Under the pieces are notes generated by a model. The model did no database searches. It was not told the DNA's origin and saw only the letters and a list, made by a program, of their open reading frames with translations. DNA of 64,000 bases from Lobosporangium transversale (taxonomy: Eukaryota; Mortierellomycota; Mortierellomycetes; Mortierellales; Mortierellaceae): positions 434,001 to 498,000 of the forward strand of contig NW_019028999.1 of assembly GCF_002105155.1 (NCBI RefSeq). The letters are read 5' to 3'. Position 1 is the first letter of the stretch; every line of letters starts with the position of its first letter. This document shows positions 1 through 64,000 of the stretch, piece after piece. Position numbers and translations under genes: made by a program.

Positions 1-1578
<1,578 letters not shown>

Positions 1579-4500
1579 GACAGTTTGTATTTTCGCCCTT
1601 GTCTTTAATCGAATAGTGACTGTGCAATTAAGTGATATGAATGGTCTTGGTTAGAAAATGTCAAGAGCCAAATACCCTCTGAAAGATATATTGATATCAA
1701 AGCTCTACGAGCTTTCACCAGCATAAAAAAATAATGTAACCACTTCGGCTCCGAATTGAATGCTCAGTCTTTTTCAATCGCATCACTCAATTTCAGCTTC
1801 AGAATTTGAGTTATCCATCCATTTCTCCAAAATGCACTGTCCACGAATGAAAGTTCTTTACCAACTATTTCTAATGAAGAAAGTCAGAATAAGTTCATAC
1901 AGTAAGAAGTGACGATAATCCCAGTCAGTAGGAATATTATGTCGAGTGCCTATGCTATCAAAATGCGCTTTGTGCTAGAGTACGCGAGACTACAGCAAAT
2001 GAGCTTGGCCTAACGAGTAAGGAAGATGATGCCTAAGGTCATCTATCACACATTGCCAATGTTATTGAATGGGGCTTTGTAAGCTTCAATAAGCGTCACA
2101 ACTCACGTGAATACTCTTAACTCACGCAAGCGCAACCGAGATTATACTTGATGCCATGATAGGGAGCCCTCAAGCTCACGCCTACAAAGCGCATTCAGAG
2201 TACTATGAAGGAAGTTAATCAATTTTCAATTATGAAAGGGCCATCCTCATCTTAACCACTGGCATCAACCTTACTGCGCTTTTATTCAGCAAAAGTTATG
2301 AAGAAGACCATTCTATGAAAGATAATTGGATAGCTCGCTATGGGCTCATTAAGGCTGGCATTATAGAAGGGGGAAGACTTTGGCCATTCAAGTTATAGCG
2401 GTTCCTGATATTATGGAGCGTTCGGCAGTGGACCATGCCGCTATTACTCTTATCGCGGTTAGCAGTACCTTTCAGTAACTACCAAAAGGTGGCCCGTTGT
2501 CTACAGTGATGTCCGCAACAATCGATATATAACTGCCTGCAATAAAAAAATCTGAAAAGAAAATTCAGAATACCAAAGAGGAAGCACAAGTGTAAAAGCC
2601 GCTTCATCTTTTACCAATAGTGAAAACTACTATGGTGTACTCCAAAAGTGTGGAGCGGGAGGTGTTTTGATCCTATCCGACCACAGGGGGATTTTTTATG
2701 TCAACCCTCTAATCAAGGTTGACATATTTGATCGATGAGATGTAAGGAAATCTTGCATCATGTTTCAGGGCGATTGTCGATTGCCCAATGGTTTATTTGT
2801 TGCTTTCATTCCTTTCCTTATTTAGGAGACAGCATGCGGTTGATGAAGGAGTTAGAGTCTTTGTCAAACCCATCTGCATAAGCACAGCCCAGAAGATACA
2901 GCACAGACACCAGAGTATCCATGCGAAGTATACTCGCTTATCATACTTATAAAGCTAAACTACCGTCATATACTTTATCGAAATTCAGGTCAGGATCTGG
3001 CGCGGCCCAAAGTCGGTATCGAGATACAGAGCCGTTAGATCTATATAGATAAACCTCGTCGGTCCACGAATTTGCTGTTGGCGGTACGGCCCTTTCGTTA
3101 GAAAATGTCTGTGCCACAGCTAGTTGAATTCTAACGGAATCCGTATACACTTTATAGTACGCGGCCCTAAGTGATATACCTCAATCTCATTAGTGATCAC
3201 ACGGAACCGTCCGGTATTGGGAAGGAGGAGAAAGAGTATAAAATGGACAAGACTTTTTGACTTTGGAAGGAGGCCCAGTGACTTAGTTTCTGAAAGAGTT
3301 ATCCTTAAGGTGAGATCACTTGGAAGGGGAAAAAGCACACTTGCAATTTTCAAGACGCCACAGAAAAACAATAGACCACGCTTCTAATTTAATTGTACAC
3401 GTGTCTCTTGTTGGTATATCCAGGAAGCTTATCCCTTCGTCCGTCACAAGGGCAAATTTGCCATAAATGGGCTTAAAATCCAGCAATCCATGGGCATTGT
3501 CTTGAAATTTTATTTCGATGTCGAAATAAATGACCGAAAACTAAATTGCCATGGAGCTATCCTGGCTTCTTTATTTGTCCAAATAAAAAACTCATGAAGA
3601 CTTTCGCATGACCCTAGCATCCGCTTGGGAGTCCATTGTGTCGTTTATTTATTGACTAGTGTAATAGCAGTGATAATATTCGCCGCCGTAGTCTCGACTT
3701 GAAAGGAGGGCAATCTGAGTTGATTCATTCTACCGCACCATGGAGCTTGACTAACTTGATCTTTTCCTGTACAGCTCGGCAAGACTTGATTTGTCACATC
3801 ATTTACTTGCTCGTCTTCTTGCGTTCCCTTGATGTATCTGGGTTGGTAAACACTGCTAGTAGAGTTTGTTGGGCCTGTTGAAACCAGAGGGAGCCACAGC
3901 AACATATCATACCCAAGGTGATACAAATATCTCTGTTGGAGTGAGTGGTGAACTGTGTGTGGTTCAGATGTAGTGGACATAAACGGCGAAAGAATGCATC
4001 GAAAGGATGTGAGCGGTTATGAGAGCAAGGAAGAAGGGGTTGGTATGCCTGTTCAAGTCTTTGGCAAGAGAGTATGAATAGCAGTTGTGATCACGAGTTG
4101 ATTTCGGTGAGTCCGCATAACAATGGTATAGTTTCTAGACCCTATCTTCCACGTACAGCATTGCATTATTGTTGTTTTCAGACCTGGCACCAATCATGCG
4201 AGGTATTTCTCTTTCTGAGGGTTCCTTGTGTTAAACAGCCAGACAGAAAGCTTAGAAGAGATACAGACACAACGGTGAAAAAAATGTATGTGAGCAAACA
4301 GTTGCTGTGTTTATTTGTTGTCTGCACATGCCTTCTTTCATCGCGGGCTTTTTTTTTATTGTTTCGCAAATCTTGTTTCCTTTTTTGTTCGTCAATCACT
4401 GTGTGCACGAATAAGCAGCTGAAGCATCTCTTTGGTTTCTGTACATGTATAAACACATTTTACATCGTGGCGTCTTTTTTTGTTCAAAACACAAGCGTTT

Positions 4501-5370
4501 TCCATTAGTGCCTCCAAACAAACTTTATTTTGGTGGCCACTCCACAATCACCCCATGGTTATAACAATCTCAAGGAAAGAAACTCAAACGCGTCGGTATT
4601 AATCTCGCTTCTGTATTGCTAGATGCATATGTTTTGGCGATTGGTATCAACTATCAAATTCACACATACACACACCAAACAACCGCCAAAAACCACCACC
4701 CTCGCTTCTGCTCTCCCTCCATCCACAAGGCGCTGCGCAATATCACCATTAACAAGGCACCGTCCAGTAAGAAAGGGTGCTTAGATAACTTTTACTCCAA
4801 GCAATAAGCGCATGCAACTACATCACTCCTATCTCCGCCATTGATGCCGGAACCTGGGAACCAACGAATATCTCTGCTTTAACGCAATAGTACTGAAGCT
4901 GTTGGAGCAAAGAGCGACATCTAAACCCATTCTCTGATAAAAAAGACTTTTTTTTTTCTTTAGTTGTTACCTTTGACAAGGATATAATCACCGAGTCATA
5001 TCTGTCACCTGTTCAAAATTATAAATCTTCTTTTATTCATTAAATTCCTCACAAAGCACAAAGCAAGGGCCAATGCAAACAAAAGAAACTGAAAAAAAAA
5101 AAAAAAATTGTGTAACAAAGGATCGACATCGACACTGTATGCTGTATATGGAGATGATTTTTTCGAATGCTCACTTTGGTATCTCAATGCTATTGTTTCC
5201 AATCTGCCGTTCATGCGAGAGCTTGTATTTATTTGTCGATCTCTGCTATTGACTTGGACAAAACCCCAAGCCAAACAAAGGAACTGAATAAAGATTGATG
5301 TGGCCTGTGAAGCAAAGGATCGATATCAAAACCATATGAGACAATGTTAAAACTCATCATCAATCCAGGG
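1579..5370. other. long AT-rich intergenic region
   Basis: No convincing gene is visible. Two short minus-strand reading frames were inspected. One, at 3150-2947, contains the phrase TDEVYLYRSNGSVSRYRLW and might be a decayed coding fragment. The other, at 3980-3645 (111 codons, starting MSTTSEPHTV), matches no family I recognise. A 14-base A run lies near 5096. The 3' third of the region is upstream DNA for the XPG-Fanzor unit. Confidence 0.4.
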
Positions 5371-5613
5371 TATAAAAAGGGATCATTGTCTTCCTCCTTT
5401 TCCGCTCGCTCACTTCAAAGTTCCATCCCTTTTACCACTGCCACTTGTTCTTGTATCTTTCCTTCAATATTCTTTATCTATTCACTTTGGATCTTTAAAC
5501 CATAAAAAAGCCCATCCTTTTATACCTTTGTCGCTCTTTTTTTTTTTCTTTTTCATTTCTTTTCATCACCATCATTTTTCTTTTTTTCTTTCTCTTTCGC
5601 TTAGATATTGACC
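5371..5613 (+). promoter_or_regulatory. TATA-box promoter and pyrimidine-rich leader of the XPG-Fanzor unit
   Basis: A canonical TATA box (TATAAAAAGG) lies at 5371-5380. About 230 bases of strongly C/T-rich DNA follow, leading to ACCATGG at 5611-5617, a good fungal start context. No comparable promoter or long non-coding gap is visible between the XPG-like and Fanzor-like parts downstream. This is the main reason to think both were expressed from one transcript. The promoter call rests on sequence only. Confidence 0.55.
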
Positions 5614-6649
5614 ATGGGGCTGAAGTCCTTCTTCAAACTGGCTGCGGATCGCGGGGTTTTACCTTCGGAAACTGACGTGGGCACTTCCTTGGCGGCAAAT
5701 CCTGACCATTCTGTTCATGTAGATCTCCTCGGTACGTTCTATTACGACATCCTCCGCAGAGTCGTCCATGCAAAGATGAAAAACGAATCCATCATTGATG
5801 TAGGAAGGTCCCTGGCTCTCGTGATAAAGGAACTTTTCATAACGGACGATCTGACTATACATATTGATGGGGAACCTTGTACTGAGAAAGAAAAGCAAGG
5901 ACAGAACGGCAAGCCATAAGACAAAAAAATATGGATGCTTTGGAGAACGATATGAGCACCTTCGAGAGAAATTCTCGGAGTGGGGTATGGACTCGTCCTC
6001 AAGTCATGAGGCGCATCCAGAAGGGTCTTCGAGAAGTCCACACCCTGAGCGTCCAGGACAAGAATCAGCTGGCAACAGGCCTTAACTCTGTCTTCGATGT
6101 CTGTCTGTGTGCATATGAAGCGGACCCATGCATAGGGTGCCATGATGAGGAGAATGATAGGATCGTGATATCCCAAGACTCTGATTTTTTTGCGTACGAA
6201 TGAGTCTGCTTCCTAGTGCGACCTCTTCCGCACCGTAGACGGAAGTTTGGGGTTTACGATGTAGACAACATTATCCAAGCACTAAGACTGCCATCACACG
6301 CGCATCTGGTGTTATTCTGTGCCATCGCAGGCAATGACTACTCAAGGAACCTCGAGACGTTAGGCCCGGTTAATAATCTTCGATTAATTCGAAACGTTGC
6401 GTGGAACGAGAACTACAATAAAATGCTTCGGGACTACCTAAGGGAAGCTAGTAAGGTGTTGGGAAGGAACGCAGCCTCTGAAGAAGGCCGTTTCAGAGTA
6501 GCTCTCCGCATTTTTACTTCCAACCATCAAACGTCGGCCCAAACGTTACCATTGAACAATGAGTTCGATAACTTCAAGCAGCGTCTACTCAATGGAAAGG
6601 ATCTTCGCCATAGAATGGCTCAGCAAAGACGAGCGCAGCGCCGCAGAAC
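5614..6649 (+). pseudogene. XPG/FEN1-like 5'-flap nuclease reading frame, broken
   Basis: The reading frame begins MGLKSFFKLAADRG, like the N-terminus of FEN1/XPG enzymes, which cut 5' flaps and bubbles with two metal ions. Family motifs appear in the right order. These are VHVDLLGTFYYDILRR (N-region Asp), IHIDGEPCTEKEK (second Asp), an EAD motif in CAYEADPCIG, ISQDSDFFAYE (I-region Asp pair), and LFCAIAGNDYSRN followed by LGPVNNLRLIRN (the GxDY/helix-hairpin-helix entry). So the acidic metal-binding set is still present. Two lesions are visible. The frame changes between about 5886 and 5897 in an A-rich run, and an in-frame TGA lies at 6201-6203. A GTAAGA donor-like site follows at 6650, but the acceptor tried (6710-6711) leads to stops in all three frames. 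The Fanzor reading frame begins about 130 bases further on, same strand. It is either the N-terminal half of a fusion or a separate upstream gene. The nuclease family call is strong; the relation to Fanzor is inferred. Confidence 0.75.
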
Positions 6650-6778
6650 GTAAGAAAGCTCAAGCTATAGTTTTGGCCTTGAAACCATACGTCCCCAATA
6701 CTAATCGTTAGTCCCCTTCTTGGATAATGTAGAGACACACCATCATTCTATATAGCGAAAGGGTCACATAGGAACTAG

Positions 6779-9112
6779 TTCCGGCCCATCTTTTCTGACA
6801 AGGCGAGCATATTGAATGGGCGCACAGTTGATATCAGTAACTGCCGTCAGCACGATAGGCCGGGCCTTAAGCATCCACGTCGGAGAAAGGCAAAAAAGAA
6901 GCAACAGAAAAAACAAAAGCGGAAGCACAAATGCAAGAAGCCTCATAGGGCTAAAAAAGAAGGTGCACCAATTAGGAACTTGAAGGATGCTACGAAGGTT
7001 GATCACAGCTACAGTAGTAAGCACCTTATCAAGGCCTTAACAATTGGGTCCCTTAAGGCCTCCATGGCAAGGAAAGGCGGACTGGACGCAGATGAAAGGG
7101 ATAGTATTGCAAGCCAGATCCGAGGGGCAGTTGTTGTCCTCAACCGACTACGCCGCTATGCATACTGGGCGATTGCCTTGGACATTGAGAGGATCATGCG
7201 GTTACCAGGGGCAGCAAGGTCGAGGAAAAAGGCACTGGACGAGGTCTTGATAGTAATGATTATTCCTTCCGTCTCGCCACCCTTCTTTTAAGTGGTCAAG
7301 GTGGTCCCAATTCAGCTTACGCGAAGGCAAAAAAACAAAGAAAGGCGGTAGAAACGCCCCATTATCTCCTCGCTTATGAACATTTCAAGGCCACCACTGA
7401 ACTTTCCCCAATAAAGGAAATAGACATCACATTGGGGACGTGCAAGGCTTTGATCCCAAAAAGATCTCATTTCCAAGAGCGTCAGAGCTACTAATGGGCC
7501 AAGTACAGACATCATTAAGGCAGCACTACAGGAACGCAATGGTGTAGCTTGTGTAAGGTATTTTCATGCATATTCTGCAATCAAATGCTCTTTATTCAGA
7601 CTCTTTATTTTTTTTTATTTTTTTTTTTTTTTCTAGTTTGATGTCGAGAAAACAAACGAAGATATGAGCGACATTGGGTTTTTTTTGCGGGAGAACAAAA
7701 AAGTGAAAAAATACTCAGACTTTCCTACGTCCCCCTGGTCACCCGGGTATGTGTATCTGTCTGAACACGCCCTAGTTGACATCCTCTGGGCGAACGAAGA
7801 TACCAAGCAGCTGTTGGAGCGTATTCTGCCTCTCAACAATCCTTCCAAGACTGCAATGTTTGAATGTGTACAGGGAACAAAAGGGGTTTTGATTCAGGCT
7901 CTCTTTTGTGACATTGGAGGTGATCGCATGGTTCTTGGATAGAGACAAAGTATCCCTGCAGTCACAGGACAAAGATATAACCCGGTTCAAACTCAAAGGA
8001 ACGATTTCTACCAACGGTCTAGTTCTGAATCTACTTGCCTATGACACAACCCAGACGAAGAGACAGCAGCAGTCTGACATAGATGAAGAAGACTCCAGCC
8101 AAGAACTGGAGCTTTCTCATGGATTTCTCAACACGACGTGTTCAAAGGCAGCCGGTGAAGACCTGACAGATGAAGACTACGCAGACATAAACTGGAAGAG
8201 GAGCTCCAAACTGCTTGAAAACGTTGAGCTCACATTCAACAAACCAGGGCGATGCCCATTCGCAAACACCACAACTATCGTCGGATGCGATCCTGGTATT
8301 GTTAACGCCCTTATGTTTTCCTCCCTGGATCCTCACAACCCTAACTTGCGGCAAACGGTAAAGGTGAGAAGCAGGTTCTTGTACCTCCCCGTCCTCCGCT
8401 TCAATCACCTGTTGAACAAAAGGAAGCGTGAAAAAGGAATGATTGAGGTTGAGAACGTCATCCCTGTGTTTGGAAGGGATACGTATAATGAGTACTTTCA
8501 ATGGATGAACGAGGAGTCTCAGACACAGACAGGATCAACGAATTTGGATGTGCTTCAAGAGTTCTATGAGTCCAGATGGCACCTGAAAAAAAAATGGGAC
8601 CTACGAAAGGCTCAACGAGCTACGTTCGACTACGCGGTACAGCGAGTGTTGAAGATGCTTGGGGATAAAGGAGTACTTGTCGTCGGCCTATGGTCCTTTG
8701 AAAGTAGTAAAGGAGTTCCCAGCAAGCACACTGCTATAACGAGACACCTTGTAACACAGGTATGGCTTTTTTTAAAAAAGTAAGAAAAGCTGGAAAGCCA
8801 AAGAACCCTTGCTAATAAACGACTGCCATTTGAAACGCTTAGATCAAAGCACGAGGACACTTCGCTGTAGGAGCGCACGAATTTTACACCAGCGCCCGCT
8901 GTCCCCGACCCCTCTGCGATAGCTTTTTAGAGACGGTGTACCCTCGCTCTAAATATTGCCGGGCATGTAAGGCATTCTTCGACCGTGACGCAGTAGGGGC
9001 GGAAAACATCGCAAGAATCGGTCTTGCTCAAATTGAGAGGCAAGAGAGACCTGCAAAGTACAGGCTCACGGAAGAGTCGCCTGCTCCGGCTGCAAAGCGC
9101 GCACGATGCTAG
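6779..9112 (+). pseudogene. Fanzor (eukaryotic TnpB-like, RNA-guided nuclease family), frameshifted copy
   Basis: Fanzors are eukaryotic relatives of transposon TnpB that cut DNA guided by an RNA made from the element's 3' end. The reading frame runs through segments 6779-7250 (with a Lys/Arg-rich NLS-like stretch), 7249-7491, 7490-7552, 7637-7925, 7922-8759 and 8843-9112. Two introns splice cleanly in phase 0: 7553-7636 (GTAAGG, T-rich) and 8760-8842 (GTATGG, with GCTAATAA before the acceptor). RuvC-I is VGCDPGIVNALMF. The RuvC-II region is VVGLWSFESSKG followed by RGHFAVGAHEFYTS. The zinc ribbon is CPRPLC and CRAC, and RuvC-III is DRDAVGAENIARIGL. Frame changes near 7250, 7490 and 7923 show that this copy is decayed or mis-assembled. 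The stop is at 9110-9112. Family assignment is firm from motif order; I cannot say whether it is Fanzor1 or a sister clade. Confidence 0.85.
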
Positions 9113-9141
9113 ACACAAGTATTTGGGTGCCGGCACACCCA
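9113..9141 (+). ncRNA. candidate 3' hairpin, possible start of the Fanzor guide RNA region
   Basis: Just after the Fanzor stop, TGGGTG (9124-9129) and CACCCA (9136-9141) can form a six-pair stem around a CCGGCA loop. In known TnpB and Fanzor elements the guide RNA scaffold overlaps the 3' end of the gene and runs into the element's right end, so this is where such a scaffold would be expected. Nothing here proves transcription, and the element boundary was not found. Confidence 0.25.
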
Positions 9142-10776
9142 CAAAAAATTTGTAAGTTCTGTTTATTTTCGTCTCCTGTATCCTCTCTAATCTTTTGCCC
9201 CCTGAATTTCTGGACTAACTTTAAAAACCGTACAATGTTCGAAAAAGGCGGTACCACCCACATGTGCGCTATAGCCTTGCCGTCAACAATCAAGCTTTTA
9301 CTCGCCTTAGCTAGAGTATAGATGCTCATTGATCGAACAAAGAAGAACAGCTTCACAAACTTCTCATATTTGCGTGCGGAACAGAGCACAAGTTATGAGG
9401 TACCCGAGCGGTTTTGGTAAGAAAGGGATCAAGATGCGGTAGCGTCGGTGAGACGTAGAATGGACCAAGCTACGCTCAACTTTCCAATGACAGAATCTGT
9501 TGTTGTCACCAGAGAACGATCCCATTGCTCTAAGTGCCGCAGCATTTCCACAGAGCAGTGTAATACACATAATGCTATAATAATGTCAACCAGTCCAGAT
9601 TTTGCTTGCAATAATCCGAATGTTCCTCTTCAGGTTCTACAATTTGTGACACCCGAAGCATCTCGTGCAGGGTCCACGTCAATATAATTATTTCAAAATG
9701 ATCCACTGCTGCCACTGGACGGGACGATCAGCAATTGATTCCATATATATATTGATCGCCTTGCAATGATGTGATTTATGCATGTCGCGAATGGGACAGT
9801 TTTTTTTTTTTTTTTTTTTTTTTTGGAGTGTCGATGTCCGTCAATTATCTACAGACATAACCTTGAATTGAGAACAAAAAAAAAAAACCACTTCACAGTG
9901 GATGGGGTCACTCCTCCCAAACCCCCTGCTTCCTTCTTTTCCTCCTCTCTTTCTCCTGCTCCTCTTCTTCTACTACCACCACCCCCTCCTCTCTTCTTCC
10001 TCCTCAGCCTCCTTTTCTTCCTCTTCCTCTTCCCGCTCCCTTGTTGAGCCTTAAAGGCCATTCAGTCCTTTGCGTTCCATTCAACATGGCACTGCTCTAG
10101 TCGTGCTGCAACCGTGTTTATTTTAGCTGCAGCAGACAGACAAATTTCTTGAATTTCATGTTGATAAATTTTCAACACATTTGGATATGCTTTCACTCAG
10201 ACCCTCTCGTTGGCTGGTGAAAGGATGTCCCTCAGGCCAATGGCATGTAATACGGGATCAAAAAAAGAAAAGTCGCGTTTCTCTTTCAGACTGGAACACG
10301 TCGAGTCGTTTTTGTCTTGACTTTGCACGGTATAATTTTCTGTATGTTTACTCCCTTCTTTCTCTTTCTCTTATTCCAACCATCTGTCTCTTCTCTTTCC
10401 TTTTATTTCCCTTTTCCTCTTTCCTTGTCTCTCGCTTGAAGTTTTCGCTTACTCCAACCGTAACCATTGTGGAAGCGTTGACCCTGATTGAGCCCGTCTA
10501 TCTTTTCCTCTCCAATCAGCTTATTGTCCCATTCGTGCTTCAAATTTATACTTTCACACAAACACTTGAATTGTCCTTACACCATCTTCCTGTTGCTACA
10601 CACGTAAGTAATGGCCGCTGAGATGCATTTAGAAATGTACTCTTCATTAAAGACTTGGATGTGAAGCATTAATCAAATAATTGAGAGTGTACGGGGGCAT
10701 TCTTTCTGACTTTGGCAATTTCTTTCCTTTTATCCAATGACGGCATATCAATCAATTGCCCGTCTCTTTTTTCTTT

Positions 10777-10808
<32 letters not shown>

Positions 10809-11047
10809 CTTCTTTTTTCTTCCTTTTTTCTTTTTTTGACGACGCGACATCCTCTTTTCGGACCACATCCACAGATTCGTGCGCTATAAGATAGTTCTAA
10901 AAACATCCATCGACTGACATCAAGCAACGATACACTTCAACAGATTCATCTCTTCTATAGCTTCAACTACATCACATCAACGCGCGTGCTCAGTGAAAAT
11001 TAGAATCAGAGTGTTACGAGCAAGCATAACCTCGCCACATCTCATCA
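9142..11047. other. intergenic DNA, pyrimidine-rich, upstream of the PKA regulatory subunit gene
   Basis: No supported gene. The stretch holds a T run at about 9800-9824, a long C/T-rich block at 9911-10040, another at 10350-10450, and a T run at about 10780-10808. The last 300 bases are probably the promoter and leader of the gene starting at 11048. The right end of the Fanzor element, if it survives, should lie in the first few hundred bases. I found no terminal repeat matching the sequence upstream of 5371. Confidence 0.4.
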
Positions 11048-12605
11048 ATGTTTGCCTCGTCAACTTCATCTCAATCACCTATTCACCGATCTCTGCCGCA
11101 AGCGTATGCAGAGATCTTGAACGATCTCAACCAAAAGGTCATCGCTGCCCAGCCTCAAGATGTTCTCCAGTTCTGTGCGAATTACTTTAATAGCAAACTT
11201 GAGGAGCAGCGCGTGAGATTTTTGGCCACAGGTGAGGATAGCTATCATGCTCACATTCTATCGGTGACAAAAGAACCTATACGTATGCATATCATGTCCT
11301 ATATTTATTGTTGGCAATGAAGGTGAATGTTATCTCAAGATAGAGATATGGATGCCACTCCAACTCGGAAATACTAATTATAGTTGGAGATTTGATTCAA
11401 GAGGAATCACAGAGAATAAGATGGGCACACTGGTAAACTATGCTCCATTCGTCATCCCATTCGAATTAGCCTTGATAAAGAAAAGGGATGAATACATGAA
11501 TATGCACATTCAGACACACGCAAAAAAAAAAAAGTACTATGCTTCGGACACCTGCTCTTAATTTTGGAAGAGCTGAAAAATAAATACATAAAAACTATGA
11601 AAATAGCTATTGCAACCATGGCTTTAAACTAACTGTGCTGATTTTTATTCTCATGAATCCATCCAACATGTAGCTCGCGCTACACCCCAGCCGAATCGGG
11701 AAGGACCTCAGTTTTTGCCTCCTGTGCCCCCTCCTACGCTTTCTGTCTCTTCGCCAAATAATGGCAGTCCTGCAACATCAGAAGCATCCAGCCCTGATCA
11801 TCCAATGGGAAGTGGAAGCGGGAGTGAGAGTGACGATGAAGATCCGGATGAACCCAGTCCACTGCTGGCAATGCCTCCGAATTATATGAGAGGTCGCCGC
11901 ACCTCAGTTAGTGCCGAGAGTATGGTTCCCAACCACCAGAATTATGTCAAAGTTGTTATTCCGAAGACAGAGGAACAGCGCCGACGAATTGAAGCCTCCA
12001 TCTCTAATAACTTTTTATTCAAGAACTTGGACGAAGACCAACATGAAGATGTTGTCAATGCCATGACAGAGAAGCGCTTTCATCGTGGCGATAATGTGAT
12101 TGAACAAGGTGCAGTTGGAGACTTTTTTTATGTCGTTGAAACAGGAACACTAGACGTATTTGTGGCAAAGCACGGCAATCCAGCCGAGAAAGTATTTGAG
12201 TACGGCCCTGGAGGAAGCTTTGGAGAACTTGCTCTCATGTATAATGGACCTCGCGCAGCAACTGTTACAGCGACATCGGATGTGGTTCTTTGGGCTCTGG
12301 ATCGTATCACCTTCCGCAGGATCCTTATGGAGAACACATCAAGGAAGAGACGTATGTATGAAGCCTTCTTAGAGACAGTTCCTTTGCTCATGTCTTTGGA
12401 GCCCTATGAACGTCACAAGATTGCAGATGCTTTGGAGTCTGTATATTTTGATGATGGTCAGATTGTTGTAAAGCAAGGAGACCAAGGGACCAATTTTTTT
12501 ATTATTGAGTCAGGAGAGGCAACTGTTACGAAGTGCAACGACGAAGGTGTCGAATATGCTATGCCTGGACTTGGACCCGGTCAATATTTTGGAGGTACTA
12601 TCATA

Positions 12606-12652
<47 letters not shown>

Positions 12653-12945
12653 AACATCTAGCTAATATTTTGCATTGCTGTCTAGAACTTGCGCTCCTAA
12701 ATGATATGCCAAGAGCGGCAACCGTTCGAGCAAAAGGAAGGCTAAAGTGCGCTACTCTTGGAAAAAGGGCTTTCGTTCGTCTATTGGGGCCTGTTGTTGA
12801 GATCATCAAGCGCAATAGTGATAACTATCAAACAATTGAACAGCAGATTCAACAACAACAACTCTTGCAGGAACAGCAGGCCGCTGCTGAAGCAGCATTA
12901 GAATCATCAAATCAACATTCTCAGGAGCAGCTCAACCATCACTAA
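11048..12945 (+). CDS. pkaR: cAMP-dependent protein kinase regulatory subunit
   Basis: This protein holds the PKA catalytic subunit inactive until cAMP binds. Exons are 11048-11231, 11674-12594 and 12686-12945, giving 454 residues. The N-terminal part ([20 protein letters not shown], then [16 protein letters not shown]) is an RIIa dimerisation/docking domain. A Ser/Pro/acidic linker leads to the inhibitory site GRRTSVSAE, whose RRxS form marks a phosphorylatable, type II-like subunit. Two cyclic-nucleotide domains follow, each with its phosphate-binding cassette: [16 protein letters not shown], and [16 protein letters not shown] across the last intron. The tail is Gln-rich. The last intron (12595-12685) contains a long T run followed by an A run. 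The first intron has two in-frame donors (11232 or 11283), so the linker may be 17 residues longer. Confidence 0.96.
12608..12652. repeat. oligo-T/oligo-A pair inside a PKA-R intron
   Basis: A run of more than twenty T is followed at once by a run of about twenty A, starting roughly a dozen bases after the 5' splice site. As RNA it could fold into a U-A hairpin. Similar T-A pairs occur near 21791, 26186, 54190 and 58620. Confidence 0.9.
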
Positions 12946-13463
12946 CAGTAGATGTCATGATGAATGGAGAACAAGTATTAGTGGGGCGACACAACCTGAC
13001 TACATAAAGTCTATTCTTAACTATTATCCCGCCAGTCCTCATTATCATCTTCCCGTCTTCCTTGATGTGTATGTGGCCCCAGGAGGGCACCACAACAGGA
13101 TATCTTTTTTTCTCATTCGTTATCCATTCCATTCTTCTCCTTCTCCTCTTCGTCTTCATCTTCTGCTTCATTTCTTCTACTTATTAAAGCCTAAAGATAA
13201 ATGATAAAAAAAAAGAAAAAAAGAGAGAGCGTATTTTATTCTGGCAATATATTTTATGTTTGCGGTGTGGGAACCATCTTACCATTGAGCAATTGAAATG
13301 GCGCTCATACATTTTGAATGCTGCATCGTTTCTCGCTTGAATAAAAAAGCAGCAAAAGCATTAAATTATATTTTAAAATATGTTTAGTTTTATATATTTT
13401 TATGTTTGTAACGGACTATATACAATGAATAAATTAGGGAGAGTGTGAAACAAAGCTGGTTGT

Positions 13464-14351
13464 CTATGACATCGTGTTTTTTTTTAATGCTTTGGAGACC
13501 AATCTAAAATGACCTTTTGCCTTGAGTTTCCAAGAGTTCCTGTCGCGGCCTGTGTTGACCTTGGAAGTGGACAACAGTGTAGACGATGGTTGATCTGGAC
13601 TTGATATACTCTGCACAAACAATGGGTAGCTTGAGCTTTTCATAAGGTCTATAATAGCATCGCTTGCCTGTTTCAGTACTTGTGGATGATAATCACCATC
13701 TGTCACAGATTTTAGTAGTTTTGATCGAACAGTGTCGGAAAGGTTAACTTCATATGGACTGTCAGGTAAAATAAATGTCTCGAGAATCGCAAGCATATCG
13801 CTTTGAAGATCAGAGAAGAGTCGTGTCTGTGTCTGGTTCAAGAATGAGAGAGAGGACTGATGCAAATTAAATTGTGGTGCAGCTCTACTAATTGACTGCA
13901 GTATTGACTGAGCACGAAGCTAAAGTATAAATAAATAGATAAAATAAAGATTAATATGATTGTGATCTGGTTTTTACGCTGGATCATGGACAATAATTTA
14001 CTCTTGACTTATTACCTTGTATTGTTGGGTGGTGCACCAGAATATTAGGTTCTCATAGCAATATTGGGTATGAAGGAATTCTGCAAATCGATCCAATGAA
14101 AATGGCTCGCTCGCTTGATCGGTGAGGATCTCAAGAAGTGATGGAAAATTGTCACGATCATTGGAGGGTAATGAGATGGTAGATAATAATGATAGGTCTT
14201 CAGTGTGAGCATTGCAGGTGTCTGAAAGGAGTGGCTGCTGCGATGGATGCGCGAAGGAATAGGGTCTGAAGGACGTATTGGTATATTGGTGTTGATACAG
14301 CGTAGGGCCATGCGATGTTGACGAATACGATATTGACATTGTGGCAAACAT
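13464..14351 (-). CDS. RGS-domain protein (regulator of G-protein signalling)
   Basis: RGS proteins speed GTP hydrolysis by heterotrimeric G-alpha subunits. Two exons, 14351-14016 and 13919-13464, give about 263 residues. The chosen start, MFATMSISYSS, is the second in-frame ATG; an upstream ATG at 14420 would add 23 residues. After a Ser/Pro/Gln-rich leader comes the RGS opening: FPSLLEILTDQASEPFSLDRF, then FLHTQYCYENLIFWCTTQQYK. The intron GTAATA..TTTAG interrupts the domain. It resumes with LRAQSILQSISRAAP, an acidic helix, and the later helices (LPDSPYEVNLS, SDAIIDLMKSSSYPLFVQS). The lysine-rich C-terminus is short. There is no DEP or membrane domain, so this is a small stand-alone RGS protein. 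The partner G-alpha is unknown. Confidence 0.8.
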
Positions 14352-15450
14352 TCTATGATGTGATAGATCTAGGCAGGAAGGGAAAGAAGGTGTGAAAAAT
14401 AGGTGGGAGGAGTGCCACATTTATACAACTTCTTTAAAAAATATGGAATAAAAATGCTCATGATTGTACGCCTGAGAAAAGTGGCGACATGTCGCACAAC
14501 GTGGCTACTGAGCCTGAAATTATTACGAATTATGCTTCCGATAACCCCCATGTGTTTTAAAATATCAAGAATGGAAGAATGGTACCATATTAAACAAGAA
14601 CCAGGCAATCTGCTCAATCAATGCGCGTGCGATATTTATGAGCAATTGTAGGATGCATATGGGATATAAACAGTAGTAGACTTCAAAGACAGCTGATCGA
14701 ATCATCCATGCATTTATGGCAGTATGGATACGTATTGTATACCAATTGTCTGTCTGATTTGCTTCATAATCATGACCGCGAGAGGCAGTCTTCGCAACGG
14801 GAAGGAGTGGGGTTGAATACCAAAGGTGAATGGCCACAACAATGAAAATCTTTTATTATTATTATTTTTGACATCTTTCTGAATATTTAACGATCGCCTG
14901 TAATATTGAATGTCTAGGTGCTCTATTTATGACTTCATGATCACTTTACAACTAAGGGAACATGCCACATAATAGGGGCTGGCTTGCTTACAACTCTTCC
15001 GTGCTACTTCTTTGGGACGCAGTTACTTAAACTCGTCGGTCCAAAGCAAAGAAGAGTAGGGTAGAATGGAAGATCTGATACTATGCATATACATTTCCAA
15101 AAAGACATTAGGAATGCTTCTAGCAGGTAATATCGCGATATTTTAATAGGATATAGGAAAATATGAAAACAAGAAGTGTTGGAATGATGGAATTCGAGAG
15201 ACTTGACAATCGAATAGTGGTTGTTGCCGCCTAGGCCCGTTAGAATTCGTGCCTGGATATGATATAAATGGCTTTTGCTTATATTGAGTTCAGTCATGGA
15301 AACGTCAGTCGTCTGAGAGCGCGTAAATTCTGTTGTTCGGCCTACAGATCTAAATATCACATGACTTCCTTTTAGCTGTTTGTTGTCCCGCGTTGAGGTG
15401 ATTCGGCTTCAAATCGATTTCTCTCCATCATCACCAGAACACACCCTCCA

Positions 15451-16404
15451 ATGTCTGCCTTAGAGGAAGTCGTCTATCACCCCAAGGCCCCCATCCAAGA
15501 GGGTCTCCAGGCCGGCGCTATCGGTGCCGGTGTTGGTCTCCTCGTCTCTGCAGCCCAGAATTCGGTCGGATCACATTCATACGGTGCTACAGGTGTTTTC
15601 GCACGAACCGGTGGTACCATTGGCATCTTTGGTAATAATGATGAGCTTCTCTTCACACCATTTTTGTTTTAATTTCATGACTTGGATCGAAAGTAAATTT
15701 CAAAAAAATAGATGGAAGCCAAATAACAATTGTCTATTTTCAGTACATTCAGCACGGAGATCTACTCCGAAAATAAGGAAATACAAGGAGTATAGACACT
15801 TTCTTAGATTAAATCGCCTATCAACATTGTGTCCAGCAACTGAAGCACTGTATTCAATTTGATTCTCACTTTTCTTTTTGTCAGCAATCGACAGACCATA
15901 GTTACATGCTTGATTCAACCGCACTTTCATACAGCTGAATAATGAATTTTTTACTTTTATTTTATTTTTATTCTCACTAACCGTCTTATTTTATTACCTT
16001 GGAAATACCTTTAAATTACCTGAATAGCGGCTATGGCCGGTGTTTTTGCTGCAACTGACTCAGCTGTTGCAAATGCTCGCCAAACCAAGGATGCATGGAA
16101 TTCAGTTGCCGCTGGATGTGCTTCAGGATTGGTTGCTGGCGGTTTCCAGCGAAATGCTCAGACTATGGTTTTTGGATGCTTGGGTATGGGTACTATGATG
16201 GGTATTTTTGATCTTAGTGGAAACTCATTGAAGGTAAAAAAAATAATATATTCTTTGAGATACTAGAAGCATACGTGGTTGAGTGAATGGTTTGCTGATC
16301 TTTGAATTAATCATATTTTGTTATATCGACTTTAGGGCAAGTACGCCGAAATAGCTGAACAGCAGAAGCAGGAGTGGAGGGAGTCGCAGTTGAAGACCAA
16401 GTAA
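15451..16404 (+). CDS. mitochondrial complex I subunit, Tim17/NDUFA11 (B14.7) type
   Basis: This is an accessory membrane subunit of respiratory NADH:ubiquinone oxidoreductase (NDUFA11, fungal 21.3 kDa subunit type), from the Tim17/22/23 fold family. Exons 15451-15631, 16028-16233 and 16336-16404 give 151 residues. It starts MSALEEVVYHPKAPIQEGLQ. Glycine-rich hydrophobic helices follow: AGAIGAGVGLLVSAAQNSVG, GGTIGIFAAMAGVFAATDSA, then SVAAGCASGLVAGGFQRNAQ and FGCLGMGTMMGIFDL. It ends in a charged tail (KYAEIAEQQKQEWRESQLKTK). There is no cleavable presequence, as usual for this family. Intron 1 is long for this window (396 nt). The alternative reading as an import-channel Tim17/Tim22 is less likely because of the tail and overall form. 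Confidence 0.82.
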
Positions 16405-16759
16405 GACGAAGGTCGACGGTGCACGGAAATTTATCGAAGGAAACGAGGAAACAAAATCTATCAGATTTTGTTGTTATTGAGAACGAACAGAGCACACATA
16501 GAACGCGAAAAGAATCTTGATAGCGACAGCAATAAAAATGAATAATACCAGTGTTCATTCGGCCAATACTCAAGTTTTACTGACTTGAGGTTCATTATTG
16601 TGATTTTTGTATGCAGTTGTTGTTTTCAAGGTTTTGGCGTTGGCCACCTTAATGGCGGGGATCACGTGCAGCATTGCTCTCAAATGTTTCTGCTGGAAGG
16701 ATGTCGGCTTTCTGCGTCTTTTGACTCTTTCTCTCACTCACTAGCCTCCCAACCCACCT

Positions 16760-16793
<34 letters not shown>

Positions 16794-17081
16794 CGCAGCT
16801 AACTCTTGCCATTCGTCCAACCTCAACCACTGCTATTCTCAAGGCAAGCAAAGCAAAGAAGATTTTTTTTTTTTCTTTTTTTATCTTCTGAGTTAACTGG
16901 AGCTCAATATTAAAATAAGGCAAGTTCAGGAACAACATTTTATTGACATCGATGTGGTTTTTTGTTTATTAGTAAATTCGTCAACGAATTACTCCATTCT
17001 ATTGTTCCATGACTTGTAACACAGTACCAATGACCTACATACCATCATGGCTGATGGTCATCTTGCAATGTAGTTCTCAAG
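16405..17081. other. intergenic, upstream of PKC; CACGTG box and T run
   Basis: A GATCACGTGCAG site near 16661-16672 matches an E-box/bHLH (Cbf1-type) core. A T run of almost 30 bases lies at about 16766-16793. Otherwise nothing coding is seen. A start-proximal ATG at 17048 is out of context compared with 17082. Confidence 0.35.
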
Positions 17082-21091
<4,010 letters not shown>

Positions 21092-21215
21092 CCTTCATCA
21101 ATGCAGAAAAAAAGATAGAAAGCAAAAGCATATCCTAAGAAAAGTTAGTAGAGTGTTTTATTATTACAAATTATATTATATGGTTATTCAGTTATCAAAG
21201 TATTGATTGAAAGAC

Positions 21216-21790
21216 TCAGTCCAGGCGCATGGCCGCTAACACGTCTGTATGTCTCAATTTACTGGCCAAGAGTTGCAAGAAATCCATTGCTCCAACATCA
21301 GGTTGAGGATGTTTATCAAGGTAAATGATGACAATTGAGACATGCAAATCGATCCGCGTGATATAATAAGTGCACCCGATTTTTCGATCATAAAAGTATT
21401 GACTCCGATATTGGCTTAATATGTTGACACTTCCTTGCATGATTGAGATAATATTGGGCCAATGATCCCTTGGGGGGTCCTAAAGAGCATATACAAAGAG
21501 AATAACTAGTAAGTATGCCATAATGGGCATAAACCCTTCCTCTGAAAAAAAAAAAAAAAAAAAAAAAAAGACATACAGGCGGATAACTGTATATGCATGG
21601 AAATGAATTTAGTCCTGTTGGAGGTTCGTAAGGCATATTAGCGCTAACCAATCCTAGAGTCGAAAAGCGCATCCCCCCTGAAATCTCATATACAAATGAA
21701 ATACTGTGTGCGCCTGCCTTTTTCCTAAATGTTCGGATCCTAAAATCAGTAAAGCCCCATAAAAATGTAAATATTTTTGGTCAAGGTTAT

Positions 21791-21826
<36 letters not shown>

Positions 21827-23606
21827 AAAGCAGCCGACAATCAAAGAATCATACATTCCATGCATATCAGGATCCATGTTGGCCCATAAACTTCGGTCAT
21901 CACCCCCAATCGCCTGCTCCTTCTCCAATAAAATATCCATGAAATAGATAGTCATTTTCGACTTTTCGCTCGCGATCCATCGGCTGAGCCATAGAAGATG
22001 ATTTGGTTGCAAGTTTACTTTACCACTCTTCCATGAAACGGATGATGTCGGCGCTGCTTTAGACTTTTCGTCTGTGCCTCCTGTCATGCCTCTCCCTGCT
22101 CCTGCTCCTGCCCCACTACCACTACCTGCATTAGGAATAGATGATGACGTTGACGATCCAAATATGCTCAGCCTCCATGATGTCTCCTCAGGCCGATGAT
22201 AGGTTTTATCCGCATATTCTTGCTCTGAAGAAATCTTTTTCCATTCTGACAGCGCGATACGTGCGAGATGCAAATTTGTAGCTGACTTTTGTATATCATA
22301 TTCACAAATAGATTTGTTCAATAATAGTCCATGTTTGAGGGCTCGGATTTCTAGTCCAATGCCTGTACCAAGGACTGATGCTTGAAAACTTTCTATAGCT
22401 TCAACGGATTCCTCATAAGCATGTAGTGCCAGCTCTACCTCTGGAAGAATCGAGTCTGCATCAATCTCGACGGTGGATTGCGACAACAGTCGATAGCTTA
22501 ACAGGGATGACAAATATTAGAAATAGAGAGTAGAGTTAAGATAGATGAATCATGGTAATAATAATGATGTCGAGTAGCATCCAGAGCATGAGTAAGAATC
22601 AAGTACTTGTTCTAGCGATTTGCATAATAACACATTACAATGATCTTACACTGGGATTAATGCTATACGCAGATGACATAGCTCCCGAAGAATGGTGTAA
22701 AGTACTACATGGTCCGCTGCAGATTGCTCCTCATAGCCATGGTTACCGCTGACGGTGCCTTGTTGGTTAGATGACTGGCCATTACTGCCACTGATGTATG
22801 TGTTGCCATTTATATAGGTGCGAATATTGCTGGCGTTGCTTCCAATGGTAGCGTTGTTGTTATTACTGCTTCCACCACCGAGTGAAGTATCACTAGCTTT
22901 TGTGACAATGTTACTTATTCCTGCAATATATTGATGAATACTGGGTTGGCTTGATTCAGACACATTCATGATAGGGGAGCTGTTCCCGGAAGGTCCTCCT
23001 AAATGACCTTGGCGAGCTTTAATGTTCCCTACTGTCTTTGAATACTCCGAAGCAGCAGCAGCGGTAAGGACTTCTGCTGAACTGCTATATAGCCCAATGC
23101 TTACGTGGTGATATGCCACAATCTCGCGTTCAACATCTGCGATGATCTCACTGTACAATTGATACAGATGCTAAATATCACGAAGAAAGTAACCTTATTA
23201 TTAAGTTGAAAATATAACTATTGATTTTTATACGCTATGTTTCCATAAAGAAGTATTACATCCTCTCGTCTAAAGATCTTGGGCTTGAGGAACTGCATTG
23301 AGCTATAGAGGCTCTCGCATTGGATAATCCTCGAACATATCGACCCCACGGTTGGATGTGCCTAGTAAGTGTGAAAATATGCATTTAACAATATTGGTGT
23401 GAACTCGTGAGAGCGGCGCGTCAATGACTGCAAGTTCAACTCGACTCAAATTACTTGCATTCTTGCATCTAGTTTTTTTTTTTTTTTTTTTTTTTTTTTT
23501 CGTACTTCGACCGCACCTTGCTAATGCGCACCAAACACTTATTGGCACAGACAAAGTCGAAAGAGCCCAAAGCTTTGACCAGCTCAGCACAATCCCGCGA
23601 GAACAT
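21216..23606 (-). CDS. KICS2: KICSTOR complex subunit homologue (KICS2/C12orf66-like)
   Basis: In animals KICS2 is part of KICSTOR, which tethers GATOR1 to lysosomes so that amino-acid loss shuts off mTORC1. The readable exons are about 23606-23517 (MFSRDCAELVKALGSFDF), 23361-23260 (ending KPKIFRRED), 23170-22650, 22496-21830, 21712-21577 and 21480-21216. The match to the animal protein is by motif order. It includes RRED before LYSEIIADVEREI, LRELCHLRIALIPVY, LARIALSEWKK and HLLWLSRWIASEKSKMTIYF, then WANMDPDMHGMYDSLI. The most diagnostic stretch is the C-terminal HWPNIISIMQG, followed by TYYITRIDLHVSIVIIYL and FLQLLASKLRHTDVLAAM. A Ser/Gly/Asn-rich insert (about 22740-22950) is lineage-specific. 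The junctions between 23361 and 23517 and near 21712-21830 are not resolved. The family call is from recall, not from a search. Confidence 0.72.
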
Positions 23607-24393
23607 GAAGGGCTAGCAGTTTAGAAAGCTTGAATGGTTAAATGAAAGAGGGATGTCCACATGAAACCTAACAATCCGATCCTTTTTCCCATTTCTGCAA
23701 TATTATTTAAAAACCTTATATTGTTCGTTATCTGCAAGCTAATCCTGTCACTCTCTAATTGCATGCAGAGTTGCTGGCAAACGGAGCGTTTACATTTATC
23801 GAGACATTTTGGTTCGTCGTTTTTCTGTATAAAGGACCCTTCCCTGAAGCATCCTCGCAGTAGCATCACCGAGATCCCTCAACAAGCTGATCACGGTATT
23901 CCTCTCTGGGGCCAAAAAATCCTCTATAGTATACTACAGTGCTTGAATAACAACGCTGGGGAAATATTCGAGCTCAAGTTATACAAATGAATGAACATTA
24001 TTCCCAGGGCAGCATTACTATTTCAATTAATAGCAAGGACCCGAGTCGTTGCCCGAGAAGCAATCTATTGTAGAATTCTTTTTTTATCCATTCAACAGGC
24101 AGAATAAAAAAAAAGGGTGAAATCTGTAATACAAAGTACCCGATTCTCTCTCTTCAGAAGAGTTGCAGTTGGACAACTATGAATAGCCATTAAGGCCAAC
24201 CAGCTTGACTTTGCCGGCCAGTGGCCTCTAATTATGGTGGAAGTGAAATTACCACAGGTCAAGCATAATTTGCAGGACAATGGTTTCAAAAACATACTTT
24301 CTGGAATGAAGCTAGTACTGGATCCCTTTGATCTCAGGCAGCGTGGAGGACCCAAAAGCCCTAGACCTGTTTAGGCCTCGCAGCTCCTAGCTA

Positions 24394-24438
<45 letters not shown>

Positions 24439-25846
24439 AAGGTTAACATTTGATATATATTTACGTTTTCTCTCAAAATTGCTATGAAGTATAGTAGCAC
24501 TAAATGCATTGGCTTAATGTGCTCTGCAGTCTTCAATGATAAATAATAGTTAAAACCAGATGGAAATACTCATGTCTTAGAGAAACAAAGTATTCTATCC
24601 AATTCAAAAACATATTCGACAAACAAGCCACCGCGACGGGTTGGCAAAGATTGTTGTGGACTTTGTATTTTCAGGTTGAAATTAAAGAGGTTCAGATATA
24701 TTTTTAAATTGGATAGAATACTTTGCTTCTCTAAGACAGACGTTTTATCTGTCTTAGAGAGACATGACTGTAGATGATAAATAAACAGGCCTATTGTGCT
24801 ATTGATATCTAAATAAATATATAAGTCAATGAATGAAAATTACTAGAATGGAAAAACACATTCATTTCCATGAAATAATTTATCTGAGAATTTTAACCCT
24901 ATTGTTACCGCTTAACGTTTGAGTTTTATTTTGGCATATTGGGTAGGTTACTTTCAATGACAATGAGCACGATATATTAGAATTGTAGAACAGGTGATCA
25001 GATCAATTGAAAGATATCAATGTTGAGGAGTCTCAGGAATTAATATTGGGACCTGAGCTTTTAACGAGTACATGTCATACTCCCATTGTGAGCGGACTAA
25101 ATCCTTTTCCCCCCCTATATTAACATTGATTTCAAAATAAAGCAATGAGCCCTTGTGCCTTTACCTTAAAGCATCCTACACGCTGTAATGAGGATACAGC
25201 ATAGAGAGAGACTTTAGCCTACTTATTTGTTTACTTATTTAGTCACCATATTGGAAGACTCTTGATAACTCGTTTCGTTCTGTAAAATAGCGCGTTAGCT
25301 CGCATCAATTATTAGCAAACAGCTCAAAAGCATTAGACATGGTGGAAAGCGTCATCATGAGCCAAAGTATTGAAGTATTACATATGAGCTACCTGCTTCA
25401 GCCATAAGACGCAAAATACCCACAGGTCTATTAATGCAACATAGTGTTAAAGGAACTCATGTACAACCATTGCGACTTAATGGGCAGAGGCAAATATTTA
25501 ACATGTCGCAACTGACGTCTTTAGCATGTGGGGGCAAAAAAAAAGATCTCACCACCTATTTACCCTTGAGCTTACACATTCATCCGTTTTGCAATTGGTT
25601 GGATTCGTACAAAAAAATCACTTTATCAGCGTCACGCCATCTTAATCCATCAATTGTCATACATCAAATACATAAAGCATTTGTGTGCTACGGGCCTTTA
25701 TTGGAGTTAGCGCTTTCGAGCAATAGATAAATAGAGCAAAGTAATATTTTATGTGATGCTTATATCTGTAGTAATCATGGTACTGGTGATGGCGGAGCAT
25801 TTGTGTGGGTATAAAGACAAGTGAACCGGTTCATTGCTTAGAAACC
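23607..25846. other. intergenic DNA with a long A run and an inverted-repeat element
   Basis: No supported gene. An A run of almost 40 bases, the longest in the window, lies at 24398-24436. A short inverted-repeat element is listed separately at 24574-24768. The remainder is AT-rich, with short reading frames that lack family features. Confidence 0.4.
24574..24768. repeat. MITE-like element with about 31-bp terminal inverted repeats and a nested hairpin
   Basis: The stretch at 24574-24604 (beginning GTCTTAGAGAAACAAAGTAT) is the reverse complement of 24707-24737, with one mismatch over about 31 bases. Similarity continues for about ten more bases with a few mismatches. The spacer is about 100 bases. 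Right after it, TCTCTAAGACAGA and TCTGTCTTAGAGA form a perfect 13-pair hairpin around 7 bases (about 24728-24760), so the same end sequence occurs three times. No open frame and no clear target-site duplication were seen. A small non-autonomous DNA transposon is the simplest reading. Confidence 0.7.
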
Positions 25847-26667
25847 TTAAAGCGCACGTTTATCTCCGCTGTCTGAGGATGCTGGTAGTTGTTGAAAGCC
25901 TTCACTCTGCGATACCGGGCCGATATTCATTTGTGAAAACGATCGAGAGCTAGAGGCCTCATTATAGGGTGTACTGCTGGATGTTGCACTGCTGGCTGGC
26001 TGAGTTTTCATCGGTGACTCGTTACCAGTTTCTGTTGTACAATTCTGCGAGGATATCAGCGGCAGGTGCAACTCCCCATCTGGCCCTAAGAAACGGCTCC
26101 TCCGCCTTGTCTTGTGTTGGTTTTTATCGCTTACCGCCCATTCTTCTGCAATTAATTTCATACGCTTTATCATTAAGAAGGCACGGATTTTTTTTTAAAA
26201 AAAATATATATATATATATAAAAAAAAAAAAAAGGTCAGAAGCAGCTTTGGGCCTACGAAGCCTTCTCTAATTTTGCTTAGCGGTTACAACCTTCTCTTT
26301 AATACCCCATCCTTGATATTATTGTCCAATATTCAGAAAGTTAAACCAAAAATGATTCCTTGAATCCATGATCATATGCATCCCAATTCTTAACTACAGT
26401 ATAGTATCTATTCTTTTTGGACTCAACACATCTTTATGTAGGCGCAGCAGGGCTTTCAAGAGTAGGGCCATCCGCTGAATAGAGGAAACACAGTTGTGTT
26501 GCATTAAAGCTTGATGGCCGCATCCATATAAAGCTTATGCTAGGCTCTTTCGCAAGCCATCTTGCTCATGAGGGTTGTATGCATTAGGGGCGCTTGCTCC
26601 ATCCACTTTGCTTAAAGCAGGCTTGCCGGTGATATTAGTCTTTACACATATTCTATCCCTCCCGTTG

Positions 26668-26702
<35 letters not shown>

Positions 26703-26825
26703 AACAAACAAACAAACAAACGACTAGTATTGAAAATTATAATCTAACAATGGTGTCCCCATAGACTCATAGATCCAGAGATTCTAACAAAAAACAATTT
26801 GGGGCATATGGTTGCGGCGGCCATG

Positions 26826-26859
<34 letters not shown>

Positions 26860-27923
26860 TACGCGTGGATTGTGTCAGAAATACCAGACAAAGGCGAAAA
26901 TAAGTAAGGAGTCTGTACCTGTTGAGCTGTCAGATCGGGGTGATGCTTAGCATGATATTTACTTCGCTGCTTTAAAAACCTGTTGTAGGCTGTGGATCTC
27001 CTATTCACCCCTGCTTTCTTGGATCTGTGTAAAATTTTACCCGTCTTTGTGGTTTTCAAATTCGGATTATTGGTTCTTCTGATTGAAATTTGGCGGGCAA
27101 CCGGTCCTTCACCATCTTTACTATGATCAGAAACATATTTTCCTTCAGTCATGCCTAAAGTACTATCAGCGGAGCTATTGCTATGGCCTTTGCTCCCTTC
27201 GGCAGAAGAGGCAAAGGAGCAAGGCTTTGATGCAGAGAGCTTTTTTGGAGGAAGCGCAGGACTATGCAAGGGGGCTTTGGCTTTGCTAGTGTGTTTGATC
27301 AAAGCGCCCTGTGTACTCGAGTCGTAATCACGCTGAGTCTGTGCTTGAACGAGGGAAGATACGGATGTTGCCTCTATTCTAATCGAGCGATGAACAGCCA
27401 TTTGGGACGCTGGGGTCTCTTGAGATGGCAACTTTAGATCGGGAGGCTGAGGGCACTCTAAATACGGTGAGCTCCGTAGTACATTTGTAGAATTAAGTGG
27501 CGAAATATCCCATTTTGATGCATGAGACAAATGGCTTTCGGAAGGCCCTGGTGATGATTTCGGAGAGGAATTGAATACTGAATGTGATGAGAGCATCTGT
27601 GGCGAGACATGCGTAGGATGGACGAGGAATGATATAGGGATTGCCTGCGGCCTTGGAGCAGGTATTGAGCTCGTGTGAGAAGGAAATGGTTCGCTACGAT
27701 GGATAGAAGACGGCGTAGTAATAGTGTCTGCCGCATTTGGCGAGGCATGCCGGTCAGGAACACTTAATGAGACAGGATAAGTAGCGGAATTGGCGATGTA
27801 GAAAGTTGGTGTAGATGAAGTTGATAATGAGGCAGAGGAAGTACCAGGTGAAGCAACCTGGTCCATATGACCATCTTTGGCAGACGTGGGTGATCGAATC
27901 ATTGGGCGATCTTGTCGAGCCAT
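25847..27923 (-). CDS. HMG/YABBY-like box protein, probable transcription regulator
   Basis: Exon 1 (27923-26919) starts MARQDRPMIRSPTS and is a long Ser/Pro/His-rich region. It ends in a basic segment (KTGKILHRSKKAGVNRRS) and the box motif TAYNRFLKQRSKYHAKHHPD, followed by LTAQQ and a GTACAG donor. Exon 2 (about 26190-25847) carries KRMKLIAEEWAVSDKNQHK and RRRSRF, then a Ser/Pro tail ending DSGDKRAL. AYNRF..K..........NPD plus AxxWA is the pattern of the YABBY-type HMG box. In fungi such proteins are presumed DNA-binding. The intron of about 730 nt contains two A runs of over 30 bases and a CAAA repeat. Its acceptor is not resolved because the 5' side of exon 2 is a T/A run and an AT repeat. 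An ATG at 27974 would add 17 residues. Confidence 0.65.
26668..26857. repeat. two A runs and (CAAA)n inside the HMG-box gene intron
   Basis: A run of about 32 A at 26668-26699 is followed at once by (CAAA)5 at 26701-26721. A second A run of over 30 bases lies at 26824-26857, about 60 bases from the 5' splice site at 26918. Confidence 0.9.
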
Positions 27924-27974
27924 GTTGCGGGAAAAGTCAGAATAGGAGAGCTGGGTAAATAATGGAAAAAGCAA

Positions 27975-30900
27975 GAACAGAAATAGAGGGTCTGTCGTGG
28001 ATTCAAACCCAGGAAGGGTGCACTGAATGATTATTTGTCATCCAGGTAAAGAACTATTTGGAAAGAATCACAAAGTCTGAATAACAAAGAGCAATACCGA
28101 CAAGTTCAGCATTAAGTGATCTAAAAGGATCGTATTGGAGGACGCTATTGTCCTATTCACTTGAAAAGCCTGAAAAGTGTGAGTAAGAACAATGTAGTGA
28201 TACTGCAGAAAGGTCAATGCAGGAGGTATCTTGGTTAGGATGCGAATGTTGCCATTCGAGAACGAGGAGACGCAAAGGTGTGAGCGGCAGGACAGGGCAG
28301 GATAGGTTAAGGAAATTACAAGAGATGGTAAAGGTGAATGATACCTTTCCGAATGCGGGGGAGTGAGCTGAGCGCGAAGCGGATGAAGAGGATCGAGAGT
28401 AATGGGAGTAGGTTGGAGGAGAAAACAATTTATGACAGTAGTGCTGAAAGATAGGAAAAGACAGAAGCAATTGATGACAGTAAGATGAAGTGGAAAGTAA
28501 GAAAAGAGAGAAAGAAAAAAGATATTAAGAAGAGAGACGCCAAAAAGTCAAGGTCATCATGGGTCATAAATAAAACTAACAATGTCAATCAGTTAAAAAA
28601 AAAGAAAGAAAAAAAAAGAGAGAGAGGGAGAAAGACGATCATTTCATGTACTAAATTGGGATTGATCCAACCACAATTATACAGAGGTACAAACATTCAG
28701 ACACAGTCATGCTGACCATAACAAAATAACCATGATGCATACGACAAGGAAAGTAAAAAGAAAGGGGTAAGGAAACGAGATGTTGGATATTAAGTCTAGC
28801 GACACCCATTACCTGCAGTTCCGACTACTCGAGGCAGCAAAATAAAATGAATATAAAATGTTATACTTTAATAAAGCGTGTATGCTATCCTTGGCGGATT
28901 AAGATATGAATGGGTCGTTGACATAACCACAACCACAATAACAATAATGATAGTAACAATGTTAACAATAATAATATTATTAATATTAATAAGTCGAATT
29001 CACAGAGAGGCAAATGTTACATTACAAGGAATACTGGTATCACTACCACCTTAGTATGTAAACTCTAAAGAAAGGTTATGGCTGGTTCAAGGACTTCCCA
29101 ACAATATGATTGACAGTGTACGAAGGCCGATGTACACGTACATGTACATCTGGTAAACCGCGGGTGCCACAAGTAATGACGGCAAATTCAGAGCCGGACT
29201 GTAAACGTTTATACCACCTCTGTGATGGTATGCCTGGGCACAATAGTATCCAATATTACTATCGATGACATTAGAGCGATCCTATCTTGTATCAAACGCA
29301 GACCTGCTCAGAAAAGACTATCCCAATTTCCTGTGGACTATTGCAGACAAAGTGATACTACTGTCATGGGCTAACGTCAGTTCTTTTATTTCGTCCCTTT
29401 TTTACTCTTATACATTCCATTTTTTTATTTTTTTTTTATTTTTTTTAAATTATTTTTAAAAGCCATTTATGTTACCATTAATAAAGATGGAGTCCTAAGA
29501 CTTTGTTCAATGAGCACAATACAGGAGAGAGGCAAAGTTTTGCAGCAATTAACATCGTATTTTCTCCAATGTAAATTTGTTAAATGAGTGTCAACCAGAT
29601 CTTAGAATTGTTTTCTGCGCCTTTTACTCCTCTAGGCAAAAAAAAATAATCCAGAACAAACGGTTATTATGTTGGAGTCAATATGTTATGAAGATCAACG
29701 TCGGCTATTTTTTAGTTGTGTCAAAGAAAATGGTTAATACGAGTGTATATATTCGAAATGCTGGTTCATCTGTGTTTTATTTAGTGATTATTGGCATACA
29801 TAGTTCAGTAGAGATATATGTGCGAGAGCTGTTTAGCAACTAGGATCTATACAGAGTCGAGATCTTTCTGGCTCCAGAAGGTGATGGCGCGCAATACAGG
29901 GGCCTGTGTGGATATTGGGATGTAAAAGTATTTTGATCGATAGCTATCAACTTTTTATGCAGGAGCGATAATTGGTGTCTAGCGCCAACTTTATTAAAAA
30001 TGGGCGAAGGTCCATTGTATATGTCATATACGCGCTTAATATTAAGCCGAGTTGATTGACTGTATTCTAGCAAAAATGGCAGGCCAGGCGACACAAAGAT
30101 CAGTTTTCCTGCTCAGTTTATGTATGTAATTGCTCCGCGCGGACAGAGACTGCCTACCTTAACAATCCCACAAACACCAATCTTTAATTCAAAAAATTAC
30201 GTGCTTTACGAAAAACGAACGAAGTCATTTGGGTAGGAATAGATGGAGTCAAGTTATTAACATAATTATTGTGACCAAGGCCTGTAACCAGACATGATAG
30301 AAGCAGTGCTTCATGCGTTCATTCCTCTTATGATCATATATGTTCATATTGGGGAGAAACTGCGCTCCATCTGCCACTTTACTCCTGTGATTTCAACTAC
30401 CATTCGATGAAACATCTATTGAATACCATCAAGTCTCCAGTTGGTTGTCTAGATGGCTGATTAATCTTGAGCAGTAGTTGCGTATATGGTCAGTCGGGGC
30501 AAGCAACCTTTCTGGATAGTCAAGCAAGAAGGAAAAAAAAGGAACAGAAAGTTTGTAATGTCAAGTGATGCGAGTCCTCTGCTTGGACGCGAGTGGCAGA
30601 TTTTTTTTTTTTTTTTTCAGGGATCTTCGTGTAACAACAGCCAAAGGAAATGGCCTGATTCTGTCCGTGCACGCTCATTGGCCAACGGACTGTTTTAGAT
30701 AAGTATATACACATGTATATAAAAACAACAGTGATCTGATCAGTATTTTGGCCTTGGAGTATCGCCTAAGCAGTCCACTTATTCAAAGCAAAGCTGAAGA
30801 AAAGCAAAGCTGCATATTTAGTCATTCCCATCCTGTCATGTCGCTTTCTTCATTTACATCATCTTTCCTCCATTGACTTCGTGATTTCCTTTTTTCGCCA

Positions 30901-30976
30901 TAAATTATCCCGTCTTTTATTTTAAGTTTTCTCCTTTATTCATTCAACAGCCAAGTCAATACTGAGTTATCCCACA
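27975..30976. other. long intergenic region between divergent genes
   Basis: No supported gene. Features seen: GA-rich DNA at 28480-28640 (upstream of the minus-strand HMG-box gene), AAT/ATT trinucleotide repeats at 28940-28990, and T-rich DNA at 29400-29460. The final 200 bases, a C/T-rich stretch ending CACAATGGC, are probably the squalene synthase promoter and leader. Confidence 0.4.
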
Positions 30977-32721
30977 ATGGCTTCCGCTATCCTTGCCTCT
31001 CTCTTCCATCCTTCGGAAGTCCTTGCTTTGGTGCAATACAAACTTGCTCCAAAAGCAAATTACGACTACAGTAGCAATAAGACTAGAGAACGTCTTTACT
31101 ACTTCCTGAACATGACCTCACGCAGCTTTTCTGCTGTCATCCAGGAGCTGGATGAGGAGCTCAAGGATCCTGTAAGTGAATTTGGCTGAGCATTCTTGTT
31201 GGCTAATTACCGATTGGCTTTTTTTATAGCACTAAGTGCATGAACATACACCACAAATGTAACCTGCTCTGTTTTACAACTTGATAGATCTGCTTGTTCT
31301 ATCTTATTCTTCGAGGGCTTGATACTATTGGTAAAAATGACTTTACTATAAATTACTTCTGAGAGATCGATGTCATGCATTCATTAGTACTTATTTCTTT
31401 CATCATTCCACCTTCATTATGTAGAGGATGATATGACTATTGATTTGGACATAAAGCTTCCTCATCTCAAGACCTTCCATGAGCTCATTTATCAGAAAGG
31501 TTGGAACTTTACAAAGAGTAAGTCAATATGATATGTTAAAGTGCTTTGAAGACCTATGAAACTATGGCTGACTTGTATAAGAAAAACACAATCGGCGGAT
31601 ATAAGTGCTGATTACAAAATTTTTTCTTAATTATTTTTATTAAAGACGGTCCCAACGAAAAAGATCGCCAATTGCTTGTGGAGTTTGATGTTGTCATCGA
31701 TGGGTTTTTGCAGCTGAAGCCCGCATACCAAAGCATTATTGCTGATATTACTAAACGTATGGGCCAAGGCATGGCGCAATATGCCACGGCGGGGATCCAT
31801 GTGAACACAATTGCAGATTATGATGAATATTGCCACTATGTTGCTGGTCTGGTTGGCTTGGGATTGAGTGAGCTGTTCAGCGCTTGTGATTTTGAATGTA
31901 AGGGGCAATTTTATTTTATTTTATTTTATTTTATTTTATTTTATTTTATTTTATTTAATTTTATTTTATTTAATTTTATTTTATTTAATTTTTATGACAG
32001 TATTATTGTCAATACTAATTATCCATGCCGAAATTGTTTTATGTGGTTCTCAGCACCCACTGTTGCCAAGAGAAAAGATCTCTCTAATTCAATGGGTCTC
32101 TTTTTGCAAAAGACCAACATCATTCGCGATTATCTCGAGGACTTGCGTGATAATCGTCGCTTCTGGCCTAAGGAGATCTGGGGCAAGTACGCAGATAATT
32201 TCGAGGACTTTATCAAACCAGAAAACAAAGAGAATGCTTTGCGATGCTTGAACCACATGGTCTATAATGCTCTGGGACATATGAAGGACTGTCTCGAATA
32301 CCTCGGCATGATTAAGAACGCCTCCTGCTTCAAGTTTTGCGCTATTCCTCAAGTTATGGCTGTTGCCACTCTGAACATGGTCCATACCAACTATTCAATT
32401 TTTACACACGAGAACATCAAGATTAGGAAAGGCGAGACTGTTTGGTTGATTAAGGAGTCGTACAACATCGATAATGTCGCGGCCATTTTCAGAATGTATG
32501 CACGCCAGATTAATAACAAATCTAATCCATTGGACCCTCATTTTATTGATATTGGCATCCTTTGTGGAGAGATCGAGCAAGTTTGCGTTAACAAGTATCC
32601 TGGATCTACGGCGGAGCTTAAGCGCTTGCAGGCAGGAGTGATGGCAGGCACTAGTGGCACTGTTCTAACGGCTGCAGCTGTTGTTGCAGGTGCTGTTGCT
32701 TTGAGGAACACATTCGCATAA
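30977..32721 (+). CDS. ERG9: squalene synthase (farnesyl-diphosphate farnesyltransferase)
   Basis: The enzyme joins two farnesyl diphosphates to squalene, the first committed step to ergosterol, at the ER membrane. Exons 30977-31171, 31288-31330, 31425-31517, 31646-31897 and 32054-32721 give 416 residues, the usual length. Motifs: NMTSRSFSAVIQELDEEL; the first Asp-rich site LRGLDTIEDDM (split by an intron); GPNEKDRQLL; QYATAGIHVNTIADYDEYCHYVAGLVG, given here as two adjoining phrases joined at ADYDEYC; and the second Asp-rich site NIIRDYLEDLRDNR. A conserved FCAIPQVMAVATL precedes a hydrophobic C-terminal anchor (GTVLTAAAVVAGAVAL). The fourth intron carries a TTTTA pentanucleotide repeat. The start is the first ATG after a C/T-rich leader. 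Confidence 0.97.
31908..31990. repeat. (TTTTA)n microsatellite in a squalene synthase intron
   Basis: About sixteen copies of a TTTTA unit, some with one extra or missing base, start ten bases after the GTAAGG donor and fill most of the 156-nt intron. No coding effect is expected, but the tract should vary in length. Confidence 0.95.
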
Positions 32722-32860
32722 ACATAAATAACTCGAAGTCGAAAGACCTGATCATGATCATATCAATAACATTTCATATCATTTATTATCTGCAATAAAA
32801 GCTACACTGTGGCTTGATCGTCATTGCACAAAGTTGAAACAAGAACATGTTGACTCAAGC

Positions 32861-35800
32861 ATGTTGCTCTTTCATTCAACCATGAATCACTCTGAAGTTC
32901 GAGTGTTTGCAAAGCATCTCCAAGCACCTGGAGTTGTGCATCAAGTCTGCATTGGTGACTGGACTGGATTTCGGAATGAATGGAATGAATGTCTTTCGCA
33001 AGAGAGGCCAGACCAACTCGACGTGATCGTTGGGAAAGTGCGTGTTTTTTTTTTTTTTTTTTTTTTTTTTTTCCTTTAAAAAAGCATTTGACTTAGTCAT
33101 GCAGGGAGCAATGCCTCTGACCATGTCTGAGTTTGTCTTCAATACACTACCAGGGGTCATTCCTTTCGCTCTACAAGTTTACAATCGATAAAACTGATGT
33201 AGAGGAGCGACCTAAGGGATCATTTCAGATAGTTCACGAGCAACCAGTATTCGGGACTATCAAGGATATGAAGGTTATGCGCTGTACATTTGAAACGGAA
33301 GTCGAAGGCGACATGAAAATGGAAACTGATATGGATGACGGGCTAGATCGTCCGAGATATGGTTACCTTCCAAGACACGCATCGTCATTTGTTGTAGCGG
33401 TAACATCTGACTCTGGTTATCTGTCATTATTGACATTCTACTTCAATGGGGATACAAAGGATACGACGGATCAGGGAAAGTTTTATACGCTGCAGCAGGT
33501 ATATTTGTACTTGAAAGGCGTCAACATGGCCAATTGGTTTTAGTAGATGGACAGTTTGTAATTATCTTGAGTGCTATTAGACTTTTCCCCTTTTCTTTCT
33601 AACAGATGTAGCAATTGCTCGAGATTATGTAGATAAAAATCGCAGAACCGGGAGTAGACTATAGACAAGTCGGATCCAGCCTTGCAATTGACCCAACGTA
33701 AGTTCCATTTTCATAATAATCGGTGCCTCTTGTACAATTTATCTTTTGACAAACACTTCGGCATCATTTGTATAGCAATCGAATCATGGCCATATCAGCG
33801 CTTTACGGTAGTATCAAAATTGTTCGGATGAGGTCTACGAGGCGATCTTCATTCAATCCCGTCGAACGGGTGGGGGTTTTTTTTTGTTTTGCTTTTTACT
33901 TTTATTAACATTTGGTACATCGTACTACTGCGCTTTAATACTCATTGATTTTTTTTTTTCTTTTCGTTTTCCTCCGCAATTCCCTAGATATCAGAGTTTG
34001 CTCTAAAAGGAGCAATTATCGCAATGGATTTTCTTACAACAGCAGATCATGAAAAATACAGTATTGTTATCCTGGCGGTCCTATTTTACAGGTATAATTT
34101 TATTTATTGATGAGTTAGGATAGCCTATGCCATACATGTACATTGGCGTATATAATTTTCGATTTCCAAAGTATTTTACCGTTATTACTATTACTGTTAC
34201 TGTTACTACTATTACAGCAAAGAGACATTGAGCCATCACATTGCGACGTTCAGTATCAATCTTGATCTCGATGACGTAGAAAGTGGTTCCGGCGCGCTAC
34301 CAATGCAACTTGGTAATAGCCAGCTGACGTCCAATTCTCCTACATCGGTCTTCATTCTGAAGGCTCTGCCGAATATTCCGCGTGCTATGGTGTATATTGA
34401 CGTAAGAGCCATGATGCGTTCAATGCTGTAGTAGAGGATTGTTTGATCGAAATTTGCAGTATCTGATATCTTTACGACCATACTTCACAGGAGGAGAAAA
34501 TTACTTTAGTCACGGTGGAGTCACCACTTAGATTTTCAAAGCACATTCAGGCCACTCATATTCACCACCCACCACTACAACTACCGAGAAAAGACAGTAG
34601 CCTAGAGTATATTGGGCTCGCGATAGGATCAGCATCAGACAGTGTTTTCCCTCTAATTTCATCATGCGCTATTCCTCCACCTTCGCCATATCCAGAGAGC
34701 GACCAAACGCTTTATCTTGGAAGCGACACATCAGATTTGTTTCGTGTCAGAATCATGCATAAAACAAATACATTGCACTATGAACTTATATCGAGTGATC
34801 GACCAGTTGGACGCACAATGATAGTTCTTGCCAGGCGCGAATTCATCTCGGAAAGCTCATTGTCTGAAACATCAGGCGAGCTGTTGCTCAACATTGATTA
34901 TCTCTTATACTCAAATGATTATGGAGATGGAGGGCTAATTGCCTTTAAAGAAGAGGAGGATGGAGTTGATATCTATGCTTTGACGAATCTTCAAAACAGT
35001 TCACCTGTCGTAGACTTTTGTGTGCGTGAGCCATTGCTTCCTGGACGCGACTCTCTATTTTTGTGCTCTGGAATGAAAAGCGAAGGTTCATTAAGGGAAG
35101 TTCGATCTGGAATATCAGTAGTGAGCTCCGGAAGCAGCGGAAGTAAATTATTTGCCGGTGCAACCGGGCTCTGGAGCATAAAAAAGAGACATGAAGATGC
35201 ATTCGAATCAGTTCTTGTTGTTTCTTTCATTCAGAGTACCAAATTGATGCACGTTTTAGATGGAGGTAAAGTAGCGCGCTGCGTTATAATGGGAGGTTAT
35301 AGAGTTGTATACATTAATATATTAATTCGTTCATTTTTCCGAAACCAATAGACAGTTTAGAAGAAATAGCGGATGGTTGGGGTCTTAGTCTCGACCAAGC
35401 TACAGTCCATGCTGGGCGGTTGGCTGATAACCATCTTTTTCAAGTTAATCGTCTAGGAGTTGTTATTGCTAGTTTAGACACAGGTTAGTCGATAGATCAA
35501 CAGTCTATTTATCTCTTGCATAATCGCTCTCGAATCGCTTTAAAAGTCTAATTGCATGAGTAATTCTCTCTTTTAGGTGCACGATATATTTGGCAGTCAG
35601 GACAGGCCATTATCGCCTCCGCCTGCCTGGTCAAGGATGGGACCTTAGTATTGGGTCAAATTTCCACAGGAGATAGCAGTCTAATTGTGCTCAAATTCGA
35701 AGACAATGAGTTCAATATTATCGCCTCTAAATCTCTCCAAGCAGAGTCGACCACTATTCATTGTTGGGTTAACGATAATGCGATAGGGTCAATAGGGACT

Positions 35801-37440
35801 GACGATAGTCAAACCGTCACTTTGTGCTGTGTTGGAACGCTGGAGCCAGCTGTGCACGTGTTTCAGATAACTTCCACAGAAGTTCGCGAGCTCTGCAGTA
35901 AAACGTCTGGTAGGAGTGCGCAGAAGTTAATCAAGATATGATTTTATAATATCTTTTCCCTTTGTACCATTGACACCAAACTTTGACCATCGTGTTTAGT
36001 CCAAACTGGGTTAGACGGCTTTGCGACCCCACATTCAATCTGCATGCTGAAAGGACGAGAGGGACGGTGTAAGATCGCAATTGGTATGCGCGATGGCAGT
36101 ATTATCACATTCGACTGGATATATACCGCCGAGCAATGCATGGATGCTCCGCTTTCAGTGAATGCCATGTCCTCGCCGCGGCTGTATAGGATAGGAATCC
36201 TACCTGTCAAGTTCGCTTCCTCGCCTAGTACAGAAGTTTCCAGCACACTGATTCTGTCGGACAAACTTTGGCAGGCCACATATGAAAATGATCTTGAGAT
36301 CCAGCCTGTTTTGTTTGGCGGTGAGGTAAGACATTCAAATTTCGCTGATCCATTCCTTCTTGAGCTTCCTATGGATAACTTTGCTTTTATTTTTATTTTT
36401 ATTTTATATTTTACTTCTATATTTATTCTCGTTATATTACTGTTTACTTTATAAATATATACAATATATATAGGTCTCGCAAGCTTGCTCATTCAAATGT
36501 AGTGAGGATGGTCCATTGTCAGAGGCAGACTTTGTTTTTTTAGTGAATCATAATGACCTTGAGTTTATAGGACTTGAGGAGGCGAGCAAGTACAGACACC
36601 GTACTCTCACTTTAGGACGCGTAAGTTTATTATCATTCTTATTGTTACCATTATAAAAGTAAAGAAAGAAGGAAAGAAAATGGAATTTATGAACGATTGA
36701 AAGCATTAAAGTACACTAACTCAATGTAATTTCACGCCCTCTAGACGCCTCGTAAGATCCTTGATATCACCTCAAAAGGCTTACTTTTAGTGGCTACTGT
36801 AGGGAATGGGTTTCCATATGCTGAGTCAATCCTACATTTGATTGACCCAGAGAGGTGAGTATTAGGACGTTTTATATAACATTTGGTGCTTAGTTTCATC
36901 GTTATACCCTTGTTCATCTCTATTGATTAAAATGGAGACCATATTCTTACATACTGCCATAATATGACATTACAAAGGATTGCTGATGAATCAGAATTGG
37001 CAAGGCAGCATATTCTTTCCGAGTTCACTCTTAAGGCTGGAGAGTCGGTCTGTAGTCTTAAAGGTAAGAGCGGTTATGCGAAAGAAATTACAAAATGCTT
37101 TCACAAGGATATCTTCATCGCTTAGTAAAAGTATCTATGACCAAAGCTCGAAGGCTTACTTCTCTTTTATATGCATTGATTTGATGGGCTGATTAGAGTG
37201 GAAGGTCCCTAGACCAAACAAAGCTGATACGACATACATCTGTGTTGGGACAGGGATATTCTCACCCATGGGAACTGAAGCATCTGCTGCAGCACCAAAG
37301 ACAGGACGATTGGTGATTCTGTCAGTTAAGGAATCAAAAGTAAGTTGATATCACACTGCTATTCGATAATGGCGTTGGAGTTCTGGAAGAATTTTCAAAC
37401 TCACTGGCTATTCTGCTATAATAATAATAATAATAATAAT

Positions 37441-37472
<32 letters not shown>

Positions 37473-39292
37473 TGTGATAAACTAAGAGTGATCGAGAGCC
37501 CGGAAAATTCGTGCTAGAATTGAGATGGACCATGTCCATGCCGGCTCCTGTATTCGCGATCTCAACATTCATCGACATGTAAGTCTCGGTTTCTCATTTT
37601 CTTGATATCACAACGCTTCGTCCAAATTGCAATTTATCAGCCTCTCAGACCTTTTTTAACAATTCGGCCTTGTATCTTCAGGATGCTTCTCATATCCAAT
37701 GGACCATCTCTCAAGTTATTGGCCCTTGATCTTGAAAAGAAAACAATGGTAGAGAGAGCATCGTACCGTGAACGTTGGCCCATCACACAGATTTCAACCC
37801 ATGGAAATATGATTTGTACAGGATCCAGGCGTGAATCCATATCTTTTTACGAATACAAGCTGGACTCAACAGGAGAGCGAGCTGTGGACAGATTAGTGTT
37901 TTTAAAAAGGTGACATTTGTTTGGGATACTCTTTAATCAGAGGCCTTTAGCTCCATCAGAATATGTTCCATGTTGCAAAACATTAATGCTTCAATTGACC
38001 TCGTAATCTTTCTATACATTTCTTCATAGCTCCCGGAATGCACGAATGGTGACAGATTGCATTGCTATTTCTTCTGAGCTTGTGGTCGGATCTGATATGA
38101 GCGGATCTATCTTTGGTGTAGGATACTCACCAGGTAAATATTTGTTGTGGACGGCTGTTATGTCTACTCTTGTGTTTAGTGGTTAGTGAGCCCTAAGACT
38201 CACTTGCCTCAATGGTTCTTAGACAACCCTAGCTGTCAGTACACACTACTCGACCGGTTTTCGTTCAATGTGGGTGAGATTATAAACCGGATCCACATGG
38301 CGAAACTTTGGCCTGTGGGTGAACGGTCCCTTATGGGCATTTCTTTGTCAAGCAATGATCCGAATTGTGTTATCCTCGAGTCGAATACGGCAGGCACTAC
38401 ACAACAATGTGTAGAAGACCTTACTGTCGAGAACAAATATAAAGGCAATGGCACACTTAGTTCACACCTATCGCCAGCAAGGATTCTTTCTTGGATTTTC
38501 ATACCATGGACAGACCCCAAACAATCGTTACAGCACTCATCCTTGAGACCTTCATACATTGATGCAGGCCCAATAACCTCTGAGTCAAATCAAGTTTTAC
38601 CTAAACCCTTCTCCGCTTCAACAGCTCCTTACCCTGCAGAGGCAGCTTCACATCTTTGTACGCAGGCACTGATTGCATGTACTCTGCCTGGAAGTATATT
38701 TGGGTTCTGGCGACTAAATCCGCTTGCATATTCGCTACTTCATACGCTTCAAACTGCACTTGAGACCGCATATGAATGTGGCTCGATTTTGAAGAGTCCA
38801 CGTTATCAAATGCAGCCACTGCGAGGCCCAGATTTGCAGGTGCAAAACACGATTAATGGAACATTGATTGAACCATTCCTAAGACTGAACCATACACTCC
38901 AAGCAGAAGCTTTATTCGGCGTACTAGGGCTGGAACGTGCCTTAGAAGAGTGGATGTGTTCCACAGACATGAATAATCAAGAGCGCGCATACTTTGAGTC
39001 GCCTCCGAAGACAGCTTCACCGGCGGTAGAGACAATGTCAATAGAGTCTGAAACATCGAGGCAGTGGCAATCCAATGCCCGACATGAAACCGTAACATGT
39101 TCTGCGCACCAAAGACTTGAGCGAGAATTGACGCTCTTTGAAGTTAACAATAACACACAAGAGGGCAAAGAGGAAAATATGGAGGCAGTTCACCGGCATG
39201 TTCAGACACAAGTCCAGCAAATTTGCAGAACGACAACTATCCTCAGTCGCATTTTGCCAAGCTTGCAAGCCATAGATTGGCATCAACAATAA
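32861..39292 (+). CDS. MMS1/DDB1/CPSF160-family (CPSF_A) beta-propeller protein
   Basis: The 18 exons are 32861-33037, 33154-33498, 33633-33697, 33776-33869, 33988-34091, 34218-34401, 34491-35265, 35352-35483, 35577-35909, 36000-36325, 36474-36620, 36745-36854, 36978-37063, 37197-37339, 37487-37578, 37682-37909, 38030-38133 and 38223-39292. All phases agree and give 1504 residues. The N-terminus has the MMS1_N pattern (CIGDWTGF, then LDVIVGKGSFLSLYKF). The middle is propeller-like (IAEPGVDYRQVGSSLAIDP, ISALYGSIKIV). The later half has the CPSF_A signature (DTTYICVGTGIFSPMG, then TGRLVILSVKE; THGNMICTGSR; VVGSDMSGSIFGVGY). Family members scaffold Cul4/Rtt101 ubiquitin ligases, splicing (SF3b3) or 3'-end processing (CPSF160). 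Divergence and length fit an Mms1-like protein best, but I cannot fix the orthology. An alternative start is ATG 32882. Confidence 0.85.
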
Positions 39293-39308
39293 TAAATTGG
39301 AAAGAACA

Positions 39309-39340
39309 ATTAAAAATTAAAAATTAAAAATTAAAAATTA
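39309..39340. repeat. (TTAAAAA)n short tandem repeat
   Basis: About four and a half copies of a 7-base TTAAAAA unit lie some 15 bases after the stop codon of the CPSF_A-family gene, in its probable 3' UTR. Confidence 0.9.
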
Positions 39341-39352
39341 CACTGAGGACCA

Positions 39353-39601
39353 ATGCTGCTTGGCTTGACAGGAGCGGATTGTATTAAATGCTGTCCATCT
39401 ATAGGAGCATGTAATCCATCGTGTGATGACAATAACGGTTTTGATGGTCAATATCATGGCTGCGCAAGGCAATCACCACTTGGAAATGGTGCCATTGGAG
39501 ATGGCTGTATAACCAATGATGATTGTGTTCAAGTTTGCGATAAAGGTACCAAAAATACAGAGGAGGCACAGTATTTAATAATAAAGATCACCAACAAATA
39601 A
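39353..39601 (+). CDS. small cysteine-rich reading frame, doubtful
   Basis: An ATG-started frame of 82 codons begins MLLGLTGADCIKCCPS and contains ten cysteines in its first two thirds (CIKCC, GACNPSC, GCARQ, GCITNDDCVQVC). There is no clear signal peptide. It sits only 60 bases after the CPSF_A-family gene, without a recognisable promoter. It may be a real small protein, an exon of something larger, or chance. Confidence 0.25.
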   Translation: MLLGLTGADCIKCCPSIGACNPSCDDNNGFDGQYHGCARQSPLGNGAIGDGCITNDDCVQVCDKGTKNTEEAQYLIIKITNK

Positions 39602-39991
39602 GCACTGTTGAAAACAACTCCAACGGCGAGGAAAATATTCTCCCTTTCGCTTTCACTGTTATCTTTCTCTCATTCTCTTCTTTTTTCTTTTAATTCTGGA
39701 TCCATTCTGTCTCCTGTCTTTCTCCTATCTTATTACTTTCCCTTCCACTGTCGGTCCTATAATATATAACTTTTATTTATTTATTTTTTCCATCCATGAC
39801 TTTGTTCAATCTCTTCGTTCTATTCTCTCGCTTCTCTTTTAGCTTCCTTGCTTCTCTTCTCTGACTTCTCCTCCTCTTGTCTTTCTATTCTATTTATCTC
39901 ATTATATGACTCTCTCCTTCATTAGCTGTTCTGTCTGAATAAATCTTTATTTGTAATATTCAAAGCAGGGGATTTTTATATAAACTTACGG

Positions 39992-40830
39992 CTAGCACAG
40001 AAGTCCTAGTAAACCGTATTTAATTTCTTTATGATTCACACTTGGTAATGGGCCGCTTTGCGATCGTTTCATGCTTGATATGACCACTCTTTGTCTTCTT
40101 TGCTTTTTACTTGTTATATCCAGGGATCTACCGGTCTTCCTCTTGAATCCCTTTAACTTGTTAAGGAATTCAATATGTTTCTTAGGAAAGATGTCGGAGA
40201 AATTACTGTTATCGATCTTGATAACAACTCGATCCAAGTAAGGAGCCCTAGTTGCGGCTCTGGGTTAGGGCGAAGAGCTTGAAAGCCGATTAACTCTGCT
40301 GAATATGTAAGTATGATACTGATATACTCCAGTTGGACACAGATCCTGAATCCTTTTTGGGTCTTGTTTTTGCCCCTTATCAGTCTTCTCTTGGATGGCT
40401 ATGCTGCTTGTCGTTGTTATAGCTTGGACAGCATCCCTTTGTTGAATCGAATGGTGTAATTCTGTCTGTACAAACACTGGGTATATCCGATCCTGGGTCT
40501 GAATAAGAAAAACGACATCTGGGCCACTTATATGCACTGAAGGGAAATAAAATGGTGATGTGGATTGGTAGCATTGTGTATGTGTGTCTCAATGAAATCA
40601 TGCAGTGTTATATCCTTGTGAGTAATTGCAAGTTGTGGATGTTGTTCGCTATATCCAACGATATTAACGTTCCTATGTAGCTTCGCAGGTATAAAATTGT
40701 CTGTAGATAGTTGCCATGTATCTACATCAGGATGTTTCTTCATCTTGGCAGCGACTAGTGAGTTCATGGATGATATTGCCAGGTCGTGTTCTTCGCTCAT
40801 AATATGTGAGCGCTCTTCCAATATCATCAA
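39992..40830 (-). pseudogene. Crinkler-like (CRN) effector C-terminal domain relic
   Basis: Three frame segments in order resemble the C-terminal nuclease-like domain of Crinkler-family proteins, which are abundant in Mucoromycota. Segment 40830-40528 starts MMILEERSHIMSEEHDLA. Segment about 40540-40265 holds HISGPDVVFLIQ and IYPVFVQTELHHS, then IQDLCPTGVY. Segment 40237-39992 holds VVIKIDNSNFSDIFPKKHIE and FLNKLKGFKR. The segments are in different frames with no splice sites I can support, so I read it as decayed. The upstream N-terminal part was not found. The family call is from motif memory. Confidence 0.5.
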
Positions 40831-42132
40831 TAATACCCTCCCATTTGTGCGCCTCTTTTTTCGAGAATAGTTGATGAGATCAAAAGGAAAATAGTAAAAT
40901 AGGAAAGAGAATTTTTCACTTTACTATGATTATGGGCCTGAACCTCCCTGCAAGCCGCTCAAACATGACATCAATTTGCTTCCAGCGGAGGTAGAGTGTC
41001 GATCTTTTTTTATTCTTCATCCAATATCTGGCTCTTAACTCTGTCAATTATGCCTGGATTGATGATGGAGATGTCCAACCAGGGTAATCCAAGTCAGGAA
41101 ATGCCTGTGAATCTCCATCCTTGATTCCATCTATGCTAGAGAGTGCCCAGTGAAGAGTACGAACGCTGGGTCCTATTCTCCAATATATTACTGTGTTCGG
41201 ATCTCTCGTCTAGGCCTCGAAAGCTATAATATTTTAATGCATTAAGAGCATATTAGTTATCAGATGGGAATATTTACAATATATCATTAAACATGACTAT
41301 TTACCCGTTCAAAAGTGAAAAAAGCATTGGTCGGTGGTTGTCAGAGTATGATGACTCAGACAAGCCAAGACCTTGGTAGTCCTTAGTCACTCAGGATTTG
41401 TGCCTCATTTAGGCAAAAGCGGAGCATAGACTTGGGTGTAAAATAGGCTGCGCCTCTTCAGCCAAAAGGTTTATAGAGCGCCTAAAAAAGAAATTTGACG
41501 CGTATCACTGTAATGATTCTCCATTCCATCAAAAAAGGATTTATTTCTACCCATCTTTTTTATTCATAACTAAAATAGTATCAGCGACTATGCGTATTGT
41601 TGAATATGCAACAGCTTTCTCTCCTGGATTTGTTTTAGCAAATGAGTCAGCACGCAATGAGGATCTGATGGTTTTAAATGTATGGACACAAAAATGGATG
41701 GCTGTGCGTTTTCAAAGTTAGAAAGTTAATTTAATTTTTTAATGTTTGTGCTGCAGCTTTGGGTTTTGGTGGACAAGCATCAGTTTCTCTTTTTTTTTTT
41801 TTTGACCTATTGAGTGGGACAGGGATCGTTGATTAGTTGGAGCTAATGACGCCTGTGGTCGCCATTGCAATTCGCAATGTAAGATCAAAGATCACACCAT
41901 GCAGAAGAAAATTGATAGGGTCAGGAACGAATCAAGATGATGACTAGCGATGAGAATGGTAATGGTGGCCGTAAATTAGGGGTTCATTTGCTTTTCAGTG
42001 TTTCATTAAATTCAAACTTCCTTCGCCACATTACTGACTCCATTATCGGGATTTGCTTTTTCATCATTTTCACCAATATTTCTTCATCTATCAACATTCA
42101 ACGTACTGCTTCGTCCTCCACTACAGAGGACG
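40831..42132. other. intergenic, no gene seen
   Basis: AT-rich DNA with no family-bearing frame. A reading frame from 41937 (MMTSDENGNGG) runs into the relic described next and might be its decayed start. Confidence 0.35.
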
Positions 42133-42782
42133 TTGTACCAAACGATGAAGGCTTCTTGTTCATCCGTCCAACCAATGACTTCAATGTCATTAATACCCTA
42201 TTCTTGGATAGTCAACGCATCACCTACATTGGGGCGAGAGACAGACCCCCAGATCAGGCTGGACGAAGTCCGTTCTAGAGATCCATTGTGTCTGGAAGGC
42301 AGGCCAGTCCGCGACACGACCGGTCGCAAGGATGCAAAGCGTGGATCTTGAGACTTGTTCTGGGCTCACAAATCATCGCTGTTTAAGCAGCTTAAAGGTC
42401 GTGGCAAATGGATTGTAGATGAGATTGATTGAGAGGCTTTCCAGGCCTACAAGGCTGCCTTACTGCCTTGGAGGGCAAGAGGCCGGCTGCTGATGCGTCC
42501 GTAGTTACCGAGGATACACCCGAGCCCGAGGCGAATAACCGTCAACTGTCAATGCGCGAGACGATTCAGGAGCAGATAAAGGGGCTCCTCAAGCGGCTAG
42601 ACGGTTGGCGTAGGCTCGGATCTGGAGATAGCTTTGCCCGAAAACTGAAATTTCTGGCGGGGCTATCTGCGAGTCTTGCCCCAGACGAGTCATGCTTTGT
42701 TAAGAGGGTGCAGGGAGCATCGAATGGCTCGTACCGTCGTCGCAAGAGGACACGAGTCTCCATGGAGTCAGCAGACGGATAA
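42133..42782 (+). pseudogene. decayed, GC-richer coding fragment of unknown family
   Basis: Base composition here is visibly more GC-rich than the flanks. One frame reads RLDEVRSRDPLCLEGRPVRD, then FKQLKGRGKWIVDEID, a stop, and EAFQAYKAALLPWRARG. A second frame continues with EGKRPAADASVVTEDTPEPE and MRETIQEQIKGLLKRLDGWR, then LKFLAGLSASLAPDES and SYRRRKRTRVS. Stops and a frame change break it. I do not recognise the family; a transposon-borne or multicopy protein is possible. The basic tail suggests nucleic-acid binding. Confidence 0.4.
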
Positions 42783-43698
42783 ACTGTGTTTGTCAAAATT
42801 AATAATCAAACTAGACGGGCGACCCGTGGCTTCACTTACGGCCACTCCAGTCTAGTGCTTTGCCTCGTGAGACTCATTAATCTCGTTAGGGTACACTTGT
42901 GAGCACCTGTAAGAAAAGTTGAACATGTATTCTTGGTACCTCTATTTCAGCGGGCAAAAACCAGCAGTCACTTTCATCACAAAGTGTCTCTAGGGCAGTG
43001 AAAAATCTCGAGAGTTTACTTCTCATACTCCGGCCTACTGACTGGCGTTGCCAGTCAATCAGTTCCCACCAAGCTCCCATACGAAGCTTGCTATTTAAGA
43101 GCATTTGAAAGAAGAGAGTTTTTTTTTCCTTTTTTTCTTTTTCTTTTGAAAGGTCCTAGATCCAATCCCAAGACGGAGATATCTCTTTCTTAATAAGATC
43201 AGTACCAACATCAGCTTCAACCTTAAATCTTGAGATGCTTTTTTGGTTTGATAATGCAGTTAGCACACTCCCCCTCAAAAGACCAAAAAAAAAAAAAATA
43301 AAAAAAAACGTGATCCTGGCACAAGAGCTTTAACTTTTTTTATATACGACAGCAGGGTCTATTTGCATCCGTCCCCATCCAAGAAAACTTCATAGACTGT
43401 AAGCCCAGCTTCACTGTGCTGAAACTTTCGGAGCCATTAAACATGACATTAACATCAAGTTGCAGTGTTGATATACCTTGAGGAATAGCTCCTCGTTCTA
43501 GCTGCCTACATAAATATTTAGATGCATGTAAGTGGCACTTGAATCACAAAAAAAATAAAAGAGTATTAAGAATTACAAGATTACCTTAACTACCTTTATT
43601 ATCTTTTAGCCAATCATTGCGTCAAGTGTTCTTTAATTATGAAAGACAAAGTGTATCGTGTATTTTATTGTCTTTATAACGCCCAGATTTACTCCCGA
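42783..43698. other. intergenic / 3' flank of the PP2C gene, no gene seen
   Basis: Contains a T-rich patch at 43120-43148 and A runs at 43285-43308. No coding evidence. Confidence 0.35.
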
Positions 43699-45374
43699 CT
43701 ACCTTCGGTCAGGTGAATCCTCTGCAGCTTTAATGATGGCTACAAGGACGCTCATATCATCTTGTTTGCCTCCTTGGTAGTACAGACCTTCCTGCATAGC
43801 TCGACTCTGGAAAGGACTTCCATGATGTCGTGTGTCCTCGGCAACGCTTTTAGCGCGCTTTGCTAATGCGTCGCTAATGACACTTGGTTCTGGAATTTTT
43901 CGTTCATAATGTCGCCTTTGCGCAGCGGTAGCGGTCGCTGATGAAAGGGTATATAACGCTGCTGAGGGCGGTAATGCAGACGACTCCGCGGCTGCAATGG
44001 CAACCACAGCAATTGGCGAAAGATCAGAAAGCGATTCAAGTTCTCCTGAACCATCGACTATTGATTCATATGACTCTTGGGTATCTCCCAGCTGCATGGC
44101 GTTTACTATGGGTGTTGCTACTGTAGGGGTATCCGGTACATGAGTGGCTTTACCTGCTATTGCTGCGATTGTGGATGAGGATGTGGATGCTAATTTAGCA
44201 GCACTACTTGTCAGTCCACTCCACAATCCACCGACACCTCCTTTGCTCGCGCGCGTCGTTGATGTTACTGCTGGTTTCCCAGTTCCGAAAGGGCTGAGGT
44301 CCTGATGTTTTGGATCGATACCACTGACACATTTAACGACCTCCTCCAGAATATCTTCATCAAACAAGTTATCAAAAATTCCGTCTGTGCCCATTACCAC
44401 AATATCACCGCTCTCAACCTTGACTGTAAACATCTGTGCATCTCTAGGGCTGTCAGTGCTTCCTGTACCCAATTGATATGGGTAGTTGAAGGAGTGTTGT
44501 TGTTCCTCTGTCCTAAATATAAACTCGTTTCGACGGATCACGCTCACTCCGCAATCGCCCAAGTTGGCAATACGAAGTTCGTCGTCCCGGAGAATTACTA
44601 TACATGCTGTTGAGGATCCTATCAGACCCTATATAATTGATAAAAGCACGGATAGCGGATTATTAGGCTCACATCACACTCATATAAAACGAAATTTTGA
44701 TATCGACAAGCCGCGCCTTAAGCATGTAAAAGCGCCTTCTTCCTCTTTATCATTTTCTTTTTTTTTTTTTTTTTTTTTTTTACCTCCTTTTTAGCATCTC
44801 TTGTGCTTTGTTCGAAGCTTTTCTCCAGAATGTCCACAGGATTAGCATTAAAGTAGTCGTAGAACGCCTCCTCCTCAATATTGTCATATTTCTCTAGCTC
44901 CAAATAAGCATAATGCATCAGCTTGCGCGAATACAATGCAGGGTTGGCGCCTGTCAGGACGTGAAAAAGGTAAATGTATGGATATCAATTAGCCGCATGG
45001 TCGTAAAAAAAAAAAAAAAATGAACGTGAGCGCGTAATGTGTAATATTTTGTGTAAGAACCTCACAGCATCCGTGTAAAAACTAATGTAACGGACGGGAA
45101 GATACCCTCTTGTGACGACAATTTGCACAAGATGGCGAGGCACAAAAATGATTGTGTCAGTCCTTCCTGTGCGTGCCTGACGAAATCTCTTTTACCGCAT
45201 ACATGTTCCCTTATCGCGGGATCAGCATATTCCTCCAATTATTCAGTTTTTTTTTTCCTTTTTTTTTTTTTTTTTTTCAGTCGTCGTTCAAATGCCGTAA
45301 TAGCGTTGAAAGAAACGCATATTTGGATAATAAAAGAAACGTCATCACCAGATCAAACTACAAGATCTGTAATC

Positions 45375-45405
<31 letters not shown>

Positions 45406-46338
45406 GGACTTGCCTGTTGTACCACTCCAGCCACCGACTCCATCTGCCACGCCAAGCGCATCATGTCGTCTGAAATACGAATCCTCTCCAACTTGGACAC
45501 TGAAGTAAGCGCGATCTTCCTCTGGAGTCAGTACTGGAGCCTTTCCTGGATTCTTTGCAAAGCCAGACGCTCCGTGAGCAAAGACATAGTTGTGTCGCGT
45601 TTTTTGAAAGGGTTGATCGAAAAAGGAACTCATAGCTTTTGTTGATGTCATTGAAGCACTTGATGCTTGGCTATTACCGCCGGTATTTCCTGCTCCAGAT
45701 CCTGAATGTTTTGGACTCTGTCCTGGTTTGTATGATTCCATCGTTTCCGGATCTATCCAGGGCAACTCTGAAACCCATCGTCCTGTAGAAGAAGACGAGG
45801 TCTTTCCTACAGGCTCCCCTTCTTCTGCAATTGCTTCTACTGATTCCATTGTTCCTGCTCCTGGTTCACTACCAATCTTTTCTTGAAGGATTGACGAAGA
45901 TAACCGAGTATGAATTGATTCAGGCCTAGAATTATTGTCGGCAGAAGTGCTATCACCACTTTGTGAAGTAGAGGATGCAGTGGCGACCGTTGCGTTTGCT
46001 GGGGATGATGCGAACGAACTGTTGAACGAAGAAGTATGGAATAGACGGTCAGCTGTCGGACAATGCTGATCCCGACGACGAGAACGAGAAGAGTATCGCT
46101 GACATGATTTAGAATGATATTGTTGCTGTTGCTGTAAGTCCGAGAAGTGTGCATGAGGCTGGGAGTGAATCGAGCGTGAGTCTGAATGGAGAAGAGGACC
46201 GACAGGACGTGGGGACAATATGCGCAATGAGCTACTGGCTGTCATTGTTGAGGCGGCAGTAGTAGTCTGGCAGTGAAGCTGCTGGAATAACTGTTGTTGT
46301 CCACGCAGGATTGCCCGTATTTGCTTTGCTTTGCTCAT
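43699..46338 (-). CDS. PTC7: PTC7-type PP2C protein phosphatase, probably mitochondrial
   Basis: PTC7 is a Mn/Mg-dependent Ser/Thr phosphatase of mitochondria; in yeast it acts on coenzyme Q biosynthesis. Exons are 46338-45414 (or to 45423), 44950-44784 and 44628-43699. The N-terminus (MSKAKQIRAILRGQQQLFQQ) is basic, lacks acids and is rich in Gln/Ser, as a targeting sequence would be. A long Ser-rich linker follows. Catalytic motifs: EDSYFRRHDALGVADGVGGW; SSTACIVILRDDELRIANLG with DCGVSV; VVMGTDGIFDNLFDEDI; and GGKQDDMSVLVAI. Between the last two lies an Ala/Ser/Thr-rich insert of about 120 residues, larger than in yeast. Intron 1 holds two T runs (45250-45290 and 45377-45405). Its donor can be GT at 45422 or GC at 45413, both keeping the frame. 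Intron 2 begins with a T run in plus-strand view. Confidence 0.93.
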
Positions 46339-46748
46339 GCGCTGAAACTCTGCTTTTCTTTTTTATTGTGGGAAATTGTTGATTGAAGTCTCTGATAGAA
46401 AATGAAGCTTTAGGTGGGAGAAAAACCCTATAAAACAGTTTAAATGCACTATAAGAAGAAGAAGGAGAAAAGGGGATAAATAAACGAATTGAATCAATGA
46501 ATGCTTATGTGAATTCAAAAAGGTTGAATGGAAAAGAAAAAAAAAAAAGAGAGGGAGAGGGAGAGAGAGAGAGAAATGTGAAAAGAGAGAGGAGAGATAA
46601 GAGACGCTTTGTCATTCTATGCAAGTGTTGAATGTTATGAATGTTTGTTTGTACATGTGTTCAAACCAAACAAGCATTCTTTTTTTTTTTTTTTTTTTTT
46701 TTTTTTCATAATAATATTCGCATGCATTATATGCACACACGCGTTGCA

Positions 46749-46788
<40 letters not shown>

Positions 46789-47412
46789 TTGTCTATCTTA
46801 CTCAATCCAGTTTATCATCAATCAACTTTATCCTACCTTACTGGCTGTCCCATCCATCGCTCTTGTCCTTCACAGTTACATTTGTAAAGCTCTTTTGACT
46901 GTGCCACACGTGGGAAGATGTGGAGATGGTGAACATTTATGCACTATTTTTTTTTTTTTTTTTTTTTTTTAATATAAAAGGCGGGCGAAATGAAGTCAAG
47001 TTTTGTTCCCCACACAACTCTGTAATTTTTCATGGATGTTCCCGGAAGTCAAAAAAACTTTTTTCCTGTGTAAAATATACTATAATGTATATACATTGTT
47101 GCGTACATGTTACGACGTTCCTCCACTCTGGTTGTTGAGGAAAGGTATTTTATTTATTTACCCTTATAACTAACTACTATTATTGTTATTACTAATGTTG
47201 TTGTTACTACTACTATTATTATTACTAACATCATTGCTATTGTTATTATTTTCTGGGTATTGTTCCACATTCGACTTATTTCTTTTTTTTTTTTTTTTTT
47301 TTTTCAGCATTCCACTGGAGATCAAGGTTTTATAAATTGTACCTTGACTACATATCCATTTTTTAAAAAAAAAAAAAAAAAAAAAAATACACGTCCCTTA
47401 GGAAAGGAGGCG
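46339..47412. other. intergenic: upstream of PTC7, downstream of the arrestin gene
   Basis: Contains GA-rich DNA at 46538-46600, a T run of about 26 at 46681, (TC)n at 46751-46783, a T run at 46947-46970, trinucleotide TTA/TTG/TAC repeats at 47175-47250, a T run at 47284-47304 and an A run at 47366-47387. A CACGTG core lies near 46906. No gene seen. Confidence 0.45.
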
Positions 47413-48498
47413 CTATTCATATCGAGAGTACCCGGGCAATGACTCGTTAGGATCAATGGCTGGAGGCTCCAGCAGAAGAAGTGACTCGACATGCCTTGTT
47501 GTCTCCCCGTAATCAGGTGGCAAAGTGGGTGCGAAACATGGTGCTGTGATCTGAACATCCACTGTTTACAAAAAAAAAAAAAGTGCATCGAATGTCAGTC
47601 CATTATGGTTTGAAAAAAAAAAAAAAAAAAAAAAAAAAAAGGAACAAAGAGAATATTCTGTTAATTATAAGCTTACGCTGTGCTTTCAATTTTTCAATCT
47701 TGGATATTTTGACTGTCCTGAACTCAATCATTACTGCCAATGTATGCGCGACATCCATGAACTTGGTCTGCATATTAGGCGACATGATCGGTGATGAAGG
47801 CAATGACAAATTAATCGTTTTGCGCCATCCATCAACACTTTGACGCCAAGCTGTGTTGACTGTAATGTTTAAAACTTTCTCAGTTGTCTGGTGTACGTCT
47901 CTTACAAACTGAGCTCGGAAAGTCTTTAGCTCCCGTAGTGTGAATGTAGCGTAAATCACCTGTACCTCATCTCCTTCATAGACAGAGCCTTGGTTGAAGG
48001 GATGCAGCTGAACTGTAACAGCGACTCTTTGTCCAAGGTATAGTAAATCCGAAGGGATGGATATTGAGTACTTCAATGCATCTCTCCAAATGCCATGTAC
48101 CGCAGTGGGATTATCGATTGATATATTGTTGTAGAATGGTAACGATGAATTCAAGATCCACACCTCCTGGGCCACCACCCAATCTGATCTTGTGATTCCA
48201 AAACCCTTGGCGCCTTTTAGACGTGCCTCAAAGTAGTATCGCATCGACCCAAATGGGCTTTCGCTTGATGAAGGTAATAAAGGGTCCAGGATCACAGAAC
48301 ATAGTCGCGCATAACTTCCTTTGCCGATCCAACCAGGCTTAGGACGCTCTACATCTAGCTCCCAATGTTTCATTAAAAAGATCTGCTCTCCCACATGCTT
48401 CCTTGATGCTTCATCTTTTGCTATTCGTCATTAATCAGTGATAACCTGTGTTAGCATAAATCGCTGTCAACTACAATCGTTTTCCTCGAATTGCCATC

Positions 48499-48533
<35 letters not shown>

Positions 48534-48750
48534 CGTCTGTACAAAAGAAGTGAGTCTTAACCACTGCTTTAAAGCATATCTCGACAGGGTTTCCCTTGAA
48601 ATCATAACTGTTTTCCAACGTCACTTTTGCATGAAGTATTGCATGAGTATCCAGATGCCCGTACAATACTGGCAATTTTTTAGGACCTATCGTATCTCCA
48701 GTGTCGACATGAATCGCAAGGTCTCTGACTTTAGCCCCTGAAGAAAACAT
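47413..48750 (-). CDS. arrestin-domain protein (ART/alpha-arrestin type) with PPDY motif
   Basis: Alpha-arrestins are adaptors that bring Rsp5/Nedd4-type ubiquitin ligases to plasma-membrane transporters. Exons 48750-48543, 48414-47677 and 47561-47413 give 364 residues with agreeing phases. The arrestin N-lobe is visible in HAILHAKVTLENSYDFKGN and VEICFKAVVKTHFF, then QIFLMKHWELD. The C-lobe is seen in LPSDLLYLGQRVAVTVQLHP and EVQVIYATFTLRE. The last exon encodes the short tail with TLPPDYGE, a PPxY-class WW-ligand, and LPGYSRYE at the end. The start is the second in-frame ATG (MFSSGAKVRDLAI), because the upstream frame is low-complexity leader. Both introns hold homopolymer runs. Target cargo is unknown. 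Confidence 0.88.
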
Positions 48751-48949
48751 GACTGTGAGCGTGTGTATGATGATACTGTTTTTGACTATTGTTAGGATGA
48801 AGTTGAAGACAAATAAAGACAGCAGTAAAAGGTAGACGTAAGAAATGAAAAACAAAAAAGAAAAGGGAAAAGGTAAAAGGGAAAAGGTAAAAAAAATAAA
48901 ATAAAAAAAAAATAAAAAAAAAAAAAAAAAAAAAGTAAGAGAGGATAAA

Positions 48950-48983
<34 letters not shown>

Positions 48984-49152
48984 TGAAAATCCACTAAGGC
49001 AAACGTCAAGGTACTAAACGGTATATACCAACGGTACCACATGGTTTTTGCAGACATGCGATAGTGCAACACAACATTAAGTTGTACTCTTCTAGAAACT
49101 CTTTTTCTCAAAATCATGTGTATGCCTACGTTTTACAAGTGATTTTATTTTC

Positions 49153-50524
49153 TCATCTAGAGACAGCACGAATAAACTGAAAATTCTGTGCCAAGTGGGT
49201 ATAAAAGTTGAAGATCAGCAACATAACTAGGAATATCTCAAGCCCCAGCATAGCCCCTTCATGGCGACATAGTCTCTCTACTACATGATCGGGAAACGAC
49301 TGATTCTGGTGCCAAACACGCTCGAGCTGTCTTTTCCCCGCCATTGTGCATCCGAATGTCCATGTATAAATGTAGATGGTGACACTCAATACCTGAGCCC
49401 AGAATATGGACATTAGGATCTCAGAAAAAATGACGGTTAGCGGTTTTGAATTAGACGAATCAAGGCCCTCTGGAGGTCTCCTAGAATCCAAGAAGATCGT
49501 GAAACATGAGTATACTATAGTGAAGACTGACAGAATGATAGTGATGATAAGCGATGCCGTTGCGTTCGAAAATGGGTTTGCATCCTTTTCAAATGTCAGA
49601 TCCCTGTGAAGGGCTATAATGGCATGGATGGAAATGATAACAAGTAACGTTGCAGCCAGAACAATTAAGCTCTTAAGAATGCTAGAGAAAAGTGGCGAGG
49701 TGAGGAACATCTTGAACGCCTCGATATTGAAAGCAGTATTGGTACTGATGCTTAGACGTCGTCCCTGAAAAAGTACATCAGCAGGATCCTTTTCGTCCCA
49801 AATCGTCACTGGGGGTGGCCCTGAAGAAGAGATACACTCTCCTGTTGGATATCCTCGTGCCAACTCTAATGAATATTTCTGCTGTCGTTTCTTGGATCTC
49901 GTAGATAACCGCGTACGGCGTGGCTGATGATGAGATGAGTATTCATGCTGGGGACAAGTACAAGTGCAGTCGCGTTTATCTTGGACCCCTTCCAGAGCTT
50001 GTCTATGATGCGACTTTTGGTCTAACGAATGGTATGAACCCTGTATCGGCTCAAGTGTAGGGGCAGGGGCAGTTTTGTAGACTGGATGATTGAACTTTGA
50101 TAGGCATTCTGAAACAGTAGACACATTGCTCATGGTTGTGAAGATAGACCATGACTGAGAAGTCGAGGTGCCTGTGGCTGTAGAGTTTATGGTATGAGGT
50201 AGAGAGGTTGTTGAAGAGTGCTTTGCCATAGAAGATCCGATGATGGTACTGGAGGATGCCTCCGAGACATGTCGCGTAGAGTCCTCATCACTTTCAACTA
50301 TGCTCCATTGATACGCCTTCGCTTTTGCCCAGCTGTCAGCAGGCACAAGAAGAAAAAGATTAAGAATAGAAGAGATGGTGAAAAAGAGTGAGAGAGGGTT
50401 TGAAGATTGGAATACGTTTTGTTTATCTGTTTGTTTGCCAGGAGGAAGCTTACGACGGGACTGTACTGACAGCTGCCTTTTTGAGTGTTGCCCTCTCGAT
50501 GTTCGCAGCCGTGGAGCGCACCAT
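49153..50524 (-). CDS. membrane protein with about four transmembrane helices
   Basis: Exons 50524-50454 and 50332-49153 give 416 residues. The short first exon encodes MVRSTAANIERATLKKAAVS and splices at GTAAGC to WAKAKAYQWSIVESDE. The N-terminal half is a Ser/Thr-rich, cytosolic-looking region with a CTCTC cluster and a basic patch (RRTRLSTRSKKRQQK). The C-terminal half has hydrophobic segments: SLIVLAATLLVIISIHAIIA; ATASLIITIILSVFTIVYSC; FSEILMSIFWAQVLSVTIYI; and GLEIFLVMLLIFNFYTHLA. The four-helix layout recalls MARVEL-like proteins. I recognise no specific family and assign no function. Confidence 0.75.
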
Positions 50525-51255
50525 GGTGCATGTCGATCGAATTAATACTTGGTATTGTTGTAGACTAATGTGTCACGGTTGTGGATAGGGCAGTAGGTAA
50601 AGAAGAGGATGTTATAAAAGAGAATAAAGATGCAAGCACAAATGGAAATGGAAATGGAAATGAAGGGAAATAAAAAAGATGAATAATGACAAGACATGAC
50701 ATGACATGCTTTTCTTTTTTTCTTTTACAACGGACAACGGGCTCTACCCTTTCTTTAATGTCACTATTATTAATTATTGTATTTGCAACCGTACTAACAA
50801 TTTTAAAAGGAGAGGAAGTATCCTTTGTTTGAATCGGCCAAACCTCTTCCTTGAACCCACAAAAGGAGTAAGAGATAAAGAGAGAAAGCCTGTGTGTAAT
50901 ATGTGTCCATCTTCGATCTTCTTGGTTGAAACAAGTCAATGTAAACCGTCAAAGTGAGGGCCATTGAGCACAAAAACAATGAGCTCTCATTCAATGGTTC
51001 CACAGCATAGATGTTTAGCCTGATCAACACGAAATCTGTTCCAAGTCTAAACTCTTTTGAACTTTAGGCATTAATTCAGGAACACTAAGAGGACCAATTA
51101 TTGATACATTTTGCACCATTTTTGCCCCCAACAGCTTCATCTCATCTCTTTTCACATTATTCACCGTCCCATTCACTTGTTCCTCCTCCATCTCATTCTC
51201 CAGAGCCAAGCAGCATTGTCCGCGATATTTCTCTTCTAAAAATCTATTAACACAC

Positions 51256-53136
51256 ATGGCTTTCAACCAGAGACGTGCCTCGATAACAAGCTCGTCCTCA
51301 TTTGCCGCCACTGTGAATCCACGACGTCAAAGCTCCTGTGGATACATCACAGCTGGTACAGGGGGTCTGCCATCAGTTCATAACGCCGCCACAAACCTTA
51401 ATACCAACCATCACCATAACAACGCTTCCAAGCGCCAGAACGGGCTCCACAACATGAATCCATTCCAAAGCTCTCAGCACCGGGATCAATCACTTAAGGC
51501 TCGGATCGCTCGTACATGTCCCCTGCTTATACATGGAACGCCCCGTAGAAGACGCGCCATGTTAATTATGATCTGTGCAGGAGGCATGATCATTTTAATC
51601 TATTTTTTATCCGTCTTGGATATCAAAATCTCGCTAACCACAGTCTTCAGTCGTTCCTCAGCTTTGCAATTACAACAACGTTCCCACGGCGAAACCATGC
51701 CATTATCACAACAAAAGCCAGAACTCTCATACAAAAACCCCGATGGTACTGACATGGACCCTAAATCTATCTTTATGATTCGCGATTTTGGGTCACCTTT
51801 ATGTCTAAAGGCATTTGAGAGGCTTGAACACACGTTACCGCAGGAAATTAGACAAGAAAGGGAGCAGCTCCGTAACCAAGAGTGGAAGAATCTTTCGAAA
51901 CAAGACGCATATACCTTGTCTCTAGCCTGGAAACGCAATCTTAAGCAGAACCTTCCAAATTGGAAAGAATTCAGCCATGGATGGGTTGGTCAAGGTGTTG
52001 TCCTAGGAGCGTTCCCAGATAGCGACGGCAAAAATACAACAGCCAACACATTGCTCCAGATCAAACTAATTCGAAGCATATCTTCCATACCAATCGAAGT
52101 ATGGTTTGAAAGAGCAGATGATGTCTCCGAAGAACTACAGGAATCGATTGCGACCTGGGGCGCCACCATCCGTTCGTTGGACGATAATGCCTCAACAGCC
52201 GTGGATGCCATCGTACTGAGCTCCGATGACGAAGATGGGACACTTAGATCACCTAATACGCCCATCAGCAGCACTGACATTCAACAATTCAAAGCCAGAG
52301 CGGACAGGAATCTAGGTCAGCTTCAAAAGGCGCTGACAATAGCTGCGTTGGTCAACTCTGGATTTGAGGATATCATATATTTTTCACCATCGACTTTACC
52401 AATGCAATCGCCTAGAGTCGTTCTCCAACATCCTGATTATATTCGAACAGGAGCTGTGTTTTGGCAGCATCCAACGTCGTTTCCAGCAGGCGACAATCCT
52501 CTCTGGCGCATCATTCAAGGCAACTGCGATCCAGCAGTTTATGAACAATCCTGGAGTTCATTTGCATTAAGGCACAGGGATGCATGGAAGGGACTTTACC
52601 TGGCCTGGTATTGGCTCACTGGCGAAGAGCACAACACATATGAACGGATCTTTAGCCGAAATGGAAACGATCTTTTGCGTGCTGCATGGATTGCTGTATC
52701 TAGACCTTACACAATCATCGACAAGATGCCTCACGCTGGCCTTTTGGATCTGTCTCGTACCAAAGGTGACGGAATGGGCTGCAGTCTTGGATCCACCTTA
52801 TACCCAACTCCAGGGGCTGATGTTCTTGATAACCCTAGAAAGTACGCCGATGAAATGAGTAGGCAACAGAGACTTTACCAGAAAAGTTACCGGTATGGCG
52901 ACCGTGATGGGTTCTTCATGGAAAATCAAAATATCATGATGGTGGACACTGGTATGGATAGCTTACTAACTCATGCTGGATCCAACGATCGAAGCCTCCA
53001 CGAAGCTCTGGATAGTGTATTAACTATACGTAGAGATCCTACACGCTTAATCCTTACCGATGCATACGCTGCGGGATTAAAAGGCCGCGTCTGCATAAAG
53101 ATTGCTCGCAAACTTAAAGGACACACACATGAATAG
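51256..53136 (+). CDS. MNN1-type alpha-mannosyltransferase, Golgi type II membrane protein
   Basis: This is an intronless gene of 626 residues. A long Ser/His/Asn-rich cytosolic N-terminus leads to one transmembrane helix (MLIMICAGGMIILIYFLSVL, about 100-119). A lumenal domain of the Mannosyl_trans3 (MNN1/MNT) type follows. Such enzymes add terminal mannoses to N- and O-glycans in the Golgi. Family-type stretches include LLQIKLIRSISSIPIEVWF, a glycine/asp loop GFEDIIYFSPS, RTGAVFWQHPTSFPAGDNPL, SWSSFALRHRDAWKGLYLAW and GEEHNTYERIF. The DxD motif is not in its usual place: the usual position reads YFSPST. Sequence identity to the yeast enzymes is clearly low, so the exact linkage is unknown. 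The start is the first ATG after a C/A-rich leader. Confidence 0.78.
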   Translation: MAFNQRRASITSSSSFAATVNPRRQSSCGYITAGTGGLPSVHNAATNLNTNHHHNNASKRQNGLHNMNPFQSSQHRDQSLKARIARTCPLLIHGTPRRRRAMLIMICAGGMIILIYFLSVLDIKISLTTVFSRSSALQLQQRSHGETMPLSQQKPELSYKNPDGTDMDPKSIFMIRDFGSPLCLKAFERLEHTLPQEIRQEREQLRNQEWKNLSKQDAYTLSLAWKRNLKQNLPNWKEFSHGWVGQGVVLGAFPDSDGKNTTANTLLQIKLIRSISSIPIEVWFERADDVSEELQESIATWGATIRSLDDNASTAVDAIVLSSDDEDGTLRSPNTPISSTDIQQFKARADRNLGQLQKALTIAALVNSGFEDIIYFSPSTLPMQSPRVVLQHPDYIRTGAVFWQHPTSFPAGDNPLWRIIQGNCDPAVYEQSWSSFALRHRDAWKGLYLAWYWLTGEEHNTYERIFSRNGNDLLRAAWIAVSRPYTIIDKMPHAGLLDLSRTKGDGMGCSLGSTLYPTPGADVLDNPRKYADEMSRQQRLYQKSYRYGDRDGFFMENQNIMMVDTGMDSLLTHAGSNDRSLHEALDSVLTIRRDPTRLILTDAYAAGLKGRVCIKIARKLKGHTHE

Positions 53137-53273
53137 CTGCTTAATGATAAAATTAAAGATACTAAAAAACAATAGCTATGAGATATCGATTTATGATACA
53201 TGAGCTGCAGCCTCGCTTGTCTATATTTCTGTATACATTCGATGAGAGATGGGTATATAAGGAATGTAGTGTT

Positions 53274-56200
53274 CTAAATAAATGGTAGATATGCTCGACA
53301 ATGAGGGCACTCAAGTTTTATCCGCATCCACTATGTGCCATAAAGATAATATAGTGAGTAGATATTAAACATTAGCTATCGTATTTTTCAACAGTTCCCT
53401 TTGATGATTCGAGCATCCTTATAGTCATTATTACAAGACTTACTCTTTCTAAGCATTCAGTGTGAAATAGATGACCACAAGGTGTGAGCATATAGTTCAG
53501 TCGACCAAGACTGCCGACCACACTCGAAAGTCTCGCAGGGCCTTGTGGAGCCGTATCGATAGGGAGCAGGCAAATCGCACAATCGTGCTGTGGAGCCCGT
53601 GATCCGTGTCCTGTATTTCCAGATTCTTCATCTGTAGTAGGTAAGATAGGATGGTAATCATAGACCGGAGGCAAGTACTAGATTCGCAAAAAAAAAAAAA
53701 AAAAAAAATTAAAATCAGACCCACGCAATTTGATACAAATGATGGCAAGTCAGTGTACCTGGGGTTGTTTTTTCTTTTACCTTCTTAGGCACAAAGAACC
53801 GTGGCCCAAGCCAGTCTTGTAACAATAGGACACAAACTTGGAGAGCAACCCACAACACAAGTCCCCAGATCCACAAAGTTGGCTCATGCCCCATCAGATT
53901 ATTAGGGCATGCGTAAAAATAAATAGGCAGAACTAGCCTTGTGATACTCATTCCAAGCACGAACCGCAGGTCAAGTCCTCGTTTTGATCCTCGTGTCACG
54001 TTCCTGACGATTTGAGGGATCCAAAATGAGAAAAGACATAATGCACAAACTGAAATCATCAGATTTTGAACCCTTTCCGAGCTCACTGCGATCTTATAAA
54101 GTGTAACCAAACTGATAATAAGCATCCAATCTATTGTGTTTTCGAGCATAAGAACAATGTTAGGTAGTGGTCTCCCTACAAAAATAAAGAATTTTTTTTT
54201 AAAAAAAAAGTATTTCAAGTCAAGAACCGTACAAAATCGTCCATAGAGCGCCTGCATATCTGCTCTCGGATTATCAGAGTCGTCCGTTACTGTTGGCCGA
54301 GCCGCTGTAACTGGAAGTGGCAGGCCGCCAGGCATAGTATCTGTGGGTCGGATGTTCTCTGCAGTGCCGGCTCCGTTTCCAGAGTCACCATTGCTATTAC
54401 TACTGTTACTGTCAGAAGCCGGTGTGGCTGCCGGTGCCGCTGCTGCTGCTGCCTGATTGCGTCTGCCACGTCGCTCTGGCCTCTGTATCCGCCAGATGAC
54501 CAGCATGTAGCGCATGCCGAAGATAGCAACCAGAACAAAAGAAAAGAACGAAGCAGCGACAAAAGGGATGAAAAGAAAGTCTAAAGCATGGATGGCGCAA
54601 AGATATAGTTTTAGATACTACTATTTACGTAGAATATCAGGCATATCTATGGAATTCAATTAATTCTTACCAACTAAAACCCCGGTTGTTAAATGGAGCA
54701 TGCATAAGTACGAATCGATAAAAACTTGGATTGCAATTGTCCAATACGATACTTTAGAAACACTCTATGTAAACAAAATGCACAAATATTAATAAGTGCT
54801 TATAGGACATTAAAATACCTGGTCGACATGCCTTTAGAATCTCAATCAAACATAACATACAGACGGCGTAGGTGTATATTCCATTTGGCGAACAAGGAGA
54901 AAAACTTGAATAAAGGCAAGCTAAAGGAGATTAAACATTATAATGGTCTCAGCTTGCAGTTTTTTTTTTTTTTTTTCTTAAAAAGTACAGCTTGTGCAAT
55001 GTTGCAGTCTCCTGAAAAACTAGTGATACTCACAGTTCCTGCCATCCCCGCATAATTGACAGCCTTGGCATAGAATTTTTCTCGCTTCATTCCGTCTGCT
55101 TTTTCCACACTCAGCGTCAAGCGGCAGTTAGGCGAGTATAGGAATAATGTCGAGTTGAGCGGTGGAGGCTTAATTGTTGATATACCCTGCGGCGACGCCC
55201 ATTCTGTTTCATAAAGTATTCAATAAACGGTATTTAGCACTAGGCGTTAGTAAGATCGCAAATTAAAGAGGCTTAATCGCTATGTCTCTCGGATAACGCA
55301 CCTCGTTCAAGCTCCTTAACTGCCGTGGATCGAACACTCGAGTCAATGGCACCAAGTTGCATGTACATTTGATAGTGGCAGCTAGAAGATTCAGATAGTG
55401 TTGTCTCTGGATACTCTAAAGTGTCGATCCCATCCATCACATCTTGTATTGTTTTGATCCGCTTTTGATATTGCTCCTTGACTGCCGCCAGAGCAAGCGT
55501 AAAGGATACATTGTTGGGCATTAGATCCAATACTCGCCAAAGAGGCATCCGACTCCTATTAGACACAAAAGGATAAAACAACATTGTGAGCATGCTTGTT
55601 ATCGAATACAAGCCAAAGTAGAGCAGTTCAAGGTGAAGCTTAAACCCTTTCCGGGTTGTGTCCTACTCTTCAGGAATCCCCCACATATAAAAGGACCCAT
55701 TATGAACAAAATGAACACCCTGGACATTCAGCGCTATACCATAGTCCTCATTATCTTCATGCCTCAGTCTCCAGCTTCCCTAATCACCCAGCAGCAAGAG
55801 AAAGAAAAAATGCTCAGTATCAGAATGTCAAGTTTTCTTCTTTGTATCGCAATTCGTTTATAATAAAAAATAAAAAAAATAAAAAAAAAAAAAAAGAGGC
55901 CCCTCGCTACCTTGACCCAATTCACATGTTCCGTAGCCTTCGTCTCTCTGATATTGAACGTAAAGGATCCAGATTCATTGAATTGAAAGGAGCCTTTGAA
56001 TTTATCCAGGTCCTCCAAGTACTTGGGTTTCTTATCTTCTATGGTGTCTATTGATTTATCATCTTCTGCTGAGCCTTCTTCAATTGTACTGTTCGTTGAG
56101 CCTTCCTTAGGATCTATTGGCGTGGTTCTACCATCTGTCCCGCTCTCCTCTTTATTGGGCCCTGTTATGCTATCATTATTCTTGTCATTGACTTCCGAGA

Positions 56201-56655
56201 CTGTCCCATTCGTTTTAGAATCCTCCTTGGCCGGAGGAGCATTTGGCAAAGGAAACTCTTGATTAATTTTTGCAGCAATCTCTTCATCAAAAACCCAATC
56301 GCCTTTAAACGACCCTGTGAGGTTATGGTAAAAATGTGCTCCCCAACTTCCTGCTGGTTTGAACAACTTGGTAAGCTCTATTGACACAGCTTCTGGAAGT
56401 GGCTATTGCAATAGTACGTGTACGTGAACAGATAGGACTCGTCAGCATTATGCATACATATCTCAACTGACCAATTGACATTAAAGTCTGCTTTGTCCAT
56501 ACATAAGAAACATTGACCCCAAAAGTACGGTTCCCACAGACAGCGGCTTCTTCATTCAGCTCTCTGAGTGCTTTCTGTAAATGCTCTGTACGAGGACCTT
56601 CGTCTCCACTGAGTAGCCAGAGGAGGATGAGCAATGCGATAACTCCACCTCTCAT
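53274..56655 (-). CDS. TUL1: DSC E3 ubiquitin ligase membrane subunit (Dsc1/Tul1)
   Basis: Dsc1/Tul1 is the RING subunit of the Golgi/endosome DSC complex. It ubiquitinates misplaced membrane proteins and, in some fungi, activates SREBP. Exons (each within 1-2 bases): 56655-56472, 56392-55910, 55792-55688, 55557-55302, 55203-55034, 54764-54671, 54580-54233, 54175-53781, 53677-53444 and 53330-53274. A signal peptide (MRGGVIALLILLWLLS) starts an Asn-glycosylated lumenal domain with VHFVHNGSFYMWGIPEE. A multi-helix region follows (HLTTGVLVDFLFIPFVAASF, MRYMLVIWRIQRP, the WMLIISLVTLYKIAV and FWIPQIVRN segment). The C-terminal RING-H2 is CAICLLPID, then LTPCGHLFHTECLERWM and LECPHC, ending close to the stop. 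A TAG inside an apparent frame near 55680 lies within intron 55558-55687 (donor GTAGGA). An acidic Ser/Thr/Asn insert (56060-56230) is variable. Confidence 0.9.
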
Positions 56656-57662
56656 GTCTGAAACCCCGCTGAAGCACGATTGTTTACTATTAATGTCCTC
56701 ACTGCAAGAATCCTCAAAATTCTGATGTCTCGTAAATCGTAAATGTAAGAAAGTGTAATGTCCACTGGGTTTGTGTGCAAAAAGTTGTAGTCGGAAGTTG
56801 AAGAGTGAGAGTGAGAGTGAGAGTGCCCCAGCCAATGGACAGGTGACTGCGACGTGTATTGAGCCAATAGCTTTCACGTAATACTCCACCAAAAGAAATT
56901 GCCTGCCTCAAGTATTAACCATTTAGGCTTGATCCAGTCTTGTAACTATTAGGCTACGAACCAACTAACATTGCCAAAGGGCACAATGGTATTCCCAATC
57001 ACGAATACACTTTTCACGGTCAGTATCCCTGACCTTCATTTATTAACAAGATGGAGGCATCCCAATGAAAACTATGGTGATACAGGTGTTTTGTAAACCC
57101 CATTCGCATAGATATCACACGAAATAAGGAAACAATGAGAGGCATGAGATGCAATGCCATGTATTAATCAATTGACTTGTTTTGGAGTATGCTTTCGATC
57201 CGATCTATCTAAATAGTCATTAATTAGCTGGAAAAAATATTTACAGACACAAATGGGTCATAGATGCATTGACTAAAAATGGTCAAGACTTGCTATTTTT
57301 CTATTCCTCTAACACCTCCCACTGCGTAAATAAACCAAACCTACCCTAGGATTCCATAGAGAGGATGGAGTCATATTGCTCAGTTGGGCGTAAGCTCCAA
57401 TAAGATATAGCGAGGCAATGGCCTACTCATCGGATCCAAGGATCCAACATTAGTAACATTGACACTTGAAGCCAATTTCATATTTAAGCACTGATTTGCC
57501 TCCTTTGCCCTTTCTTTCTCGGAAACGAGTCTTGATTGTACATCCATTTCAGAACCCCTTCATTTTTACTTCCCAACAATATGCCTTTCGGTATGGCGAT
57601 CACACATTCTACATTGTACTGCAAGCATACAAGCAATACTTTATTTCTCACACCTCCTAACT
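56656..57662. other. divergent promoter region between Dsc1 and MET2
   Basis: No gene seen. A short GAGAGT repeat lies at 56803-56822. C/T-rich DNA at 57495-57560 and several ATGs in other frames precede the chosen MET2 start at 57663. These could act as upstream starts. Confidence 0.4.
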
Positions 57663-58637
57663 ATGGCCTGTCCCTTCCCTATCATCGTATCAACTATAGA
57701 ACGCAAGACCACACAGCCAGAAAACCCATTCACAAAGTTGGTTCCTGATCAAACAATCGCTATCGTGCCAGAATTCACTTTCGAGTCTGGTCACACAATC
57801 CGCGAGGTACCAGTTGCCTACAAGACTTGGGGCGTCCTTAACGAAGCAGGTGATAATTGCATGCTCATCTGTCATCCACTGACTCGTAGTGTGGATGTTG
57901 AAGACTGGTAATGTTGAACCTTTTCTTTTTTTAAATACAAATATATTATAAGATAAAAATTATTGGATGTGGTGTTATACAAGTTGTTGATACATGATTA
58001 AATTGCAATTTAGGTGGATCGATCTCATGGGATCATGCACCCTGGATACACCAGGGAAAGTTATTGACGAGACAAAGTTCTTCGTCATCTGTCTCAACGT
58101 GATGGGCTCACCTTATGGCTCGGCCTCCCCTCTTACAAATAATCCTGATTCCAGCCGTCGCTATGGCCCGGAGTTCCCCCTAGCTACAATTCGGGATGAC
58201 TGCAAGTATGCAATACTCTCTCCTTCTCGCTTCTTCTGCACCGAATTCACCTTTTGGTATCACCAACGTTTTTTTTTTTTTTTTTTCATTTTTGTTCCCT
58301 TATAAAAAAGACTTCATAAAATGATTTTAGATGACCTTGGTGTCAAATCTGTCGCAATTTGCATCGGAGGCTCGATGGCTGGGATGCATGTTTTTGAATG
58401 GGCCTTCTATGGCCCCGATTACATTAAGCTACTCGTTCCCATCTCAGCCCCTGCTAAAACATCAGCATGGAGTATGGGTTGGACAGAAGCTCAGAGGCAA
58501 TCTATCTTTGCCGATCCAAAGTATCTTGACGGCTACTATTCGCTAGATGCTGTAAGGAGAATTTGCAAGGGAAAGAAATGCCTGTGGTATTTTTGATAAT
58601 AACGTACTCTGTGCATTGATTTTTTTTTTTTTTTTTT

Positions 58638-58672
<35 letters not shown>

Positions 58673-59543
58673 CAACCACTTCATGGCATGATTGCGGCTC
58701 GAATGATAGCAATGCTGACTTATCGAACAAGAGCTTCGTATGAGCACCGATTCGGCCGATCCCTAATGGACTCACCCAGCTCCTCACAATTGAAAACGCC
58801 TAGTCTTCATCCCGCGCACATGTACCGTATAGATCACAACGCCGGACATCGCCAGATGAAGGCATATGTACCAGGCCTTTCCGATTCTGTCACAGTTGCC
58901 TGTTCAAATAAGCTACCAGTATCTGACAATAGCCTTCAGCTTATTGAAGATAAAGGAAGTCTTGCGCACCCTGCTGCTGATGCTGCGAATGTCGAGTCCC
59001 ATAACTATCAACCGCCATTGTATTCTACGCACAGCTATCTACGATATCAGGCTGACAAATTTATTCAGCGCTTTGATGCTAACTGCTACATCGCTCTCAG
59101 TCGCAAAATGGACGCCCATGATATCTCTATCGGGCGTGGAGACTATGAAGATGTTGTTCAAAAAATCCAGCAGCCTACTCTTGTACTAGGCAAGTTGATA
59201 GGGAGCTTAAGCGCTTGGTTGAAATTAATAGTTCAAACAGCCAGCTGATCTATTTTTTTTTTTTTTTTTTTTTTTTTTTTCATCGGTGATAGGAATTGAA
59301 TCCGATGTACTTTTTCCTTTTTACGAGATTGAAGCTCTAAGCACACTTTTACCAAATAGTGAGTTGATCCGAGTCAGATCAGAGGAAGGCCATGACGGCC
59401 TTTTGCTTGAACATAAGCAAGTAAATGCTTCTATTGTCACGTTCATGCAAAAGCATGAGCATATACGTAAAATCCTTCGTCAGAAGCCCGCACCCATTCC
59501 AGAACGTAAGGGACCGCGTGGAAGCATATTCGCCAGTTGGTGA
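57663..59543 (+). CDS. MET2: homoserine O-acetyltransferase
   Basis: The enzyme makes O-acetylhomoserine from homoserine and acetyl-CoA, the entry to methionine synthesis by direct sulfhydrylation. Exons 57663-57907, 58014-58205, 58311-58551, 58673-59189 and 59293-59543 give 481 residues with agreeing phases. It is an alpha/beta hydrolase. Motifs: IREVPVAYKTWGVLNE; SPYGSASPLT; the nucleophile elbow CIGGSMAGMHVFEW (Ser in GGSMAG); AARMIAMLTYRTRASYEHRF; catalytic Asp region VLGIESDVLFPFYE; and His in EEGHDGLLLE. An extra Ser/His-rich stretch (about 58770-59000) follows the SYEHRF motif, as in fungal Met2. Intron 4 starts with GCAAGT (GC-AG) and is required to build the conserved GIESD. Introns carry T runs and a T-A pair (58620-58670). 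The start is the first ATG with a good context. Confidence 0.95.
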
Positions 59544-59816
59544 AGCCTCATCTTTACTTCACATCTTAACATGGAACTAGACGGATTACCTATGGCTCCG
59601 ATCATAGTTATTTAACTCAACAGTTGAGGGCACAGGGTATTGATTGCTTTAATAAAATAAAATAAAATTAAGTTTTTCATCGTACTTCAGTTGAATTTCA
59701 AACAAATCATTAAACACAGGAAGAACCATTGCTTTGATCAGTTTTTTTTTTGATGTGGTTCCCTTCTGCTCCGTAAATGGAAAATTTTACCTTCATTTTG
59801 AGTGGCGAAACATGCG

Positions 59817-59851
<35 letters not shown>

Positions 59852-62194
59852 CAGGCTACGATACAAGATTAACCAGTGCTGCAGGATATCCCATGTCTAT
59901 CATCGTCAGAGCGTGCGCAAAAACCAAAGAGAATCTTCCATAGCCTCCTCTTTCGTTCGAATGCAGATTTTCACAATATTTGAAATTTATGATCCTGATG
60001 CCTTGGTTATTATTATATTCAACTCATGGGGGCTTTCCAAAATACTAAAGAGAGCTTTTACCACTACTGTTCTACCAATCTATGAGCATATCTACTGACT
60101 CGACGGACACTAGTTTATCAACCGCGTTATGTTCCCAAGAACTTGCAAAGATAAATACTTCATTTCTTTATATTCCACTCTCCTTGTCCCCCCCTCGTAT
60201 TTTTTCAATATGGTCTTTCATCGTCTACATCCATAATTCCTATATTGCACATAGCCTTTTCACCACTCACTCCAGTATATCGCCATGAGTATGAACGTAA
60301 GATATCAAGCATTAAATGGCTTCAACGGATCCAGCGAGTTCGAACACAGAGTCTGCTAAACGTGCTTGGTGGGTGCATTGTGAGGTATAGATCAAAAGCT
60401 GTCATTCAGGATACCAAGCCACACATTAGTCCACAACCATGCTTACCGTTCTGTTTGACAATTGAATAATCGACAGTCTTGAGCCAATGGCGGATACGAT
60501 TCATTGCGAGGCCCTATCGGCAATTGGAAGCCGAAGTTGCCAAAGCGAGAAGGCTAAGGGTGCGTCTGCGGAACAGCAGCTCATTGAAGCTAAGGACGAC
60601 CTTGTCGGCCACAAAAACTTCCCAAAAAAACGTTTAATCATGCCGTTCGATTCATTCCTTCCCCTAGTGTCCATATGACAGCATTAAAGCGCAGTTAGAG
60701 GCTTCGCAGGATAAAGAAGACAGAGGGGTGAGCCGACGGTATCCAATATGGACGTGACCTGGGATAAAGAGGAAAGGGAACCGGGAGCGGAATCGAGGAA
60801 GAGAAGGAGAGTAGAGAGGGCAATGAAGACGGAAAGCAAAGGCAAAGGGCGAAGGCGAAGCGAAGACGGAGGTAAGGTGGTGGCGGTGATGGTGCCCACT
60901 TGTGTTTGCTCTAAAGAGATAGGACTCCCTGATAAATTGTCATTTCTCCATCACCACCACCGCAGCCATCGCACAAGACTTTACCACGCATGAATTGTTT
61001 TAAGGCGTCTGTACATGTTCGATGCTCCTTATGCGAAGCTCCTTATGCGAACCACCACAGCCAACACTGCTGAGTAAGTGATCTCTGTGTAGACACAGAA
61101 GGCCCTCTTTATTGTAAGTAACGATACTATGATGATTGAGTTGAAGGCCTCTAAAGAGAGAAGAGATGGTCATGTTTGCACATCTGCACTCGTTATGTTC
61201 ATCGCTTTATGACAACCAGATCAGGTACAGGCCGCCAGAGGAGTCTTTTTTTTATCAGTGGCCTCTTGTCTCCCAACTACTCTCAGTTCTGACTGATAAC
61301 AAAGCAATTTACTTAGGCTAGCTATTCTCTGTCATTTTTAGAGCATTTAAGATCCACAGTAAGGCAACTTCCATTATGCGAAGACTTTCGTCGGCTATTG
61401 ATGAGTCCTCCTCTCGCGGCCTCACTAACAACCACCACAATTGGTTCTATAGATAAATAATGTGGAAAGTAAAGAATTCGATAAACATCAGTCTTCAGTC
61501 CACAGTTCTCGAATCGACCTATATTCTCTTCTTCATACCAGTTTCTTGTGGCGCCGTTCGTCGTTAAGGTTATTTGTCTCTAATACGGAAGACTTGTCTT
61601 CTGTTCTATTAGATGCGGTAAACCAGGGCTTGCCAGATTGTATAGGGAAAGATCAAGGGTGCGCTAGATTTGTCAACCTGGATTGTTCCTCTTCCCAATG
61701 TGGGTACACTTTCGGACTTCGAGATACCTATGGAGCTGCTCTAATAGCAATAGTGAATGGACTGATATTATTCAGCAACCAATGGCAGATACTATCCCCT
61801 TCTTCCATCAATTGGATCCGTCTTAAGTCGCTACTATGACAATGGCTACGAGTGCTATCACTTCTATCCACATCAGCCATTAGGCACTGAAACAAGATTC
61901 AGACCCTCAACATCAATGAGCTCCCAAGTGGCAGCTAGGATTATGGGCAAATCATCGTCTCTCTACAGTGGTAAAGGAGAAGGGTTTTTTTGAACGTAGA
62001 CCAAAACATAACAAAGAGCCCCATTCTTGAATCCATTTATTTCTCTATTAGAGCCGTTTATATATTTAATAGGCAGGTTGGAGACTCTGAATGATCAAGC
62101 CACTATTTTTTTGCACTTCACCTTCGTAACAGCCATGTTTTTTGCATCTTTTAATACAATGGATGTAAAATATAGCTGGAAGATAGGTTTTTTT
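59544..62194. other. long intergenic region between MET2 and SQR
   Basis: No supported gene. Seen here: an A run of over 30 at 59817-59848; a purine-rich stretch at 60740-60880; and a frame at 61462-61839 (with AVNQGLPDCIGKDQG and FGLRDTYGAALIAIVNGLIL) that is longer than chance neighbours but matches nothing I know. It could hold a decayed gene. Confidence 0.35.
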
Positions 62195-63911
62195 TTAAGC
62201 AGAGCGGAATAGCTTGCGGAACTTGGCCGGACCGTCCCAAGTTCCTTTGACCATTGACTTCCAGTAAATCTCTGGGAGAACCTTTACATGTTAAAAAAAA
62301 AAAAAAAAAAAAAGAGTTTGGTCATCTCAATTTCTATAATTTAAGGCCAATATTGCAGCTTTGAATTAAAATGCCATGAGTCCCCTACCTCTTTAGTCAA
62401 CAAATAAGTGGAGAAGCGTTCCTTCGATTGATCAAAAGGGAATGTTTCCTGAGGCTGACCAGTGTAGCCGCTAAATTCTGCTAAAATCAGCTTGTCAGAT
62501 CCGGTGATGAGCTAACATGGAAAACGGTTGAAGAGATCATATATCAGCATGTTAATATAAATTTGTTATATAGTCGTAACAGAATATCAAATAATACCAG
62601 CTTGGCTTCTACACATTCCAAGTGATTTTCTAGCACATACCGGACAGCTAGTGTATCCATCGTATTTTGCAATCTGTTTGTCTCCGAAAATATCGCCTAG
62701 CAAGTTATTCTTCAACACAGCGCTCTGCGCAGTAATGGCGGCAGCGGTTTTTGAAGTAGGAAGGCTTGAGCAATCGCCCAATGCATAGATGTTTGCGAAC
62801 TTGTTGTGGCGAAGAGTCTCCTTATCAACATCCACCCATCCATCTGCGTTTGCCAATAAAGAACTTTTGATGAAATCGGGTGCGCCCATAGGAGGCGTAA
62901 CATGCAAAAAATCGTAAGGCAAGGTCAACTTGGTACCCTTAGCTTCGCCACCTAGCACATTAAACACTGCCTCCTTGGACTCGGGGTTGATTTCGGTGAG
63001 ATCCGTGAAATAGTTGACATTCAAATCGCGAGCTTTACAGATTTTGAGCAGCTCGTTAGCATATTTATCTATCGCAAAGATTTTCCCTAGCCCTGTGAAA
63101 TATTTGATATCAGTCTTGGAGCGAATACCAGCTTTGCGCCATTGTTCTTCAGCCAAATACATGATCTTTTGGGGTGCTCCTGCGCACTTGATTGGAGTCG
63201 AGGGCATTGTAAAGAGCGCATTGCCGCCTCTAAAGGTCTTGATGAATTCATCTGTCTTCACTACAGAATCGGCGGAGTAGTTGGAGGTTACACCGTCCTT
63301 TCCGAGAGCCTGAGACAGGTTCTTAATCTTTCCCCAATTCATTTGAATCTAATTGATTAAGGAAGGGAATTCAAGTTTCATTTACTCGGCAATAGTTAGT
63401 CAAACCCAAACTATATCCGTCTAATGCCTGTGCTGTCCATAAAAACCCAGTAAATGCAATAAGATAGCGCACTTACTCCAGCAGCAACGACAAGGTAGTC
63501 GTACGAAATCTAACAAAGATTTACAGGCCAACATAAAACATTAAAATGGCGGCATCATGATTTTTTTTCTTTTCTTTCACTGTCCGATCCAAAATTGGTG
63601 GTGTCTACTCATTTGCTCATCCCTGATCTTTCCGTGATAATACTCGTTACTCCATATAACTCAATAACATATACTCTATGTTGCTTCATTTTTTCTTCTT
63701 CATGCAAAAAAAATAAAATAAAATAAAAAAACAAAATAAAGGCCATTACCGATTCCCCGTTTGAAAGCTTGACAATATTCTTGTTAGGCTCAAATGAGGC
63801 AACTGAATCCTTAATCCATTGAGCCTTCTCTGGCATGACTTCACTCATTGCCATCCTGGACTCATCAAACGTCTTGAGTCCAGCGCCAACAAACGTCCAC
63901 AAAGGTTGATA
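62195..63911 (-). CDS. hmt2: mitochondrial sulfide:quinone oxidoreductase, 5'-partial
   Basis: SQR is an FAD enzyme of the inner mitochondrial membrane. It oxidises sulfide to sulfane sulfur and passes electrons to ubiquinone. Exons in the window are 63911-63750, 63509-63477, 63348-62641, 62511-62389 and 62281-62195, all joined in phase 0, giving 370 residues; the N-terminal FAD-binding exon(s) lie beyond position 64000. Motifs: YQPLWTFVGAGLKTFDESR at the splice acceptor; ISYDYLVVAAG in a 33-nt exon; PIKCAGAPQKIMYLAE with a redox cysteine; DFLHVTPPMGAPDFIK; NIYALGDCSSLPTSKTAAAI; GYTSCPV with the second cysteine; and the membrane-attachment tail YWKSMVKGTWDGPAKFR. A possible start MSVEKKL at 63941 was rejected because a splice acceptor follows it. 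Confidence 0.95.
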
Positions 63912-64000
63912 CTGCGCAGACAATTTTTTTTCCACAGACATGCAAAAGAAACATTAGTTTTTTTTTTCTTTTTTTTGGAAAATAAAATTAAGATCTTCGG

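Follow-up and report, generated by a model that had tools for sequence, protein, structure and literature searches.

At 5614-9112 the window, a 64,000-nucleotide stretch of the Lobosporangium transversale genome, has an XPG/FEN1/EXO1-type nuclease with a Fanzor downstream on the same strand; both are located inside a transposon (3430-9234). The following features were distinguished:

3430..9234, + strand: decayed, TA-flanked family-A transposon copy of 5.8 kb; boundaries common to other genomic copies
5371..5378, + strand: TATA-box-like sequence (GGGTATAAAAAGGG from 5368), about 240 bp upstream of the ATG; putative promoter
5614..6649, + strand: exon 1, XPG/FEN1/EXO1-type nuclease domain; the family profile matches FEN1, EXO1 and RAD2
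6650..6732, + strand: predicted junction intron, 83 nt, phase 2 (GTAAGA...TACTAAT...TGTAG), connecting the XPG and Fanzor frames
6733..7541, + strand: exon 2, linker, basic stretch and N-terminal half of the Fanzor (from sequence and copy alignment)
7542..7636, + strand: predicted intron 2 (donor GTGTAG, acceptor TTTCTAG)
7637..8759, + strand: exon 3, Fanzor with RuvC-I (DPG, 8289-8297); frame change near 7900
8760..8842, + strand: predicted intron 3 (GTATGG...CTTAG)
8843..9112, + strand: exon 4, alternative catalytic Glu (EFYTSARC), zinc ribbon, RuvC-III (FDRD) and stop TAG (from motif scan and PF07282)
9113..9234, + strand: right-end non-coding stretch, candidate guide RNA (omega RNA) scaffold region

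The window copy is a decayed member, with frame changes and in-frame stops, of a large family in Mortierella-type fungi. Its left end reads TA followed by TCCCTTCGTCC, and its right end is truncated, lacking after 9234 the terminal 12 bp of other copies (GATCAACAGATA). Exon 1 is broken by a frame change at about 5886-5919 and an in-frame TGA (6201-6203), and exon 2 by an in-frame TAG near 6776 and two frame changes; the Fanzor part holds one TAG and three frame changes in total. Exon 1 is open in 11 other family-A copies, and all 10 other copies whose exon 2 has a length of 814, the only length counted, are stop-free there. Of 15 family-A copies with every splice site identified, none reads open through to its end. 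The intron 2 donor in the other copies listed is GTATAG or GTATAA. A dN/dS estimate for family-A exon 3 was discarded, the six copies of length 1125 holding 4-23 stops.

The right-end stretch was the most conserved part, with an identity of 0.99 versus 0.928-0.966 in nine other regions, as measured between the window and the aligned columns of other copies. RNA folding gave no support for a guide RNA structure at the right end (z of +1.14 and +0.81).

The two nuclease halves

An earlier note, made from the sequence alone, had described a TATA box, an XPG-like frame with acidic catalytic residues and a Fanzor frame with RuvC motifs and a zinc ribbon, and all three were borne out. That note named Mucoromycota for searches; the inferred host falls in Mortierellomycota. 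The XPG frame starts from the ATG at 5614 (MGLKSFF...) and contains VDLLG, HIDG, YEAD, QDSDFFAY and GNDY, the last four of them, which include the acidic residues, spread over the two frames of the window. The motifs HxDG, EAD/ESD, DSD and NDY, which we take to be the catalytic residues of XPG-type nucleases, are kept in L062, P0004, P0006, P0009, P0014, P0019 and P0023. Deviations are YMDG in P0021, DSN for DSD in C66, and one missing motif each in P0003 and P0010; the lack of one or more acidic motifs in some proteins is partly due to incomplete gene models. All seven proteins compared with Pfam XPG_I fell below its cut-off (best 16.5 versus 24.9 bits for the three listed), as did one further protein, while a related XPG with a zinc ribbon downstream (C13:672k) exceeded it (25.9 bits). 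The architecture is easily overlooked because Pfam-based annotation misses the XPG half.

In the Fanzor half, the zinc ribbon of the window exceeds the Pfam cut-off (PF07282, 28.7 versus 26.3 bits, 1.5e-06), and is accompanied by DPG at RuvC-I, a Glu six residues before CPRPLC, and CRACKAFFDRD. The DPG motif at RuvC-I is named as a Fanzor hallmark in the available part of PMC10711439. It is present in the window, L062 and C66, and in the 26 P proteins was found 18 times by pattern and twice by eye (P0004, P0009); P0003 has EPG, P0007 DSG and P0021 DLG, and P0005, P0008 and P0026 gave no match. The catalytic Glu lies exactly six residues ahead of the first zinc-ribbon Cys in the window (EFYTSARC), L062 (EYYTSAKC) and 21 of the 26 P proteins. 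No match to this spacing was obtained for P0002, P0006, P0008, P0009 and P0022, of which P0002, P0006 and P0009 stop short of the region. The Fanzor signature D-X(125-275)-[TS][TS]-X-X-C4 zinc ribbon followed by RD, as given in the accessible text of PMC3627910, occurs in P0019 (D948, TS at 1124, DRD after CQNC) and L062 (D884, TS at 1108, DRD after CRNC). The first zinc-ribbon Cys pair of these two proteins is spaced CxxxxC.

The predicted structure contains both a Fanzor fold and an XPG-type fold, according to VIA-align comparison, with 12-19% identity between the XPG part and known XPG nucleases among the fold matches listed. How the halves sit relative to each other cannot be taken from the model with confidence (pTM 0.56).

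A probable single spliced gene

The junction intron was recognized in an alignment of 31 rows including the window, and family B has it in the identical phase and place. The GTAAG splice donor of both families contains the XPG-frame stop, and splicing joins the two frames in phase. The first possible acceptor AG, at 6711, was discarded because its use would bring an in-frame stop within a few codons in most of the 31 rows, the window among them; the following AG (6732) preserves the frame. In a family-B copy, the annotated L. transversale gene model P0001 splices out the equivalent intron. In families A and B alike, the Fanzor frame lacks a start codon ahead of a conserved post-junction segment (like FYVAxGSxxNQFRPIF), which is retained in 12 of 13 aligned fused proteins.

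On whether the two parts are kept as one protein, a point raised in the earlier note, the answer was positive: continuous XPG-Fanzor proteins occur among the gene models of at least three other genera. Intact copies include those of family B in L. transversale and BGZ59_003810 of Podila verticillata. The XPG and Fanzor parts are thus almost certainly encoded as a fusion by one spliced gene, judging from sequence. Of the fusion or two-gene operon-like unit proposed earlier, the fusion stands, given the splice donor, the phase and the continuous gene models elsewhere. The gap of about 130 bases free of a new promoter was likewise seen, but both the missing promoter and the short distance are best explained by an intron and not by intergenic space.

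Sequence and the predicted model support a protein of about 1,140-1,500 residues that starts with an XPG/FEN1/EXO1-type nuclease (residues 1 to about 320), which a basic linker connects to the Fanzor (REC/WED/RuvC/zinc ribbon) at the C-terminus. The same two lines of evidence support conservation of the fusion, of the catalytic residues of both active sites and of both folds, as well as the transposon setting.

Recurrence and transposition

Dozens of places in the genome carry the XPG and Fanzor parts in this order on one strand. An XPG lies upstream of 49 of the 82 genomic zinc ribbons, against a chance expectation of about 0.4% per XPG. The fusion survived the comparison with XPG-less relatives, which the earlier note had taken as a sign of chance adjacency, but no XPG was found at the other 33 ribbons. 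Twenty-four of these seem to be remnants of families A and B, either deletion derivatives or pieces at contig edges, and nine were not so assigned. When a Fanzor query was used for counting, XPG was not found at 49 of the 104 Fanzor places. The first protein search returned 3 matches among the 7999 candidates sharing most words. A short pattern was matched by 12 stretches of viral contigs, none of which encodes a relative.

In family A, TA directly follows the right end in all 26 right ends read. It precedes the left end in 13 of 14, a count obtained with a search pattern that itself contained TA and allowed two mismatches, and that leaves out 3 of 12 freshly fetched left ends not matching it. 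Two of three family-B copies have TA flanks. Rather than being a target-site duplication, this TA may belong to the element. Family B ends in an imperfect inverted repeat of about 16-17 bp including the TA (TATAGCCCGTTCCATT / TATAGTCCGTCCCATT), and the family-A termini agree only in the outermost few bases.

No transposase-sized frame besides the gene was present in the frame lists of the B copies L061-L063 and window positions 4000-11000; the left region was judged by frame size, by which a transposase split into many small exons could be missed. Since no such frame was seen, the element is at most a passenger and was not classed as Tc1/mariner-type; a TA-specific (Tc1/mariner-like) transposase acting in trans probably mobilizes it. 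Three left ends lacking right ends (L079, L080 and L081) were examined for an autonomous partner of family A. The Tc1 transposase at L081 was discarded as a candidate, being enclosed in its own inverted repeats of about 212 bp. L079 holds a helicase-looking frame and L080 another long frame. Genome-wide, four matches to PF01609 transposases exceeded the cut-off.

Proposed function and known systems

Overall, we lean slightly towards a fused gene carried by TA-flanked Mortierellaceae transposons and acting as follows. A guide RNA from the conserved right end would steer the Fanzor part to the site emptied by excision or to target copies elsewhere, where its RuvC site would cut the R-loop. The tethered XPG site could cut the exposed flank of the R-loop and/or trim 5' ends; flap cleavage at the R-loop or ends is a plausible role for it. 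The break might then be repaired from the copy holding the transposon, which would be kept or spread (homology-directed retention). This mechanism of guided cutting, end or flank processing and repair favouring the transposon is itself a tentative proposal. About as tentative is a self-homing, two-blade eukaryotic RNA-guided nuclease of many Mortierellaceae families, in which an EXO1/FEN1-like 5' nuclease would resect or de-flap the very break made by the guided Fanzor and the transposon would be copied back, with a homologous template as the source.

Alternatively, the XPG site of the fused protein could serve transposition itself (excision, end trimming, or gap and flap repair after insertion), with the Fanzor as a tether to the transposon ends. 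The gene is carried by a mobile element without a visible transposase frame, and other transposons took up repair-type helicases and nucleases, as the available part of PMC3627910 describes, but we consider this role unlikely: L082 (about 0.58 kb) and L083 (about 2.2 kb) lack most of the gene and keep both ends, so the protein is not needed in cis for movement.

It is improbable that the locus makes two proteins, XPG alone (perhaps the dominant product) upon intron retention, with the donor TAA as stop, and the fusion upon splicing. The phase-2 GTAAG intron, if retained, would always yield an XPG stop, and 11 family-A copies have an intact XPG frame, whereas the Fanzor is open to the end in none of the 15 spliceable ones; however, a shorter frame survives decay more often. 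The conserved post-junction segment, the absence, in families A and B, of a Met between it and the Fanzor-frame stop that precedes it, and the fused gene models elsewhere also count against a separate XPG product.

Equally doubtful is an XPG domain that merely binds DNA structures (an R-loop or bent junction) as an adaptor with little or no catalysis; its low identity to known XPG nucleases would suit such a role, but the seven proteins retaining all four acidic motifs argue for catalysis. Chance adjacency or an annotation artefact, which the decayed window copy could not decide by itself, is extremely improbable given the 49 of 82 ribbons with an upstream XPG, the repeated fusion in at least three other genera and both folds in a single model.

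The preferred reading, guided cutting joined to resection, offers a testable answer to what use a Fanzor is to its transposon (retention or homing), with two separable active sites for testing. Coupling guided cutters with resection enzymes is already an aim in genome editing, and the pairing found here may be of use for it.

Unlike EXO1, FEN1 and XPG(Rad2), the XPG part described here is transposon-borne and Fanzor-fused, falls below the XPG_I cut-off (C13:672k apart), and is only 12-19% identical to these 5' nucleases among the matches listed. Academ is a DNA transposon superfamily encoding an XPG nuclease next to the transposase; to our knowledge no Fanzor is involved, and Academ and XPG were not mentioned together in the open-licence literature searched. 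For TnpB, it has been proposed that RNA-guided cutting of the empty site helps to retain the transposon, and we know of no TnpB with an XPG domain. The same literature contained no joint mention of Fanzor and Mortierella, nor of Fanzor and XPG.

Bacterial TnpB (IS200/IS605, IS607) and Fanzor share RuvC/zinc-ribbon ancestry according to the accessible text of PMC10711439. Most Fz1 proteins have 600-700 aa, as stated in the available part of PMC11423790; the fused proteins described here reach about 1,140-1,500 aa and begin with an XPG-type nuclease, unlike Fanzor1 of Parasitella parasitica (PpFz1) and Spizellomyces punctatus (SpuFz1). The insertion in PpFz1 is a different one, the FRI domain, and XPG goes unmentioned in the main text of that paper (PMC11423790). 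Fanzor1 elements are reported from Mariner, MuDR, Helitron, Crypton-like and other transposons in the accessible part of Bao and Jurka 2013 (PMC3627910). The elements described here resemble them as DNA transposons that captured a Fanzor, sometimes without a transposase, the Mariner-type ones having TA target sites. In that part of the paper Fanzor is described with or without transposases and a flap-nuclease fusion is not mentioned; this fusion is the distinguishing feature of the Mortierellaceae elements.

A predicted single spliced gene for the XPG and Fanzor parts

The XPG-type nuclease followed by a Fanzor on the same strand, as seen in the earlier note, was read correctly; both frames were located in a decayed copy of a TA-flanked element of family A:

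3430..9234, + strand: decayed family-A element
5368: TATA-like box GGGTATAAAAAGGG, ahead of XPG and Fanzor, read from the sequence
5614-9112, same strand: XPG-type nuclease first, Fanzor second
5886-5919 (near) and 6201: frame change and TGA breaking the XPG frame
6650..6732: predicted junction intron
6776 (near): TAG in the Fanzor frame, which is also broken by three frame changes

In the Pfam scan the zinc ribbon (PF07282) scored 28.7 bits, over the cut-off of 26.3, and the XPG half reached no Pfam cut-off; this low score may be one reason why the pairing is easily overlooked.

The family-A XPG frame ends with CGC AGA AC/GTAAGA, followed by a branch-point-like TACTAAT and the acceptor TGTAG/, and the predicted splice leads in phase into the Fanzor frame at ...DTPSFYIAKGSHRNQFRPIF. 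Family B is the other main group of such elements; its XPG end is CCC AG/GTAAGC and the predicted splice product reads ...QPQPRFYIPKRAKPNRYRPF. In both families the junction intron is in phase 2 and at the same position. Their XPG parts share 31–32% identity, and the length of the intron differs by small indels with the frames intact. Splicing of the family-B copy L062 in silico removed introns of 83, 86, and 79 nt and yielded 1209 residues with no stop. The predicted L. transversale gene model P0001, one of 26 Fanzor-type database proteins (P0001–P0026), excises the corresponding family-B intron. The family-A copy on contig C66 is open over 984 residues; every one of the 15 family-A copies in which the full set of splice sites was located is interrupted before the end.

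In the Fanzor frame of both families, the stretch from the upstream stop to the post-junction segment contains no methionine, and in L062 the first methionine of this frame lies about 150 residues beyond the segment. Translation must therefore enter the segment from the XPG part. The segment is kept in 12 of 13 aligned fused proteins, the exception being P0006. The dN/dS values, 0.58 for XPG (11 open family-A copies) and 0.67 for exon 2 (10 family-A copies), are consistent with past selection and decay.

Fused proteins in other genera and pairing across the genome

The fusion, one of the two readings offered in the earlier note, has good support from the predicted in-phase splicing and from fused gene models in other genera. 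Profile search revealed such models in Podila verticillata (1260 aa) and Benniella (1160 aa), and a separate protein search found two in Mortierella alpina. A search scored on the RuvC/zinc-ribbon part alone returned 21 proteins; the 18 that carry an organism name all came from Podila, Mortierella, Lobosporangium, Dissophora, Gamsiella, and Entomortierella, genera of the Mortierellaceae. An HMM built from six XPG domains, including those of P0002, P0003, P0004, and P0006, placed XPG ahead of Fanzor in all proteins of at least 915 aa, which make up 11 of the 21; the ten without XPG by this HMM were 508–758 aa long. Over all 26 proteins, including P0001 and P0013 from L. transversale, XPG was detected in 15. 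The models of P0002, P0011, P0015, and P0026 start within the XPG domain, as expected for incomplete gene models; P0014 is a predicted protein of 1183 aa from a 4.9-kb contig. For 13 fused proteins the XPG tree and the Fanzor tree were correlated (r 0.64, permutation p 0.0002). Both contain, for example, the pairs P0003/P0023 and P0014/P0015 with good support; several deep nodes are poorly supported.

The genome searched (42.7 Mb, 127 contigs), in which the window lies at C42:434001-498000, contained at least 152 matches to the Fanzor query and at least 122 to the XPG query, the latter reduced to one row per place, giving 77 XPG places. A zinc ribbon (82 matches with E up to 0.01, some below the curated cut-off) followed the XPG on its own strand at no more than 4.5 kb (764-3015 bp) in 44 of the 77 places, lay upstream in two, and was on the other strand in one; for divergent XPG places, five of 17 had it downstream. 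A query with the divergent XPG of L084 gave 99 matches, of which 27 places were new, with a zinc ribbon downstream at five and none upstream or opposite. The Fanzor query found a downstream Fanzor match at 55/77 XPG places and an upstream XPG at 55/104 Fanzor places, many lone ones being decayed fragments. The adjacency of XPG and Fanzor is not due to chance.

The pairing withstood the test named in the earlier note, though not cleanly: XPG lies upstream of 49 of the 82 zinc ribbons, but was not found at the remaining 33. Position and score suggest that 24 of these 33 belong to families A and B as deletion derivatives or as pieces at contig edges. Both family-B ends were found, 2.7-4.0 kb apart, around the lone zinc ribbons at C42:321k, C2:422k, and C96:52k.

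The other nine of the 33 are Fanzor-type zinc ribbons with no XPG found upstream (C106:394247, C62:36027, C45:412207, C104:25890, C87:137312, C53:253381, C40:180579, C106:424898, and C94:53403); XPG could be absent, too divergent or lost there, and these nine could be Fanzors without XPG. At the family-B-like places C24:584k/582k, C102:114k/116k, C117:744k/747k, and C51:1513k/1516k, match spacing suggests that the N-terminal half of Fanzor has been lost together with XPG. An XPG_I match barely above the Pfam cut-off (C117:643640-643861) lacks a zinc ribbon in the 4.5 kb downstream of it and is possibly a stand-alone XPG relative.

Transposon setting

Family-A ends are precise across many copies (left TA/TCCCTT..., right ...CAACAGA/TA), with at least 40 matches to each. 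All 26 right ends read are followed by TA. Of 14 left ends, 13 have TA before them, although the search pattern itself included TA; among 12 newly fetched left ends, three did not match this pattern. Of the family-B copies L061-L063, two have TA flanks; the terminal repeat of this family is imperfect, and its right end gave 33 matches and its left end at least 41. Besides the gene, no transposase-sized frame was seen in elements of either family in the frame lists of window positions 4000-11000 and of L061-L063. Because deletion derivatives without most of the gene (L082, ~0.58 kb; L083, ~2.2 kb) keep both ends, the family-A element is probably movable in trans. The 122 bp before the family-A right end had 0.99 identity to the window versus 0.928-0.966 in the nine other regions. 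Such conservation is to be expected of a functional end or of a scaffold for a guide RNA; no structure was supported when the RNA of this end was folded.

ACTA (AC before TA) occurs at 8 of 14 family-A left ends counted and might be the TAM of the family-A Fanzor; that of SpuFz1 is CATA, according to a passage of PMC10432273. The two families abut at L070 (C37:47200-47600), where the TA of a family-B right end is the exact position of a family-A element. Family-B copies carry a decayed Fanzor fragment upstream of XPG on the opposite strand (L061 6901-7278, C61:168400-168777, with equivalents in other copies), with ~56-61% identity to family A. A Tc1-like transposon (L081 1762-3368; DDE_3, HTH_Tnp_Tc3_2; inverted repeats of ~212 bp) adjoins a truncated family-A left end, and an open frame of 594 aa, helicase-looking by eye, lies ~1.1 kb past a family-A left piece (L079 2218-3999, oriented).

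Possible mechanism and known systems

Type V enzymes open an R-loop, the PAM-distal flank of which is the 3' R-loop flank. Purified human XPG cuts the 3' R-loop flank and leaves the 5' flank largely untouched (earlier work reported in a passage of PMC7286691); therefore, an XPG-type domain tethered to Fanzor would adjoin a natural substrate. The best fold match of the XPG half, using the predicted structure, was EXO1. EXO1 degrades 5' ends, starting homologous repair. In the most economical reading, which we infer, the fusion would make an RNA-guided cut at the empty donor or target site and then process the 5' side of the cut, which would favour repair from the transposon-bearing chromosome. 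The biochemical meaning of the fusion is readily testable.

Academ transposons are said to encode an XPG nuclease; Academ together with XPG was not found in the open-licence papers searched. Fanzor and XPG together were likewise found in none of those papers, and an earlier description elsewhere is possible. According to the passages on Fanzor1, most Fanzor1 proteins have 600-700 aa (PMC11423790) and are carried by many transposon types (PMC3627910); these passages do not mention an XPG fusion, and the word XPG is absent from the main text of PMC10432273 and PMC11423790. The XPG-Fanzor fusion is a new architecture within a known kind of system, Fanzor, rather than a new kind of system.
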